Origin: Brachyspira innocens ATCC 29796
GTDB lineage: Bacteria; Spirochaetota; Brachyspiria; Brachyspirales; Brachyspiraceae
Reading direction: 5' to 3'
Assembly: GCF_000384655.1 (NCBI RefSeq)
Contig: NZ_ARQI01000117.1
Location: 1 to 64,000, forward strand
Length of the DNA stretch: 64,000 nt
Shown here: positions 1 through 64,000 of the stretch, in pieces
How positions within the stretch are numbered: position 1 is the stretch's first letter
How the letters are laid out: each line of letters begins with the position of its first letter
Notes under the pieces: generated by a model
The model's database searches: none
What the model saw: only the letters and a program-made list of their open reading frames with translations
Told to the model about the DNA's origin: nothing
Program-made: the position numbers and the translations under genes

Positions 1-205
1 TGTTCGCCTCAGCTTAGTATAAGCTGCCAACTAAAGTTGTCAGCTGCTTCGGCTCACTTGTTAGTTGTTATGCTCGCCTTTTATTATTGCTAATAAAAAT
101 TATTGGCTTATAGGCTCTGCCAATAATTTTTATATTTAGCTTTCTAATATTTTATTATGTTTGTATTTTATTGTTGCCAGCAATAAACTCGCTTAATATA
201 ATATA
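1..205. repeat. Hairpin repeat unit 1 (about 200-bp family)
   Basis: This is one unit of a degenerate repeat that recurs three more times at 1828-2350. It contains a short hairpin around AGCTGCCAACT / AGTTGTCAGCT, a conserved block ending in GTTATGCTCGCC, and a longer hairpin in which ATTATTGGC pairs with GCCAATAAT. It closes with a conserved stretch around GCTTTCTAATATTTTATTATG. No open reading frame is shared between the units, so the conserved element is the folded DNA or RNA. The left edge may lie outside the window. Confidence 0.75.
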
Positions 206-213
206 TATTAGAG

Positions 214-410
214 TTGTTTCAAAAGTACTTGACAATATTATATATAAAATTTTGATAATTTATAAATTATGAAAATAAAGTTTTACATGTTGTATAACTT
301 ATTATTTTAGTATATAAATATGCAGTCCTTTTGCTTCTTTGGGTCACCAAAAGAAGTGGGGGTGTGGGGGCTAGTCCCCACTATCATAAATAAAATTAGT
401 TTTGGAACAA
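214..410. mobile_element. Non-coding inverted-repeat element, type A, copy 1
   Basis: The left end TTGTTTCAAAAGTACTTGAC is matched at the right end by the inverted form TTTTGGAACAA. The inner AT-rich part (about 245-325) closely resembles the copy at 44822. The core holds a hairpin with arms CTTCTTTGG / CCAAAAGAAG (334-356) and a second palindrome, GTGGGG.CTAG.CCCCAC (about 367-384). No transposase is present. It looks like a MITE-type element moved by an enzyme encoded elsewhere; that is inferred from the termini alone. Confidence 0.65.
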
Positions 411-498
411 ATATATTATTTTTTGTTGCTATATTGACCTTTTATTTTTCTTATAAACTTTTATATTTTGCAAATGCTCCAAAATATATAAAAATTAA

Positions 499-1812
499 TT
501 ATCTACTATTAAAAAATTTAAATAAGTAATGACTTTCATTCAAATAATTTTTTAAATGATCTGTAGGGATAAATATTCTTTCTGCCGTATTTTCTAAATT
601 CATATCTCTATTATTAAGCTCCATATTTGGGTATTCAGGCATTACTATAATTCCTGTATCTGTTAAAAGAAATATTACATTATCTATATTATTATAAAAA
701 TTATCAGTAAGTTCATAATTAGATAATAATTCCTTACTATCAGCAACTAAATCTCTTAAATAAGAACTTATACTTCTTTCGCTTTCTAATTCAAATATAA
801 GAGAATGATTTTTTAATATAATTTCTTTAGGTGCTTCTACTTCTACAGTTCTTTTGTATACGCATATTACTTCATCATCATAGTATAATATATCAAGGCA
901 TCTAAAATTACTAATTTTATTATAATATGCAATACAAGTTTTATCATCAAGACAGAATTTATCTTCTAAAAGCTCATCTTTATGGTTCAATTTCTCTTCA
1001 AGCTCTTTTCCTTTTTCTTGTTTGAATTTTTCATCATAATTATAAGCTCCGCTAATAGCCTTATTTATTCTTTCTTTTCCCTTAATAAAAGGAAAATTGA
1101 AATTAAACAAATAATTAGTCATCATGTTATTCATATCAGACCAAGCTGTATCATAGGAATCTATCTGTTCAATTGGAAGAAAAAATTGTTTTATTTCTAT
1201 TTCAGGCTTTCTAATAACTTCAAAAACTCCTTCTATTCTTTTATTTTCAATATCCATAGTATATTCAATTTTTGATGCTTTTTCATAATCTAATTCTTTT
1301 CTGAATGTTATTCTTGTCAATTTATCTCTTATCCCTTCTTTTGACTCAAATTTATCTCTCTTTCGTATAGCTGAATGATTTTGTTTGAAATATATTTCTT
1401 TAAAATATTTAACATCATAATCATGATAAACTATTATTTGATCTATGTATAACGGACTAGTTTCACGAATAATTAATTCATCGCTGTTATTTATAAATAT
1501 TTGCCCTGAAAAAGAGTCAAAATATTCATGTGCCCACAAATCGAAATCTAATGAAGGAGATACATCTCTCAACTTACGGCAGGATGCCCCGTATGAATAA
1601 TAATGTTCATCATATTTAATTTTATAGCAATTAATATATATATTATTTATTTTATCTTTCAGCATAAATAATTCTTTTTCATTTAACCATATTTTATTTT
1701 TAGAATACCATTTCTTTAGCGACGGTAGAATTTTACCAATATTAAGATATAATACCAGAGGACCCAGAGATACAATAAAAACTACAATACCTACGATAAG
1801 TTCAATATCCAT
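499..1812 (-). CDS. Membrane-anchored protein of unknown function (paralogue 1 of 3)
   Basis: Function not recognised. The 437-aa product has one N-terminal membrane segment (residues about 6-26) and a long mostly hydrophilic remainder. It is paralogous to the genes at 3817 and 5020. Shared landmarks are F.LKDKINNIYI just after the membrane segment, the core YYDD..IC.YKR, and a C-terminal stretch combining SYL.D.V.D..ELL..Y, FY.NIDN.IFL.TD.GIIIM and HYLFKFF. The shared part is about 330 residues. A usable Shine-Dalgarno AGGAG lies before the ATG. It stands alone, flanked by the type A element and by repeat units 2-4. Three paralogues within 6.4 kb suggest tandem duplication; whether the domain faces outward is unclear. 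Confidence 0.75.
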   Translation of the reverse strand: MDIELIVGIVVFIVSLGPLVLYLNIGKILPSLKKWYSKNKIWLNEKELFMLKDKINNIYINCYKIKYDEHYYSYGASCRKLRDVSPSLDFDLWAHEYFDSFSGQIFINNSDELIIRETSPLYIDQIIVYHDYDVKYFKEIYFKQNHSAIRKRDKFESKEGIRDKLTRITFRKELDYEKASKIEYTMDIENKRIEGVFEVIRKPEIEIKQFFLPIEQIDSYDTAWSDMNNMMTNYLFNFNFPFIKGKERINKAISGAYNYDEKFKQEKGKELEEKLNHKDELLEDKFCLDDKTCIAYYNKISNFRCLDILYYDDEVICVYKRTVEVEAPKEIILKNHSLIFELESERSISSYLRDLVADSKELLSNYELTDNFYNNIDNVIFLLTDTGIIVMPEYPNMELNNRDMNLENTAERIFIPTDHLKNYLNESHYLFKFFNSR

Positions 1813-1827
1813 AAATAACTCCTATTA

Positions 1828-2350
1828 TTGTTATGCTCGCCTTTGCCTAAAGGTTTGACTTAATAAATTAAGTCAAAGGCTTCGGCTCGCTTGTTAATTG
1901 TTATGCTCGCTTTCTATTATTACTAATAAAAATTGTTCGCTAATTGTATCTAGCAAATAAATTTGCTAGATGCTCACAATTTTTATATTTAGCTTTCTAA
2001 TATTTTATTATGTTTAAATTTTATTGCTGCTAGCAATAAAATCACTTAATATTAATATAAGCTGCCAACTGCTTCGGCTCGCTTGTTAATTGTTATGCTC
2101 GCTTTCTATTATTGCTAATAAAAATTATTGGCTTATAGGCTCTGCCATTCTTACGAATGTCAGACGCCAATAATTTTTATGTTTAGCTTTCTAATATTTT
2201 ATTATGTTTACATTTTATTGCTACAGCAATAAACTCACTTAATATTAATATAAGCTGCCAACTAAAGTTGTCAGCTGCTTCGGCTCGCTTGTTAATTGTT
2301 ATGCTCGCTTTTTATTATTGCCAGCTATAAACTTGCTTAATAATATAATC
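1828..2350. repeat. Hairpin repeat units 2, 3 and partial 4
   Basis: Three further head-to-tail units of the repeat seen at 1-205 fill the gap between two genes. Unit 2 (about 1828-2045) replaces the short hairpin by a different perfect one, TTTGACTTAAT / ATTAAGTCAAA. Its long hairpin is also changed on both arms (AAAATTGT / ACAATTTT). Unit 3 (about 2045-2245) keeps the ATTATTGGC / GCCAATAAT stem but has about 19 extra bases in the loop and lacks the short hairpin. Unit 4 (about 2247-2350) is truncated. The double-sided arm changes support a structural role; no gene is seen here. Confidence 0.75.
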
Positions 2351-2396
2351 GTTTATCTTTGACATACATAATTTTTAAAACTTATAACTTTAAAAA

Positions 2397-2786
2397 TTAT
2401 TTTTTTTGTTTTATTACAGTGATTATAATGGGTTCTTCTCCGCTAATATTATAAATAAGTTCAAGTGATGTATCAGTAAATTTAAATTCTGCATAATTGC
2501 CGTCTTCATCTGCAGTTTTATAATAATTATCTGACACTTTTAATAAGTTTTCATTTAGCATACCGCCTTGATAATCTTCTCCCCTTAGCATAATTCTTAT
2601 ACCTTCAGAACCTACTGTTACAATCATTTTTCTTATTTTCTCTTCAGAATTATTAGGGTCTCCAACATAAGTGCCGTACCATTTAGGAGATATTACACCT
2701 GATTCTTTAGGATATGCGGACAAATTCATTACTAAAAAACTTGGAACTAATAAAGCGAATAAAAATTTTAAAATACGATTTTTCAT
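2397..2786 (-). CDS. Small exported protein of unknown function
   Basis: Function not recognised. The 129-aa protein has a signal peptide (basic MKNRILK, hydrophobic 9-22, likely cleavage near A24). The remaining about 105 residues look beta-rich. It is a paralogue of the lipoprotein encoded immediately upstream at 2839: both carry W/LYG.Y, a V.VG..G..I segment, NLLKVSDN.Y.T or DLSKVSDNHYET, and a final EFKFT...LE stretch. The two probably arose by tandem duplication, and this copy lost or never had the lipobox cysteine. A Shine-Dalgarno GAGG precedes the ATG. A calycin-like small barrel fold would fit the length, but that is a guess. Confidence 0.7.
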   Translation of the reverse strand: MKNRILKFLFALLVPSFLVMNLSAYPKESGVISPKWYGTYVGDPNNSEEKIRKMIVTVGSEGIRIMLRGEDYQGGMLNENLLKVSDNYYKTADEDGNYAEFKFTDTSLELIYNISGEEPIIITVIKQKK

Positions 2787-2838
2787 ATAACCTCCTCATT
2801 GTATCTAATTATAATTTTATTCATATTAAGATATTTTT

Positions 2839-3291
2839 TCAATATTTTTTTCCTAATTTAGGCAAATTAATTGATTTAAGCTTCTGTGTTCCTTCATAAA
2901 CAGACATTTCAAGTACTCCATTAGTAAATTTAAACTCCAAGTGAGCATCATTTGTAGATATAGTTTCATAATGATTATCTGATACTTTTGATAAATCATC
3001 ATTACCTATATCACACTTTACAGCTCTGTCGCTTTCAATTACAACATCCGCACACTTTTTTACAACTTCTATTGTAGATTCATCATTAGGATAATCAATT
3101 TCTAATCCATCATAACCTACAATTACATAAACCGATTTCATATATGTTTCATCTGGAGACATAAAATATTGCCCGTATAGGTCTTCAGGGATATTTGTGT
3201 TTTCTTCTGTTTTCTTAGAGCATGAAATATTAATGAATAAAAAACTTGAAATTAATAAAAATAATGAAAAATTTAAAATTCTACCTTTCAT
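2839..3291 (-). CDS. Small lipoprotein of unknown function
   Basis: Function not recognised. This 150-aa protein starts with a lipoprotein signal peptide ending in a lipobox (FINISC, Cys24), so it should be lipid-anchored. The mature part shares the SKVSDNHYET / EFKFTN pattern with its neighbour at 2397. The gene lies 52 bp upstream of that neighbour on the same strand, so the pair may be co-transcribed. GGAGG just upstream of the ATG is a strong ribosome binding site. The mature sequence is acidic and has two extra cysteines (near residues 81 and 95) that could form a disulphide. Confidence 0.75.
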   Translation of the reverse strand: MKGRILNFSLFLLISSFLFINISCSKKTEENTNIPEDLYGQYFMSPDETYMKSVYVIVGYDGLEIDYPNDESTIEVVKKCADVVIESDRAVKCDIGNDDLSKVSDNHYETISTNDAHLEFKFTNGVLEMSVYEGTQKLKSINLPKLGKKY

Positions 3292-3440
3292 ATCATATAA
3301 CCTCCTATTCTATAGAATTATAAATACATTTTGTAATTATGTCAATAAAAAATTTGTTTATGTATAAAAATATTTGATATTCTTTACTTAAACTATATTT
3401 ACTTTTATAAAATATAGTATCAAATCATACTAAATAATAA

Positions 3441-3743
3441 TTATTCTTTATTATAATGATATTTGCAAGATGTTATTATTAAGTTGTTATTTTCTATATG
3501 ATAAACTAATCTATACTCTAAATTAATTCTTTCTGAATATAAATCTTTTTTATCATATTTTCATTTTTCAAGCTCTTCAAATTCTTCTAAAGTCTTGACT
3601 ATAACTTTTCCATTAGTTTCCATATCTATAGCTTCATCAAGATACTGCTGTTCTTTTATTATATCGATAATTTTTGTTAAACTTTCTTCAGGCATACTGT
3701 CTATAATATTTATTAATTCTTCTTTAACCGTTATAATTATTCC
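3441..3743 (-). pseudogene. Decayed YefM/RelB-type antitoxin plus YoeB-type toxin tail
   Basis: One reading frame on the minus strand is open apart from a TGA at 3561-3563. The first part (about 57 codons) reads ITVKEELINIIDSMPEESL...LEEFEELEK, like small RelB/YefM-family antitoxins, but the position where ATG is expected is ATT or ATA. After the TGA the frame continues KYDKKDLYSERINLEYRLVY and ends SCKYHYNKE. That matches the C-terminus of YoeB/Txe toxins, whose RIN.EHRLVY and SC.YHY segments include the catalytic region. The toxin N-terminal half is missing. It reads as an addiction module collapsed by an internal deletion. The rest of the 3292-3816 gap shows nothing else. Confidence 0.65.
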
Positions 3744-3816
3744 TTAACAATTACTTACTAATAGTATAAAATAACAATTAAAACAAAATCAAATTTTCAT
3801 TTATTTTATTTATAAA

Positions 3817-4947
3817 TTAATCAAATAAATAATACAAATAATGATCTTTCTTTATATAATCTTTTATATTTTTATAATCAATAAATATTTTTCCGTAGCC
3901 TTTTTCCTTCATTATTATGATAAATGAATCAGTTATGCCAAAAATTAAATTATCTATATTAGAATAAAAATCACTAGGGGCATTATATTTTTTTAATAAT
4001 GCTTCAGTATCATTGACAAAGTCTTTAAGATAAGGGCTTATTAATTTCTGACTGTCTAACTTAAATATAGCAAAGAGATTATTTATTTCAACAAGTTTAA
4101 TATCTTCTAATTTTGAAAATCTTTTATATATACATATTGTTTTATCATCATAGTATAATATATTAAAACTTTTAAACTCTTTAAGTTCATTATAAATATT
4201 CTTATAATCGCTTATATAAGATAAGATGCTATCATCAAATAATGACTGCCAATCTTTTTTATAATATTCTTTTACATACGATCCAATTATATCCCTATTT
4301 TCTTCTATTTTTTCTTTAACAAACTCATCTGAAAACTCTTCAGCTCCATTAATAAATGAATTGATTTTTTCTTTTCCATTTATAAAAAAATAATTAAAAT
4401 TAAATACATTATAAACGAATCTTTCCTCAACTTTCCTTAATGGTGATATTTCCGAATTACGCAAACTTATTACTTCTGCTTCTGGATTTCTTATGATTTC
4501 AAAAACACCTTCTATTTTTACAGTCTCTCTAAAAGTGTTTTTAAGTTTATCTGCAGCAGAATCTATAACATTTGTATAAGGATCAAACTCAATAATATAT
4601 TCTATTTTTGATTCTGATGTATCATATAATTTTGTTTTGAATTTTATATAAGCAAAAGTAGTTGCAAAATTTGAAGATATATCATAATAATTATGAACTG
4701 TTATTCCTTCAGATCCCACAACAATATTATTTATAATAAATCCATTATCATTATTTATATATATTCTTCCTACATTTCTATATTCATAAACATAAATATA
4801 TATATTGTTTATTTTATCTTTAAGTATAAAAAAATCATTTTTATAAAATATAACAGGATTATTTTTAGCATCTGTCAGCATACCAATAAAGACAAGAGCT
4901 GCCAATATCACTCCTGCTATAATTATTAAAGCCATCATATAACTCAT
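3817..4947 (-). CDS. Membrane-anchored protein of unknown function (paralogue 2 of 3)
   Basis: Function not recognised. The 376-aa product has an N-terminal membrane segment (residues about 4-24), then the family landmark F.LKDKINNIYIYVYEY at about 40. The shared body carries GVFEIIRNPE, YYDDKTICIYKR, LISPYLKDFV and FYSNIDNLIF.ITDSFIIIM, and it ends KDHYLYYLFD. It is the shortest of the three paralogues and is closest to the C-terminal domain of the next gene upstream (5020-6885): both end in DHYL.YLFD. It lies 72 bp downstream of that gene on the same strand, so the two could form an operon. The conserved body probably works as one globular domain attached to the membrane. Confidence 0.75.
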   Translation of the reverse strand: MSYMMALIIIAGVILAALVFIGMLTDAKNNPVIFYKNDFFILKDKINNIYIYVYEYRNVGRIYINNDNGFIINNIVVGSEGITVHNYYDISSNFATTFAYIKFKTKLYDTSESKIEYIIEFDPYTNVIDSAADKLKNTFRETVKIEGVFEIIRNPEAEVISLRNSEISPLRKVEERFVYNVFNFNYFFINGKEKINSFINGAEEFSDEFVKEKIEENRDIIGSYVKEYYKKDWQSLFDDSILSYISDYKNIYNELKEFKSFNILYYDDKTICIYKRFSKLEDIKLVEINNLFAIFKLDSQKLISPYLKDFVNDTEALLKKYNAPSDFYSNIDNLIFGITDSFIIIMKEKGYGKIFIDYKNIKDYIKKDHYLYYLFD

Positions 4948-5019
4948 AACTCCTTATTATTAGTTTTCTGATAGTAAAAAATATAAGCAATAAGTTATTA
5001 ATATTTTATTTGTAAAAAT

Positions 5020-6885
5020 TTAATCAAACAAATAAGATAAATAATGATCTTTATTAATATTATATTTTATCTCATATAAAGGAATAAATATTTTTTTATA
5101 CCCTTTATCTTTCATCAATATAATACCCGCTTCTGTTATAAGAAAAATTAAATTATCTATATCCTTATAAAAATTACTATTATATTTTTTTAATATCTCA
5201 TCAGCATTATTAACAAAATCTTTAAAATAAGGGCTTATTAATTTTTCATTATCTAAATCAATTATAAGCGATATATTATTTACTGTAAGATTATTATTAG
5301 TTTCTATTTTAGCAAATCTTTTATATACGCATATTGTTTTATCATCTAAATACACTATATTATTAACATTATAAAAATCTTTAAGTTTATCATAATATTT
5401 AGTTTTAATATCGTTTAATGACGTACTCTCATGTTTCTTTAAAATCTGTTCAACATTTATCTCCAATTCATTTTTTTTATCAGAATACGATTTATTATCT
5501 CCGTTTATATATGCATTAATTTTATCTTTATTCTTTATATTGAAATGATATAGATTAAAGAAATAGGAAAGCATCCCTATAAAACGATTACCTTTTGAAG
5601 CCTTTTTAAACATTAATCTAGAATATTCTACATTAATATTAGTATTTCTATTTACTTCAAAAACTCCATTCATAATTTTAGAGTCAGCTATTTCCACAAT
5701 ATACTCAATTTCATTTTTATCACTCTTTATAAAATCATAAAGAGAACAATCGAATTTTATTATAGCTTTTTCATTTGCTTCTATGTCAACATCATACCAG
5801 CTAAAATATTCCTTATCATTTTTTTTATTATCATACAAATCATAAATAGCAATATAATTCCCCGTTAAACTACTGTTTATATTATAATATCCTTTTAGCT
5901 TATTATTATTTATAAATATATTTCCAAAAAAACCCAGCATTGTAGATAATAGTCCGAAAGAATAATAAGTATAACAGTAAATATACATATTGTTTACCTT
6001 ATCTTTAAAAGTTATAAACATTGTACTCTCTTCATAAATATTAGGAATATATCTTCTTTTATATACATAAATAAAAGAAGCAAATAAAGCAATCATAATA
6101 GCTATAAAAATTAAATATTTACCAAATACCAATTTAAAATAATATAAAAAATTGTCAGTTTTAGCACCGCTTAAAACTAATTCAGCTGCTATATCTTTAT
6201 TGCCTTTATCAAGTGCTATTTCAAGCCCTTTATCTAAATTCATTTTGAATTTATTTCCAAAGAATAAAAATTTCTTTTTTAATAAAATTCTTAACATAGG
6301 CTCATTTTCATTATTAACAGCTAACAAAAACTCATCATTTACATCATCATTGTCTTTATAATGTTTCAAAATAACTTCAGCAGCATCATAAAAATAATCA
6401 TCTACAGCACTGTAAAGAGGTTTTTTACCATTAATAGATTTTTTATAAATATCAGCATTATTTTCAATTAAGAAATCTATTATATTAGTTTCGCCCCTAT
6501 ATCCTGAATAAGTATAAAGCAAAGTATAGCCGTCATATACTCCGTTTATATCATATTTTTGTATAAACTTCTTAACATCTTCTAAATTCCCATAACCTTC
6601 TGCAGTACTTTGATATTCATCTTCTAAACTATCTATTTCTATAACATTATATTTTTTATAAAGTTCCATTTTCTCTTTTAATGCTTTTTCTTCTTCCTCT
6701 TTTAGCAAGTTTTCCATATATTCTTTAGGGTCTTTTGCCATTTCTTTTAATTCATCTTCATTTACAAACATTGCATCAAAAAGTTTTTTATAGAAATTAG
6801 TATCATATTCTTCTGAGTATAAAAATAAAGACGATATTATTAATAAAATAAAAGAGATAATTATTCTGCAAGTATTTTTTTTCAT
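5020..6885 (-). CDS. Signal peptide - ankyrin - TM - family domain protein (paralogue 3 of 3)
   Basis: The 621-aa protein is a composite. A signal peptide (1-24) leads into a charged helical stretch (45-85), then degenerate ankyrin-type repeats (about 95-245, for example NIIDFLIENNADIYKK and DIAAELVLSGA). A membrane segment follows (about 257-275, with the basic stop KRR). The C-terminal about 335 residues are the same domain as in the genes at 499 and 3817, beginning F.DKVNNMYIYCYTYY and ending KDHYLSYLFD. If the signal peptide is cleaved, the ankyrin part lies outside the inner membrane and the family domain is cytoplasmic. In the two shorter paralogues the same domain follows a plain N-terminal anchor. 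The partner of either domain is unknown. Confidence 0.75.
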   Translation of the reverse strand: MKKNTCRIIISFILLIISSLFLYSEEYDTNFYKKLFDAMFVNEDELKEMAKDPKEYMENLLKEEEEKALKEKMELYKKYNVIEIDSLEDEYQSTAEGYGNLEDVKKFIQKYDINGVYDGYTLLYTYSGYRGETNIIDFLIENNADIYKKSINGKKPLYSAVDDYFYDAAEVILKHYKDNDDVNDEFLLAVNNENEPMLRILLKKKFLFFGNKFKMNLDKGLEIALDKGNKDIAAELVLSGAKTDNFLYYFKLVFGKYLIFIAIMIALFASFIYVYKRRYIPNIYEESTMFITFKDKVNNMYIYCYTYYSFGLLSTMLGFFGNIFINNNKLKGYYNINSSLTGNYIAIYDLYDNKKNDKEYFSWYDVDIEANEKAIIKFDCSLYDFIKSDKNEIEYIVEIADSKIMNGVFEVNRNTNINVEYSRLMFKKASKGNRFIGMLSYFFNLYHFNIKNKDKINAYINGDNKSYSDKKNELEINVEQILKKHESTSLNDIKTKYYDKLKDFYNVNNIVYLDDKTICVYKRFAKIETNNNLTVNNISLIIDLDNEKLISPYFKDFVNNADEILKKYNSNFYKDIDNLIFLITEAGIILMKDKGYKKIFIPLYEIKYNINKDHYLSYLFD

Positions 6886-7064
6886 ATTTTCATAAACCTC
6901 ATAAATATTTTTCTAAATTTGCAAAATTATTATACATTATAAATCTATATACATCAATTAGGTATGATTATAAAAAATCCTAATTAAAACAAAATACATA
7001 ATTCTATATAAAATAATTATTTCATAATTAATTTTTTTAATTTAATATACATGATAAAACTTAT

Positions 7065-7412
7065 TATATACCTAAACAATTATATTTTGTCAAAAGTAAA
7101 GTTATATTTTTGTTTTGATATCTGGGGCTTTGCCATTACGAAGTACACAGCGTGACCGCTCTGCGCCCTACTTCTTTTTGACGCTGTCCGCCTCGCTCTG
7201 CGTGCCGTAGGCAGGCGTGCCACAAAGAAGCAGGCACAGCCCGCAGTAGCGAAAGGCTACATTTGGGTTTTAATTTACTAAAGCTATCTTACATGTAACA
7301 CAACTTTAGTATGATTTAGTACTAATTTTTTACACTTGCACTTTTTGGTTCTTTTTGCGGCGGGAAAAAGAACAACAAAAAATTGACAAAATTAAAAATT
7401 TTCAGTATATAC
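7065..7412 (-). mobile_element. Non-coding inverted-repeat element, type B, copy 1
   Basis: This 348-bp element lies between genes, in the opposite orientation to the copy at 42481. Its ends are TATATACC...AAAC...TTTGTCAAAA and, inverted, TTGACAAAATT...AGTATATA. The core is strikingly GC-rich against its surroundings. It contains a hairpin CTTCTTTTTG (7171) with CAAAGAAG (7223) around a 42-base loop, and a perfect hairpin GTTCTTTTT / AAAAAGAAC (7348-7373). GTAGC/GCTAC-type arms surround a TTTC loop. No protein-coding potential is conserved between copies. The rest of the 6886-7432 gap is AT-rich with no gene seen. Confidence 0.7.
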
Positions 7413-7432
7413 TAAATTAATACACAAAAACA

Positions 7433-9256
7433 CTATTCAACAGTTACACTCTTAGCTAAATTTCTAGGCTTGTCTACATCGCATCCCCTTATAACAGCAG
7501 TATGATAGGCTAATAATTGTAACGCTGCTATAGACACTATAGGCATAAACATATCCTCTACTTTAGGAAGATATACTATTTTTCTGTAGGCATCTTTATC
7601 TATATCAATACCTTCTTTGGTAAATAAAAGAACATTAGCTCCCCTAGATATTACCTCTTTTGTATTGCTTATCATTTTACTTAATATTTTCTCCTGTATA
7701 GCTAATGCCACAACTGGAGTATTATCAGTTATAAGAGATATAGCACCATGTTTAAGCTCTCCTCCAGCATATGCCTCGCAGTGAATATAGCTAATCTCTT
7801 TCATCTTCAAAGCTCCTTCCATAACCTGATAATAGTCCAAATCTCTCCCTATAAAAAATATACTGCCTGCTTCTTTATAATCTATACATAAATCTTTTAT
7901 AGCACTGCTCATATTAAGTACATCTTTTATAGAGTCTATAGTATTAAGCAAATTTTTTATAAGAAGTTTTATATAATCATTATCTTTTATTTTTCTCTCT
8001 AGTATTATCTTAAAAGTTATCAAGTACATTATGGCCATCTGTACAGAATAAGCCTTTGTTGAAGCTACTGATATTTCAGGTCCTGCATAAGTATATATCA
8101 CATAATCAGCATTCCTAGCGATAGAAGACCCATTAACATTTACTATAGCTAAAGTTTTGTATCCTTTCTCTTTAACCAAATTCAAAGCAGCCAAAGTATC
8201 AGCAGTTTCTCCAGACTGTGATATAAATATTGATAAAGTTTTTTCTGTGAGTATAGGATTTTTATATCTGAACTCAGAAGCTATTTCGCATTCTACAGGT
8301 ATTCTGCAATTATCTTCTATAAGTCTTTTTCCTATCATAGCAGCATGCATAGAAGTACCGCAGCCCACTATATAAACCCTATCAAAAAACTTCCAAAAAT
8401 TTTTATCAGTAATACCGTCCCTTTCAAAATCTGGAACACCCTGAACTATTCTAGGCTCTATAGTATCAAGAAGTGCTTTAGGCTGCTCATTAATTTCTTT
8501 AAGCATAAAATGATCATATCCGCATTTCTCTGCCTGCTCTACAGTCCAATTAGCTTCAAGTATATCATAATCAGTTTCTTTTAAATTTTCATCATATATA
8601 GTTATTTTATTTTTCTCCAAAACAGCAATATTATTTTCTTCTATTAATATGTATTTATTAGTATATTTTAATATTGCTGGTATATCAGAAGCTAAAAAAT
8701 TTTCATTATCGCCTAATGCCGCTATTAAAGGAACTGACTTTCTTACTGCATATACTTTATTAATATCATCTTTAAATATTATGGCAAAAGCATAAGAGCC
8801 TTCTATTATGTTAACTGCTTTTTTTATAGCTATTAAAGGATCTCCTTCATATAATGAATCTATTAAATTCGCTGCCACTTCAGTATCAGTTTCAGAAAGA
8901 AATTTGTATCCTTTAGTTATTAAATCTTTTTTTATATCTTTATAATTTTCTATAATACCGTTATGAACAAGAGAAAGCCTCTCTGTAAAATGAGGGTGGG
9001 CATTAATATCTGAAGGAGCCCCATGCGTTGCCCATCTAGTATGACCTATTCCTATATTTGAGGATATATTATCCTTAACAATATGTCTCAAATTCTCAAG
9101 TTTTCCTTCAGCCTTAAAAGTAATAATATCATTTTTTGAATCAACTATAGATATACCCGCCGAATCATATCCCCTATACTCCAAAGATGAAAGTCCTTCC
9201 ATTAATACATCAATAGCATTATCATTATTTCCTACATATCCAACTATTCCACACAT
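7433..9256 (-). CDS. glmS: Glutamine--fructose-6-phosphate aminotransferase (isomerizing)
   Basis: GlmS converts fructose 6-phosphate and glutamine to glucosamine 6-phosphate and glutamate, the entry step to UDP-GlcNAc and hence peptidoglycan. The 607-aa length is usual for the family. The N-terminus MCGIVGYVG supplies the catalytic Cys of the glutaminase domain (1-240, with GHTRWATHG and SLVHNGIIENY). Two SIS sugar-isomerase domains follow (about 285-420 and 455-600: GCGTSMHAA, SQSGETADT, STKAYSVQ). The family C-terminus DKPRNLAKSVTVE is intact. No glmS ribozyme was recognised upstream. The gene ends about 20 bp from the type B element, with no clear terminator of its own. Confidence 0.97.
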   Translation of the reverse strand: MCGIVGYVGNNDNAIDVLMEGLSSLEYRGYDSAGISIVDSKNDIITFKAEGKLENLRHIVKDNISSNIGIGHTRWATHGAPSDINAHPHFTERLSLVHNGIIENYKDIKKDLITKGYKFLSETDTEVAANLIDSLYEGDPLIAIKKAVNIIEGSYAFAIIFKDDINKVYAVRKSVPLIAALGDNENFLASDIPAILKYTNKYILIEENNIAVLEKNKITIYDENLKETDYDILEANWTVEQAEKCGYDHFMLKEINEQPKALLDTIEPRIVQGVPDFERDGITDKNFWKFFDRVYIVGCGTSMHAAMIGKRLIEDNCRIPVECEIASEFRYKNPILTEKTLSIFISQSGETADTLAALNLVKEKGYKTLAIVNVNGSSIARNADYVIYTYAGPEISVASTKAYSVQMAIMYLITFKIILERKIKDNDYIKLLIKNLLNTIDSIKDVLNMSSAIKDLCIDYKEAGSIFFIGRDLDYYQVMEGALKMKEISYIHCEAYAGGELKHGAISLITDNTPVVALAIQEKILSKMISNTKEVISRGANVLLFTKEGIDIDKDAYRKIVYLPKVEDMFMPIVSIAALQLLAYHTAVIRGCDVDKPRNLAKSVTVE

Positions 9257-9491
9257 AAAAAATTCCCTAAATAATAAATTTTATCAAAAAACATATTTTT
9301 TAAAAATAGCTCATTTTTGATAATCGTATATTTTAAAGCATAAAAAAATAAAGTCAATACTGTTTAGAGTAATACTATAAATATAATGGTACCTTTACAA
9401 AAAGACTTATTTAGTATAGAATTATGTTAATTAAAATTTCTATTATTACGAAATTATAAGTAATAAATTTTTAATCAGGCAGGGCATAATA

Positions 9492-11612
9492 ATGAAAACT
9501 ATTAATTTAATACTAGGCAATCATAATCATCAGCCAGTAGGTAATTTTGACTTTGTATTTGAAAGCACATACCAAAAAGCATATAAACCTTTTTTAGATA
9601 TACTCACAAAATATAAAGATATAAAATTTAATTTTCACTATACAGGCTGTCTATTAGAATGGATAGAAAAACATCACCCAGAACATATAGAAGCATTAAA
9701 AAAATTGGCAGATGATAATAGAATAGAACTTCAAAGCGGGGGTTTTTATGAGCCTATAATGCCTTCAATACCTGATAAAGATAAAGACATACAGATAAAA
9801 AGATTAAATGAGTATATAGAAGATAAATTTAATTTAACTCCAAAAGGAGCTTGGATTGCTGAAAGAGTATGGGAGCCTACATTAGTTAAAAATTTAGCTA
9901 AAAACGGTATTAAATACATAATGCTTGATGATTCTCAGTTTTTAACTACAGGAATAGACACAAAAAATATTTTCGGATATTTTATTACTGATAATGAAAG
10001 CTATAAACTTAATATATTTCCTATATCACAGGAACTTCGATATCTCATACCTTTTAGAGATGTAGAAAAATCTATTGAGTATTTAAAATCAATAGCAACA
10101 GAAGATGGAAACAGAGTTGTAGTTTTGCACGATGACGGCGAAAAATACGGTGATTGGCCTGGTACTCAAAAATGGGTATATGAAGATAAATGGCTTGAAA
10201 AATTCTTTGAAGCTCTTACAAAAGAAAAAGATACTATCATAACAACAACATACAGCGAATATATGGAGCGTCATGCACCTGTTTCAAAAATATATATACC
10301 TACAGGTTCTTATGAAGAAATGCTTACTTGGGTGCTTCCTGCCGAAACTCAGTATGAATTCCATAAAAAACAAGAAGAGCTTAAAAAAGATGAGAATAAT
10401 GAAATAATAACCAGATTTATGAGAGGCGGATTTTGGAGAAATTATTTTTATAAATATTCTGAAAGCAACAGAATGAATAAAAGAATGATATTCACTTCCA
10501 ATCTTATAGGCGAAATTACAGAATCCAACTATAAAGAAAAAGAAATCGCTTTAAACTACTTATTAAAAGGACAATGCAACTGCCCTTACTGGCATGGTAC
10601 ATTTGGAGGACTTTATTTAAATAATTTAAGACATGAGACATATGCCAATCTAATAAAAGCAACAACAATATCTTTAGAAAAAGTATATGGAAGAAAACAT
10701 TTCCTAAGTCATAATATGGATTTTGATATGGACGGAAGAGATGAAGTTATGATTTCATCAGAAAGTGCCGATTTCATTTTGCATTCTTTAAGCGGATCTA
10801 TAATAGAATGGGATATAAAAAAAGAAAACCCTATCAATTTAATAGACTGCCTAAAAAGAAGAAAAGAGGCTTATCATATAGCTGCTATGAAAAACGCCAA
10901 CAATAATAATAACGGCAATGAACATGTATCTATACATGAAATAGCAAAAAAAGTTGATGAAAAAATTGCTAAATATTTGGTATTTGATAAAAATGAAAAA
11001 GTTTTTGGTGTAGATCACTTCTTAAATAAAATGCCTACTGCAGAAGAATTCCAATTGTTAAAATATGAAGAGAATGCATCATTTTATGAAGAGTATTATA
11101 ATATACTAGAAAATCTCATTAATAAAGACTATGCCACTGTTTCTTTTGAAAAAACTTCAAAAGTTAATGATAAAGATATTCATTTGATAAAAAGATATGT
11201 AATAAATAATGACGGCTCTTTCTCTCTTGATGTTATTATGGAAAATAAATCTAATGAAGATACAGAGTTTATATATGCATTAGAAAATAATATAACACTT
11301 CTTGCAGGACAGGAAAAAGACAGATATTATATAGGCGGAGGTGAGAGAATATCAAATAATCTTTCTGATATTGGTGAGTATACAGGTACTTCTTTTGCTA
11401 TGGCTGATGAAGGATACATAAAAATAAATGTAATGATAGAAAGTAATGAAGAAACTGCATTCTTATATATGCCTAACTATACTATATCTGATGCTGTTGA
11501 TAAACTTGAAATGAATTATCAAAACTCTACAATAGTATGCTGCAAAAAAATATCATTAAAAGCGGGAGAGAAAATTAAATATAAAATTAAAGCTTCTGTT
11601 AAAGATATTTAA
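9492..11612 (+). CDS. GH57 glycoside hydrolase, 4-alpha-glucanotransferase-like
   Basis: This 706-aa protein belongs to glycoside hydrolase family 57, probably acting on alpha-1,4-glucans in the cytoplasm; there is no signal peptide. The barrel starts LGNHNHQPVGNFDF. It carries GAWIAERVWEPT with the likely nucleophile Glu124 and LHDDGEKYGDWPG with the acid/base Asp at 214 or 215, the spacing known from the Thermococcus litoralis glucanotransferase. The middle helical part (RGGFWRNYFYKYSESNRMNKR) and the C-terminal beta part match the two accessory domains (DUF1925 and DUF1926) of that subfamily. GGCAGGG upstream is a plausible ribosome binding site. The next gene follows after 26 bp and may be co-transcribed. 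Amylase activity cannot be excluded. Confidence 0.88.
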   Translation: MKTINLILGNHNHQPVGNFDFVFESTYQKAYKPFLDILTKYKDIKFNFHYTGCLLEWIEKHHPEHIEALKKLADDNRIELQSGGFYEPIMPSIPDKDKDIQIKRLNEYIEDKFNLTPKGAWIAERVWEPTLVKNLAKNGIKYIMLDDSQFLTTGIDTKNIFGYFITDNESYKLNIFPISQELRYLIPFRDVEKSIEYLKSIATEDGNRVVVLHDDGEKYGDWPGTQKWVYEDKWLEKFFEALTKEKDTIITTTYSEYMERHAPVSKIYIPTGSYEEMLTWVLPAETQYEFHKKQEELKKDENNEIITRFMRGGFWRNYFYKYSESNRMNKRMIFTSNLIGEITESNYKEKEIALNYLLKGQCNCPYWHGTFGGLYLNNLRHETYANLIKATTISLEKVYGRKHFLSHNMDFDMDGRDEVMISSESADFILHSLSGSIIEWDIKKENPINLIDCLKRRKEAYHIAAMKNANNNNNGNEHVSIHEIAKKVDEKIAKYLVFDKNEKVFGVDHFLNKMPTAEEFQLLKYEENASFYEEYYNILENLINKDYATVSFEKTSKVNDKDIHLIKRYVINNDGSFSLDVIMENKSNEDTEFIYALENNITLLAGQEKDRYYIGGGERISNNLSDIGEYTGTSFAMADEGYIKINVMIESNEETAFLYMPNYTISDAVDKLEMNYQNSTIVCCKKISLKAGEKIKYKIKASVKDI

Positions 11613-11638
11613 AATATATTTAATTTTAAGGATGTTTG

Positions 11639-12304
11639 ATGAAAATATTTTGTATTATATCTGATAAAAGCCATGTAGGAAAAACTTATCTTTCCTCTCA
11701 TATAGTATCATCATTGAAAATGTTTGATAAGAAAGTATGCTATTACAAACCTTTTGTTATGGAAGTAAGAGACAATAAATTATTCGACTGCGAATATATA
11801 AAAAATACTACCAATCTAAAAGCTTCAGAAATATTTGTCTCTTATGCCACAAACGGAAATATATCTCCTATGCATAGCATTAATACAAAAATTGATGAAA
11901 GAGATATTACAGATTTAATAGATGAAAATAAAAGTGTTTATGATTATATGGTGTTTGAATCATTATCTCTCTACTGCCCTATAAAAGAAAATTATAACTT
12001 TATGGACTTGATACTGGATATAGAAAAAGAAAATGAAGTGCATATAATACCTGTTATAGAGTATGATTCTAATGTTATACATACATCTTTAGAACAAGTG
12101 GAACTGTTCCATACAAGAGGATTCAAAGTTCCTTTTATAGTCATAAATATAAAAAAAGATGTATTTGTTTCAGACAGTGTTATAGAATATATACGAAGGC
12201 AGATAAATCCTATAAAAGTGCATACAACAGAATTTGATAATACTCCAGAAAATAAAAAAATAGAAATAGTAAAATATCCTGATATTATTAAGGAATTATT
12301 TTAA
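11639..12304 (+). CDS. BioD-like (dethiobiotin synthetase family) P-loop protein
   Basis: The 221-aa protein resembles dethiobiotin synthetase. It has a P-loop DKSHVGKTYLSS near the N-terminus, then VCYYKPF like the YKP segment of BioD, and it ends with a typical BioD-length C-terminus. The BioD substrate loop EGAGG is replaced by ESLSL (followed by NFMDLI), so the substrate may differ; no other biotin genes are nearby. The start is placed at ATG 11639 rather than the TTG one codon earlier because AAGGA lies 6 bases ahead. It may share a transcript with the GH57 gene, and a strong hairpin terminator follows within 10 bp. Confidence 0.65.
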   Translation: MKIFCIISDKSHVGKTYLSSHIVSSLKMFDKKVCYYKPFVMEVRDNKLFDCEYIKNTTNLKASEIFVSYATNGNISPMHSINTKIDERDITDLIDENKSVYDYMVFESLSLYCPIKENYNFMDLILDIEKENEVHIIPVIEYDSNVIHTSLEQVELFHTRGFKVPFIVINIKKDVFVSDSVIEYIRRQINPIKVHTTEFDNTPENKKIEIVKYPDIIKELF

Positions 12305-12312
12305 CAAATAAA

Positions 12313-12342
12313 AAAGAGGCTTTAGTATATTAAAGCCTCTTT
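12313..12342. terminator. Bidirectional intrinsic terminator
   Basis: A perfect 12-bp stem AAAGAGGCTTTA / TAAAGCCTCTTT with a 6-base loop is flanked by A-runs on the left and T-runs on the right. It can therefore end transcription from both sides. It lies exactly between the convergent BioD-like gene and pgi. Confidence 0.9.
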
Positions 12343-12366
12343 CTTTTATAATACAATTAAATATTA

Positions 12367-13698
12367 TTATTTTTCTAATCTTGCTCTTAAAGTTTTACCC
12401 ATCTCTTCATAGCCTTTTTTACCAAGCATAGCAAACATATTTTTCTTATACTCTTCTACACCAGGCTGATCAAACGGATTAACACCAAACATATAACCTG
12501 ATATACCGCATGCTTTTTCAAAGAAATATAAAAGCTCTCCGATAGTGAAAGGAGTAATTTTATCAATATCTACTATTATATTTGGTACTCCTCCATCAAC
12601 ATGGGCTAATACTGTAGCTTCTAATGCTGATTTATTTATTTCATGCAAAGATTTTCCGTCCAAATAATTAAGTCCATCTAAATCTGATGCTTCTTTTTGT
12701 ATTTTTAAATCAATATCTTCTTTATCAACTCTTATAACAGTTTCAAATAACCCTCTTTTACCGTCCTGTATAAACTGACCCAAAGAGTGCAAATCAGTAG
12801 AAAAATCAACAGAAGCAGGGAATATGCCTTTTTTATCTTTACCTTCACTTTCTCCGTATAATTGTTTCCACCATTCTGATATATAATGCATTCTAGGTAT
12901 ATAATTAACCATTATTTCTGTGCTGTATCCTTTAGTATAAAGTGCATTTCTAAGCATAGCATATAACATAGAAGGATTTTTCTTATAATCCATTTCTTTA
13001 GTTAATTTAGCCATAGCATCAAAACCTTTAACAAACTCTTCTATATTTATACCAGCAACAGCAATAGGTATAAGTCCTACTGGAGTAAGTACAGAATATC
13101 TTCCGCCTACATCATCAGGTATAACAAAAGTTCTGTATTTATTTTCATTGGATAATGTTTTTAAAGCTCCTTTAGCCTTATCTGTAGTAGCTATTATTCT
13201 TTTAGAAGCTCCTTCTTTTCCGTATCTTTTTTCAGCATATTCTTTAAGCATTCTAAAAGCTATAGCAGGTTCTGTTGTAGTACCACTTTTAGATATTACA
13301 TTAATATAAAAATCTTTACCTTCCAAATAATCAAGTAAATGCTTAAAATATTCACCGTTCATATTATGACCAGCATATACCACCTGAGTATTTCCTTTTT
13401 TAGCCTGAGCAAAAGGATTTAAGAATGACTCAATTACAGCTTTACCTCCCAAATAAGAACCGCCTATACCAACTGAAACCAATACTTCAGCATTCTCTCT
13501 TATTTCTTTAGCTAAGTTATCGATTTCACTAACCATTTTTAAAGCTTCTGTAGGTAAATCAACCCAGCCTAAAAAATCATTACCAGCACCCTTTTTATTT
13601 TCTAAAAGTTCATTAGCGTATTTTGCAAAGTCAGATAAATATTCCAATTCATGTTCTCTTAAAAAAGACAACACATTTTTATAATTTATAGATATCAT
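12367..13698 (-). CDS. pgi: Glucose-6-phosphate isomerase
   Basis: Pgi interconverts glucose 6-phosphate and fructose 6-phosphate in glycolysis and gluconeogenesis, and here it feeds the GlmS substrate pool. The product is 443 aa, the short bacterial form. Signature segments are VSVGIGGSYLGGKAV, ISKSGTTTEPAIAFR, DDVGGRYSVLTPVG with the sugar-phosphate loop, and LHSLGQFIQDGKRG, with C-terminal VNPFDQPGVEEYK. The start is set at MISINYKN because GAGGGAG sits just before it. An upstream in-frame start five codons earlier would bury that Shine-Dalgarno in coding sequence. Confidence 0.96.
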   Translation of the reverse strand: MISINYKNVLSFLREHELEYLSDFAKYANELLENKKGAGNDFLGWVDLPTEALKMVSEIDNLAKEIRENAEVLVSVGIGGSYLGGKAVIESFLNPFAQAKKGNTQVVYAGHNMNGEYFKHLLDYLEGKDFYINVISKSGTTTEPAIAFRMLKEYAEKRYGKEGASKRIIATTDKAKGALKTLSNENKYRTFVIPDDVGGRYSVLTPVGLIPIAVAGINIEEFVKGFDAMAKLTKEMDYKKNPSMLYAMLRNALYTKGYSTEIMVNYIPRMHYISEWWKQLYGESEGKDKKGIFPASVDFSTDLHSLGQFIQDGKRGLFETVIRVDKEDIDLKIQKEASDLDGLNYLDGKSLHEINKSALEATVLAHVDGGVPNIIVDIDKITPFTIGELLYFFEKACGISGYMFGVNPFDQPGVEEYKKNMFAMLGKKGYEEMGKTLRARLEK

Positions 13699-13810
13699 TA
13701 ATAACTCCCTCATTTTATTTTAGTCAGTAAATTATACTATAATAATACCGAAAAATAAAGAAAATAATTATAATTTCTCAAAGAAAATACAGTATATAGG
13801 ATAAATATAG

Positions 13811-14329
13811 ATGATTTTGTCTGGGCTTCAAATAGAAAAAAATATAGGTAAAGATATAATAATAGATCCATTCAATAGAAAACAATTAAATTCAAACAGC
13901 TATAATGTAAGACTGCATGATAAACTTTTAGTATATAAAGATAAAGTTCTTGATATGAAAAAATTAAGCGAAACAAAAGAAATAATAATACCAGAAAGCG
14001 GATATGAATTAAAACCTAATGAATTATATCTTGGACGCACTCTTGAATATACAAAAACCAAAAAATATGTCCCTATGATAGAAGGGCGTTCATCTATAGG
14101 AAGACTTGGAATATTTATTCATATTACAGCAGGATTCGGCGATGTAGGTTTTGCTGGATATTGGACTTTGGAAATATTCTGCATAAAACCTATCATAATA
14201 TATCCCAATGTAGAGATAGCTCAGCTTTATTATCACACTATAGACGGAGAATATGAAGAGTATACCAGCAGTAAATATCAAAATAACACAGATGTTCAGC
14301 CAAGTATGCTATATAAAGATTTTAAATAA
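13811..14329 (+). CDS. dcd: dCTP deaminase
   Basis: Dcd deaminates dCTP to dUTP, the main bacterial route toward dTMP. The 172-aa product matches the trimeric dCTP deaminase/dUTPase fold. The N-terminus is MILSGLQI. The motif EGRSSIGRLGIFIHITAGFGD is followed by GYWTLEI, which contains the catalytic glutamate, and a C-terminal lid S.YQNNTDVQPSMLYKDF. The gene is monocistronic, with a short leader shared with the divergent pgi promoter region. A bifunctional dCTP deaminase/dUTPase cannot be separated from the monofunctional form by eye. Confidence 0.93.
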   Translation: MILSGLQIEKNIGKDIIIDPFNRKQLNSNSYNVRLHDKLLVYKDKVLDMKKLSETKEIIIPESGYELKPNELYLGRTLEYTKTKKYVPMIEGRSSIGRLGIFIHITAGFGDVGFAGYWTLEIFCIKPIIIYPNVEIAQLYYHTIDGEYEEYTSSKYQNNTDVQPSMLYKDFK

Positions 14330-14532
14330 TATCAATATATAACTAAAAAATTATACAAAGAATTAAGTATTAAAAGAGAAGCAGATATTTTAAATAAAAA
14401 ATTATTTTGTTTTTAATATCTGAACTCTTCTGCAAAATGTAAACTTCTATTGCTGCATACAGAAAATCATATACTTCTATAAAAGAACAATAAAAAATTA
14501 TATTACAAGTTGAATATTTATAAAAATAAAAA

Positions 14533-14552
14533 AGAGGCTAAAAAGCCCCTCT
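14533..14552. terminator. Hairpin terminator between dcd and a DUF2147 gene
   Basis: AGAGGCT pairs with AGCCCCTCT around a short A-loop, with one bulged C. An A-run lies to the left and an A-rich stretch to the right, so it suits the minus-strand gene ending at 14584 less well than the plus-strand gene. The rest of the 14330-14583 gap is AT-rich with no gene seen. Confidence 0.55.
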
Positions 14553-14583
14553 ATAAAAAATAGTTTATATATTTTATGAAATA

Positions 14584-15090
14584 TTAATTAAACTTTCTTA
14601 AATCAGACCTATTTAAAGGTTTATAAAGTGATTTTTCAGAGTCAGGTACTTTAGTCCATTTCATGGATTTGCCCAATACACCTGCTTTATCTAAAGAACC
14701 TCTTACAGTTAGAGTTTTTTTATCTTCTGATAATGACATTTTACCATTATATGTTTTTCCATCATAAGGATTATATATTTTTCCGCCTTTCCATTCTCCT
14801 TTTTCAAAAGAAAGCCCCATCAGATAAACTAATCCTTTTAAAGGAAGTTCTCTTAATTCTTTATTAGGATTTTTCACATCTTTTTTCTCAGGTCCGTTAT
14901 ATCCGCCTTTATAATCGAAAAAGTAACCATAATATTTACCATTTTCTTTATAAATCTCTACAACAGGTATCAGACCTTGAGAATCCTTCTCCGAATACCA
15001 AAGACCCACAACATCATCAGCACTTTGAGCTAAAAGCAGTAAATTTGAAAAAACTGCAAGCACAAATGAAATAAAAATTTTTCTCTTCAT
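14584..15090 (-). CDS. Exported DUF2147 protein (copy 1)
   Basis: The 168-aa protein has a signal peptide (cleavage likely after LLLAQS) followed by a DUF2147 domain, a small lipocalin-like beta barrel of unknown function found in exported bacterial proteins. Family landmarks are VVGLWYSE at the start of the mature part, V.IYKENGKYYGYF, GLVYLMGL, GEWKGGKIYNPYDGKTY and a late VRGSLD.AGVLGKSM.W. It is paralogous to the gene 256 bp upstream on the same strand; the two share GLVYL, IYNP.DGKTY and a C-terminal KPLN.S.LRK.N. Periplasmic location is inferred from the signal peptide. Confidence 0.85.
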   Translation of the reverse strand: MKRKIFISFVLAVFSNLLLLAQSADDVVGLWYSEKDSQGLIPVVEIYKENGKYYGYFFDYKGGYNGPEKKDVKNPNKELRELPLKGLVYLMGLSFEKGEWKGGKIYNPYDGKTYNGKMSLSEDKKTLTVRGSLDKAGVLGKSMKWTKVPDSEKSLYKPLNRSDLRKFN

Positions 15091-15210
15091 AATTTAACTT
15101 AATTCCCAAAATAATTTTTACAAAAACATCATTATTTTATAAAATTTTATATTTATATAACACAATTTTTTATTCTTTGGTAAAATTATTTTTTGTTTTT
15201 TATTATTTTA

Positions 15211-15240
15211 GCCTGCAAATACATAGATATATCTGCAGGC
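15211..15240 (-). terminator. Hairpin downstream of the second DUF2147 gene
   Basis: GCCTGCA at 15211 pairs with TGCAGGC at 15234, and the inner bases extend the stem partly. On the minus strand it is followed by an A/T stretch rather than a clean T-run, so it is a weak intrinsic terminator or another hairpin site. It lies about 107 bp beyond the stop codon of the gene at 15347. Confidence 0.4.
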
Positions 15241-15346
15241 CAAGACAATTTAATTTATCAACAAGGGATCATAAAACCTAAACTGCTGTTTTATAAAAAT
15301 TAATAATCTCCATATAGTTATTTTTTATACATAAATCAATTGTTAG

Positions 15347-15847
15347 TTAATTTAGCTTTCTTAATTCACTCTTATTTAACGGTTTATATTTAGCAGCATC
15401 ACCGCTTGGTAATTTTTGCCATATTATATTTTTTCCAAATATTCCAGCTCCGTCAGCACTAGCTCTTATTTTTATTTCTGTACCATTATCCGATAAAGTT
15501 ACTTTGGCATGATAAGTTTTACCGTCATCTGGATTGTATATTCTTCCATTTTTCCATTCGCCATTAACAAACTCCAAATCATATAAATAAACAAGTCCTC
15601 TTAAAGGGAGGTTTCTTAACTCTTTTTTTGGATTATTAACATCGTTTACTATATCATTTGAATTTTTATAGGCAAATGAATAAGCGTAATATTTATTATT
15701 TTCTTTATATATTTCAACAACTGAAACTCTATTTTGAGAATCTGCCTGACTGTACCATAAACCTGTTATATCATCAGCATTCTGAGAAAAAGCTAATACA
15801 TTAAACAAAAATGTAAAAATTAATATTGTCATTATTTTATTTTTCAT
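15347..15847 (-). CDS. Exported DUF2147 protein (copy 2)
   Basis: The 166-aa product has a signal peptide (hydrophobic 6-19, cleavage near AFSQ) and a DUF2147 domain that aligns end to end with the gene at 14584. Matching segments are ITGLWYSQADSQ, VVEIYKENNKYYAY, ELRNLPLRGLVYL, GEWKNGRIYNPDDGKTYH and KYKPLNKSELRKLN. A GGAGG Shine-Dalgarno precedes the ATG. The function of the domain is unknown; family members are usually envelope proteins. The 256-bp gap between the copies and the hairpin within it argue for separate transcripts. Confidence 0.85.
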   Translation of the reverse strand: MKNKIMTILIFTFLFNVLAFSQNADDITGLWYSQADSQNRVSVVEIYKENNKYYAYSFAYKNSNDIVNDVNNPKKELRNLPLRGLVYLYDLEFVNGEWKNGRIYNPDDGKTYHAKVTLSDNGTEIKIRASADGAGIFGKNIIWQKLPSGDAAKYKPLNKSELRKLN

Positions 15848-15927
15848 TAAATCCTCCTTAAAATTAGTAATTTTAGTATAAGTGATAAACTAATACTTTA
15901 GTCTATCACTTTACGCAAACATATTTT

Positions 15928-17556
15928 TTACTTAAACAAATTAATTAAAGCGGGTATCCATTGATAAGCCGTACCTATAGCAGTACCAACAGCCGCACAT
16001 AATAAAAATCTAAGCACTATATAAGGTTTTAATGGGAATAGTATATTGCGTGCTGCCAAATATCCGCTTAATAAAGCACCTGTAAATCCTCCGCCGGGGA
16101 AGTTCCAAGCACTAGCAAAATGTAAGTTTTTAACAGTAGGCGATACCCTTACACATCTGCTTTTTTTCAAGTAAGTATCCTGTACAAATCCGTAAGGAGT
16201 ACCGTCTGGTGTTTTAATGTATCTCTTAATTGTTTTAGGAGTAGCTACTTCATAATACTCTATATTATCTCTAAATCCTGGGTAATGCTGTTCTGCTCTG
16301 TCAATTAATTTTTCTGCCATTTCTTTTTTTCTTGCTTTATATTCTTCATCGCTTAAATCTTTCCATTCATCTAAAAATGAAGGTCCTGTAAGCACGGCAA
16401 ATGAACGGTTATCCCCCTCCTCTACAAGTCCGCTGTCTATTGCTGAATAGTCTACAAATACAAAGTTTCTGTCTTCTACTGGTATATGTCTTTGTCCTTT
16501 AGCATCCTCTTTGAAGTTTGTATTTAAAGTTTTTTCTGTAGTTATAAAAGTAGAGTATGCATTATTAGGATAAAGCTCTGAGAATTTTTTCTTAAATATT
16601 ATGTAAACTGTATAAAGCGATACTGAGTTTTTAAGTTTCTTTATTCTCTTATCTTCATATCCTTTAGGCAGTAATTCATCATAAACTATTTGAGGAGCTG
16701 CATTTGCTATTACATAATCAGCATTAACTGTAACTTCCTGTTTTGCTCTTTTATCATAATAAGTTACTCCCTCAGCAATATTTCCTTTTACATTTATTTT
16801 CTTAACTTCTGAAGAAACTTTTATCTCTCCTCCGTTTTCTTTGATTATATCAGCTAAAGCATTTGATAAGTTCTGACTTCCGCCTTTAACAAAGTAAGCA
16901 GAGTTATAATAAGCACCCTGAGCACAGGCATGATAATACCAAGTAAACTCATATGGGTTTTGGTGATAGTAAGTAATATTTATATTCAATATTCTTTTTA
17001 ACTTATCACTTTTTATTATAGAATCCAAAACATCTCCAGTATTTTTCTGCTTAAACAACTGATATAAAATCATAGGAAGTGTTGTTACTGGAAAGAAGAA
17101 ATAATCCCAAAACTTCAAGTCATAAGGTACTCTTCTTATCATATACATCATTCTTGAAAGTCCAGCAAAGTATTTTTTTATACCTTCTTTCTCCGCTGGA
17201 AACTCTTTTTCTAAAGTGTTTATAGCATTCTCATAACCTTCAGGTATAACCAAGTCTGTAGATTCTGTTTTTATTCTCCAAGTTTGAGGAAGCTGTACTA
17301 GATTAACTCTGTCATAAAGACCTAATTTACTAAATATTACATGCTTCATCTCTCTGTTTTTTTTAGCCATATCTAATTCATGAAGACCTACTTCAAATTT
17401 TACATTTTTTCTTTTATATGCTGTAGCACATCCTCCCACTATATTATGGCTTTCTAATACAAGTACTTTTTTTCCTTTTTTTGCTAAATAGGCTCCTGAA
17501 GTTAATCCTCCCAAACCAGAACCTATTATCACTATATCATATTTATTGTTAGTCAT
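15928..17556 (-). CDS. Carotenoid-desaturase/isomerase-like FAD oxidoreductase
   Basis: The 542-aa flavoprotein belongs to the phytoene desaturase / carotene isomerase / retinol saturase superfamily. The N-terminal dinucleotide-binding fold YDIVIIGSGLGGLTSGAYLAKKGKKVLVLE binds FAD, shown here by G-S-G-L-G-G and the terminal Glu. GGCA.AY and the late HFASAWNFPGGGFTGALLSG close the FAD site. A hydrophobic C-terminal stretch (last about 30 residues) could anchor it to the membrane. The start is placed at MTNNKYD because AAAGGAG lies 9 bases ahead; a longer form would carry an unlikely hydrophobic leader. No other carotenoid genes are nearby, so the substrate is unknown; a lipid saturase is possible. 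Confidence 0.8.
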   Translation of the reverse strand: MTNNKYDIVIIGSGLGGLTSGAYLAKKGKKVLVLESHNIVGGCATAYKRKNVKFEVGLHELDMAKKNREMKHVIFSKLGLYDRVNLVQLPQTWRIKTESTDLVIPEGYENAINTLEKEFPAEKEGIKKYFAGLSRMMYMIRRVPYDLKFWDYFFFPVTTLPMILYQLFKQKNTGDVLDSIIKSDKLKRILNINITYYHQNPYEFTWYYHACAQGAYYNSAYFVKGGSQNLSNALADIIKENGGEIKVSSEVKKINVKGNIAEGVTYYDKRAKQEVTVNADYVIANAAPQIVYDELLPKGYEDKRIKKLKNSVSLYTVYIIFKKKFSELYPNNAYSTFITTEKTLNTNFKEDAKGQRHIPVEDRNFVFVDYSAIDSGLVEEGDNRSFAVLTGPSFLDEWKDLSDEEYKARKKEMAEKLIDRAEQHYPGFRDNIEYYEVATPKTIKRYIKTPDGTPYGFVQDTYLKKSRCVRVSPTVKNLHFASAWNFPGGGFTGALLSGYLAARNILFPLKPYIVLRFLLCAAVGTAIGTAYQWIPALINLFK

Positions 17557-17842
17557 ATTCATAATCTCCTTTAATAAATTTAAATTGTCTTTATATATTA
17601 TAAGCGTTTTTATTATTTTTTGCTTATATATTAATAATAATATAAAAAATAAAAAATACAAGCAATTTTTATAAAAAATGCGTATATATAGTTCGTTTTT
17701 TTGAGAAATTTAAGATTTTTTTACAATTTTGTATTATATGTATGATAATTTTAAAATGTTTGTTTGTTATTTTAGAATAAATTATAATTAGGCAGCCTAT
17801 ATTATAAAGCTAATAAATTAATAATAATCAATAAAAATAATA

Positions 17843-17908
17843 TTTACACTTTTTGTAATCAAAAATTTTACATTTTTTGTAAATACAATATTGACAGTTT
17901 CTGTAAAC
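17843..17908 (+). promoter_or_regulatory. Three operator-like palindromes at exact 24-bp spacing
   Basis: Three 18-bp sites begin at 17843, 17867 and 17891, each 24 bp from the last. Sites 1 and 2 are TTTACACTTTTTGTAATC and TTTACATTTTTTGTAAAT; site 3 is TTGACAGTTTCTGTAAAC. All follow T-T-(T/G)-A-C-A, six spacer bases, T-G-T-A-A, so they are imperfect inverted repeats. The third overlaps the -35 box of the promoter for the HTH gene. The likely reading is cooperative binding and autorepression by that HTH protein. The remaining 17557-17842 sequence shows nothing else. Confidence 0.75.
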
Positions 17909-17918
17909 AGACTATAAT
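17891..17918 (+). promoter_or_regulatory. Near-consensus sigma-70-type promoter
   Basis: TTGACA (17891-17896) and TATAAT (17913-17918) are both exact consensus boxes separated by 16 bases, followed by about 32 bases to the HTH gene's ATG. The -35 box is part of the third operator-like palindrome, so a protein bound there would block RNA polymerase. So strong a promoter under so many operator copies implies tight, inducible control. Confidence 0.7.
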
Positions 17919-17950
17919 AAAAATATATAAAAAATAAAGCGAATAAACAA

Positions 17951-18451
17951 ATGGAAAACAAACTATTAAGAGAAAAAATAAAAGATCTTGATATTAGAAT
18001 AATGGACTTAGCCAAATATATGGAAATGTCAAGACCTACAATTTATAAATATATAGAAATGTACGAAACTGGACATCGTAATGAAATAGAATCAAAAGTT
18101 TTAACTGTTTTTGAATATATTGATAATAATAAAAATATAGGCAAGACTAATGTTATAAAGTTTATATTAGAGAATATATCAAAAATAGAAGAAAATATCA
18201 GCGAAACAGAAAAGAAAAAAATACAAATAAGAAATTTATTAAAGCATCAAAATAAAACAAAAGAAGATTTTATATATCTTATTTCAGAAGATAATTTCTT
18301 TGACCCTATTTTAGATTATTTGATAAAATGCAGAAATATAGCTGATAAAAAAATCACAGAAGAAGAATACGAGTTTATAAAGCCTTTAGAAGAACTGTAT
18401 AAAACTCAAGGATTTAAAATAAAAATAAATAAAAAAAGGAGCGATAAATGA
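17951..18451 (+). CDS. Small HTH protein, putative autorepressor of the OLD operon
   Basis: The 166-aa protein has an N-terminal helix-turn-helix. Residues about 8-35 (KIKDLDIRIMDLAKYMEMSR followed by PTIYKYIEMYETG) match a resolvase/TetR-like recognition motif. The rest is helical and charged, with EENISETEKKKIQIRNLLKHQ suggesting a coiled coil for dimerisation. I know no named family for the C-terminal part. It is the first gene of a compact operon. Its last codon overlaps the start of the ATPase gene (ATGA), which implies translational coupling. Its own ribosome binding site is poor. Given three phased palindromes over its promoter, autoregulation is the simplest reading; it might alternatively sense the signal that triggers the nuclease. 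Confidence 0.7.
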   Translation: MENKLLREKIKDLDIRIMDLAKYMEMSRPTIYKYIEMYETGHRNEIESKVLTVFEYIDNNKNIGKTNVIKFILENISKIEENISETEKKKIQIRNLLKHQNKTKEDFIYLISEDNFFDPILDYLIKCRNIADKKITEEEYEFIKPLEELYKTQGFKIKINKKRSDK

Positions 18452-20421
18452 ATAGAAGATTTTTAAAAATTCAAAACTTTAGAAATATAGGAGTTACAAA
18501 AGACTTGGAAGAATACCAAACACTTTATTTAAATAACACTTTGAATAAAGATGAAATGGGCGAGCTTATAATACTTATAGGCGAAAACAATGTCGGTAAA
18601 TCAAATATATTAGATGCTGTTAATGTAATAAGACCTACAGAAAATATTAAAAGTATAAATTTAAAAAAAGATATACCCGACTTTATGGACTATGAAGATG
18701 CAAAACCTAAAATAAAACTTATTTATGCTGATGAAAATGAAAGCCAAGAGATAGAATATTTTTTAGATGAAAATTTAAATGTTAATTATAATTCTAATTT
18801 ACAAAAAGAGTATAAGACTATTAAAACCCAAAAAACTGTAAAAGGCAAAGAATTTGATATAGAAGCAGTAAAAGCAGAATTTAAGAATAAATTTAATTTA
18901 TATGAATCACAAAGAAATACTTTTTCTCAAAGAAATTATTCTTATGAAAGTAGTATCAAGAATATTAGCAATAAATATTATAATATGGTAATACATAATA
19001 AATCATTAGATGAACTTGTAGCTATATATGAAGAGTTAAAAAAACTATATTCAAATTTCGTTTCAGAATATAATAACTACTATTCTCCAAAAATAGAAGA
19101 AAAAGAATTTTATGATTTAAGAAAAATAGCATCCAAAGATACAGTTATAGAAGCAGAAGAAACTATAGAAGTACCTAAAGATATTATTAAAGAAAAGTAT
19201 GATATTAACTTTATACCTAATATTATTTATTATAAAGAAGAAGAGGTTAAAGACAGCGATTTAGTTACTACTCCTGAAAACATTAAAAATTCTAAATTCT
19301 TTAATGCATTATTCAAAGCTATAGGAAAAAATATCAGCACTGTAGAAACAGCCTATGAAAAAGCAAAAAAAGCGCCCGGACATAAAAATCAATATCAAAA
19401 CACAATAAATCAGAATCTTAAAGATATAGTAAGCAAAAAATTTAATGAATTATACTTTCAGGATTTGAATACTCAGGAATATAATTTCTATATCACTTTA
19501 GAAAAAGATCAAATATATTTATCTATGGAAAAAAACGGAAATATCATTTTATTAGAGCAGCAGTCTGTAGGCTTCAAATGGTTTTTTAATTTCTTCTTTA
19601 ATTTCTTATACTCTAATGAATTAAATCCAGGTGATATAGTTTTGATGGATGAGCCAGAAATACATTTATCAATACCGGGTAGAAGAGATTTAAGAAATTT
19701 TATAAAAAAGTTTGCAAGAAATCATGGTATAACATTTATAATTACTACTCATAATCCTTCATTTATAGATGTTGATTATTTAGATGAGCTTAGAATTGTA
19801 AGATTCAAAAAAGATAAAATAGGCGTTGAAATACAGAATGATTTTTCTGCTATAGGTGAAGATGAAGTTGATACATTAAATGAAATAGTAGACGGTTTCG
19901 GAGTGCTTCATAGAGATATAATAACCAATCCTAATAATAAAGTAATATTTGTTGAAGGGCTTATGGATTATAATTATCTTACAGCTTTCAAGAAATTAAA
20001 AGAAGCAAAAGAAAATAAAAAAATTAATTTAGTATTTCTTCCTATTCATGGACTTGGAAAAGATGATAAGGAGATGAACAATAAATTAAAACAGTTGGTA
20101 CAGTTTAGGGAGGCTATTATATTGACAGATAGCGATGAGAGGGCAAATTTATTCAAAAAAGCTTCAGAATCAAATACTTTAATGAAAGAGAGATTAACAG
20201 TATTTCAATTAAAAGAAGCGGATCAATCTTTCAAAGAAATAGAAAGTCTATTCAGTGATAATGACAAAGGAAGATACAGAGAAATGATACAAAATAAAAG
20301 CGGAAGCCTTTCTTCATTATTCAAAAATAATATTTTTAAAAGAGAATTAGATGAACAGACTATAAATAATTTTAATAAACTTCTTGACTATTTAAGCGAG
20401 ATGCTATTAACTAATAAGTAA
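18448..20421 (+). CDS. OLD-family ATPase/TOPRIM nuclease
   Basis: The 657-aa protein has the layout of OLD (overcoming lysogenisation defect) nucleases. An N-terminal SMC/RecF-like ATPase has Walker A GENNVGKSN at residues 45-53. A long helical insertion follows (about 100-270). Next come the second ATPase half with Walker B VLMDEPEIHLSIPG near 397-410 and the switch TTHNPSF. The C-terminal TOPRIM domain has VIFVEGLMD (Glu503) and LTDSDERA (Asp561, Asp563), the metal-binding acidic residues of the fold. OLD proteins include phage-defence nucleases such as P2 Old and Gabija GajA. No UvrD-like GajB partner follows; the neighbours are an HTH protein before and an 80-aa protein after. AGGAG lies 6 bases before the ATG. 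Confidence 0.88.
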   Translation: MNRRFLKIQNFRNIGVTKDLEEYQTLYLNNTLNKDEMGELIILIGENNVGKSNILDAVNVIRPTENIKSINLKKDIPDFMDYEDAKPKIKLIYADENESQEIEYFLDENLNVNYNSNLQKEYKTIKTQKTVKGKEFDIEAVKAEFKNKFNLYESQRNTFSQRNYSYESSIKNISNKYYNMVIHNKSLDELVAIYEELKKLYSNFVSEYNNYYSPKIEEKEFYDLRKIASKDTVIEAEETIEVPKDIIKEKYDINFIPNIIYYKEEEVKDSDLVTTPENIKNSKFFNALFKAIGKNISTVETAYEKAKKAPGHKNQYQNTINQNLKDIVSKKFNELYFQDLNTQEYNFYITLEKDQIYLSMEKNGNIILLEQQSVGFKWFFNFFFNFLYSNELNPGDIVLMDEPEIHLSIPGRRDLRNFIKKFARNHGITFIITTHNPSFIDVDYLDELRIVRFKKDKIGVEIQNDFSAIGEDEVDTLNEIVDGFGVLHRDIITNPNNKVIFVEGLMDYNYLTAFKKLKEAKENKKINLVFLPIHGLGKDDKEMNNKLKQLVQFREAIILTDSDERANLFKKASESNTLMKERLTVFQLKEADQSFKEIESLFSDNDKGRYREMIQNKSGSLSSLFKNNIFKRELDEQTINNFNKLLDYLSEMLLTNK

Positions 20422-20441
20422 ATATAAAGAGGAGAAATAAA

Positions 20442-20684
20442 ATGACTAAAATATTAAAATTTAATAATGCTATTTTAAATTTAGACAATTTAGACGTTAT
20501 ACAAAAATTTGCAGATAATGCTTATGACTTATATTTTACTACATGCTTAGTACGAGTTCAACTTACTGAAGAAGAATTTCAATATCTAACAGAGTTTTTA
20601 AAAAGCGATTTTAAATTCCATGAAATTAATAAAGATATTCATCAGCTTTTTGACAATAATGAAAGTATTCATAATATGATATAA
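20442..20684 (+). CDS. Small 80-aa protein at the end of the OLD operon
   Basis: Function not recognised. The protein begins with alternating hydrophobic strands (TKILKFNNAILNLDNLDVIQ and YDLYFTTCLVRVQL), followed by a helix (TEEEFQYLTEFLKS) and a polar tail. This resembles small beta-beta-alpha adaptor-like proteins. It starts 20 bp after the nuclease stop with a good ribosome binding site (GAGGAG) and ends before a hairpin terminator. It is very likely part of the same transcript. A role as partner, inhibitor or trigger of the nuclease is an inference from position only. Confidence 0.75.
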   Translation: MTKILKFNNAILNLDNLDVIQKFADNAYDLYFTTCLVRVQLTEEEFQYLTEFLKSDFKFHEINKDIHQLFDNNESIHNMI

Positions 20685-20718
20685 AAATATTAAAAAATAC
20701 TCAAAAAAATATAAAAGT

Positions 20719-20742
20719 GACTGTTTATTACAGTCCTTTTTT
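20719..20742 (+). terminator. Intrinsic terminator of the OLD operon
   Basis: GACTGT and ACAGTC form a 6-bp stem with a 5-base loop, followed directly by CCTTTTTT. It closes the three-gene unit and sets its right boundary. Confidence 0.85.
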
Positions 20743-20876
20743 ATATAATAATTCTTTACAATTATAAAAAATCAAATTTTTATTATAAAAAATAAAAAAA
20801 AATATGTTTTTTGGGAACTTTTACAAAAAATATTCGTCTAATTAATAAATTAAATATACTTATAGGGAGTACACCT

Positions 20877-21299
20877 ATGAAAAGAAATCTTTTTATTATT
20901 TTCACATTATTATTAACAGCAGTTATGAGCAATGCTCAAACAGCAAAAACCGAATCATACGAACTTGACAATATAAAAGTTGTGGGTAAAAACGGATTAG
21001 CACTTAATGACTTTATATCATCACTTAATGCTGACCCTAACATAGTATTAGTCGATGCTAGAACACCAGAAGAGATTAAAGAAACAGGAATTATAAAAAA
21101 TGCTGTAAACATCGACTACAGAGCTAAAGGCTACAGCAAAAAATTATTATCATTAGACAAAAACAAAAAATATATGTTTTACTGCAAAACAGGAGGACGC
21201 TCTGGAAAAACTGTTCAGTATATGCTTGATAACGGATTTAAAAACGTTAACTATCTAAAAGATGCAGGATACATAGAACTTTCAGCTGCTTTAAAATAA
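20877..21299 (+). CDS. Periplasmic rhodanese-like sulfurtransferase
   Basis: The 140-aa protein has a signal peptide (MKRNLFIIFTLLLTAVMSNA) and a single rhodanese domain. Landmarks are VLVDARTPEEIKETGIIKNA, then the active-site loop YCKTGGRSG with the catalytic Cys, then MLDNGFKNVNYLKDAG. Single-domain exported rhodaneses carry persulfide sulfur; the partner is unknown. The start is placed at the ATG after AGGGAG, which restores a clean signal peptide. An upstream in-frame start would add 22 residues that hide it. It is monocistronic, with its own terminator. Confidence 0.88.
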   Translation: MKRNLFIIFTLLLTAVMSNAQTAKTESYELDNIKVVGKNGLALNDFISSLNADPNIVLVDARTPEEIKETGIIKNAVNIDYRAKGYSKKLLSLDKNKKYMFYCKTGGRSGKTVQYMLDNGFKNVNYLKDAGYIELSAALK

Positions 21300-21320
21300 G
21301 TATAATTATTAATCAAATAT

Positions 21321-21348
21321 AGGGGTTGTTATTTACAGCCCCTTTTTT
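21321..21348. terminator. Terminator between rhodanese and 5'-nucleotidase genes
   Basis: AGGGGTTGT pairs with ACAGCCCCT (one G-T pair), with a short loop and a T-run to the right. It lies between two convergent genes and probably serves the rhodanese gene mainly. Confidence 0.8.
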
Positions 21349-21400
21349 AATTATATATTATACTTAAAAAATAAAATCGTTTCTATATCATTAGAATTTT

Positions 21401-22921
21401 TTAATTAAATATTATGCGCTCTCTATTATCAATGGCACTCTCTGGAACATTTTTATATTCTTTTAATTTTTTTATTATTAAATCTCTTATGTCAAGCCCT
21501 GTATGTATTGTATTTTCTCCATACTGAAATAAAGGCTTACCATTAGAATCTATATATTTTTCGCCTCCATTAAATATATAGTCGGCAACAGCTGCAACAT
21601 ATTTTTCATTATCATTTATAGGATTTCCTTTTATATATGATTCTAAAAGTTTTCCGCTACTGTCAAAATTAATAATGCAGTCTTTTGAAACCTGTAAAAA
21701 CGCTCCCTCCCCTACTCTTGAAGCTGAAAGCTCTAATATATTTTTTAATTCTCTTCCGCTTAAAGTGGTTAGTATTATAAGATTATCAAAAGGAAAAAAC
21801 TCATAAATATTTCCTAATGTAACTTTTCCGCTTGGAAGCTCTCCTCTTAAAGAGCCTGAATTAATTAATGCTATATCAATATTTTCCTGCGATGAAGAGA
21901 CTATATCCGAAACAAAATTACCCAAAGCTGTAGATTTATTTCTTACATCTTCGTCAGTTAAAGCATAAGGTAAAACAGCTATTTCAGTATTAAACTCTTT
22001 ATCAACTTCTTTTTGCATCTCATCTATTTTTGAAAGAATAGTTTCATCTTCTTTTATAGTTTCATCTAATCTTGTAAGTTTATAATTAGGATAAGCATAT
22101 TTACCATTTTTAAACATCACATCTATAGTACCAATATACTCTCCGTACTCTCCAGCCTGCACTATAGTGGTATTTCCTATAATAACTGGTTTTTCAATCA
22201 ATGTATGGGTATGTCCGCCTATTATAATATTAAATACATTAGGCATACTCTCTGCTATTTTTTTGTCAGTGTCAAATCCTGCATGGCTTAATAAAATTGT
22301 CATGTCATTTGTTGTATTTATAGGAGTAGTATTTAAAAGATTTTTTAAAGATAATATTTCATCTTCTATATCTATATAATCAAGACCCTGAGTAATATTC
22401 ATTTTCTCACTTTGAAGCACTCCAACTACAGCAACATTTATACCTTTAATATTAGTTATCATATAAGAAGGCACATAATTTTCACCAGTAGATATAACTT
22501 TAACATTGCATGCTATTGTAGGAAAGTTTCTATTACTTATAATATTATTAAGCTGATTTATACCAAAATCAAATTCATGATTGCCAAGTGCAGATACATT
22601 AACACCCAAATCATTCATAAGTTCAGCTTCGTCCATTCCCTGATAAACAATAGAAAAAACACTTCCAGTAATAGTATCGCCCGCATGCATAACTATAACA
22701 TTTTCATTAGTCTTTTTTATATTATCAATAAAAGTTTTTCTTCTTGCAGCTCCGCCGTATCTGTTGGTACTGCCGTCTTCTTTCGACACTGTTGTAAATT
22801 CTTTATTCTTTGAATGTGTATCATTCATATGAACTATTGTAAAAACTTTGACAGTATTATCATCAGAACATGAAATAATAAAAAGAATTGAAATTATAAA
22901 TGTAATAAATATTTTTTTCAT
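21401..22921 (-). CDS. Lipoprotein 5'-nucleotidase / UshA-family phosphoesterase
   Basis: The 506-aa protein is a lipid-anchored two-domain nucleotidase. The lipobox is FIISC (Cys18). The metallophosphoesterase domain carries the metal motifs VHMNDTHS, MHAGDTITGS, LGNHEFDFG, LLSHAGFD and GGHTHT. The C-terminal 5'-nucleotidase domain has NSGSLRGELPSG and FPFDNL for substrate binding. Such enzymes hydrolyse extracellular nucleotides or UDP-sugars for salvage. The start is set at MKKIFITF, preceded by GGA; the four extra upstream residues are less likely. The gene is divergent from the broken MATE transporter. Confidence 0.9.
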   Translation of the reverse strand: MKKIFITFIISILFIISCSDDNTVKVFTIVHMNDTHSKNKEFTTVSKEDGSTNRYGGAARRKTFIDNIKKTNENVIVMHAGDTITGSVFSIVYQGMDEAELMNDLGVNVSALGNHEFDFGINQLNNIISNRNFPTIACNVKVISTGENYVPSYMITNIKGINVAVVGVLQSEKMNITQGLDYIDIEDEILSLKNLLNTTPINTTNDMTILLSHAGFDTDKKIAESMPNVFNIIIGGHTHTLIEKPVIIGNTTIVQAGEYGEYIGTIDVMFKNGKYAYPNYKLTRLDETIKEDETILSKIDEMQKEVDKEFNTEIAVLPYALTDEDVRNKSTALGNFVSDIVSSSQENIDIALINSGSLRGELPSGKVTLGNIYEFFPFDNLIILTTLSGRELKNILELSASRVGEGAFLQVSKDCIINFDSSGKLLESYIKGNPINDNEKYVAAVADYIFNGGEKYIDSNGKPLFQYGENTIHTGLDIRDLIIKKLKEYKNVPESAIDNRERIIFN

Positions 22922-23084
22922 TTGTGTATCCAAAAAATTTATAGGTCTAATGATATAATTATTAATTTTTTAAGTCAATAATGCCCAGTATGTAAATATG
23001 TACATATAAACAAATAATTTGACTAAAATATAAATAGGTTTATCATATTATAAGTTTATTAAAAATTATTATGCGGAAATAACT

Positions 23085-24479
23085 ATGGAAAGTGAAGCAG
23101 TATTAAACAATTCAAATACAGATAAAAAAACTAATGATCTAGCAAATAAGCCAGTAGGAAAATTATTATTTCAATTGGCACTTCCAGCAATAGCAGCACA
23201 GATAATAAATGTATTATACAATGTAGTAGACAGAATGTATATAGGTCATATTAAAGATATCGGAGCTACTGCTTTAACTGGTGTGGGAGTAACAATGCCA
23301 GTAATTATAGCAGTATCAGCATTTGCATATCTTGTAAGTATGGGAGGCTCTCCTCGTGCTTCTATTATGATGTGAAAAAAACATTATGATAAAGCGGAAG
23401 AGATACTTGGAAACTGTACTATGACTTTAATCATAATCTCTATAACTTTAACTATAATACTAATAATATTTGCAAAGCCTATACTTATGCTTTTTGGTGC
23501 TAGCGAAAACACTATCATATATGCATTAAGATATTTAAGAATATACTCTATTGGAACAATATTTGTGCAGTTGGCATTGGGACTAAACACTTTTATAACA
23601 GCACAGGGTAAAGCAAAAACAAGTATGTTCACAGTATTAATAGGAGCTTTAGTTAATATTATATTAGACCCTATATTTATATTTGTATTTAATATGGACG
23701 TAAGAGGTGCCGCACTTGCTACAATCATATCACAGGCAATATCCTGCATATGGATTCTATCATTTATGACATCAAAAAGAACAATCCTAAAATTAAAAAT
23801 AAAAAATTTCAAAATACAGCCTAATATAATACTTCCTTGTTTGGCTTTAGGATTTTCTCCGTTTATAATGCAGTTTACCGAAAGTATTTTGTCTGTATCT
23901 TTTAATACTTCTCTTTTAAAGTACGGAGGAGATTTAGCGGTAGGAGCTATGACAATATTAATCAGTATTATGCAGTTTTCTTTTCTTCCTATAATGGGAC
24001 TTACTCAGGGAGCTCAGCCTATTATAAGCTATAATTACGGAGCTGGAAATTTGCAAAGAGTAAAAAGTACTTTTAAAATACTTCTTATAAGCTGTTTATC
24101 ATTTTCTGCTTTAATGTGGACAATATCAGTATTTTTCCCATATTTATTTGTAAGAATATTCACAAGCGATGAAGAGTTAATAAATTACAGTGTATGGGCT
24201 TTAAGAATATATATGGCTAGCTCTTTAATATTTGGAGCCCAGACTGCATGTCAGCAGACATTTGTTGCTTTAGGCAATGCTAAAATATCAGCATTCCTTG
24301 CTATATTAAGAAAGGTTATACTACTTATACCTCTTATATTCATACTTCCTATATTTTTTGATAATAAAGTTATGGCTGTATTACTAGCAGAACCGATAGC
24401 TGATTTTTTAGCAGTATGTACAACTATAACATTATTTAGCTTAAACTTCAAAAAACTGTTAAAATCGGCAGATAAATAA
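23085..24479 (+). pseudogene. MATE-family efflux transporter interrupted by one in-frame TGA
   Basis: The reading frame is open over 465 codons except for TGA at 23373-23375. The N-terminal part has KPVGKLLFQLALPAIAAQII and DRMYIGH, and the part after the stop carries the remaining helices of a MATE multidrug/sodium antiporter. The stop falls after SPRASIMM and before KKHYDKAEEILGN, in a cytoplasmic loop where the family has glycine (GGA), one base from TGA. No frameshift is present. It is either a fresh nonsense mutation, a sequencing error or, less likely, read-through. Downstream re-initiation would give a 352-aa fragment lacking the first helices. Confidence 0.85.
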
Positions 24480-24511
24480 ATTATCAATTCATAATAATGA
24501 TTTATAATTGC

Positions 24512-24690
24512 ACAAACATTATATATACATAAACAAATATAGTTTGTCAAAAAATAAATTTTTAAATTCGCATATTTTGAAGTCTTTTCCAAAACCAGTT
24601 TTTTTACGGCTGTACGGAGAGTACTTCAGATTGCTATAAAAGAACACCTTACGAAGCATTCCTTTGGAAAGGTATGTACTATAGATATTA
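24512..24690. mobile_element. Degenerate type B element remnant
   Basis: ATATATACATAAACAAATAT followed by AGTTTGTCAAAAAAT matches the terminal repeat of the type B elements at 7065 and 42833. A GC-richer core follows without the usual hairpin pair, and the other end is not clear. The 24480-24822 gap holds no gene that I can support. Confidence 0.45.
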
Positions 24691-24822
24691 TCATACGTTT
24701 AATACATATATCTAACATATAAAACTGCAGTAATTGAGTTTTAAAAAGTACCATTAGGTATTGAAAGCAGCCTTAACAAAGTCAGTAAAAAAGAAGATAA
24801 TACATTTACAAAAATATAGTAA

Positions 24823-25509
24823 TCAACTGCTGATTAAAATCTCTATTAATTCTGACTGTAAAGTGCTATTTAAATCATTGCTTTTTATTTCTCTTTCGTA
24901 TGTAAGTTTAGTATACCCTTCTTTATTTGAAAGCACATACAAATAATCTCCAAGCATAACAGCTTCAGATACATCATGTGTAACATAGAAAAAAGTTTTA
25001 TTTGTACTTACCTGTATTTTTTTTATTATATCAATAAGCTCTTTTTTCTTTTTTATATCCTGCCCCTGCAAAGGTTCGTCCATAAGTATAAAATTTGAAT
25101 CATAAGCTAAAGCCCTTGCAAGTGATAATCTCTGCTTCATTCCTCCGCTTAATTCGCTTGGTTTTGAATATGTATTTTTTGTTAGCCCTGCCATTTCTAA
25201 AGAATATTTTATTTTTTCATCTATTTTATTTTTTTTATCTTTTTCTTTTATTTTATCTTTAAGTACATATTCTATATTTTTGTAGCAGTTGAAATAATTA
25301 AGAAGTCTAGGTTCCTGATATACAAATGCTTTATCATCTTTGGCAATATTTGAAGAGATTATATTCAAAAGCGAAGTCTTTCCAGAACCTGAAGAGCCTA
25401 ATATTATATTTATACTATTTAAATGAAAGTCTATATTAAAATTTTTAAATACTATTAAATCTTTATATGACAGATTTATATTTTCTAATTTAAATATTTT
25501 ATCTGTCAT
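24823..25509 (-). CDS. ABC transporter ATPase, nitrate/sulfonate/taurine type
   Basis: The 228-aa nucleotide-binding subunit has Walker A LGSSGSGKTS, Q-loop VYQEPRLL, signature LSGGMKQRLSLARAL, Walker B FILMDEP and switch VTHDVSEAVMLGD. The DEPLQGQD start of the D-loop and the overall size match SsuB/TauB/ThiZ-like ATPases that drive small-molecule import. Its start overlaps the end of the permease gene by 11 bp, so the two are translationally coupled. No periplasmic binding protein of the matching type is in the window; the substrate is therefore open. Confidence 0.88.
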   Translation of the reverse strand: MTDKIFKLENINLSYKDLIVFKNFNIDFHLNSINIILGSSGSGKTSLLNIISSNIAKDDKAFVYQEPRLLNYFNCYKNIEYVLKDKIKEKDKKNKIDEKIKYSLEMAGLTKNTYSKPSELSGGMKQRLSLARALAYDSNFILMDEPLQGQDIKKKKELIDIIKKIQVSTNKTFFYVTHDVSEAVMLGDYLYVLSNKEGYTKLTYEREIKSNDLNSTLQSELIEILISS

Positions 25510-26227
25510 GAGTAATCCTTATAATGATTTCAAAAACAGCATTAAATATTACAGCAATAAGACAGTAAGCAAATAAACTCACAGTATCCAAATATAAATG
25601 CGACTCATAAAGTCTGCTTCCTATACCAAAGCTAGGAAGTGCCAATATTTCGGCTGCTAATATGCTTTTCCAAGTAATACCCATAGACTGAGATAAAGCA
25701 GTTAATACATAAGGTTTTATAGAAGGTATATAAAGACTAATTATCTGATTTTTTAAAGATACATTGTAAGATAAAGACATTTCTATAAGATTTTTATCAA
25801 CATTTATAATGCCGTTAGTAATAGCATCATATATTATAGGAAATATAACAAGCATAGAAACAAATATAGGCACTGTATTATTATCAAACCATATTACAGC
25901 AACCAATATAAGAGGTATTGTAGGTATAGTACGTATAAAATTTATTATAGGCATAAGTATATATCTTAAAGGTAAAAATATACCTGATAATACCCCGAAT
26001 AAAAAAGCAGACAAAAATGATAAAATAAATGCCGCAAATACTCTAACTATACTATACATCAAATCTTTATAAAATGATTTTTCTAATACTATATCTCTTA
26101 ACTTTTTTATTATTGTAAATATATTTGGAAATATTATTTCAGAATTAATTTTAATAGAAACAAAACTCCATAATAAAATAAAGATAATTATACCAAGTAA
26201 TATATATATAATTTTTTTATTATTCAT
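25499..26227 (-). CDS. ABC transporter permease, SsuC/TauC type
   Basis: The 242-aa inner-membrane subunit has about six membrane segments. It carries the family cytoplasmic loop near residues 155-190 (SLYIPSIKPYVLTALSQSMGITWKSILAAE, with the conserved G and the late AAE). It pairs with the overlapping ATPase gene. The upstream neighbour, a META lipoprotein gene, ends 8 bp before the start, and there is little Shine-Dalgarno, which points to coupling. Binding-protein-dependent import is the family role; the direction and substrate here are unproven. Confidence 0.88.
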   Translation of the reverse strand: MNNKKIIYILLGIIIFILLWSFVSIKINSEIIFPNIFTIIKKLRDIVLEKSFYKDLMYSIVRVFAAFILSFLSAFLFGVLSGIFLPLRYILMPIINFIRTIPTIPLILVAVIWFDNNTVPIFVSMLVIFPIIYDAITNGIINVDKNLIEMSLSYNVSLKNQIISLYIPSIKPYVLTALSQSMGITWKSILAAEILALPSFGIGSRLYESHLYLDTVSLFAYCLIAVIFNAVFEIIIRITHDR

Positions 26228-26234
26228 TTTATTT

Positions 26235-26645
26235 TTATTTTATTCTTTTAAATACAAGCTTTTCCTCATCTAATGTTATTATGGTAAGCATATTACTTGT
26301 AAGTTCTATAGAAGATGCCTTGTTTAATAATTCAATATATTGTCTTTCTGCCTCAATAGCTTCTGATTCTCCTCCCATTTTTGTAACAACCATATCTTTA
26401 AATATAATCATGTTACCTCTTCTCATTTCATACTTTCCTAAATAAGTATTAAAACCACTGTATCCGTAAAACTCTTCATTATAAAAAGATATAGTAATTC
26501 CTCTTCCTTCAAACATATTAGTAAGCTGAAATGTTTTTCCATTAAGCGTACTTGTAGATACAGATATTGATTTCTTTGATGAAGCACAGGAGCTTATAAA
26601 AATTATTATAATAAAACTAAATATTAATACAAAATTTCTTACCAT
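26235..26645 (-). CDS. META-domain lipoprotein (copy 1)
   Basis: The 136-aa protein has a lipobox (IFISSC, Cys20) and a META/HslJ-like domain. LNGKTFQLT opens the domain, GYSGFNTYLGKYEM is its centre, and ERQYIELLNKASSIELTSN plus LVFKRI close it. META domains are small exported folds linked to stress or surface functions but without a known reaction. It is paralogous to the next gene at 26667 (22 bp away), and both lie directly before an ABC permease and ATPase on the same strand. That makes a probable four-gene operon and suggests, without proof, an accessory envelope role for the transporter. Confidence 0.8.
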   Translation of the reverse strand: MVRNFVLIFSFIIIIFISSCASSKKSISVSTSTLNGKTFQLTNMFEGRGITISFYNEEFYGYSGFNTYLGKYEMRRGNMIIFKDMVVTKMGGESEAIEAERQYIELLNKASSIELTSNMLTIITLDEEKLVFKRIK

Positions 26646-26666
26646 CTTAAAATATCCAAATAATAA

Positions 26667-27071
26667 TTATATTTCTTCAAACACTAAGTTATTGTTTGAC
26701 AATAATGTATATATTGTTAATTTTTTGCCTTTAATCTCATATGAAGTTGCATTTTTAAGCATATTAAGATATTCAATTTCAGCTGCAATTTCCTCTTTGC
26801 TTCCAGTTCTTTTTGTCATAGATATAGATAATACATTAAATATATCACCGTCAAGCATATATGATGATGAATAATCATTAACAGCAGAAAATCCAAAAAT
26901 AGTATCTGGAGTAAACTCTATAGTAATATTCATTTCTGGATATATACTTACCAATTTAAATTTTCTGCCGTTAAGACTATCCGTATTAATTTCTGTATTG
27001 GCAACAGATTTTGTTGTTGAACAAGATAATATAATTAATAATATAGCTAAAATCTGTACAATATATTTCAT
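26667..27071 (-). CDS. META-domain lipoprotein (copy 2)
   Basis: The 134-aa paralogue of the gene at 26235 has a lipobox LLIILSC (Cys17). Its META domain keeps SLNGRKFKLVSIYPEMNI, GFSAVNDYSSSYM, AAEIEYLNMLKNATSYEI and a final LVFEEI. The two copies have drifted strongly, suggesting an old duplication. It is the first gene of the META-META-permease-ATPase run. The 183-bp region to the divergent zinc-binding-protein gene must hold both promoters; a TTGACA at 27188 is visible there, but its -10 spacing is poor. Confidence 0.8.
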   Translation of the reverse strand: MKYIVQILAILLIILSCSTTKSVANTEINTDSLNGRKFKLVSIYPEMNITIEFTPDTIFGFSAVNDYSSSYMLDGDIFNVLSISMTKRTGSKEEIAAEIEYLNMLKNATSYEIKGKKLTIYTLLSNNNLVFEEI

Positions 27072-27254
27072 AATTATCCTATTTTTTTATTTATAGTACC
27101 GTTATTATTGTCGGTAAAAAGTTTTTATATTTGAATATGTATTTTTATATATTATCCAAATGTTAGTGCAGTAAAACATATTGAAATTTGACAATTATAG
27201 TATTATAATATTAAAATTATATTTATCAATTATTTATTAAAGGATTTTTAACAT

Positions 27255-28160
27255 ATGAATAAAATTATAACAACTATTTTTATATTAATATCAATTATCA
27301 GCTGTAATAATAATGCAAAAAAAGATAATAACAGCCAATCATCTGAAAATTATCTTGTAATAAATAAGCCAAAATCAAACTCTGAAAAACTTCAGGTTTA
27401 TGCAAGTATATACCCTATATATGACTTTGCCAAAAAAATAGGCGGAGAAAAAGCAGATGTTTATAATATGACTTCATCTGGTTCAGAACCGCATGACTTT
27501 GAAATAACTTCAAAAGATATGGCTAATTTAAACAAAGCAGACATTTTTATATATAACGGCGGCGGAATGGAACATTGGGCTGATACTGTAAAAGAAAGTA
27601 TAAATGATTTGAATTATTTAGAAAGTTCATATGGCATAGAAAAAGAAGAATTAGACCCTCATTTTTGGCTTTCTCCTATAAAAGCAAAAAAACAAATGGA
27701 AAATATTAAAAATGCTCTCTCAGAAATAGATAAAAATAATGCTGAATATTATAATTCTAATTACAATATATATGCTGAACGTTTAGATGAACTTGATAAA
27801 ACTTTCAGAGATAATTTATCTAATGTAAAAAATACTAATCTTATAGTAACACACCCTGCTTTCGGACATTTCTGTAAAGAATATTCTTTAAATCAGGTGG
27901 CTATTGCAAGAGATGAAGCTGACCCTAAAGCTATGTCAGAAACAATAAGTTTTATGAAAGATAATAATATAAAAGCCATATTTTATGAAGAGTTTTCAAG
28001 TTCAAAATTGGTAGATTCTATAGCTAAAGAAACTGACGCTCTTACATACACTCTAAATCCAATAGAATCTTTAAGCGAAGAAGATATAAAAAATGGTGAT
28101 GATTATTTTTCTGTAATGGAAAAAAACCTTATATCGTTGACTAATGGTCTTAATCAATAA
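27255..28160 (+). CDS. ZnuA-type metal ABC transporter substrate-binding lipoprotein
   Basis: The 301-aa protein captures a divalent metal, probably Zn(II), outside the inner membrane. A lipobox ISC places the lipid anchor at Cys17. Ligand candidates follow the cluster A-I pattern: His80 in SGSEPHDFE, His136 in DPHFWLSP, and His200 and His206 in THPAFGHF. A histidine at the third position is usual for zinc rather than manganese binders. The fourth position reads TYTLNPIESL with Asn where many relatives have Asp. The His-rich loop of proteobacterial ZnuA is absent. It lies 32 bp before its ATPase gene, but no permease gene follows. Confidence 0.88.
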   Translation: MNKIITTIFILISIISCNNNAKKDNNSQSSENYLVINKPKSNSEKLQVYASIYPIYDFAKKIGGEKADVYNMTSSGSEPHDFEITSKDMANLNKADIFIYNGGGMEHWADTVKESINDLNYLESSYGIEKEELDPHFWLSPIKAKKQMENIKNALSEIDKNNAEYYNSNYNIYAERLDELDKTFRDNLSNVKNTNLIVTHPAFGHFCKEYSLNQVAIARDEADPKAMSETISFMKDNNIKAIFYEEFSSSKLVDSIAKETDALTYTLNPIESLSEEDIKNGDDYFSVMEKNLISLTNGLNQ

Positions 28161-28192
28161 GATATTAATATAATAATATAAAGAATAGCATT

Positions 28193-28933
28193 ATGAATAA
28201 AGTTATAGAGTTTAAAAATGTACATTTTGGATACACTTCAGACGACATATTAAGATGTATAAGTTTTGATATAAATAAAGGTGATTTCGTATCTATAATA
28301 GGCTCTAATGGAGTTGGAAAAAGCACTATATTAAAACTTATACTAGGAGAACTTCATCAATATAAAGGAAGTATAAAACTATACGGAGAAGATATAAATA
28401 ATTTTAAAGATTGGAAAAAAATTGGCTATTTGGAACAAAATGCCTATTCTAAAATAATGCATTTTCCAGCTACAGTTTATGAAATTGTTATGTCTAATAA
28501 TTTTGCTGATATAGGATTATTTAAATTTCCTAATAAAAAACATCATGACAAAGTTATAGAAGCCTTAAAACTTTTAGGTATGGAAAATTATAAAGACAGA
28601 ATGATATACAAACTTTCAGGAGGTCAGGTGCAGAGAGTATTTTTAGCTAGAACCTTAATATCAAAACCCGATTTACTTGTACTAGATGAACCTACTAATG
28701 GAGTTGACAGAGAAACCACAGAATTAATATACAATATACTTTATAATTTAAATAAAAATGAAAATGTATCTATAATAATGGTTACTCATGATGTGGAAAG
28801 AATATCAAAAATATCTAATAGAATATTTTGTTTTGAAGACGGAACTTTAATAGAGCTTGAAAAAAATCAAATAGATATAGAGCTTTCACATAAGCATAAA
28901 CACCCGAATGCAGATAATGCCTGCTCATGCTAA
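28193..28933 (+). CDS. ZnuC-type metal ABC transporter ATPase with His/Cys-rich tail
   Basis: The 246-aa ATPase has Walker A GSNGVGKST, signature LSGGQVQRVFLART, Walker B LLVLDEPTNGVD and switch histidine VTHDVER. This is the family that powers Zn/Mn/Fe import. The C-terminal about 20 residues (LSHKHKHPNADNACSC) hold three His and two Cys and could sense or bind metal; such tails occur in some ZnuC-like proteins. The expected next gene, a multi-span permease, is absent: the stop codon is followed 25 bp later by a type A inverted-repeat element and then an unrelated surface-protein gene. Confidence 0.88.
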   Translation: MNKVIEFKNVHFGYTSDDILRCISFDINKGDFVSIIGSNGVGKSTILKLILGELHQYKGSIKLYGEDINNFKDWKKIGYLEQNAYSKIMHFPATVYEIVMSNNFADIGLFKFPNKKHHDKVIEALKLLGMENYKDRMIYKLSGGQVQRVFLARTLISKPDLLVLDEPTNGVDRETTELIYNILYNLNKNENVSIIMVTHDVERISKISNRIFCFEDGTLIELEKNQIDIELSHKHKHPNADNACSC

Positions 28934-28957
28934 TTTTGATTACATATTTACGATATA

Positions 28958-29264
28958 TTATACTTGTTTCAAAAGTACTTGACAAACAATTTTGCAAGTT
29001 GTTTATTTTATGCTAAATTAAATAATATTAATAATTGTTTAAATAAATATTTTATATGTTGTATAAATCATATTGTTTAAGTTACAAAATGCAGTTCTTT
29101 TGGTTCTCGCCGAAGGCGGGCTGTGCCTTATACCACGCCGCGGGCGGACAGGCGTCATAAAAGAACTGGGCACGTACGTGTGGTGCAAAGCCCCAACTAT
29201 AATTAAAAAATGTTAAATTAAAAATTTATAAATATTAACAAATTTAGTTTTGAAACAAGTATAA
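28958..29264. mobile_element. Non-coding inverted-repeat element, type A, copy 2
   Basis: This is the best-preserved type A copy. It has perfect 17-bp terminal inverted repeats, TTATACTTGTTTCAAAA at 28958 and TTTTGAAACAAGTATAA at 29248, over 307 bp. The GC-rich core sits within a perfect 10-bp hairpin, CAGTTCTTTT (29092) with AAAAGAACTG (29159), around a 57-base loop. No coding sequence is conserved. It occupies most of the 28934-29361 gap, where a znuB gene might have been expected. Confidence 0.75.
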
Positions 29265-29361
29265 AATATTAATTAAAAAAAATATATTTCAATGTAAAAT
29301 AAATTTGATTTTTCTGTATATAATGTATATAATTTCCTAAATTTTTTAGGAGACTTCAATT

Positions 29362-30450
29362 ATGAAAAAAGTTTTATTTACTGTGATTGCTGTGCTGTCT
29401 ATAAGTAATGCATTAGTTTTTGGTATGTACGGCAATAATAATGATTGGATTGATTTTCTTACAGATGGAAACCAATTCAGAGCTAGAATGGATCAATTAG
29501 GTTTTACATTGGGAAATGATACTATTAAAGGTACATTCGGTTTCAGAGCCAATACTGGTTATTTAGGCTCAATATTAACTTCTTCAGATAATAATTTTAA
29601 TTTGGATGCTACTATATCTGCTGGTATAGGATATAATTCAGAGTTAATAGGAATAGGTATCGGGTATAATTATACTATGCCAGTAATAGATGAAAACCTA
29701 AATTCATATAAAAATTTTGGTATACATACTCCTGTTTTGGCTGTTAATGCATTAAATAACAATTTAAGAATAGTAGTTCCAGTGCAAATTGCCATAACAG
29801 ATTCCCTATACAATGCTAATAATTATAAATATACAGGCATAAGTCTTGACCCACAAATAAGATATTATAGTGATTCAGATATTTTTAAACAATTCAGATT
29901 AATATTAAAATACGGAATTAATCAAACTAAAGATACTTCTTCTACATACACAGCTTCATCATTCGGTTTTGATTTTAGACTATACTTTGGAGCAGTAGTT
30001 GGAAACGTTTCTCTTACTCCATTTATTAAAGTTACTTATGATACTTCTTTAGGTGCTAAAGGAAAAACTTTAGGAAGTTATGAAGTATATTCAGACAGTG
30101 TAATAATACCTATGAATACTGGTGCTGATTTGCTTGAAAGAGAAACTTACCAATTATCAATACTTCCTACTTTAGGATTAGAAGCAAGCAGTGATATAGT
30201 TTCTTTATATATGGAACCTGGTTTAGGATATTCCATTATTGATGATGGATTAAAAGGTTCAGGCATTACTCATGCACTAGCTTGGTCAGCATATACAGAA
30301 CTTTATATTACACCAGTTGAAGATTTAGAATGGTATTTTGAAATGGATGTTAATGGAGATTATGCTCCAGATGGAAATTCAATACCTGTATATTTTGAAA
30401 CTACTACTGGTATCACTTGGTACTTACCTTCTTTTGGTAATGAACAATAA
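29362..30450 (+). CDS. Exported surface protein, Vsp-like
   Basis: The 362-aa protein has a signal peptide (MKKVLFTVIAVLSISNALVFG). The mature N-terminus (MYGNNNDWIDFL.DGNQFRARMDQLGF) resembles Brachyspira variable surface proteins as I remember them. The remainder alternates short hydrophobic and polar strands with many Gly, Tyr and Thr, and ends in the aromatic residues W-Y-L-P-S-F. That is consistent with an outer-membrane beta-barrel, although the terminal residue is not aromatic. Surface location and antigenic variation are inferences from that likeness. TTAGGAG before the ATG is a good ribosome binding site. Only one copy is present in this window. Confidence 0.7.
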   Translation: MKKVLFTVIAVLSISNALVFGMYGNNNDWIDFLTDGNQFRARMDQLGFTLGNDTIKGTFGFRANTGYLGSILTSSDNNFNLDATISAGIGYNSELIGIGIGYNYTMPVIDENLNSYKNFGIHTPVLAVNALNNNLRIVVPVQIAITDSLYNANNYKYTGISLDPQIRYYSDSDIFKQFRLILKYGINQTKDTSSTYTASSFGFDFRLYFGAVVGNVSLTPFIKVTYDTSLGAKGKTLGSYEVYSDSVIIPMNTGADLLERETYQLSILPTLGLEASSDIVSLYMEPGLGYSIIDDGLKGSGITHALAWSAYTELYITPVEDLEWYFEMDVNGDYAPDGNSIPVYFETTTGITWYLPSFGNEQ

Positions 30451-30477
30451 GTAATTTAATATAATTTTATTATATAG

Positions 30478-30507
30478 AGGGCTTATTTAAATATAAGCCC
30501 TTTTTTA
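30478..30507 (+). terminator. Intrinsic terminator after the Vsp-like gene
   Basis: GGGCTTAT and ATAAGCCC form a perfect 8-bp stem around TTAAAT, followed by TTTTTT. The stem starts about 28 bp after the stop codon. Confidence 0.9.
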
Positions 30508-30873
30508 TGGCTGGATTTCATTTAAAACTAAATCAATAAATATTTAATAATTTTATCTTTTTAGTATTCTATAATTATTATTTGTAGATTTAGGCAATAC
30601 CCTAATTATTAAAATTAAACATTATATAATAATAATCATATACGAATACAAAATAGCAGCATATATGAAAACTATTAAAGACAGAAAATTATTATTAAAA
30701 CTCCTGCCTTTTTATTTTTTTAATTAAAAAGAATTATTTAAAAAACTTACCTATATCATACAGATAACCAATATTATGTATTTTTCTCTAGCATTATCAG
30801 TATCAATTTCTAATTCACATTTAATATTTTAAGCATTATATGCACATCATTAGAATTTAATTATGCTAATTTT
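30508..30873. other. AT-rich intergenic stretch with nothing recognised
   Basis: No reading frame with coding character, no hairpin repeat and no element terminus was seen in these 366 bases. It lies between the terminator of the Vsp-like gene and the 3' end of the minus-strand DUF1232 gene. Confidence 0.6.
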
Positions 30874-31215
30874 TTAATTTGCGGCTACTTTAAATACTAA
30901 AACTACCAAAAGAACAACTATTAAAATTCCTATAACTCCTACTATTAAAAGCCCCCATTTTATGAACTTAATTATTTTTCTTATGGAACTATTAGCTTCT
31001 ACAACACCATTCTGTATGCCGTTAAGCCCTCCCACTAAAAGAAATAATGCATCCTCAAACCAGCCTAATACTGGTATTACATCAGGCACCAAATCTACTG
31101 GAGAAACTGTATATATTACAGCCAATATCAAAGGTATCCAAGGCAGTATTCCAGACTGTGCTGGTTTGTTCTCATTGTTAGTATTGTTTTCATTATTATA
31201 ATCATAATCACTCAT
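30874..31215 (-). CDS. DUF1232 (YkvA-type) membrane protein
   Basis: The 113-aa protein has an Asn-rich N-terminus (residues 1-20), then the DUF1232 core: WIPLILAVIYTVSPVDLVPD followed by VIPVLGWFEDALFLLVGGL. A second hydrophobic segment lies at the C-terminus (about 88-110). The SP.DL.PD..P..G..DD-like motif defines the family; function is unknown. A Shine-Dalgarno AGGAG precedes the ATG. It stands alone, divergent from the parA gene. Confidence 0.85.
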   Translation of the reverse strand: MSDYDYNNENNTNNENKPAQSGILPWIPLILAVIYTVSPVDLVPDVIPVLGWFEDALFLLVGGLNGIQNGVVEANSSIRKIIKFIKWGLLIVGVIGILIVVLLVVLVFKVAAN

Positions 31216-31431
31216 AAAAAACTCCTATTTTAAGTTATAATTAAATATACTTAAATTAAACAAAAATAAAATTAATATATCATTAAATTAGTATATATAA
31301 TAATATTAATTTGTCAATACTTTATGCGTATTTTATATATTTTTAAGTATAAAATTAGATAATAAAAAACTTGATAAAATACCTGATTTTGATATAATAG
31401 TATAATTTCATGATAGTTTAAGGATATATTT

Positions 31432-32196
31432 ATGTCTAAAGTTATAGCCATAGTCAATCAAAAAGGCGGAGTTGGAAAAACAACTACAGCAGTTAATCTA
31501 AGTGCAAGCATAGCAAAAATGGGTCATAAAACTCTTCTTATAGATATAGACCCTCAGGCAAATGCTTGTTTGGGTATCGGCATCACAAGAGATAAGATGA
31601 AAAAAAGCGTATACGACCTACTAATAGGAGAAGCTAGTACAAAAGAAGTAATAATGCCTACATATCAGGAGAATCTGTTTTTAATACCAGCCGACTCAGA
31701 TTTGGTAGGTGCTCAGATAGAACTTGTTAATGAAATAGCCAGAGAATACAAATTAAAAAAAGCTATAGAAACTATAAAAAATGACTATGAATATATTATT
31801 ATAGACTGCCCGCCTACTTTGGGTATACTAACACTTAATGCTCTAACTGCTGCAGATTCTGTTCTTATACCTATACAATGTGAGTTTTATGCTTTAGACG
31901 GAGTAGCTGAACTTAATAATACTATAGCACTTGTAAAAGAAAATCTTAATAAAGAATTAAAAATAGAGGGGGTACTTCTTACTATGTATGATGCCAGAAC
32001 AAAATTATCTTCTGATGTAGTAAAAGAGGTTGTAAATTTCTTTAAAGAAAAGACATATAAAACTATGATACCTAGAAATGTGCGTTTAAGCGAAGCTCCT
32101 TCATACGGTAAGGCTATAAGTGATTATGATAAAGACTGCGTTGGAGCTAGAAGCTACAGAGAATTTGCTAAAGAGTTTATTGAAAAATCTAAATAA
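31432..32196 (+). CDS. parA: Chromosome-partitioning ATPase ParA/Soj
   Basis: The 254-aa ParA ATPase works with ParB-parS in chromosome segregation. The deviant Walker A is KGGVGKTTTAVN with the signature lysines. DIDPQANA contains the Walker A' Asp, and DCPPTLGILTLNAL is the Walker B region. The short N-terminus without an HTH marks the Soj (chromosomal, type Ib-like) form. A Shine-Dalgarno AGGA precedes the ATG. The parB gene does not follow directly: a GNAT acetyltransferase gene lies between them, all on the same strand. No perfect parS site was found in the window. Confidence 0.94.
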   Translation: MSKVIAIVNQKGGVGKTTTAVNLSASIAKMGHKTLLIDIDPQANACLGIGITRDKMKKSVYDLLIGEASTKEVIMPTYQENLFLIPADSDLVGAQIELVNEIAREYKLKKAIETIKNDYEYIIIDCPPTLGILTLNALTAADSVLIPIQCEFYALDGVAELNNTIALVKENLNKELKIEGVLLTMYDARTKLSSDVVKEVVNFFKEKTYKTMIPRNVRLSEAPSYGKAISDYDKDCVGARSYREFAKEFIEKSK

Positions 32197-32230
32197 TTAT
32201 CATTTTTTAAAATATGAGGATATTACTAGT

Positions 32231-32737
32231 ATGAATAATATTATTTTACAAGATGTAAAAAAAGAAGATATTTCTGTATTTAAAAATAAATTACAGGAAT
32301 CATTTATGTTTGGTGCTCAAAAGTATTTTGAAGAAAATATTACAGATAAAATTCCAGAAGAAAAAGATATTGACGAGTCTTTAAATACAAATGACACGTA
32401 TTCTTATCACTTAATACTTAATAATGAAAAAGTAGGAGGAACAATAGTAGAAATAAATGATAAAACAAATCATAATGAACTTCATTTCTTCTTTATATAT
32501 CCAGAATATCAAAATAAAAAAATAGGATATTTATCTTGGAAAGCTATAGAAAATAAATATCCTCAAACAAAAATTTGGACATGTTATACTCCGTATTTTG
32601 AAAAGCGTAATATAAACTTTTATGTGAATAAATGCGGTTTTCATATAGTTGCTTTTTATAATCAATATAATAAACTTGAAGGAATAGAGAGCGGTCCTGA
32701 AGAGTTTTTTAAATTTGAAAAAGTTATCAATAAATAA
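32231..32737 (+). CDS. GNAT-family acetyltransferase between parA and parB
   Basis: The 168-aa protein has the GNAT layout: an N-terminal strand-helix (IILQDVKKEDISVFKNKLQE), then central strands ending in LHFFFIYPEYQNKKIGYLSW. The acetyl-CoA pyrophosphate loop is here Q-N-K-K-I-G instead of the usual Q-x-x-G-x-G/A. FYVNKCGFHIVAFYNQ closes the fold. The start is set at ATG 32231, preceded by GAGGA; a longer frame would overlap parA. The substrate is unknown. Its position within the parA-parB pair suggests insertion into, or co-transcription with, the segregation genes. Confidence 0.8.
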   Translation: MNNIILQDVKKEDISVFKNKLQESFMFGAQKYFEENITDKIPEEKDIDESLNTNDTYSYHLILNNEKVGGTIVEINDKTNHNELHFFFIYPEYQNKKIGYLSWKAIENKYPQTKIWTCYTPYFEKRNINFYVNKCGFHIVAFYNQYNKLEGIESGPEEFFKFEKVINK

Positions 32738-32774
32738 TATAATATGTTAATTAAATAAAGATTAAGAGGGTTTT

Positions 32775-33722
32775 ATGAGCAGAAAAGGTGGACTTGGTGG
32801 TCAAGGTATGAATGCATTAATAAAATCTGCTGACAGTGAAATTAGAAAAGCAGCTTTAGATGCAGAAAAAAGAGGAGTATTAGAAGTAGATATTTCACTT
32901 ATAGATGTAAATCCAGACCAGCCTAGAAAAATTTTTAATGAAGAAGAAATACAGGGACTTGCAGAATCTATAAGAGAAAACGGACTTATAAACCCTATAA
33001 CTTTAAGAGAAAAAGACGGTCAGTATCAAATTATATCAGGCGAGAGAAGATTCAGAGCATTTAAATTTTTAAATAGAGATAAAGTACCTGCATTAGTGCT
33101 TGAAAATATAGATGATTCAAAAATGCTTGAACTTACGCTTGTAGAAAATATACAAAGAGCCGATTTGAACCCTATAGAAATAGCAAGAAGCTACAAAAAA
33201 TTAATATATGATTTAAATATCAAACAGGAAGAATTGGCTAACCGTGTTGGAAAAAGCAGAAGTACCATATCAAATTCAATGCGTATATTAGATTTAAGTG
33301 AAAATATACAAAACTTAATATTAGAATCCAAAATTACAGAAGGTCATGCTAGAGCTATATTATCATTAACAGATGAAAATGAAAGAGAAACATTCGCAAA
33401 AGAAATAATAGAAAACGGATATTCAGTAAGAGAATGTGAGAAAATAGTAAAAGAGAGAAAAAATGATAATAACTCGCAGGAGAATACTGAAAATAATCAA
33501 AAAGACAATAAAAAAGAAATAAAAAAAGACCCTAATATAAGACAATTAGAAAATGATTTGGAAAAAATATTTTCTACAAAAGTTAATGTTATAGATAAAA
33601 ACGGTAAAGAAGGAAAAATAGTTATAGAATATTACAGCAGCGATGATTTATCAAGAATTATGGATATGCTTGAAAAAATACATGAAAGAGAAAACAGTAC
33701 AATACATACTCTTGAATATTAG
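32775..33722 (+). CDS. parB: Chromosome-partitioning protein ParB/Spo0J
   Basis: The 315-aa ParB has an N-terminal CTP-binding domain (VNPDQPRKIF, LAESIRENGLINPI, then the arginine box GERRFRA, and TLVENIQRADLNPIE). Next comes the HTH that binds parS (KQEELANRVGKSRSTISNSMR). The linker (about 230-255) is rich in N, K, E and Q, and a C-terminal dimerisation domain includes GKIVIEYYSSDDL.R. The N-terminal ParA-stimulating segment is MSRKGGLGGQGMNALI. All key motifs are present. The parB stop codon overlaps the Shine-Dalgarno of the following gene. Confidence 0.94.
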   Translation: MSRKGGLGGQGMNALIKSADSEIRKAALDAEKRGVLEVDISLIDVNPDQPRKIFNEEEIQGLAESIRENGLINPITLREKDGQYQIISGERRFRAFKFLNRDKVPALVLENIDDSKMLELTLVENIQRADLNPIEIARSYKKLIYDLNIKQEELANRVGKSRSTISNSMRILDLSENIQNLILESKITEGHARAILSLTDENERETFAKEIIENGYSVRECEKIVKERKNDNNSQENTENNQKDNKKEIKKDPNIRQLENDLEKIFSTKVNVIDKNGKEGKIVIEYYSSDDLSRIMDMLEKIHERENSTIHTLEY

Positions 33723-33730
33723 GAGACAAT

Positions 33731-34966
33731 TTGAAGTCGAAGTTTTTTTTATTCCTTACATTATTATTAATAACATCAAGCCTTTATTCAAGAGAGAGAA
33801 TGCCTATAGCAACTATAGATTTGGATCATAGTTTAAGAGAAAATGAACCTTTAAGAAAAGAACTTGTAAGAACTATAAACAGGTTCGCATATTTAAAACA
33901 AAAAACTTCTATATCTGTAGATAGAACAAAAAAGAAATTATTCTCTACTAATGAATTAACGCTTGAACAAGGATTAACTGTAGCTTCTAATCTTAATATA
34001 AAAGCAGCTATTATAATGGACAGCGAAAAAGTATTAAAGAGTACAAATAATTCTGTTTCAAATAATAATATAGTAATTAATTCTGATAATATAAATACGG
34101 TTCTTAGTAATTATAATATTACAAATAATATGATAAGCAATGATATAGTTATCACAAATGGTATAACTCTCACAAATGAAATTAAAGATTTGGGAGATTT
34201 AATAGAATATGGAATAGGAAAGAAAACCGAAGGTACAGATAAAGCCGCTGATGAAAAAAGCGATGAAGAACTATATGATATAAAATATAATTTTAAAGTT
34301 ATTGATATAGAAACAATGGAAACGTTAAAGGAATATGAGCTTAAAACATCATCAGAAACTATATCAGTAATACAGGAAATATGCACATATTTGGAGTTTT
34401 ACTTTTCAAACTATATATTCAAATCCTTTGAACCGCCTATAAATGGTGTTAATTTAACTTTAAGAATAGACAGAATATCATTAGAAAATAAAACTAACTC
34501 AATATATAATTCTGGTGAAATAATAGAAGGGGAATCATTTTCATTAAATTTCAGATCCAATACAGAAGGATATATATATATATTCGCCTTTCAAAATGAC
34601 GGAACTGTAATACTAATGCATCCCAATGACTTTAATAATTACATAGATAATCAATACCATAATAAAATAGAATCAAGAAAAAATTATATAGTGCCTCCAG
34701 AAAACTCAATATTTAAAATAGTAATAAGCCCGCCTTTTGGAGAAGATTCATTTTACTGCCTATATACCAAAAAAGAACAAAAATGGATTACTGGAACATA
34801 TTTTTCAGGCGATGGATTTAAAATATGTAATAAAAATAAAATAGCCGAGTTTACTGCCAAATTAAAATCTACACTTAAATGGATGAATAGAGATAATTGG
34901 CAGATATCATCAATCTATTTAAAATCTATACCCGAAATACCAGAAACAGAAACAATAGAAGAATAA
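33731..34966 (+). CDS. Exported DUF4384 protein, TTG start
   Basis: The 411-aa protein starts at TTG: AGGAG (33721-33725) stands 5 bases ahead, and the resulting MKSKFFLFLTLLLITSSLYS is a good signal peptide. Residues about 20-95 (IATIDLDHSLRENEPLRKE and later AAIIMDSEKVL) resemble exported proteins that bind or assemble at the envelope. A low-complexity Asn/Ile/Thr stretch follows (about 98-145). The C-terminal half carries a DUF4384-like domain (INGVNLTLRIDR, then GYIYIFAFQNDGTVILMHPN). DUF4384 proteins often accompany peptidase or sensor systems; this role is unproven here. It is tightly linked to parB. Confidence 0.75.
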   Translation: MKSKFFLFLTLLLITSSLYSRERMPIATIDLDHSLRENEPLRKELVRTINRFAYLKQKTSISVDRTKKKLFSTNELTLEQGLTVASNLNIKAAIIMDSEKVLKSTNNSVSNNNIVINSDNINTVLSNYNITNNMISNDIVITNGITLTNEIKDLGDLIEYGIGKKTEGTDKAADEKSDEELYDIKYNFKVIDIETMETLKEYELKTSSETISVIQEICTYLEFYFSNYIFKSFEPPINGVNLTLRIDRISLENKTNSIYNSGEIIEGESFSLNFRSNTEGYIYIFAFQNDGTVILMHPNDFNNYIDNQYHNKIESRKNYIVPPENSIFKIVISPPFGEDSFYCLYTKKEQKWITGTYFSGDGFKICNKNKIAEFTAKLKSTLKWMNRDNWQISSIYLKSIPEIPETETIEE

Positions 34967-35123
34967 TTTTATATTTAAAAAATTAATTTTTAACAAACTA
35001 TATTTATATACTAAAACAATAAGAATATAGCATGTAAAGTATTAAATTGAATATTTTTTATATAATATAGTAAAGTAATTTCAAAAGCTATAATAAAAAT
35101 AAATAGAGCGAGTATTAAATATA

Positions 35124-35165
35124 AAAAATAGCTATCACCTTATCAATAAAGCAATAGCATTTTTA
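35124..35165 (-). terminator. Terminator with wobble-paired 12-bp stem
   Basis: On the minus-strand RNA, GCUAUUGCUUUA pairs fully with UAAGGUGAUAGC when three G-U pairs are counted, around UUGA. It is followed by UAUUUUUUAU. On the plus strand three positions mismatch, so it should act only for the minus-strand gene ending at 35195. Confidence 0.75.
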
Positions 35166-35194
35166 TGTTAATAAAACTTTATCAGATTAGAAAA

Positions 35195-35884
35195 TTATCT
35201 ATAAATATATTTTTTGTTATAAAAAGGCTGATAACGATTAACTTTATCCAAGAAAGAGTTCTGATAAGAAGGATATAAAACAACCGTACCATCTTCATTT
35301 ACATGTCCTACAGGATCATACTCATAGAAAGGAAGAAGAGTACCTTTATAAGTAACATTGTCAGAAGGTCCCCATCTTAAAGGAACTTCCACTCCAAATA
35401 CTGTATCCTCCTCTACTGGAATACCATATATATAAACATATTTTGTGTATATATCAACAGCAACTAATGTATTATCTAATGATATTATTCCGCCGCCTTT
35501 TCCAGTAAATCTATAAAAATAAAAACGTTTCATAGCATCAGCATTATCTCTGTTTCTTTTGGCTGTATACAAAGGATTGTAGCCTCTGTATTGATAATAT
35601 TTCATACTTGATATAAAGAATATACCAGCTTTTGAATTTTTACCGCTGTACATATACTCTTTAGTGTCTGAATTGTTAAGCTCCCAACATTTATCCTCTG
35701 TCTTATCTATGAATTGAAAACTAGGAACATTATTTTTATCAAATGTAGCTACTAAAAGCCAATCTTTAAACTTTGAAGAGCTGAAATTCGGATTATCTGA
35801 AACTGGTCTTTCAACAGCTTCTTTTGAAAATAATAATAAACTATTTATAAATATAATTGCTATATAAAAAAATATTTTTCTCAT
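35195..35884 (-). CDS. Exported protein, paralogue of the lipoprotein at 54214
   Basis: The 229-aa protein has a signal peptide (1-20) and no lipobox. Most of its length aligns with residues about 80-280 of the lipoprotein encoded at 54214. Common elements are KDWLLVATFDKNNVPSFQF versus KDWFLKVSFTSGNVPEYQF, a MKRF.F...GKG..I.L segment, YTKYVYIYG versus YSKFIFAYA, and FYEYDPVGHVNEDGTVVLY versus FYEYDPIGFVKEDGEVVLY. The mature part is rich in Tyr, Asn and Lys. Function is unknown. The stretch to the next gene upstream (35885-36114) shows no other feature. Confidence 0.75.
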   Translation of the reverse strand: MRKIFFYIAIIFINSLLLFSKEAVERPVSDNPNFSSSKFKDWLLVATFDKNNVPSFQFIDKTEDKCWELNNSDTKEYMYSGKNSKAGIFFISSMKYYQYRGYNPLYTAKRNRDNADAMKRFYFYRFTGKGGGIISLDNTLVAVDIYTKYVYIYGIPVEEDTVFGVEVPLRWGPSDNVTYKGTLLPFYEYDPVGHVNEDGTVVLYPSYQNSFLDKVNRYQPFYNKKYIYR

Positions 35885-36114
35885 AATGATATCTTCAAAT
35901 TAAATTATTTTTATTTATTCATTTAAATAATACACTAAATAATATATAAGTAAATATAACAAGTTTTGAAATGTAAACTAAATTTATCATAAATAAACAA
36001 AAAACTATATTTTTTATACTTTTATAATACATTTGATACATTTTACACTACATTTAATTATTAATGTTTATCAATTAGTGGACATTTTAAACTTTTTGTC
36101 TTATTAACAAAATT

Positions 36115-37164
36115 TTACTTTTTATCAGAATCATCATTTTCAGGAGTAAGCTCTATAACTTTAATATCCCCTTCTTCTGTTCTGTCATCATCAGGATTAA
36201 TTTCTATAACTTTTACTTCATTATGGTCTTTATTACTGTTATCTTCTCTATAAACTTCCTCAGTTTTTTTATGTCTGTTTTTTAATTTGCCGTAAAATAA
36301 CACAAATATAAGACAGTAAATAATAGCCATCAAAACAGCAGATAAACTATAAGGTATTAAAGCCATATTATTATTATAAACTGTATCAAATATATAATTA
36401 TAACCATAAGGGAAAACTATATATATTATTAAAATAAGAGGAATAGTAAGTAAAAGCCACAATTTATTTTTATATACTTTATTAGCAAATGAATATGATA
36501 TAATTATTGTTAATATAGATATAGTGCTTAAATATGAAATAGTACCTCTGTCCAATTTGGCATCATGATAATTTAATTCTAGGAAATTCATAATAATTAT
36601 ACCGCATACAGAAGTTAAGAATATACCAAACATAGTATAGATAACAGAAAGAAATATTTTTACTAAGAATTCTCTATTAGAAAATTCTTTTTCACTATGC
36701 GGTATTATTTCAGCCACCCATAATATAAGAGAAAATGCTAAAGTTTGTATAAATACCTCTGGAAAAGAAATTATATGAAATTTGATAGGAATCTGAGTGT
36801 ATATTATACCTTCTATAGAACTTGGAGCCGAAATAGGAGCTGCTATAACACCTATACAAATAAATATAAGCCATACAATAAGCCAGCCCAGTTTAGAGGC
36901 TATAATTCTTCTAATGGGAAATAAAGCTATGGCTATGAATATCGCTCTTATAGGCTGTAGAAAAGGCCCTATAACAGTTAGAGGCGATTCAAAACCTCTC
37001 ATAAAATTTATTATTATAGGATCATCATAAACAGATGTATAGTCAAATAGATTAGAAAATAATAAACCAAAAACTATATATGTAAGAGTATGTATAACAG
37101 CAACTTTTATATAAAAAATAAAAAAATGTCTTAAAAATATTTTTGGTGAATTATAATTTTCCAT
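36115..37164 (-). CDS. Multi-span membrane protein of unknown function
   Basis: Function not recognised. The 349-aa product has about eight hydrophobic segments and a cytoplasmic acidic tail of about 50 residues. The tail contains a duplicated motif, VKVIEINPDDDRTEEGD and IKVIELTPENDDSDK. The start is placed at ATG 37164. An upstream TTG would overlap the ymdB gene by about 20 bp and add a basic leader; the Shine-Dalgarno is weak for both, so the start is uncertain. It lies just downstream of ymdB and rny on the same strand and may be read from their transcript. Confidence 0.7.
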   Translation of the reverse strand: MENYNSPKIFLRHFFIFYIKVAVIHTLTYIVFGLLFSNLFDYTSVYDDPIIINFMRGFESPLTVIGPFLQPIRAIFIAIALFPIRRIIASKLGWLIVWLIFICIGVIAAPISAPSSIEGIIYTQIPIKFHIISFPEVFIQTLAFSLILWVAEIIPHSEKEFSNREFLVKIFLSVIYTMFGIFLTSVCGIIIMNFLELNYHDAKLDRGTISYLSTISILTIIISYSFANKVYKNKLWLLLTIPLILIIYIVFPYGYNYIFDTVYNNNMALIPYSLSAVLMAIIYCLIFVLFYGKLKNRHKKTEEVYREDNSNKDHNEVKVIEINPDDDRTEEGDIKVIELTPENDDSDKK

Positions 37165-37192
37165 AATGCTAGTCTTTAAAAAATTATTTTTA

Positions 37193-38008
37193 TTATTTTT
37201 CCTGCCTTTCAACTATATCATTGTGATATACAAAATTTATTCTCTTAATAGAAATAGCCTTTCCAGTATCACTGTCAGCCTGAACTATAATACCATTAAT
37301 CATAGGACTCGAAGTTTCAACCTCAAATCTATGAGGCATTTTTGTAACAAATCTAGCAATGGCAGCATCTTTTTTCATACCTATAACAGAATAGTAGCTT
37401 CCGCACATACCAATATCAGATATATAAGCAGTATGAGAAGATAGTATTTTTTCATCTGCTGTCTGTACATGAGTATGTGTGCCGAAAACACATGAAACCT
37501 GACCTTCAAGATAGTATGAGAAAGCTATTTTTTCTGCTGTAGCTTCAGCATGGAAATCCACAAATATAAGATTAGTTCTTTCTTTCATATGCTTAATTGC
37601 AAGATTAGCCTTTTTAAAAGGACAATCTAAAGGATCCATAAATGTTCTTCCCATAAGATTAAGCACGCCAATCTTACAATCCAACATCTCATATATATAA
37701 TAGCCAAGACCTGGTGCATCGTTTGGGTAATTATAAGGACGAATCAGACGATGCTCATTTCCTATAAGAGCAAATACATCTCTATTGTTCCATATATGAT
37801 TACCCGAAGTAAGCACATCCACCCCAGAGTCAAAAAGCTCAGCTGCAGTATCTCTAGTAATACCTATACCATTAGCAGCATTTTCTCCGTTGGCTATTAC
37901 AAAATCTATATTATTTTCTAATTTTATCTCTTCTAAATGCCTTCTTACAGCATAACGTCCTGTAACACCAATTACATCACCAAGACATAATATATTTTTT
38001 ATAGACAT
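37193..38008 (-). CDS. ymdB: YmdB-family metallophosphoesterase
   Basis: The 271-aa product is a one-domain metallophosphoesterase of the YmdB (TIGR00282) family. Members hydrolyse 2',3'-cyclic nucleotides in vitro and affect RNA turnover and multicellular behaviour. Motifs are LCLGDVIG, VIANGENAANGIGIT, TSGNHIWNN, DFHAEATAEK and FGTHTHVQTADE, which supply the two-metal site. It is 36 bp downstream of rny on the same strand, the same rny-ymdB order as in Bacillus subtilis. Such conservation across phyla points to a shared RNA-decay function. Confidence 0.92.
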   Translation of the reverse strand: MSIKNILCLGDVIGVTGRYAVRRHLEEIKLENNIDFVIANGENAANGIGITRDTAAELFDSGVDVLTSGNHIWNNRDVFALIGNEHRLIRPYNYPNDAPGLGYYIYEMLDCKIGVLNLMGRTFMDPLDCPFKKANLAIKHMKERTNLIFVDFHAEATAEKIAFSYYLEGQVSCVFGTHTHVQTADEKILSSHTAYISDIGMCGSYYSVIGMKKDAAIARFVTKMPHRFEVETSSPMINGIIVQADSDTGKAISIKRINFVYHNDIVERQEK

Positions 38009-38044
38009 TTTTAATTTACCTTTAATTAAAAATTAATTTAAAAA

Positions 38045-39574
38045 TTATCTGGCAACCTCAACCGCCCTAGTCTCTCTAATAACTGTAACCCTTATTATAC
38101 CGGGGTATTTTAACTCATCTTCTATACGTTTAGCAATATCTCTGGCAATCTGTTTGGCCTGAGTATCATCTACCATATCGCTTTTAGCCATTACTCTAAG
38201 CTCTCTTCCAGCCTGTATAGCAAATGATTTTTCAACACCTTCTATACTGTCAGCTATTTTTTCAAGATTATCCAAACGTTTTATATAGCTTTCAAAAGAT
38301 TCTCTTCTAGCACCAGGTCTTGCCGCACTGATAGCATCAGCTGCTTTTACTATAACAGCTTCAACAGTTTGAGTATCAACATCATTATGATGTGCCCTTA
38401 TAGCATTAACAACCTCTTCTTTTTCACCGCATCTTTTAGCTAAATCAGCACCGCTCATAGCATGAGAACCTTCACCTTCAGTCTCTATAGCCTTACCTAT
38501 ATCATGAAGAAATGCACTTCTTTTAGCCAAATCAACATTGGCACCTATTTCAGCTGCTATCATAGCTGCAATATTTGCAACCTCTTTACTGTGAAGAAGC
38601 ATATTCTGTCCGTAACTAGTTCTGTACTGAAGTCTTCCCATATGCCTTATTAATTCATGATGCATAGTTGTAAGATTTAAATCCACAATAGCGTTTTCTC
38701 CAGCCTCCATTATAGAATCTTCAACTTCTCTTCTAGTTCTTTCAACAACCTCTTCTATTCTTGCGGGGTGTATTCTTCCGTCTAATATAAGTTTTTCTAA
38801 TGAAACTTTAGCAATATGTTTTCTTACAGGATCAAAACATGATATAACAACAGCCTCTGGAGTATCATCTATAATAATATCAACACCAGTAAGTGTTTCA
38901 AGCATTCTTATATTTCTTCCCTCTCTGCCTATGATTCTTCCTTTCATCTCTTCGCTAGGCAAAGATACAGAAGTTACAGAAGTTTCCTGAGCCACTTCGC
39001 TTGAAAGACGCTGTATGGTTTGAACGATTATCTCTCTTGCTTTTCTTTCGCCTGTTTCTATAGCATTTTTTTCTATGTTATCAACTATCTTAGCAGCAGA
39101 TTTTTTGGCATCTTCTTCTATTTCTTTTATCAAATTGGTTTTAGCCTCTTCTCTTGTAAAACCAGCTATTTTCTCCAATTCTTTTTCAGCTTCTTCTATA
39201 ACAGAAGCGAGCCTGTCTTCCTGCTCCTTAATCTTTTTCATTTTATTCTCAATATTATGTTCTTTATTTTCCAAATACTGAGATTTTTTATCAAGATTGG
39301 CCTCTCGTTGTAGTACTCTATTTTCTAATTTCTGAATCTCTGCTTTTCTATCCCTATTCTCATTTTCTAATCTGCTACGCTCTTTTTGTATTTCAGAATT
39401 AGCTTCGGAAAGTATAGTCTTTCTTTCATTTTCTGCTTGTTCTCTTGCACTTTGAAGCAACTTATGTGTTATTATTTCCGTAGAGTTAAGCTTTATTTTC
39501 GCTATAACAAAACGGGTTATATATCCAAAAACAAACGCAACTACAACGAAGGTGATTATTAAAGGTATGTTCAT
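38045..39574 (-). CDS. rny: Ribonuclease Y
   Basis: RNase Y is the membrane-bound endoribonuclease that starts mRNA decay in many bacteria lacking RNase E. The 509-aa protein has an N-terminal membrane segment (about 2-22) and a long coiled coil (about 30-190, rich in E, K and R). A KH domain follows (GREGRNIRMLETLTGVDIII). The HD domain has LLHSKEVANIAAMIA and SAFLHDIGKAIE with the catalytic His-Asp. The C-terminus is PGIIRVTVIRETRAVEVAR. GAGGTG is a good ribosome binding site. It is probably co-transcribed with ymdB. Confidence 0.95.
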   Translation of the reverse strand: MNIPLIITFVVVAFVFGYITRFVIAKIKLNSTEIITHKLLQSAREQAENERKTILSEANSEIQKERSRLENENRDRKAEIQKLENRVLQREANLDKKSQYLENKEHNIENKMKKIKEQEDRLASVIEEAEKELEKIAGFTREEAKTNLIKEIEEDAKKSAAKIVDNIEKNAIETGERKAREIIVQTIQRLSSEVAQETSVTSVSLPSEEMKGRIIGREGRNIRMLETLTGVDIIIDDTPEAVVISCFDPVRKHIAKVSLEKLILDGRIHPARIEEVVERTRREVEDSIMEAGENAIVDLNLTTMHHELIRHMGRLQYRTSYGQNMLLHSKEVANIAAMIAAEIGANVDLAKRSAFLHDIGKAIETEGEGSHAMSGADLAKRCGEKEEVVNAIRAHHNDVDTQTVEAVIVKAADAISAARPGARRESFESYIKRLDNLEKIADSIEGVEKSFAIQAGRELRVMAKSDMVDDTQAKQIARDIAKRIEDELKYPGIIRVTVIRETRAVEVAR

Positions 39575-39712
39575 ATTTCACCTCGTTATTATTTTTTGAT
39601 ATTTAATACATTTTTTACAACAATATTATTTAACATGATTTTTATATAAAGTCAATAATATTATTCGATTGTAAAAAAAGTATATAAATAATTTTATAAA
39701 TAAATTAATGCA

Positions 39713-40252
39713 TTAATATTTTTGTAACATTTTTCCAGAACCGCCGCAAGTTTCGCAAGTTTCCGGAGCTTTGTCTCTGTATATATTACCGCAGCTAGGA
39801 CAGAGATAAAAAGTTACATCTGCATCCTTATTTAAAAAATTATCTATAATGTCTTGGAATAATTTAGCATGTTCAGTTTCTACTTTTCCTAAAGAGTTTA
39901 CTGTTTCACTTACTAATTTATTTTTTTGTTCTACAGCTACTTGAGCTAATTGAGGATAAAGTATAGTAGATTCATATACTTCTCCTTTTATACCTGCTTC
40001 TAAATTTTCTCTGTCGCTTGCAGGAGCTACGGGATTAAGTTCTGGAACAAATTTACTCATATCTAATCCGCTTCTTAAAGCTAATTTTCTCATTTTTTCA
40101 GCATGTATTTTTTCTGCCAAAGATGTTGTTGAAAACACTTTCTGAACAGCTTTATTGCTTGATGCTTTTCCAAATGAACTATATCTATTTGCAGCATTAG
40201 ATTCACCTTGAAATATTGAATATAAAACTTCTTCTAATGTTTTAGCAGCCAT
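39713..40252 (-). CDS. Rubrerythrin
   Basis: The 179-aa protein is a four-helix diiron protein with a C-terminal rubredoxin-like domain, used by anaerobes to reduce peroxide. Diiron ligands lie in QGESNAANRY, SLAEKIHAEKMR, GEVYESTILY and VETEHAKLFQ. The rubredoxin part has two CxxC pairs (CPSCGNIY and CETCGGSG). The C-terminal domain is short (about 35 residues). A GGAGG Shine-Dalgarno precedes the ATG. Expression under oxygen stress would be expected, but no operator was recognised. Confidence 0.92.
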   Translation of the reverse strand: MAAKTLEEVLYSIFQGESNAANRYSSFGKASSNKAVQKVFSTTSLAEKIHAEKMRKLALRSGLDMSKFVPELNPVAPASDRENLEAGIKGEVYESTILYPQLAQVAVEQKNKLVSETVNSLGKVETEHAKLFQDIIDNFLNKDADVTFYLCPSCGNIYRDKAPETCETCGGSGKMLQKY

Positions 40253-40459
40253 ATTTATTTTTCCTCCGTTTTGTATGTATATATTTATTTATAAAAAATA
40301 ATTCTTATTTATTAAGATTAACTTCACTATATAATATCAATTAGTAAAAAAAAATCAAACTTTTTTTTTAAAAAATATATTAAAAATTACAATAATATAT
40401 AATGAATAAATTTTATTTTATAATATAATATTTCGGATAAAATACGTAAAAAGGTAAAT

Positions 40460-41077
40460 ATGAAGAACAGAATAATAACTATAAGCAGGCAGTACGGGAG
40501 CGGAGGAAGGCATATAGGAGAAATGCTTTCAAAAAAACTTAATTTTGATTTTTACGATAAAGAATTGATAGAAATAGTAGCTAAAAGAACAGGTATTAAC
40601 AAACAATATCTCGAATCAAAAGAAGAAAAATTTACTAATGATAATCTATTTTTCAGTGCATTTCATAAAGAGTTTTTTTCAAGTCCATTTGCATCAAAAA
40701 CCAGAGATTCTACCCTCGACAAAATATTTGAGATACAAAGAGAAGTTATAATGAATATAGCAAACAAAGGAAACTGCGTTATTATTGGAAGATGTGCAAG
40801 CTTTATATTGAAAGACTGTCATAAATGTTTCAATATATTTGTTCATGCCCCAAATGACCGAAGAATACAGAGAATAACCGATGAATATGGAGTAAAAATG
40901 GAAAATGCAGAAACTCAGCTTAAAAATACTGATAAATATAGAGCAAATTATTATAAATACTATACTGGAGGCGATTGGGACGATATGACTAATTATAACC
41001 TCACCATAGACAGCGGATACTTTAACGATGAAGATATATGCTCTATAATAATAAATGCTTTGAAAAAAAATATATAA
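40460..41077 (+). CDS. Cytidylate-kinase-like protein
   Basis: The 205-aa protein belongs to the cytidylate-kinase-like family (AAA_33 / Cytidylate_kin2). The P-loop is SRQYGSGGRHIGE at the N-terminus. YDKELIEIVAKRTGI and CVIIGRCASFIL follow, and the late DNGD-like region is replaced by LTIDSGYFND. Family members are distinct from housekeeping CMP kinase, and their substrate is generally unknown. The gene is monocistronic; upstream sequence is AT-rich with only a weak AAGG ribosome binding site. Confidence 0.8.
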   Translation: MKNRIITISRQYGSGGRHIGEMLSKKLNFDFYDKELIEIVAKRTGINKQYLESKEEKFTNDNLFFSAFHKEFFSSPFASKTRDSTLDKIFEIQREVIMNIANKGNCVIIGRCASFILKDCHKCFNIFVHAPNDRRIQRITDEYGVKMENAETQLKNTDKYRANYYKYYTGGDWDDMTNYNLTIDSGYFNDEDICSIIINALKKNI

Positions 41078-41164
41078 AAACTTGAAAATTAATAATATAT
41101 TACTATATTTAATTAATAGCTATATAAAATTATATAATATGATATTTAGTGAAAGGATTTATTT

Positions 41165-41665
41165 ATGAAGAATAAAGATATTAAAGATTTTTATGAAAAC
41201 GACTACTTCTCGTACGAATCGGATTGTGATTTATGGAATGATGAAAAAATATCATTATTAATAGATTTTGGTGAAGAAGCTGATAAGTCAAAAATGCTTA
41301 TGAAACATTTATGTAAAATTAATGAAATATTAAAATGGATTGATGAGCATAAAAAAGATGTTTCAGATTTTCTTATAAACAAACAATGTTTAGCATTAGC
41401 TGAAGAATGGGTTATAACTGGAGAACAAATAGATGAAAATACATATAAAAATCAGTCCGGAGAAATCATAAATATACCTATTAAAGATGAAGATTTCTTT
41501 AATGCTATGTATATAGATACAATATTAATAGATTTTGATGAAGATGAAACAAGACCTGATACTACACTTCATATACTATTTGAGCCAGATTATTTTAAAC
41601 ATCATTCATTAATAGTTTATATTGACGGTGAAAGAAAGATAGAATATGGTGATATAGCGGGATAA
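41165..41665 (+). CDS. DUF2004/DUF2262-like protein
   Basis: The 166-aa acidic protein has no signal peptide. After an N-terminal strand (YESDCDLWNDEKISLLIDFGEE) there is a helical middle (KMLMKHLCKINEILKWIDEHKKDVSDFLINK). Two strands near the end (LHILFEPDYFKHHSLIVYIDGE) resemble DUF2004/DUF2262 proteins, which are often encoded near toxins as possible immunity proteins. The assignment is loose. A second DUF2262-like gene lies at 52514. AAAGGAT before the ATG is a fair ribosome binding site. Confidence 0.55.
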   Translation: MKNKDIKDFYENDYFSYESDCDLWNDEKISLLIDFGEEADKSKMLMKHLCKINEILKWIDEHKKDVSDFLINKQCLALAEEWVITGEQIDENTYKNQSGEIINIPIKDEDFFNAMYIDTILIDFDEDETRPDTTLHILFEPDYFKHHSLIVYIDGERKIEYGDIAG

Positions 41666-41761
41666 TACAAATTATACAAATATGTTCAATTAAATAAATG
41701 CATTTTTCAATCTAAACATTATAATAATCATATTATAAAATTACAAAACAGGAGAATAGAA

Positions 41762-42379
41762 CTGAAAGACTACATTAAAAATTTAGAAAAAGAATTTTCA
41801 AAAATAACCAACGGATTTAAAGAAATAGAAAAAAAGGCCTTATCTGATTTCAAATCTAATAATAATTCTTATATTAAAGAATTAGCATACTCAGCTTATA
41901 AATCAGATTCATATCAAGTAAGAATGTACTCTGTATTTTTATTTGGTTATTTATCTGAAAACAAAGAAATTCTTAATTTTATGAAAGATGTAGTTTCTAA
42001 AGATAATAATTGGAGAGTTCAGGAAATATTGGCAAAGTCTTTTGATGAACACTGTAAAATATTAGGATATGAAAAATCTATCATAATTATTGATGAATGG
42101 CTGAATGATAGTAATCCTAATACAAGGCGTGCTGTAACTGAAGGTTTAAGAATATGGACAAATAAACCATACTTCAAAGAAAATCCTAGTGAAGCAATTA
42201 GAAGATTATCAAATCTAAAACATGATAATAGCGAATATGTTAGAAAATCTGTAGGTAATGCTTTAAGAGACATAAGCAAAAAATATCCCAAATTAATTGA
42301 AGAAGAATTAAATAGCTGGAATTTAGAAATAAAAGAAATAAAACAAGTTTATAAATTAGCAAATAAATTTATAAAATAA
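41762..42379 (+). CDS. AlkD-like DNA-alkylation-repair/HEAT protein, likely CTG start
   Basis: The 205-aa product is a HEAT-repeat protein of the DNA alkylation repair (AlkD-like) family. The typical stretch is WRVQEILAKSFDEHC, then NPNTRRAVTEGLRIWTNKPYF, then EYVRKSVGNALRDISKKYP. In frame with this, the reading frame extends 54 codons upstream of the first ATG (41924). AGGAG (41750-41754) lies 7 bases before a CTG, which gives a sensible N-terminus KDYIKNLEKEFSKITNGFKE. A start at 41924 would cut into the fold and has no Shine-Dalgarno. The glycosylase activity of these short family members is unproven. Confidence 0.75.
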   Translation: MKDYIKNLEKEFSKITNGFKEIEKKALSDFKSNNNSYIKELAYSAYKSDSYQVRMYSVFLFGYLSENKEILNFMKDVVSKDNNWRVQEILAKSFDEHCKILGYEKSIIIIDEWLNDSNPNTRRAVTEGLRIWTNKPYFKENPSEAIRRLSNLKHDNSEYVRKSVGNALRDISKKYPKLIEEELNSWNLEIKEIKQVYKLANKFIK

Positions 42380-42461
42380 TGAAGTTCATAATTTTTTCAA
42401 ATTTATTATCGACTTTTTTGACTTTATTAAAGCTTCAAAATACAAATAAATATATAATACT

Positions 42462-42833
42462 TGTTTCAAAAGTACTTGATTATATACTGAAAATTTTTAA
42501 GTTTGTCAATTTTTAATTGTTCTTTTTCCCGCCTTCCACAGAGTGTCGGGCTTCGCCAAAAGAACCTTATATCATCGACAAGCTAGGATATGCTATAAAA
42601 AAGTGCATTTATAAAAATAATACTAAATAGTACTAACTATGTTTTATATGTAGGATAAATTACTAAATTCAGTATAAAATGTAGCCTTTCGCTACTGCGG
42701 GCTGTGCCTGCTTCTTTGTGGCACACCGAAGGCGGACAGCGTCACAAAAGAAGTGGGGGTTCGGGGGCTAGTCCCCGAAAATAATAAAAATATAAAAATT
42801 AATTTTGACAAACTGTATTTGTTTAGGTATATA
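42462..42833 (+). mobile_element. Type A end fused to a complete type B element
   Basis: ACTTGTTTCAAAAGTACTTG (42462-42481) is a type A terminus, but the expected type A body does not follow. Instead a complete 353-bp type B element begins at 42481 (TATATACTGAAAA...AGTTTGTCAA) and ends at 42833 (TTTTGACAAACTG...GGTATATA). Its core has the hairpin CTTCTTTGTG (42711) with CACAAAAGAAG (42743), and the palindromic GGGG-CTAG-CCCC (about 42766-42780). It looks like a type B insertion in or next to a type A copy. With the flaB promoter it accounts for the 42380-43074 gap. Confidence 0.65.
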
Positions 42834-42996
42834 CTAAAGTGATTACAATTTAATATAAATAATAATTAAAAAATAAATTACAGCCGTGTAAAGTCATATT
42901 AACATAACTATATTAACATAATTAAATTAACATAATATTAGAAAATTATTTTTAATAAAACTGAAGAAAAAAAATTTTATTTTTACAAAAAAAAAT

Positions 42997-43023
42997 TAAT
43001 AATTAATAGCCACTAACCGATAA
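42997..43023 (+). promoter_or_regulatory. Sigma-28 (FliA)-type promoter of flaB
   Basis: TAAT (42997-43000), fifteen spacer bases and ACCGATAA (43016-43023) match the flagellar consensus TAAA-N15-GCCGATAA at 3 of 4 and 7 of 8 positions. The flaB ATG is 52 bases further on. Control of core flagellin by the flagellar sigma factor is expected from other spirochaetes. Confidence 0.75.
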
Positions 43024-43074
43024 TAATTATGTGTTCAGGGAAGAATACATATAATTAATTCATGGAGGAACCAT

Positions 43075-43947
43075 ATGGTTATCAACAATAATATAAGTGC
43101 TATTAATGCACAACGCACTCTTAAATTTCGCCAAGTAGATTTAAGAAAAGACGCTGCTCAGATTTCTAGCGGTATGAGAATCAACCAAGCTGGAGACGAT
43201 GCTAGTGGATTAGCAGTATCTGAAAAAATGCGTACACAAATTCGTGGTTTACGCCAAGCTGAAAGAAATACTCAAGACGGTATATCTTTCATACAAACTA
43301 CAGAAGGATACTTAGAAGAAACTACTAACATTCTTCAAAGAATCCGTGAATTAGCTATACAAGCTGCTAACGGTATCTATACTGATGAAGACAGACTTTA
43401 TGTACAAATCGAAGTTTCTCAATTAGTAGATGAAATCGACAGAGTTGCTTCACAAGCTCAATTCAATAAGCTTAACATGTTAACTGGTAGATTTGCTAGA
43501 TCTACAGGTGAAAACACTCCTACAGCTTCTATGTGGTTGCATATTGGTGCTAACATGGACGAAAGAAAACGTGTTTATATAGGTACTATGAACAGCCAAG
43601 CTCTTGGACTTAAAAACCCAGTAGGCCCAGCTACTAGTGCTACATTCATCAGTGTTTCTAGCCCAGCTAAAGCTAACTCTGTTATAGGTATGGTAGACGA
43701 AGCTCTTCTTAAAGTATTAAAACAAAGATCTGACTTAGGTGCTTATCAAAACAGATTAGAAATGACAGCTCAAGGCTTAATGGTTGGATTCGAAAACATG
43801 CAGGCTTCTGAAAGCAGAATCCGTGATACAGATATGGCTGAAGCATCAGTTAAACTTGCTAAAGACCAAATTCTTAACCAAGCTAACTTGTCTATGCTTG
43901 CTCAAGCTAATCAGTTACCACAAGGTGCTCTTAGATTATTACAATAA
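43075..43947 (+). CDS. flaB: Flagellar filament core protein FlaB
   Basis: The 290-aa flagellin forms the core of the periplasmic flagellum. The N-terminal D0/D1 helices ([16 protein letters not shown], then [37 protein letters not shown]) and the C-terminal D1/D0 helices ([21 protein letters not shown], then [17 protein letters not shown]) are fully conserved. A short central segment replaces the variable D2/D3 domains, as in spirochaetal FlaB. There is no signal peptide. GGAGG gives strong translation, and codon use is richer in GCT, GGT and CGT than the neighbours, typical of an abundant protein. Which FlaB paralogue (1, 2 or 3) this is cannot be settled by eye. Confidence 0.97.
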
Positions 43948-43983
43948 TTAATATTCAATTAGTTTTGTAATATTAACCATATA

Positions 43984-44018
43984 AAGGGGAGACGCTCTTA
44001 AATGAGTGCCTCCCTTTT
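43984..44018 (+). terminator. Intrinsic terminator of flaB
   Basis: GGGGAGACGCTC pairs with GAGTGCCTCCC around TTAAAT, allowing a G-T pair and one mismatch, and is followed by a T-run. It lies about 40 bp after the flaB stop and before the convergent HTH gene. Confidence 0.8.
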
Positions 44019-44039
44019 AATTTTTAATCTTAATAATTC

Positions 44040-44417
44040 CTATGCATTAATAACCATATTAAACTGCTTTGATATCTCCTTTTTTATAGCTGTCAAATAC
44101 TGAGATACTGCAGACTGCGTTACATTAAGCATAACAGCTAACTCTTCTTGAGTTTTGCCTTCAGAGAAAAGCTTCATTACTTTTTTCTGCTTTGGTGTAA
44201 GTATTGCTATTATTAAATTTGATACCCTGCTGTACTCGCTTTCTGTTAGGGCATTTGAATAAAGTATATTATCCAAATCATCATTTGTTAATACTGTTTC
44301 TCTGCTATCTGTTCTATCAGAATTAATTTTTCTGGTACCCAAACTCTTATTAATTTCTTTCAAAACATCATTACAAAGTTTTTTACAGGTGTCATATTTA
44401 GGGCATAAATTACACAT
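44040..44417 (-). CDS. Small HTH regulator with N-terminal cysteine cluster
   Basis: The 125-aa protein has a C-terminal sigma-70-region-4/LuxR-like HTH: TPKQKKVMKLFSEGKTQEEL, then AVMLNVTQSAVSQYLTAIKKEI. The N-terminus (CNLCPKYDTCKKLC, four Cys) could bind zinc or an iron-sulfur cluster. It may regulate its own operon: it is 5 bp downstream of the 74-aa gene on the same strand, and two palindromes precede that gene. Its position convergent to flaB makes a link to motility possible, but nothing in the sequence proves it. Confidence 0.7.
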   Translation of the reverse strand: MCNLCPKYDTCKKLCNDVLKEINKSLGTRKINSDRTDSRETVLTNDDLDNILYSNALTESEYSRVSNLIIAILTPKQKKVMKLFSEGKTQEELAVMLNVTQSAVSQYLTAIKKEISKQFNMVINA

Positions 44418-44422
44418 TATTA

Positions 44423-44647
44423 TTAATACTCCTTTAATATATTTAATATGCTATCCAAAATTTCAGGCTTATAATTAGAAATGTCAATATCATCTAATTT
44501 GCTTATAGCATTATTAATATCAACACGCATTATAACCCACTCCTCCCAATTAGTTTTTTTATTGTAAAAATAATCATCCTCCTCTATATTATCCAATATG
44601 TTTTTTATTATTTTTTTGTAATAGATATTGCTTTGAAATTTATTCAT
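44423..44647 (-). CDS. Small acidic protein, first gene of the HTH operon
   Basis: Function not recognised. The 74-aa acidic protein is mostly helical (YYKKIIKNILDNIEEDDYF, WEEWVIMRVDINNAISKL) and lacks a signal peptide or membrane segment. AGGAG lies just before the ATG, and the next gene starts 5 bp beyond its stop, so the two are co-transcribed. A role as cofactor or antagonist of the HTH regulator is possible from this arrangement only. Confidence 0.65.
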   Translation of the reverse strand: MNKFQSNIYYKKIIKNILDNIEEDDYFYNKKTNWEEWVIMRVDINNAISKLDDIDISNYKPEILDSILNILKEY

Positions 44648-44662
44648 TTTAGAACTCCTAAA

Positions 44663-44749
44663 ACAGTATATTTTTATACTGTATAAGAATACTATATATA
44701 CCGAATTTGAGTTAATTACAAGTATCTATAATGTATTTTTATACATTAT
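44663..44749 (-). promoter_or_regulatory. Two palindromic operator-like sites flanking a promoter
   Basis: ACAGTATA-TTTT-TATACTGT (44663-44682) and ATAATGTAT-TTTT-ATACATTAT (44728-44749) are perfect inverted repeats with the same four-T centre and the shared core GTAT...ATAC, 66 bp apart centre to centre. Between them, read on the minus strand, lies a TTGTAA / TATATA promoter-like pair for the 74-aa gene. A looping dimer of dimers, probably the HTH protein of the same operon, is a reasonable reading. Confidence 0.6.
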
Positions 44750-44821
44750 TTTAAATTTATTATAATAAAATTTTAATGAATGCTACATTTAAAACAAAGC
44801 AATATAATTGGAAAATATATT

Positions 44822-45119
44822 TCTCTCAAAAGTACTTTAAAATAGTATATATCAAATTTTCATAATTTATTAATTACAAAAATAATGTTTTATATGTTGT
44901 ATAATTTATCATTTTAGTATATAAACATGCAGTCTTTCGCGACTGCGGGCTGTGCCTGCTTCTCGCCACAGGCGTACTTCGTATGGAGCAACAGCGAGTA
45001 GGTGCCTATTCGGTAAAAGAAGTGGGGTGCGGGGGCTAGTCACCGCAATTATAAATAAAAATAGTTTTGAAACAAATCTATTTTATACTTAATCTTGTTA
45101 AGTACTTTTGAAACAAGTC
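44822..45119. mobile_element. Non-coding inverted-repeat element, type A, copy 3
   Basis: The body (TTATATGTTGTATAATTTAT, ...TTTTAGTATATAAACATGCAGTC...) is nearly the same as the copy at 214. The left end is CTCAAAAGTACTTT. On the right, TTTTGAAACAAAT at 45066 is followed after about 20 bases by a second, complete terminus AAGTACTTTTGAAACAAGT (45100-45118). The core has GCAGTC / GACTGC arms around TTTCGC, then the CGGGGGCTAG palindrome with changed flanks (TGCGG / CCGCA). No coding sequence. It lies just downstream of the ankyrin gene. Confidence 0.65.
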
Positions 45120-45173
45120 TAATATAAATAAACAAGAAATAAAAAACTATTTATATAACCACTAATAAAAAAA

Positions 45174-47321
45174 TCACTTGCTATATTTTTCAAATATACT
45201 TTTTATTTCATCATCGAAGATTATTGACCACTTTATATATTCATTATTAATAGATAAATCAGCCCCATTTTTTAGTAAAAGCTCAAATATGTAAGCATTT
45301 TTCTTTTTGGCTGCTATAACTAATGCAGTATTTCCTTCAGGGTCTGTCATGTTAATATCAGCATTATTTTTTATAAAAAACTCTGCAAGTTCTACAAGTT
45401 CTTTTTTAATAGCAGCTATTAGAGGGGTGTATCCGTCTTTTCCTCTTTTATTAATATCTGCATTATTATCTAATAATATTTTTGCAATTTCTATATTTTC
45501 AACAAGAGTTAAAGGCGTATCTCCAAAATCATCTTGAAAGTTAACATCTATTCCTTTTGATATGTATTTTGATACTTTTTCAATTTCTCCATATGAAACA
45601 CTATTAAGAAATTTGGAGTTTCTCTTATATTCTTTATCATGATAACTTTTAAAAATATTAAACATATCATAATTTTCATTTTTACTCGCATAATATAATG
45701 CTCTTCTTCCATAAGCATCTCTTGCAAATACATCAGCTTTATTTTCTATTAAAATTTTTACTATATTAATATGATTATGCATAGCAGCAAGAATTAAAGC
45801 ACTAGAACCTAATTTAGTTTGAATATTAATATCAGCATTATTTGCTATTAATAAGTTTAATATCTTTTCAGCATTATAAGAAGCAGCACACATTAAAGGA
45901 GTAATACCGTCATTATCCATAGCATTTACATCTGCTCCTCTTTTTATAAACTCTTCTGCTATATCAAAGTCATTGTCATTATTAGAAATATATTCTAAAG
46001 CTGTATTATTTAAATAACTTCTGAAATTAACATCAGCATTATGTTCTAATAATATTTTTATTATTTCTTTATAATTACTGCGTGAAGCTAAAAGTAATGC
46101 ATTAAATCCGTATTTCCCGTATACAGCATTATTAATATCAACTCCTTCAGAAATATATTTCAAAACATCATTTATTTTATTTTCAATAACTGCATATAAA
46201 AATTTTATTTCTTTAGATGAAGCATCTAATATTAATTTTACCATTTTCTCTTGATAAAGATTTTTATTATATGCTATATCTAATGCAATTTCTTCATAGT
46301 TATTTTTTAATGTCAAATCAGGATTATATTTTAAAAGAAGCTCAGCAATCTCTATATTATGTCCATTTACGCTATACATCATAGGGGTTTCTTTTCTATT
46401 ATCTGATAAATTAATATCAGCATTATGCTCTAACAATATTTTTGCTATATCATAAGAACGATAATCACATGCAATTATCAAAGGAGTTCTGCCCCATTTA
46501 TCTTGTACATTTGGACTTGCATTATATTCAAGTAAAGCTTTAACCATATCAATATTTATACTTTCACATGCATATATTAAGGCGGTATTTCCTTCATCAT
46601 TATTTTTTATTTCTGTATCAGCATTATTCTCTAATAAAGCACTTACAAAATCAGTTTTTCCAGCATAAGAAGCTCCTATTAATGCTGTAAAACCTCTATT
46701 ATCCTTTGCGTTTATATCTGCTCCATACTCTAATAATATTTTTATTATTTCTATACTAGGTTTATTATTTTCCATTAAGGCATAATATATTAATGCTGTT
46801 TCTCCTTTTTGATTTTTATAATTAGGGTCATATCCATTTTCAAGTAATATTCTCACTATTTCAGCATGATTTCCGATGCAAGCTATCATCAATGCAGTTA
46901 AATAATTATTTTCTAATGTAGTCTCTATATACATATCAGCTTTATGTTCAAGGAGAATTTTAACTACATCTGAATTGCCATAAATACATGCATATATCAA
47001 AGCAGTATAATTATAATCGTTAGTCATATCTACAGAAGCATTATACTCTAATAAAAGTTTTACTATATCAGCATTTCCTTTGTAAGAAGCAATCATTAAA
47101 GGAGTATATCCGTCTTTATTCTTAAAGTCAATTTCAACATCTTTTTCTGAAGCAACATTTTTATTGTTTTTATTATTTTTATTTTTAATTAATATTTTTG
47201 CTACTGAAAATATATTTATATTTATATAATCATTTTTATTTAATAAATATTTTATATGCTTAATATTGCCGTCTTCTACAGCATTGAAAAATTCGATTTT
47301 TTCTTTATTTGTAAACATCAT
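45174..47321 (-). CDS. Large cytoplasmic ankyrin-repeat protein
   Basis: The 715-aa protein is built almost entirely of ankyrin repeats, about twenty 33-residue units of the form G.TPLM.A...G...IVK.LLE..AD.N. There is neither a signal peptide nor a catalytic domain. Regular units run through most of the length, with short breaks near 390 (SKEIKFLYAVIENKINDVLKY) and 580 (YKRNSKFLNSVSYGEIEKV) that each restart the array with an unpaired N-terminal cap. That suggests three blocks joined by duplication. AGAGG precedes the ATG. A type B remnant lies at its upstream side and a type A element at its downstream side. Ankyrin arrays bind proteins; the partner is unknown. Confidence 0.85.
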   Translation of the reverse strand: MMFTNKEKIEFFNAVEDGNIKHIKYLLNKNDYININIFSVAKILIKNKNNKNNKNVASEKDVEIDFKNKDGYTPLMIASYKGNADIVKLLLEYNASVDMTNDYNYTALIYACIYGNSDVVKILLEHKADMYIETTLENNYLTALMIACIGNHAEIVRILLENGYDPNYKNQKGETALIYYALMENNKPSIEIIKILLEYGADINAKDNRGFTALIGASYAGKTDFVSALLENNADTEIKNNDEGNTALIYACESINIDMVKALLEYNASPNVQDKWGRTPLIIACDYRSYDIAKILLEHNADINLSDNRKETPMMYSVNGHNIEIAELLLKYNPDLTLKNNYEEIALDIAYNKNLYQEKMVKLILDASSKEIKFLYAVIENKINDVLKYISEGVDINNAVYGKYGFNALLLASRSNYKEIIKILLEHNADVNFRSYLNNTALEYISNNDNDFDIAEEFIKRGADVNAMDNDGITPLMCAASYNAEKILNLLIANNADINIQTKLGSSALILAAMHNHINIVKILIENKADVFARDAYGRRALYYASKNENYDMFNIFKSYHDKEYKRNSKFLNSVSYGEIEKVSKYISKGIDVNFQDDFGDTPLTLVENIEIAKILLDNNADINKRGKDGYTPLIAAIKKELVELAEFFIKNNADINMTDPEGNTALVIAAKKKNAYIFELLLKNGADLSINNEYIKWSIIFDDEIKSIFEKYSK

Positions 47322-47392
47322 AAACCTCTAATATCTTTTTAGTGCAGTATATCAAAAACTATAGAGTTAATCAATATAGAGTCAGCAGATGT

Positions 47393-47556
47393 TATATACT
47401 AAAAATTTTTAAGTTTGTCAATTTTTTTAGTCAACTTTTCACACCTTCCACAGAGTGGTGGGCTTTGCCAAAAGAACCTTATATCATCGACAAGCTCGGA
47501 TACGCTTCGCAAAAGTGCAAGTCTAAAATAATACTAAATAGTACTAATTACATTTA
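47393..47556 (+). mobile_element. Truncated type B element
   Basis: TATATACTAAAAATTTTTAA followed by GTTTGTCAATTTTTT matches the left end of the type B element at 42481. CCACAGAGTG.GGGCTT.GCC and the following AACCTTATATCATCGACAAG are also nearly identical to that copy. The element breaks off after about 160 bp (TACTAAATAGTACTAAT) and lacks the GC-rich hairpin core and the right end. It accounts for most of the 47322-47641 gap. Confidence 0.65.
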
Positions 47557-47572
47557 ATAAGTATAATAGATT

Positions 47573-47614
47573 ATCAAAAAAGGCTCACAAATCATCACAA
47601 TTTGCAAGCCTTTC
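47573..47614 (-). terminator. Terminator of the dehydratase/activase gene
   Basis: On the minus-strand RNA, AAAGGCUUGCAAAU pairs fully with AUUUGUGAGCCUUU when two G-U pairs are counted. It is followed by UUUUUU. It begins about 30 bp beyond the stop codon at 47642. Confidence 0.85.
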
Positions 47615-47641
47615 ATTATATATTTAAGTAACTAATACTAA

Positions 47642-50600
47642 TTATTTAGCATAAGCACCTATTTCATCTTTTATAGTATCTTCAACCATAACACTGTTCA
47701 TACTGTCTTTAGCAGAACGTACAAAGAACTCTAAACGGTTTATAGTATTAACTTCACTAGCACCAGCATCCATATCCAAATAAAGAAGATTCAAATTAGG
47801 ATATCTAGTTTTAAGTCTAGTTTCAATACCGCGTGCTATGATGTGATTAGCAATACAACCAAAAGGCTGTAAACAAAGTACATTATTAACACCCTCTTCA
47901 GCAAAAGTAGCTATTTCACCAGGTAAAAGCCAAGCCTCTCCAAATTGGTTAGTCATAGCAGTAACCTTAGCAGCATTTTCAGCTATTTGACGTATATGAT
48001 GAGCAGGTCTAAAACCTTTGAATTTTGACATTATCTGATTGATAGAATCTACCCTTACATCAATAACCTTTTCTGAAAGTTTAGAACCATAATAGCCTAA
48101 GAATGATACATCTCTTGCATTAGTTTCTTTGTTTACCTGTTCGCTTATAACTTTTTGTACAAAGAAGTCAAATACAGGAGGAACTATTACCTCAACCCCT
48201 TTAGCCATTAACCAATCGCAAACATCACCGTTAGCAAATTTATTATATTTTACATAAATCTCGCCTACCAAACCAGCTTTAGGAAGCTCTAAATTATCAT
48301 TAGTTTCAATAGCATTAAACTCAGCAACAGCCTGTTTTAATAATTTATCAGTTGCTTTAAGAGCAAAATCTTTAGGATGTAAAGCTATATATTTATTAGC
48401 AAGTGCCAAAGATTCGCCTCTTTTTACTTCGCGTGCTGCTGTGTAATAATACATTGTAGATATAGCATCAGCATAAGGCATAGCTATAATACCTTCTTTC
48501 ATCAAGTCAATTTTTGAAAGCTCAAAACCTGGCTGATCATTAATAACAGTAAGTCCCACAGTTACTACTGGAACATCTGGATAACCTGCATTGATTAATC
48601 CTCTTTTTATAAGAGAAGCATAGTTACTAGCACGGCATTGTCCGCCAGTTTGCGTAATACCAGCAGCTATATTTTTAGGATCATATTTGCCGCTTTGTAC
48701 TGCTCTTATAATGTCTCCTATAACAATAGTAGCAGGGTAACATATATCCTGATTTGCATATCTTAAACCAAGTTCAACTGATTCAACATCTGGTTCTGGA
48801 AGAGGAATTGTATCATATCCGCTTCTTTCTAATAGAGTTAAAATCATAGGATCATAGAATTGACCGAATTTAGGTACAAGTATTGCACGTCTATCATTTT
48901 TCTCATATCTTTTAATGATAGTTCTATTAGGTTTATCGCTAACAGTGAAATCGCCTTTCATTCTCATACTTTCTATCATAGAACGTATTCTTAAACGTAT
49001 ACTTCCGGGACTTGATATTTCATCAACTTTTACCAAAGTAGGATTTTTTCCATAAGCATTAAGTATAGATTTTATCTCATCTGAAGTAGTAGCATCAGGA
49101 CCGCATCCGAAACTATTAATTTGAACTACTTCAAGTTTCATATCTTTTTGCTGGCAAGCCCATAAAGCCGCTTTAAACATTTTATTAGGATAAGACCATT
49201 GAGTTAATACCTGTACATCACCAAGACTAGTATCATTAATATCAAGTCCATCTTCTGTAAGTACGTTGATACCAAATGAAGCAATAGTTTCTGGTATTTT
49301 ATGATTGATTAATGGGTCAATATGATAAGGTCTGCTTACTATAAGTATAGTAGGTGTCTGAGTTTCTTTGGCATGTTCTATTATCTTTTTGCCTTCAGTC
49401 TTTAATTCATTTTTTACCCTTACTTGTTCCTGCAAAGCCATTTTGAAAGCTCTGTCAAAATCTTTTTTGTTTATGCCAAGTCCTTTAACAAAATATGCTT
49501 TACAGCCTTTGTATAATAAATCTTCATTTAAGAAAGAAATTGTTGGAGCATCAAAAGGTATACCGTATTTAGTCAATGGACTTATAGAACTGTCTATTAC
49601 ATCTGGATATCCTGTTACTACAGGGCAGTTATAGCTGTTTGCACTTCCATCTTCTTCACTTTTTTCAAGTACAACAGAAGGATAGAATATTCTGTCTACT
49701 TTGGATTCTATCAAATCATATATATGTCCGTTAGCTATTTTAGCAGGGAAACATATATTATCACTCATAACAGTACCAGAACCTTTTTCAGCTATAGCCA
49801 TGCTAGAAGGTGAAGATAATTGTACTCTGTATCCGCATTCTACAAGTATAGTAGCCCAGAATGGGAAGTTTTGATACATATTAAGTACGCGAGGTATACC
49901 AATAGTACCTTTTATTTCATCTGATGCTGGAGCTAAAGGTCTGTCAAAAAGAAGAGAAAGTTTTTTCTGAGTAATATCCATTCCATAATTTCTTTCTTTG
50001 TTTCCTTTATTGGTGAATATTCTCTCACATTTATTTCCAGTATAGAATGATTTATTATCTTTGAATTTTAATCTTGTAACAGTACAAAGGTTTTCGCAGC
50101 CTTTACAAGTAAGCTGTTTTCTTTCATAATCATTAGCTTCCTGTAAATTATCCAAACCTATAAAAGTAGTATCTTCTTCTTTAGTGTTATAAGTATCCAA
50201 AGCAAGTAATGCACAGCCATATGCCCCTATAAGTTCGGATATATCTGGACGAATAACTTTTTTATTTAAGAACTTTTCTACAGAACGAAGAACAGCAGAG
50301 TTTTTGAAAGTACCGCCCTGAACAACTATATGATCTCCTAAAATAGAAGTGTCAGTAATCTTTAATACTTTAGTGAAACAGTTTAATGTAACACTTTTAG
50401 CTAATCCTGCAGAAATATCCGCAACAGAAGAGCCTTCTCTTAAAGACTGTTTAACTTTACTATTCATAAATACTGTACAGCGACTTCCCAAATCGCAAGG
50501 ACTTGCAGATTCGCATGCAATGTTAGCAAAATCAGCTACTTTGTATCCCATTCCGCGTGCAAATGTTTCTATAAATGAACCACAGCCTGAAGAACAAGCC

Positions 50601-51952
50601 TCATTAATTTCAATATTTTCTATAATACCGTCTTTAATGAATATAGCCTTCATATCCTGTCCGCCTATATCAAGTATGAAGCTAACGTCTTTATCAAAAG
50701 CCTTAGCACCTCTGTAATGAGCCATAGTTTCTACTATACCCTCGTCCATATTGAATGCTGCTTTTATCAAGTCTTCACCGTATCCTGTAACAGCAGTTCT
50801 TGCTATATTTATTTTAATATTTTTTTCATCTAATTCTTTTTTTATCTCTGTAAGACCTTCAGTAACAGCACCTACTGGGTTGCCGTTATTGTTTCTGTAA
50901 TGTCTTAAAACAACCTGTCCGTCTTCATCAATAATAACTATTTTTGTAGTAGTAGAGCCTGAATCTATACCTAAGAATGTATTTTTACCATTAACTGTAG
51001 ATACATCAGCAGATTTTACTTTATCTTTGCTATGCTCATCTTTCCAATTATCATATTCTTCCTGACTTGTGAATAATGCTTCTCTATGTTTAGAATTAGT
51101 TATTTTTACTTCAGCAGAAATATTTTCAACTAATCTTGTAAACTCAGAAACTTTTATTATAGTCTGATCTTCCTTTTCTCCGAAAGCAGCACCTATTGCA
51201 GCAGTTAATTCTGGGTGTTCAACTGTATACATATCTTCTTCGGTAGCATTTAAAAGTGATAGGAATGTTCTTCTTAATTCTGGAAGGAAAGTTAAAGGAC
51301 CGCCTGTAAATAATATCTTTGGCTTTATTTCAAAACCTTTAGCCAAAGTATTAACTGTTTGAACCGCTACAGCTTGGAATATACTTTTAGCAATATCAGC
51401 TTTTGGAATATCACGGCTTATAAGAGTTTGTACATCTGTTTTAGCAAAAACTCCGCATCTGCTTGCCATAGGATAAATAGAAGTTGATTTTTCTGCCAAT
51501 GTAGAAAGCTCAGAAGGCTGAACATTAAGAAGTGTAGCCATTTGGTCTATAAATGCTCCTGTACCTCCTGCACAGTTGCCGTTCATTCTGATATCAGCTT
51601 TAAAATTATCATCAAATACTATAATCTTTGCATCTTCTCCTCCTATATCAATCAATGTCCTTCCATAAGGATAAATCTTTCTAATAGCAGTTGAAGAAGC
51701 AATTACCTCCTGCACAAAACTAATGCCAGTCTTTTCACATACACCCATACCTGCAGTACCTGTCATAGATAAAGCAAGAGTCAAATCTCCATGCATAGCC
51801 TGAAGATTTTCTAGTATGGATAATAATGTATCTTTTATGTCGGCATTATGTCTTACATAAGTTTTAAATATCATATTATTTTTATCATCATATACAACCA
51901 TTTTAGCAGTAGTTGATCCTATATCAATACCAGCTTTGAAAATTTTTTCCAT
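47642..51952 (-). CDS. 2-hydroxyacyl-CoA dehydratase activase / component D-like fusion
   Basis: The 1436-aa cytoplasmic protein fuses two activase-type ATPase domains with a dehydratase-like part. Domain 1 (about 5-260) starts AGIDIGSTTAKMVVYD and has the [4Fe-4S] cysteines NGNCAGGTGAF (Cys127) and ASRCGVFAKTD (Cys166), the same positions as in HgdC. Domain 2 (about 325-600) repeats this with IDSGSTTTKIVI, NEACSSGCGSF and GSRCTVFMNSK. A Cys-rich linker (LTCKGCENLC..., TGNKCERIF) follows, then DUF2229/HgdB-like domains to the C-terminus (for example QINSFGCGPDATTS). Such giants occur in anaerobes, and the true substrate is usually unknown. A radical ATP-driven electron transfer is the family mechanism. 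It lies 27 bp downstream of panD on the same strand. Confidence 0.88.
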   Translation of the reverse strand: MEKIFKAGIDIGSTTAKMVVYDDKNNMIFKTYVRHNADIKDTLLSILENLQAMHGDLTLALSMTGTAGMGVCEKTGISFVQEVIASSTAIRKIYPYGRTLIDIGGEDAKIIVFDDNFKADIRMNGNCAGGTGAFIDQMATLLNVQPSELSTLAEKSTSIYPMASRCGVFAKTDVQTLISRDIPKADIAKSIFQAVAVQTVNTLAKGFEIKPKILFTGGPLTFLPELRRTFLSLLNATEEDMYTVEHPELTAAIGAAFGEKEDQTIIKVSEFTRLVENISAEVKITNSKHREALFTSQEEYDNWKDEHSKDKVKSADVSTVNGKNTFLGIDSGSTTTKIVIIDEDGQVVLRHYRNNNGNPVGAVTEGLTEIKKELDEKNIKINIARTAVTGYGEDLIKAAFNMDEGIVETMAHYRGAKAFDKDVSFILDIGGQDMKAIFIKDGIIENIEINEACSSGCGSFIETFARGMGYKVADFANIACESASPCDLGSRCTVFMNSKVKQSLREGSSVADISAGLAKSVTLNCFTKVLKITDTSILGDHIVVQGGTFKNSAVLRSVEKFLNKKVIRPDISELIGAYGCALLALDTYNTKEEDTTFIGLDNLQEANDYERKQLTCKGCENLCTVTRLKFKDNKSFYTGNKCERIFTNKGNKERNYGMDITQKKLSLLFDRPLAPASDEIKGTIGIPRVLNMYQNFPFWATILVECGYRVQLSSPSSMAIAEKGSGTVMSDNICFPAKIANGHIYDLIESKVDRIFYPSVVLEKSEEDGSANSYNCPVVTGYPDVIDSSISPLTKYGIPFDAPTISFLNEDLLYKGCKAYFVKGLGINKKDFDRAFKMALQEQVRVKNELKTEGKKIIEHAKETQTPTILIVSRPYHIDPLINHKIPETIASFGINVLTEDGLDINDTSLGDVQVLTQWSYPNKMFKAALWACQQKDMKLEVVQINSFGCGPDATTSDEIKSILNAYGKNPTLVKVDEISSPGSIRLRIRSMIESMRMKGDFTVSDKPNRTIIKRYEKNDRRAILVPKFGQFYDPMILTLLERSGYDTIPLPEPDVESVELGLRYANQDICYPATIVIGDIIRAVQSGKYDPKNIAAGITQTGGQCRASNYASLIKRGLINAGYPDVPVVTVGLTVINDQPGFELSKIDLMKEGIIAMPYADAISTMYYYTAAREVKRGESLALANKYIALHPKDFALKATDKLLKQAVAEFNAIETNDNLELPKAGLVGEIYVKYNKFANGDVCDWLMAKGVEVIVPPVFDFFVQKVISEQVNKETNARDVSFLGYYGSKLSEKVIDVRVDSINQIMSKFKGFRPAHHIRQIAENAAKVTAMTNQFGEAWLLPGEIATFAEEGVNNVLCLQPFGCIANHIIARGIETRLKTRYPNLNLLYLDMDAGASEVNTINRLEFFVRSAKDSMNSVMVEDTIKDEIGAYAK

Positions 51953-51979
51953 AATATCTCTCCTAAATATTAAGTTATT

Positions 51980-52330
51980 TCAATCTATTATAAAATTTTT
52001 CATATTTACAAATATTACTTTAGTTTTAAAATTATTTATACTATCCTCAGCCGCATGTCCGTAAGAAAGTATTATTATAGTATCATCTTTTTTAGCATAA
52101 TGAACATTATCTCCGTTAATACCTATAACTCCTGTTCCGCGTATGCCTTTAACTACAAATGTTTCAAACCTTTTATCATTGCTCAAATTAATAACAGATA
52201 CCCTATCCCCTTCCAGTATATCAGCTTTATCCATCAGGGCTTCATCTATTGTTATTGAGTTTTTAAAATTTAAATCTGTTCTTGTTACTGTAAGTCTGTG
52301 TATCTTAGACTTTATAACACTTCTCATCAT
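51980..52330 (-). CDS. panD: Aspartate 1-decarboxylase PanD with altered active-site residues
   Basis: PanD makes beta-alanine for pantothenate/CoA after cutting itself at Gly24-Ser25 to form a pyruvoyl group. The 116-aa protein aligns without gaps to the E. coli enzyme through Lys9, His11, Arg54, Thr57 and Asn72. Ser25 is present, but residue 24 is Asn instead of Gly (FKNSITID). Tyr22 is Phe and Tyr58, the proposed proton donor, is Phe. The C-terminal about 25 residues differ from the family. These changes may slow self-processing or alter the reaction, or a different mechanism may apply. No panB or panC is in the window. ATG 52330 and the next codon (also ATG) are equally possible starts. 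Confidence 0.85.
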   Translation of the reverse strand: MMRSVIKSKIHRLTVTRTDLNFKNSITIDEALMDKADILEGDRVSVINLSNDKRFETFVVKGIRGTGVIGINGDNVHYAKKDDTIIILSYGHAAEDSINNFKTKVIFVNMKNFIID

Positions 52331-52513
52331 AATGATACTAAATCCAAAAACTAATCTTTTCTTATATATTACTAATTTATCTTTACAAATATTTTACTTA
52401 TATGACAAAAAAATGTCAATATTATAATTAAAGATATTTATTAATAATAGTTATTATATACTATAACTATTATTAAAAATATCATACATTTTATACATCT
52501 TGTAGCTTAATAA

Positions 52514-53338
52514 TTAAAATTGACTTACGAATGCATTTGTGAATTTTCCTGTCAAATCACCTTCAGCAATAACATCTAAAGGAAAAACTTTTTTATTGCC
52601 CAATCTGTAATTAACATAATTCTCTCTTTCATGTATTATAATTTCAATAAGATCTATTTTATTAGCAAACTCTTTTACAAATTCTCCCTCATCAACAGCA
52701 TTCTCTCCTCTTTTTGAGGCAGCCTTATTTCCTTGATTAATTATACTTCTTGCCGAGTATTCCTTAATCTCCTTATTCCAATATTCTATATCTGAAAATA
52801 TATTTCTAATAAAATTAACAGCCCTTTCTTTATAGTATTCATCTGCATCGTCAAAGGCTATAAGTATCTTTCTATTATTAACCCAATCAAACTCTTTATC
52901 AAAAGAACCTAGCATTCTGTTATACAAAAAGTCCCCCAAAACTTCATCTTTATAGTAGATAGGCTCTAAATATTCCTTAAGCATAGGAGTTAAATCTTCA
53001 TCTTCGTAATTACTATCTATAATATCAGCAAGTAAAAACTCTGCTAATTCCTCTCCCTGCTCTTTTTCATATCTTACTTTCAACTTTACAACAGACTCTC
53101 TTTTAAGAATAGATTTATAATAATCCATTTCTTTTTCATCTATTTTCATTCTTACAAGTATTTTTTTATTTTTTTCTATATAATTAGTCCCCATATCTTT
53201 ATATGCAATACAAATAATAAGAACATTTATTTTATTATCATCTTCCGTTTTGGCACCTAAAAAGTCTGGAGATCCTATTATGAAAGCAATGTCTTTATAC
53301 TCATCTCTAAATTCACTTTCTTTTTGTAAATAAAACAT
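52514..53338 (-). CDS. DUF2262-domain protein
   Basis: The 274-aa cytoplasmic protein has a DUF2262-like C-terminal half. LGSFDKEFDWVNNRKILIAF, then ERAVNFIRNIFSDIEYWNKEIKEYSARSII, then YRLGNKKVFPLDVIAEGDLTGKF are the landmarks. The N-terminal half (about 1-130) is a separate beta-rich domain. DUF2262 has no known reaction; members are often scattered in genomes as stand-alone proteins or near toxins. AGGA precedes the ATG by seven bases. A looser relative is encoded at 41165. Confidence 0.65.
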   Translation of the reverse strand: MFYLQKESEFRDEYKDIAFIIGSPDFLGAKTEDDNKINVLIICIAYKDMGTNYIEKNKKILVRMKIDEKEMDYYKSILKRESVVKLKVRYEKEQGEELAEFLLADIIDSNYEDEDLTPMLKEYLEPIYYKDEVLGDFLYNRMLGSFDKEFDWVNNRKILIAFDDADEYYKERAVNFIRNIFSDIEYWNKEIKEYSARSIINQGNKAASKRGENAVDEGEFVKEFANKIDLIEIIIHERENYVNYRLGNKKVFPLDVIAEGDLTGKFTNAFVSQF

Positions 53339-53489
53339 AAATAAATCCTACTGCAATAATTCTTTATAAATCTATAATATAATACAAATAATTATAATTG
53401 TCAAAATAAATATTTATATAGAGTAAAAATAAAAATGTGAGTATTTATTTAGAATTTTATGATTATTAAAAGATATTCATATTAATATA

Positions 53490-54017
53490 TTACCTTAATA
53501 CTCCAAATTCTATTAAATTTAAAGTATTAACTTCTTCTACATATGGTATTGGATATTCAGACATATCTTTACCTTCACGTAAAGTATTATATATAGTTAA
53601 ATTGCTCTTTTTCCAATTAGACAATCTATTTTGATATTCTTTAGTATATCCAGAAGTCATTTTTATTTTTCCATTATCATCAAGTACAAAACCAACAAAC
53701 ATATTTACATTAGTATTCGGTATAGAATCTCTTACACCATAAGCAACATAGCTCAAAGGCATTTTTTCATAATAATATGCATTAGTAGCAGTTTCAGCAT
53801 ATAAAAATACTCCCCTGCCTGTTACCATACCGTTAATTTTATATTCAACATTTCCATTTTCTTTAAAAGTGTATAAATATCCGTTTGGTGCCATCACACT
53901 TTTACCACTCACTTTTTTTATCCAAACATTATTATAATTGCTATCTGCAACTTTATCATTAGAAGCACATGCTGTTATTAAAAATAAAAAAACCGATATA
54001 CTATATAGTCTTATCAT
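53490..54017 (-). CDS. Lipoprotein of unknown function
   Basis: Function not recognised. The 175-aa lipoprotein has the lipobox FLITAC (Cys17) followed by a short linker. The mature part carries NVWIKKVSGKSVMAPNGYLY and is probably beta-rich, similar in style to other small Brachyspira lipoproteins. The start is set at MIRLYSISVFLF, preceded by AGAGG, because earlier in-frame codons put a second hydrophobic run before the lipobox. It is divergent from the lipoprotein gene at 54214. Confidence 0.75.
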   Translation of the reverse strand: MIRLYSISVFLFLITACASNDKVADSNYNNVWIKKVSGKSVMAPNGYLYTFKENGNVEYKINGMVTGRGVFLYAETATNAYYYEKMPLSYVAYGVRDSIPNTNVNMFVGFVLDDNGKIKMTSGYTKEYQNRLSNWKKSNLTIYNTLREGKDMSEYPIPYVEEVNTLNLIEFGVLR

Positions 54018-54213
54018 AAGATACCTCTTTAATGAATAAATTCTCGACATTAATAATAAATAGATTAAAAAATTATTTATAATCAAATATAAACAAAAAA
54101 TTTTATTTTGCTTCTATATTTAATATAATCATTATTAACATATTTTACATAATGATATATTATCTGTTTAATTATAAAATTATTATAAAAAACAATTGAT
54201 ACGAGAAAACATT

Positions 54214-55683
54214 ATGAAGAAAACATATAAATTGATTTTATTATCAATGCTATTTTTAATTTCATGTAATAATCAATTTAATCCAAGATACTATTATAAT
54301 AAAAAACTTTTAAGCACAAAACCCGACAATGGAACAAGTTCAGATTTGGGAGAAGATGAAGATATCAGTCCAGAAAATGATCCTTTTAATCCTAATAATG
54401 GGGAGTGGAATCATATAGACTATATTTTTAATGGAAATATTATAAAAGACTGGTTTTTAAAAGTTAGTTTTACAAGCGGTAATGTTCCAGAATATCAATT
54501 TTTTAATGCAAATGACAGCAGAGTATGGCTAAATGGAGATGAAAGTAAAAATGAAAAATATTTTGATGCCTCTAATGACGGAAATAAAGTTACATCTCCA
54601 ATGCAAGTGTCTATAAATCCTTTAAAAATATTCAGGTATGACTATAAAAACCCATTAGCAGATCCTAACTCACAATATAATTTATCAGACAGAATGAAAA
54701 GATTCTTATTTATAAAAATAGAAGGAAAAGCTATTATAGATTTAAATCAATATCTGATAGCAATAGATACATACTCAAAGTTTATATTCGCATATGCTAA
54801 AATAACAAAAACAGCCAATGCTCCGTTAGTAGGCACTCCATACCCAGTTCTTTTTGAAGCTATAGAAAACTTTGAAGAAAAGAGAAAATTTTATGAATAT
54901 GATCCTATAGGTTTTGTAAAAGAAGACGGGGAAGTAGTACTTTATCAGGAATATAAAAATGAAATGGCATTAGGTGCTACAAAATATGTTCCTTCCGTTC
55001 ATAAAAATGACGGAAAAATAAGAGATACGGCAAAACATGATTTTAATAGTCCAGGACGTTCTCCATATTTGAATGTCAAAGAAGAAGACAGCAGAGCTTC
55101 AATTATTGTAGAATCAAAATCTGTAAAAAATATAAGTATGAAAAGCTATTCAAACCCTTGGGGATTTGGAGGATATAATCTAAAAAATGAGGCTTATTTA
55201 GTATATGCTTTGAGAGCCGCTATTTATGAAGATAATTCAAGTATAAACTATACTATGCTTGGAAACTACGGAGAAGGAAAAGAACTATCTATAGGTGCTA
55301 CTGCAGGAAGTATAATAACTATAGGAAATGATAAAAGTATAAACTGTGAGGCAAATACAAAATATGCCGTAACTGATATGAAAAATATAGATATTAATAT
55401 TATACTAGACAGTCAGTTCATAAAATATAATTGGCTTCTTGGATTTCCTGATTATGGAAATACTGTAACAAAATTATCCTCATATGATGACAGCAAATTA
55501 AAAATAAATTATGATGGTAAAAAATTTAAAGTATATGAAACTCTAAGTTCTGTAATTTCTTGTACTCCTAATGAATTTACTATAGAAAAAGGACAAGCAC
55601 AAGATATAGTTATAAAATATCATAACAATAATGATAACAGAGATGAAGAATGGGAAGTAACGTATAATATAAAAATTGAATAA
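54214..55683 (+). CDS. Lipoprotein with paralogue at 35195
   Basis: Function not recognised. The 489-aa lipoprotein has lipobox LFLISC (Cys18). A Pro/Asp/Asn-rich linker is followed by a domain (about 70-270) that matches the exported protein at 35195 (KDWFLKVSFTSGNVPEYQF, MKRFLFIKIEGK, FYEYDPIGFVKEDGEVVLY). Further C-terminal are beta-rich segments (about 290-480) with no known family. The final 25 residues (EKGQAQDIVIKYHNNNDNRDEEWEV) suggest an Ig-like or cadherin-like strand set. The start is the ATG after six codons of an earlier TTG frame; the Shine-Dalgarno is weak for either. Confidence 0.75.
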   Translation: MKKTYKLILLSMLFLISCNNQFNPRYYYNKKLLSTKPDNGTSSDLGEDEDISPENDPFNPNNGEWNHIDYIFNGNIIKDWFLKVSFTSGNVPEYQFFNANDSRVWLNGDESKNEKYFDASNDGNKVTSPMQVSINPLKIFRYDYKNPLADPNSQYNLSDRMKRFLFIKIEGKAIIDLNQYLIAIDTYSKFIFAYAKITKTANAPLVGTPYPVLFEAIENFEEKRKFYEYDPIGFVKEDGEVVLYQEYKNEMALGATKYVPSVHKNDGKIRDTAKHDFNSPGRSPYLNVKEEDSRASIIVESKSVKNISMKSYSNPWGFGGYNLKNEAYLVYALRAAIYEDNSSINYTMLGNYGEGKELSIGATAGSIITIGNDKSINCEANTKYAVTDMKNIDINIILDSQFIKYNWLLGFPDYGNTVTKLSSYDDSKLKINYDGKKFKVYETLSSVISCTPNEFTIEKGQAQDIVIKYHNNNDNRDEEWEVTYNIKIE

Positions 55684-55786
55684 TAACAAAGTTTATACAA
55701 TCTTTTTATTATAGGCTATTGCTATTTAATAGAATATTATTTATATTTATATATTTATATGGAAAATATTTTACGGTAAAAATATC

Positions 55787-58700
55787 ATGTACAGCAGCGA
55801 AATAATATCAGACATATTAATAGAAAGATTTACTAAAAGCGAAGAATATTTAAATTTCAATATAGAAAACACAAAAAGTATAACATGCCTTAAAGGAGGA
55901 AGCGATGCATTATTATTTGCATCACTTTTTCAAAAAAACAGTATTTTAATAATAAAAGAAAATGAAAGCGAGGCGATGCTTCTTAGCCAGTCATTAAACT
56001 TTTATAACATACCTAATTATTATTTTCCAGATTATGATACAGTACCTTTTACAAAAATGTCTCCTATAACCGATATAGCTCAGGAGAGAATAAATATTTT
56101 ATACAGATTAATAAATAAAGAGCATTGTATTATAATAACAACCATAAACGCTATAACAAGAAAAATAGCAAACATAGAAGACCTTAAAAAACTTTATATA
56201 GAACTTCATATAGGCGACAAACTAGATTTGGATAATTTAAGATTAAAATTATATGATTTGGGATATGTTATAGAAAGAGAAGTTGCTGAAAAGGGTACTG
56301 CATCTGTTAGAGGAAGTATTGTAGATATATTTTCTGTAGAATATGATAACCCTATAAGAATAGAAATGTTTGATGATGAGATTGAAAGTATAAGGTTATT
56401 TAATATAGAAGACGGAAGATCATTTAAAAGTATTGACAATATAATAATTTATCCAGTACGTGAAGTTGTTTACAGCGATGAAGATGTAGAAGCTTTTTTA
56501 AATAAAAATAATACAGAAGATGAAATTAAAGATAATATAATTAAGAGAAAATATTTTGCGGGAAGTGAGAATCTGCTTCCTATGTTTTATTCAAATCTAG
56601 AAACTATATTTGATTATTTTGATTACGGATATGTCTTTATAGATGATGCTCTAAAATTAAAAACAAAATTAATAACAATACTTGACACTATAAGAGAAAA
56701 TTTTAATGATATAGATAATATGTTTTCTCTAATAGGAGATATTGAAAAACTATATATTAATAATGATTATTTTAATGAAATAGTAAAAAAGTCAATTAAT
56801 ATATCGCCTTTTATAACAGACATTGATATATACAAATTTAATTTTTTAGAAGGTGTTTCTTTCAAATCAAGATTAACGGACTTTCTTGATTATGTTAAAG
56901 AATACAGAAAAAAAGATTATCTTATAATTCTATCTACTGGACATTATGATCAGGCTTTAAGATTCTATAAAATAATGCAGGATTTGTCGCCCATAATTAT
57001 AGCACCAGAGGAAGAAAAGAATAACGAGGAAGATACTAAAGAAGATTTTAATAAAAAAGAAGATAATGAAGAGAATAAAGAAAATAAATCAGAAATAAAA
57101 AATACTGAAAAAGAAAATCATAAAGAGATAATTTTAGAAGATAAAAACATTACATCAGAAGAAAACATATCGGAAGAAAAAGAAGACTATTCAAAAAATG
57201 AGAATAATTTTTATATTATAACGGCTCAGGCTTCTTCAGGATTTATAAAAGACAGCATAAAAACTATATTTATAGCAGACTGGGAAGTATTTGGAAGAAA
57301 AAGAAAAAAGGTAAGAAAGATACCTAAAGTCAATAAAAACCTAATAGAAACATTTGTTGATTTGAATGTAGGAGACTATGCTGTACATGTCAATTATGGT
57401 ATAGGAAAGTATTTAGGATTAACAAGAAAATTATCTAACGGAAAAGAGAAAGACTATATCACTTTGGAATATGCTAAGGGGGATAAATTATATATACCCG
57501 TTGAGCAGATGAACTTTGTACAGAAATATATATCTGGTCATGGAGAAGCTCCTAAATTAACTCAGCTTGGAGGAAGTGCTTGGGATAAGATAAAAAGCAA
57601 GGCAAGAGAAGATGCACTAGCTACTGCAAGAGAATTGATAAAACTTTATGCTATAAGGTCTAATATACAGGGAAATGTTTATGGTGCTGATACTCAGTGG
57701 CAGGACGACTTTGAGGCTTCATTTAAATATGAAGAAACTGTTGACCAATTAAGGGCTATAAATGATATAAAAGAAGATATGGAAAGCGGCAAGATGATGG
57801 ATAGGCTTGTATGCGGAGATGTGGGATTTGGTAAAACAGAGGTGGCATTCAGAGCGGTATTTAAAGCTATAATGGCTGGTAAGCAATGTGCCATACTATG
57901 CCCTACTACTATACTTTCACAGCAGCATTACAACAACGCCAAAAAAAGATTTGAAGATTTTCCTATACGTATAGAAGTTTTAAATAGATTTGTTACAAGT
58001 AAGCAGGCTAAAAGAAATAAAGAATTATTAAAAACAGGTTCCTGCGATTTGATAGTAGGCACACATATGCTTTTATCTAATGATATAGAGTTTAAAAATT
58101 TAGGGCTTATAGTTATAGATGAAGAGCAGCGTTTTGGAGTTAAGCATAAAGAGGCTTTAAAAAGATTAAGATTAGAAACAGATGTCCTCACACTTTCGGC
58201 TACTCCTATACCTAGAACATTAAATATGGCTTTAACTGGAATAAGAGATATAAGCATAATAGAAACTCCTCCTCTAAACAGAATACCAGTAAAAACTTTT
58301 GTTACAGAGTTCAGCGAAGAGGCAGTTGTAAATGCAATAGAGAGAGAGCTTAAAAGAGAAGGTCAGGTATTTTATCTATACAATAGAATAGACACTATAG
58401 AATCATTCGCATTGATGATAAAAAAACTATGTCCTAAAGCACGTATATGCGTAGCACATGGAAGAATGACTGGTCATCAGTTAGAAAAAATAATGGAAGA
58501 TTTTATTAATCATAAATATGATATTTTAGTTTCAACTACAATAATAGAAAACGGAATAGACATACCTAATGCCAACACCATATTAATAGATAATGCCAAT
58601 AGATTAGGTCTATCAGAACTTTATCAGTTAAGGGGACGTGTAGGAAGAAGCGATAGAGAGGCTTATGCTTATATGTTTTATCCTAGCGATTTGGCATTAA

Positions 58701-59533
58701 CAGAAGTTGCTTATAAAAGACTGGAAGCTATATCAGAACATACAGATTTAGGAGCTGGTTTTAAAATAGCTATGCGTGATTTAGAGATTAGAGGTGCCGG
58801 TAATATATTAGGAAAAGAGCAGTCTGGTATGATATATCAGGTTGGTTATGAACTTTATACTCAAATGCTTGAAGAGGCTACAAATGAATATAAAGGAGAA
58901 ATTAAAGAAGTTACATTCGATACAGTAATAGATTTAAAGCATAATCTATTTATACCAGATTCTTATATAGCAGATTCAAAAGAAAAAATATCAGCATACA
59001 AACTTATAATGCGTTCTCAGGATAATGAAGATATTGACTATGCTAAAGATTATATGATTGATAAATACGGAAAAATCCCTAAAGAATTGGAAGATATTTT
59101 TGATATAGCAAGACTTAAAGTAATATTAAAAAGAGTAAGAGTATTATCAGTAATTGAAGGTCAGTATAATATATATTTAAAACTTGATAAATATTCTAAA
59201 ATAGACACTAATAAACTTATAAATCTTATAAACACAAAAAACTCTGGAGTATATTTTGATAAAGATAATCTCAATCAATTAATAATACCAGTTATAAATG
59301 AAAAAGAAAATAATCTTGATTGGAAAATAGAAAAAATAAAAAACACTATACTTGAAATAGAAAGTGATAAAATTAATGAAATAGAAAATAATGAAGATAT
59401 AAAAGATGAAAATAATCAAAATAATATGAGTATTACAGAAGCCAATTTCAAAAATAATAAAAGCAGTAAAAAAAGAACTTATGTTAGAAGAAGTAAATCT
59501 CCGAAATTAATAAAGATTAATAAAGATAAATAA
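55787..59533 (+). CDS. mfd: Transcription-repair coupling factor Mfd
   Basis: Mfd releases stalled RNA polymerase and recruits UvrA. The 1248-aa protein has N-terminal UvrB-like domains (YYFPDYDTVPFTKMSP, EREVAEKGTASVRGSIVDIF). The RNA-polymerase-interaction domain is at about 525-590 (LNVGDYAVHVNYGIGKYLG). The RecG-like motor has Walker A GDVGFGKTE near 677, DEEQ at about 777 and GRVGRSDREAYAY. The TRCF C-terminal domain is followed by an extra basic, Ser/Lys-rich tail. Between about 405 and 475 there is a Glu/Lys/Asn-rich low-complexity insertion that does not belong to the usual fold. It is monocistronic, with no clear terminator. Confidence 0.96.
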   Translation: MYSSEIISDILIERFTKSEEYLNFNIENTKSITCLKGGSDALLFASLFQKNSILIIKENESEAMLLSQSLNFYNIPNYYFPDYDTVPFTKMSPITDIAQERINILYRLINKEHCIIITTINAITRKIANIEDLKKLYIELHIGDKLDLDNLRLKLYDLGYVIEREVAEKGTASVRGSIVDIFSVEYDNPIRIEMFDDEIESIRLFNIEDGRSFKSIDNIIIYPVREVVYSDEDVEAFLNKNNTEDEIKDNIIKRKYFAGSENLLPMFYSNLETIFDYFDYGYVFIDDALKLKTKLITILDTIRENFNDIDNMFSLIGDIEKLYINNDYFNEIVKKSINISPFITDIDIYKFNFLEGVSFKSRLTDFLDYVKEYRKKDYLIILSTGHYDQALRFYKIMQDLSPIIIAPEEEKNNEEDTKEDFNKKEDNEENKENKSEIKNTEKENHKEIILEDKNITSEENISEEKEDYSKNENNFYIITAQASSGFIKDSIKTIFIADWEVFGRKRKKVRKIPKVNKNLIETFVDLNVGDYAVHVNYGIGKYLGLTRKLSNGKEKDYITLEYAKGDKLYIPVEQMNFVQKYISGHGEAPKLTQLGGSAWDKIKSKAREDALATARELIKLYAIRSNIQGNVYGADTQWQDDFEASFKYEETVDQLRAINDIKEDMESGKMMDRLVCGDVGFGKTEVAFRAVFKAIMAGKQCAILCPTTILSQQHYNNAKKRFEDFPIRIEVLNRFVTSKQAKRNKELLKTGSCDLIVGTHMLLSNDIEFKNLGLIVIDEEQRFGVKHKEALKRLRLETDVLTLSATPIPRTLNMALTGIRDISIIETPPLNRIPVKTFVTEFSEEAVVNAIERELKREGQVFYLYNRIDTIESFALMIKKLCPKARICVAHGRMTGHQLEKIMEDFINHKYDILVSTTIIENGIDIPNANTILIDNANRLGLSELYQLRGRVGRSDREAYAYMFYPSDLALTEVAYKRLEAISEHTDLGAGFKIAMRDLEIRGAGNILGKEQSGMIYQVGYELYTQMLEEATNEYKGEIKEVTFDTVIDLKHNLFIPDSYIADSKEKISAYKLIMRSQDNEDIDYAKDYMIDKYGKIPKELEDIFDIARLKVILKRVRVLSVIEGQYNIYLKLDKYSKIDTNKLINLINTKNSGVYFDKDNLNQLIIPVINEKENNLDWKIEKIKNTILEIESDKINEIENNEDIKDENNQNNMSITEANFKNNKSSKKRTYVRRSKSPKLIKINKDK

Positions 59534-59597
59534 TTGTGATTATGCAATATATTCAAAATATATTTTACTTTATTAAATAATTATATCTAGGTATATA

Positions 59598-60491
59598 TTA
59601 TTTTCTTTTCAAAGTTATTATAACGACTTCAGGGTATGCTAATAATCTAAAAGGCATAAGCACTGCCCCTATTCCAGAGGTTACATATACTTTCATCTTC
59701 CCATAATTCATAATACCGTAAATTACTGGAAAATGTGGATATTCTTTATTTTTATTTAAACCTTCCCAAACCCACATAGGAAGAAAACTTATTTGAAGCC
59801 CATGAGTATGACCCGATAAAAACAAATCTATAAATTCGGTGTATCCTTTATCTTTCGCCATTTTTAAAGGTATATTTGGTTCATGTGATAATAATATATG
59901 AAAATCATTTGATTTAACATTTTTAGTTGCTGCTTCAAAATCAACATTATCAGTTAAAAAATCTCCAACACCTCCTATAGATATATATTCTCCCATTTCA
60001 TTTGTTATAAATAAAATACTATTATCCATAACATTAAATCCGTTTGAATATAGAGCATTTGAAACATCAGAAGTACTTTCCCAATTATCATGATTGCCTA
60101 ATACAGCATACTTTCCATATTTTGCTTCCAAGCCTTTTATACCGTTAGCAAATTTCTTTGTATTTTCTTCATCATAATGACTGAACTTATGAGGGGCACT
60201 GTAAATATAATCGCCTGCAAATAATATTATATCAGGGTTTTCATTGGTTATCAAAGCAGACATATTCTTTACATGACTTTCAGGTATATAAAGCCCTGCA
60301 TGCATATCGGCTGCCAAAGCAATTTTTGTATTATCAAAACTCTCTGGCAGATCTTCAAACTCTAATGTAATATATCTTACTCTCAAAGAATGTGCTGTTT
60401 TATACATATACAAAGTTATACAAATAAATAATACTACAACAATTAAAAATATTATCTTATTTCTCTTTGATATTTTTTGTAAAAAATTCAT
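59598..60491 (-). CDS. Membrane-anchored calcineurin-like phosphoesterase
   Basis: The 297-aa protein has an N-terminal membrane anchor (about 12-30) and a calcineurin-like metallophosphoesterase domain of the YkuE/LpxG-like type. Metal motifs are LAADMHAG, LFAGDYIYS, VLGNHDNW, LLSHEPNI and LSGHTHGLQ. The first motif has D-M-H where D-x-H is the family rule. Related enzymes cleave UDP-diacylglucosamine or membrane pyrophosphates; the substrate here is unknown. AAGGA lies before the ATG. It lies 18 bp downstream of the FtsX-type permease gene and is probably co-transcribed with it. Confidence 0.82.
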   Translation of the reverse strand: MNFLQKISKRNKIIFLIVVVLFICITLYMYKTAHSLRVRYITLEFEDLPESFDNTKIALAADMHAGLYIPESHVKNMSALITNENPDIILFAGDYIYSAPHKFSHYDEENTKKFANGIKGLEAKYGKYAVLGNHDNWESTSDVSNALYSNGFNVMDNSILFITNEMGEYISIGGVGDFLTDNVDFEAATKNVKSNDFHILLSHEPNIPLKMAKDKGYTEFIDLFLSGHTHGLQISFLPMWVWEGLNKNKEYPHFPVIYGIMNYGKMKVYVTSGIGAVLMPFRLLAYPEVVIITLKRK

Positions 60492-60509
60492 TTTTAATCC
60501 TTAAACTCA

Positions 60510-62570
60510 TTATATATTATTATAATTAGATACCAAAATAGATAATAAAAACGATAGTACAACTATAGATATACTAAATAATAAAAACTTCAAACTAAAA
60601 GGAATAAGTATAAATATAATCAATACAGATACTATAATAGAAGATAGTAAAGACACTAAATATAATATATTTAATAATACCTTTTTATACCAGCCCATTA
60701 TAAATTTAGATAAACGTCTGTTAAAAATAGATAGTATTGATGAGGACAGCAAAGACAAAATAAATGCTAAAGATATTATAAATAAAATAATCACATTTTT
60801 ATCCAAGATACTATGTTCTGTATAATACTCTTCGTTTGCAGATACCGCACTCAAATTATTACTATTCACAAAATCACTTTTGGCTAAAAGAGAATATATA
60901 TTATCATTATCAGAAAAAACTATTATACTTTCATTATATGGAGATTTGTCGCCTTCTTTCAAATATATAAAACTATTCATAGCAGTGATGTCTCCTATAA
61001 TATCATAATTTCTATCTTTCAAATCATATATACCGCTCACATAAAAATATCCTGTCTCAAGCCAGCCTCTTGAAGCTTTTGCTATCAATGACAAAGCATC
61101 TCCTATTTTTAAGTTTAGATATTTGGCTAAATCTTTTCCTATGATGATTTCTCTTTTAGGACTTTCAAATATTTCTCCTTCTATTATGATATTAGATATG
61201 CTAAGTCCGCTTTCTAATATATTTTTTTCATAAGTATATACTCTTGAAGCTATACTTCCAGTTCTTATAACTACGCCAACTGGAAAATTAATTGCTCTTT
61301 CAATTTCTGCATATCTGTCATATGATTCTATCTCTCTATAGAGCATATTGTATATATTATCATCTACAGAACCTTTAAATAAAAACGTATTTTCTGATGT
61401 ATTATCCTTTACTATCCTCACAATACTTTCTAATTTTTTATTATTAGAAATATCATTTGTAAATGAGAGAAATGACAAATATAATAATATAAAAGCCAAG
61501 GCATAAGTAAATGATAAAGCTATTACTATAAGCAAATTTTTGTTTTTATTATAATTCTCTTCTTTTATTATAAATAGATTCTCTAAAATACTATATTTCA
61601 AATTAGCAGATAAAACTGATAATATATTTACAGCAAGCATACAGGCATATATATAATTAAATATAAAGTCTGTTTTATAATACAGCTTTAAAATAATAAA
61701 ATATATAATAAATGATATTATAAAACCAATAAAAGAAAATAATACTTTGCTTTTTAATAATATTTTATATGTGCGTACTGTATATGAATTAATAAATAAA
61801 AATACTGAAAACAATACGAATAAATACACTAATAATATATAAATATTAATTATTTTATTATCTTCATTGATATTATAATTTTCTCCTAAAATATCACTTT
61901 TTGAGTATATATAAAAATCATCTCCGAAAATAGTTTTAATATCATTATCATAATTACTCAAATCACTTATATTTTTTTTAACATAAACTTCAGTTGCAGT
62001 ATTTTCCATTCCTATAAAATTATTCAAATTATCAATATCTATTAAAGCATAGTTATAATCTAGTTTTTCTGATATTTCTATAACAGTATATTCTTCAGCA
62101 TTATAATGACCTGTTTTTGTTATGAGTTTTAATATAACAGTATCATTAGTATTAACATCTAAAACCGAAGCTATTGATTTACTTATTATTATAGAATTAT
62201 TTGAATCAAAATTTTCTGCTGTTTCATTCTTTAATATATCAAAAACTTCATTATCGTTTTTTATATCAATACCATTTATAACAATCTCTTCTTCGCCTAT
62301 ATATGATATAAGACTAGCACGATATTTTAGTCTTGCAGTTATAGGACTTGATTTAAATACTTCTTTTAATTTATTCACCTTATCTTTATAATCATATATA
62401 TAGTACTCATCTAAAGCATAGTCTCTTGAGTTTTTATAATTTGTATTCATTATATTAATATAGCTCAAAGATGTATCAGTGTCTTTATTAGTAGAATAAT
62501 TTATAGTTAAAAATGCCGTTAAAGTTATTATTATAGATACTATTAATGTTAATATATTACTCTTTATCAT
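60510..62570 (-). CDS. FtsX-type (MacB/LolE-like) ABC permease
   Basis: The 686-aa protein has an N-terminal membrane segment (about 7-25), then a large extracytoplasmic part (about 30-240). A four-to-six-helix central bundle lies at about 245-375 and a second extracytoplasmic part at about 380-590 (GREIIIGKDLAKYLNLKIGD is typical of MacB-like periplasmic domains). Two to three C-terminal helices follow. This is the double-FtsX layout of lipoprotein or antimicrobial-peptide ABC permeases. No ATPase gene lies in the window next to it, so the partner must be encoded elsewhere. The neighbouring phosphoesterase gene follows by 18 bp. Confidence 0.75.
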   Translation of the reverse strand: MIKSNILTLIVSIIITLTAFLTINYSTNKDTDTSLSYINIMNTNYKNSRDYALDEYYIYDYKDKVNKLKEVFKSSPITARLKYRASLISYIGEEEIVINGIDIKNDNEVFDILKNETAENFDSNNSIIISKSIASVLDVNTNDTVILKLITKTGHYNAEEYTVIEISEKLDYNYALIDIDNLNNFIGMENTATEVYVKKNISDLSNYDNDIKTIFGDDFYIYSKSDILGENYNINEDNKIINIYILLVYLFVLFSVFLFINSYTVRTYKILLKSKVLFSFIGFIISFIIYFIILKLYYKTDFIFNYIYACMLAVNILSVLSANLKYSILENLFIIKEENYNKNKNLLIVIALSFTYALAFILLYLSFLSFTNDISNNKKLESIVRIVKDNTSENTFLFKGSVDDNIYNMLYREIESYDRYAEIERAINFPVGVVIRTGSIASRVYTYEKNILESGLSISNIIIEGEIFESPKREIIIGKDLAKYLNLKIGDALSLIAKASRGWLETGYFYVSGIYDLKDRNYDIIGDITAMNSFIYLKEGDKSPYNESIIVFSDNDNIYSLLAKSDFVNSNNLSAVSANEEYYTEHSILDKNVIILFIISLAFILSLLSSSILSIFNRRLSKFIMGWYKKVLLNILYLVSLLSSIIVSVLIIFILIPFSLKFLLFSISIVVLSFLLSILVSNYNNI

Positions 62571-62689
62571 AATTTACCTATTATCCAATACAAAAATTAT
62601 TTAATTTTTATGATTATATCTTAATAAGCATTTTTGTAAATAGTAAATATTATTTTTTGATAATGATATATTTTTTGATAAAAAACAAA

Positions 62690-63067
62690 TTATAATAATG
62701 AAGAAGCCCTATTAGTATCAAACAATATAATTTTTGTAACTATAAAAAATGTTTCTGTAGTATTTTTTTCTCTGCCTTCTCTCTCTTCTAAATATCCCTC
62801 AGCCTTGAGATAAACCTTTGTAGGACCTTCAAAATTAAAACTTAAAAACTCTCTTTCAAGATTATAATATTCTCCTTCAGCTGGAATCTGATAATTACTT
62901 GAAGAAGCATAATCAATAAAATATGATGAGCCTGTGAGACATATAAAATCTCCCTCAAATACTTTATATTCTCTTGGTTTATTATTTAATTTTGAATTAT
63001 TTTTATTACTGCAATTACTAAAAGAAAATAAAAGAGTAACAATAAAAACAAAATAAACTATTTTCAT
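62690..63067 (-). CDS. Small lipoprotein of unknown function
   Basis: Function not recognised. The 125-aa protein has a signal peptide with a lipobox-like end (LFSFSNC, Cys20), then a polar Asn/Lys-rich linker. The remaining beta-rich stretch includes FEGDFICLTGSSYFIDY, then EGPTKVYLKAEGYLEE. AAAGGA precedes the ATG. The 119-bp gap to the permease gene downstream and the terminator upstream suggest it is transcribed alone. Confidence 0.7.
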   Translation of the reverse strand: MKIVYFVFIVTLLFSFSNCSNKNNSKLNNKPREYKVFEGDFICLTGSSYFIDYASSSNYQIPAEGEYYNLEREFLSFNFEGPTKVYLKAEGYLEEREGREKNTTETFFIVTKIILFDTNRASSLL

Positions 63068-63126
63068 TTTTTATCCTTTTCATATTTTAATGCTGCTTTA
63101 TTATATATAAAACATATTAGTAATAA

Positions 63127-63157
63127 AAAAGGAATACCAAAAAATGATATTCCTTTT
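63127..63157 (-). terminator. Terminator of lysS
   Basis: AAAAGGAATA pairs with TATTCCTTTT (10 bp) around an A-rich loop. On the minus strand it ends in CCTTTTTTATT. It lies about 26 bp after the lysS stop codon. Confidence 0.85.
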
Positions 63158-63182
63158 AATTATTTTTAATAGCAATCTATTA

Positions 63183-64000
63183 TTACTGATCTGATTTTCT
63201 CATTTGAGGGAAAAGAATAGTATCTCTAATACTAGCAGCATTCAAGAATAGTATAGCCATTCTATCAATACCTATTCCAAGTCCGCCTGTAGGAGGAAGT
63301 CCGTATTCCAAAGCATTAATGTAATCTAAATCCATATCCATAGTTTCGTCTTCGCCTCTTGCTTTCGCTTTTAGCTGTTCTTCAAAACGTTCTTTTTGAT
63401 CTATCGGATCATTAAGTTCGCTGAAACCGTTAGATAACTCCATTCCTCCTATAAATAGTTCATATCTTTCTGTAATATCAGGATTATCAGGATACGATTT
63501 TGAAAGAGGAGAAACTGCTTTAGGATAATTAATAACAAATGTAGGCTGTATTAATTTTTCTTCTACTCTGTCTTCAAATACAGCAACCATTACTTCCCAT
63601 TTTGTAGGTTTAGTTTTTGAAGTATCTATTTCTACACCTATTGATTTTGCTTTTTCTATTGCTTCATCATCTGAGTTTATTGCATTAAAATCAAGTCCAG
63701 AATGTTCTTTAACCAAATCTACCATAGGAACTCTTGCAAATGGAGGCTTAAAGTTAATCTCATAATCTTTATAAACTGAAGTATATTTACCATTTAATTT
63801 ATAGCACACTTTAGAGAAAACATCTTCTACCAATTCCATAACTTTATAAAAGTTAGCATATGCCATATACGCTTCCATCATAGTGAACTCTGGATTATGT
63901 CTTGTAGATATACCCTCATTGCGGAAATTTCTATTAAGTTCAAATACTCTGTCAAAACCGCCTACTACTAATCTTTTTAAATAAAGCTCTGGTGCTATTC
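63183..64000 (-). CDS. lysS: Lysyl-tRNA synthetase, class II (5' end outside window)
   Basis: The gene runs in from the right edge; about 271 C-terminal residues are present. Class II motif 2 is FRNEGISTRHNPEFTMMEAY and motif 3 is GLGIGIDRMAILFL. The C-terminal SIRDTILFPQMRK is typical of bacterial LysS. The reading frame stays open to position 64000 (ELYLKRLVVGGFDRVFELNRN), so the internal Met at 63881 is not the start. The enzyme charges tRNA-Lys in the cytoplasm. The missing N-terminal anticodon-binding domain must lie beyond the window. Confidence 0.96.
   Translation of the reverse strand, partial: IAPELYLKRLVVGGFDRVFELNRNFRNEGISTRHNPEFTMMEAYMAYANFYKVMELVEDVFSKVCYKLNGKYTSVYKDYEINFKPPFARVPMVDLVKEHSGLDFNAINSDDEAIEKAKSIGVEIDTSKTKPTKWEVMVAVFEDRVEEKLIQPTFVINYPKAVSPLSKSYPDNPDITERYELFIGGMELSNGFSELNDPIDQKERFEEQLKAKARGEDETMDMDLDYINALEYGLPPTGGLGIGIDRMAILFLNAASIRDTILFPQMRKSDQ

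Follow-up and report, generated by a model that had tools for sequence, protein, structure and literature searches.

The window analysed here is a 64,000-nucleotide stretch of the Brachyspira innocens ATCC 29796 genome. Its segment 17843-20742 (contig C117 of G000) holds, all on the + strand, three operators, a gene for a 166-aa HTH protein (17951-18451), a gene for a 657-aa OLD-family ABC-ATPase/TOPRIM protein (18448-20421), an 80-aa ORF (20442-20684), and an intrinsic terminator-like hairpin followed by a T run (20719-20735). The HTH and OLD ORFs overlap by ATGA, the former ending at 18451 and the latter starting at 18448. A preliminary description of this DNA had proposed a candidate defence operon of an HTH protein, an OLD nuclease coupled to it by the ATGA overlap, a small protein, and a terminator; all of these elements were found at the locus, and the identities of the HTH regulator and the OLD-family nuclease were upheld.

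The family of the HTH protein is conserved but falls below database thresholds: no match above the curated cutoffs of Pfam or NCBIfam was obtained, and the match in PADLOC is weak. Its AlphaFold model is all-helical (mean pLDDT 84), and a fold search with this model against solved structures returned no significant match; the weak, non-significant matches include HigA antitoxins. The helical C-terminal part of the protein is conserved, and within the putative recognition helix SRPTIYKYIEM (residues 27-37; 18029-18061) S27, R28, and T30 are invariant across phyla.

The OLD protein matches AAA_15 (E=3e-17) and shows the architecture that defines its family, an N-terminal ABC ATPase with Walker A and B motifs and a C-terminal TOPRIM acidic motif. 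Among 38 homologues, the key residues of Walker A (GENNVGKSN, residues 45-53; 18580-18606) and Walker B (IVLMDEP, residues 397-403; 19636-19656) are invariant (G45, N47, G50, and K51 in the first, D401, E402, and P403 in the second), as are E503, D507, and E599 of the TOPRIM domain (residues about 498-600; 19939-20247), in which D561 and D563 of the D561-x-D563 motif are at least 90% conserved. The best PDB fold match of the AlphaFold model (mean pLDDT 83) is the T. scotoductus OLD nuclease 6p74 (E=1.9e-12), and because the global TM-score is low (0.28), probably owing to domain flexibility, this match reflects local fold similarity. With its catalytic motifs intact, the protein is predicted to be an active nuclease. 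Residues 101-243 (18748-19176) form a largely helical insert of the ATPase that is hypervariable, with 40% identity to the G017 protein compared to 98% across the C-terminal 217 residues. The dN/dS of the insert is 0.64 against 0.18-0.20 elsewhere in the gene in the comparison with G017, and 0.99 against 0.17-0.18 in the comparison with G002; because dS is raised in the insert too, these values could partly reflect recombination or cassette exchange, or errors of alignment. Together with the patchy spread of the gene, this hypervariability looks like the evolution of immunity genes.

Upstream of the HTH gene, the operator consensus TTTACA-N5-TGTAAA is present in three copies of 17 bp each, separated by 7-bp gaps: O1 (17843-17859; TTTACACTTTTTGTAAT), an 11/12 match conserved 5' of the HTH gene in Brachyspira; O2 (17867-17883; TTTACATTTTTTGTAAA), a 12/12 palindrome whose motif recurs across phyla; and O3 (17891-17907; TTGACAGTTTCTGTAAA), an 11/12 match whose left half is the -35 box. 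The starts and the 24-bp step reported for these palindromes in the preliminary description are therefore correct, and the reported length of 18 bp is corrected to 17 bp. The promoter said to overlap the third palindrome is indeed there: a sigma70-type TTGACA-16-TATAAT (17891-17918) scores 12/12 and ranks top of 41 candidates in the region. A chance origin of the operators is excluded, as the best site outscores 200/200 dinucleotide shuffles, the genome holds a single tandem array, and this array recurs in related species. Thirteen other single-site matches are found elsewhere in the genome, and three isolated perfect TTTACA-N5-TGTAAA palindromes (G000:C90:27637, C121:59935, and C129:132847) may be further targets of the HTH regulator or chance occurrences. 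As read from the sequences, the arrays of G019 and G002 have one 24-bp unit fewer and the promoter is still present, because the TTTACA half of the next operator takes the -35 position with the same 16-bp spacing.

The 24-bp step had been taken to favour cooperative binding. At about 2.3 helical turns, the operators do not lie on the same helix face, and same-face phasing is ruled out, 24 bp not being a multiple of 10.5. In phage lambda OR, 17-bp operators separated by gaps of about 7 bp are bound cooperatively, and because the sites and gaps here match that geometry, cooperative binding of the HTH protein to the three operators is plausible. The parallel with OR and its repressor CI is one of working principle only: both comprise three operators of this size and spacing with promoter overlap, whereas no lysogeny switch is involved here, the HTH protein has no significant fold match, and the likeness lies in operator geometry alone.

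Within Brachyspira, OLD relatives are present in 21/26 genomes and intact HTH genes, each with the operator, in 12/26, a truncated HTH gene being present in G017. Every HTH gene adjoins an OLD gene or an OLD remnant. Whether the palindromes travel with the operon had been raised as a check, and they do accompany the HTH gene: of 31 genomes searched for the tandem array, nine have it, and these are exactly the ones with an intact HTH gene. Solo OLD genes lacking both HTH and operator are also common in the genus, indicating that the HTH regulator is not obligatory. The conserved trio of HTH, OLD, and 80-aa protein envisaged earlier did not hold up, as a search of 19 Brachyspira genomes turned up the 80-aa gene in 2 of them, together with a decayed copy, and at the remaining loci OLD has no such neighbour. 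The 80-aa protein is thus ruled out as a module component on grounds of conservation, and its ORF is a local passenger.

Several Brachyspira copies are degraded. OLD is internally deleted in G019, and in G017 the operators and the HTH N-terminus are partly deleted or lost and the OLD frame is intact; the promoter of G017 may be gone as well. In G016, all that is left upstream of the rhodanese gene is a remnant of the OLD C-terminus together with a broken 80-aa gene (L213:3848-4042). An interrupted OLD copy in G024 contains an assembly gap and was not counted among the decay cases. In many Brachyspira species the OLD gene holds its position beside rhodanese and 5'-nucleotidase genes. Rhodanese-like genes repeatedly adjoin OLD genes in this genus (20880-21299 in the window; L057, L059, and L055), a paralogous OLD and rhodanese pair lies on contig C129 of the same B. 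innocens genome, and the rhodanese-adjoining site may be an insertion hotspot.

Beyond Brachyspira, the OLD alignment alone was scanned against about 85,000 species genomes, yielding 48 loci in Helicobacter, Campylobacter, Clostridia, Treponema, Fibrobacter, Moraxella, and archaea, as well as in Brachyspira itself. A relative of the HTH protein, detected with the Brachyspira HTH profile, immediately precedes OLD in 30 of these 48. According to the preliminary description, nuclease homologues occurring without the two small genes in most genomes would refute it, and this applies in part: solo OLDs without HTH are common in Brachyspira, although across phyla the HTH-OLD pair accounts for the majority of close relatives. 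Whole-genome searches with a broader HTH alignment recovered 40 full-length HTH genes outside Brachyspira, and OLD is directly downstream in 39/40 (Helicobacter, Clostridia, Treponema, Fibrobacter, Moraxella, and archaea), some of these genomes being closely related, so that they do not represent 40 independent cases. The exception, L159, has neither OLD downstream nor an operator. Gaps between the two genes are mostly from -4 to +22 bp, and distances among the HTH proteins track those among the OLD proteins (Mantel r 0.71 outside Brachyspira; 0/5000 permutations as high), as shared descent alone would also produce. The pair is nevertheless rare. An HTH match was found in 21/121 Helicobacteraceae genomes (in three of which it is broken or runs off a contig) and in 4/390 genomes of one archaeal phylum, and the single full match in a Clostridia-class sample of 391 is the seed itself. 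The OLD tree mixes phyla and requires at least seven changes of HTH presence, which, with the decay in G019, G017, and G016, fits an accessory, horizontally moving gene.

The strongest evidence for an HTH-OLD module is the conservation of the operator. Outside Brachyspira, a site matching at least 11/12 positions lies upstream of the HTH gene in 34/40 loci, compared to 0/226 control regions upstream of other ORFs from loci of this kind. Where distinct OLD genes have no intact HTH gene, such a site is missing upstream in 20 out of 21. The one exception is archaeal (L100), with a perfect operator before OLD (L100:4879-4895) and no HTH gene found in the genome assembly. For a local regulator, retention of an operator from Spirochaetes to archaea is unusual. 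Where the recognition helix departs from SRPT, the palindrome differs as well: SRAT in L102 pairs with TATACA-N5-TGTATA and SRTT in L095 with TGAACG-N5-TGTTCA, both sites keeping the 17-bp form. This joint change of helix and site, seen in two cases only, suggests that the HTH protein reads the operator palindrome. The overlap of the operator with the -35 box suggests repression rather than activation, and from this overlap, together with the co-inheritance of operator and HTH gene, we infer that the HTH protein autorepresses the operon, a reading with good sequence support.

Location in a defence island, raised as a check in the preliminary description, was not borne out. Among 138 flanking ORFs outside Brachyspira, nine PADLOC models were matched by one ORF each (Mokosh, MAD3, DEDDh, and candidate families), Pfam assigned the neighbours mainly to metabolic or housekeeping genes, and no enrichment beside other defence genes is evident. 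No record of the HTH protein was found in phage or plasmid collections, so that carriage of the module by these elements was rejected, and scans of viral contigs with the HTH and OLD alignments gave no matches. Two records labelled 'Helicobacter phage' (L214 and L215) contain a fragmented OLD among chromosomal plsX, KASIII synthase, and mrp genes; as these fragments sit among chromosomal genes, they are no evidence of phage carriage, and the prophage boundaries look wrong.

OLD enzymes have been classed by gene context as single genes, Gabija, retron, and PARIS (PMC10568477, PMC12796447). Gabija (Class 2, GajA and GajB) likewise has an OLD nuclease in a two-gene operon, and weak, partial matches to GajA profiles were obtained; as stated in the preliminary description, GajB is missing, with no such helicase in the window or among the 138 neighbouring ORFs outside Brachyspira, and membership is ruled out by the lack of an adjacent UvrD-like GajB. 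A retron OLD (Class 3) is ruled out because no reverse transcriptase occurs among the window neighbours or the PADLOC matches of neighbours, and PARIS (Class 4) because AriA and AriB separate the ATPase and TOPRIM that are here joined in one 657-aa chain. WonAB of V. cholerae (PMC12137116) also has an OLD-like ABC ATPase encoded in a two-gene operon, which follows a putative regulator, but its nuclease is a separate PD-(D/E)xK protein, whereas TOPRIM is fused to the ATPase here; with this defining partner absent, membership of WonAB is ruled out. Cran1 (Class 5, Sulfolobales), which comes from one of eleven previously uncharacterised OLD clades, is likewise an OLD protein in a two-gene operon, but it is partnered by a membrane protein and seems to be essential, in contrast to the HTH partner and accessory genes described here (PMC12796447). 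The HTH-OLD group may belong among the uncharacterised bacterial and archaeal OLD clades that the same study lists.

Neither Pfam, NCBIfam, and PADLOC nor the open-licence papers searched yielded a description of the HTH-OLD pair, in keeping with the earlier statement that no described system with this layout was known; an earlier description elsewhere is possible. HTH-OLD is a real, conserved, and previously unlabelled module with a cross-phylum operator, and from its sequence features it is best read as an OLD nuclease of a new context class, its conserved regulator and operator marking out a separate OLD group that spans phyla. To our knowledge, few functions have been proven for solo OLDs of bacteria.

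Of the roles considered for the module, defence seems the likeliest. The account that we favour, and hold to be reasonably probable, is a two-gene module of an autorepressing HTH protein and an ATP-gated TOPRIM nuclease with an invader-sensing variable insert. A dimeric HTH autorepressor would occupy the TTTACA-N5-TGTAAA sites beside or over the -35 box and keep the operon low, the variable insert of the ATPase would probably sense a feature of a phage or other invader, and the OLD nuclease would then cut nucleic acid. With expression tightly autorepressed, the host would be shielded from its own nuclease, and induction would allow a burst of synthesis; the module may thus offer a route to how a potentially self-harming nuclease stays silent. 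Far more tentatively, the pair might be an autonomous immune module of bacteria and archaea, a sixth OLD context class, in which the repressor is part of sensing and an infection cue frees HTH from the operators or from OLD, arming the nuclease.

A toxin-antitoxin-like pair, in which HTH would repress the operon and also neutralise OLD by binding, and in which loss of HTH would free a toxic nuclease, strikes us as unlikely. The regulator-first gene order, the tight coupling of the genes, and the conserved helical C-terminal part of HTH, with HigA among its weak, non-significant fold matches, would suit such a pair, but many Brachyspira genomes keep an OLD gene in the absence of HTH, and the OLD frame is intact in G017 despite the partial deletion of HTH and operators (and perhaps loss of the promoter), whereas a type II antitoxin is kept wherever its toxin is present. 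Less probable again is a housekeeping enzyme for DNA processing or chromosome maintenance, like archaeal Cran1, with the repressor for dosage control. In its favour are the constant place beside rhodanese and 5'-nucleotidase genes in many Brachyspira species, the lack of defence islands around the loci, and HTH-domain relatives upstream of Mre11-like genes in archaea, but an essential gene would not be expected to show patchy presence, decayed or lost copies, a hypervariable insert, and a phyletic pattern that crosses domains. Class 1 OLDs (P2 Old, T. scotoductus OLD 6p74, and E. coli YbjD) likewise hold ATPase and TOPRIM in one chain, lie mostly outside defence islands, and provide the best PDB fold match, but they are defined as single genes (PMC10568477), whereas OLD here comes with its own conserved HTH gene and operator. 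That an ordinary Class 1 gene fell by chance behind an unrelated regulator is very improbable despite the frequency of solo OLD homologues in Brachyspira, being contradicted by the recurrence of the same HTH family and operator with OLD in several phyla.

Relatives of the HTH domain are also found apart from OLD. Three HTH-only loci (L146, L175, and L177) carry a 12/12 TTTACA-N5-TGTAAA operator without OLD. In archaeal L174, L176, and L178, proteins of ~200 aa combine a related HTH domain with a different C-terminal part, and the genes directly downstream resemble Mre11/SbcD by sequence motif. The same HTH domain and operator may also control Mre11-type nuclease operons in archaea.
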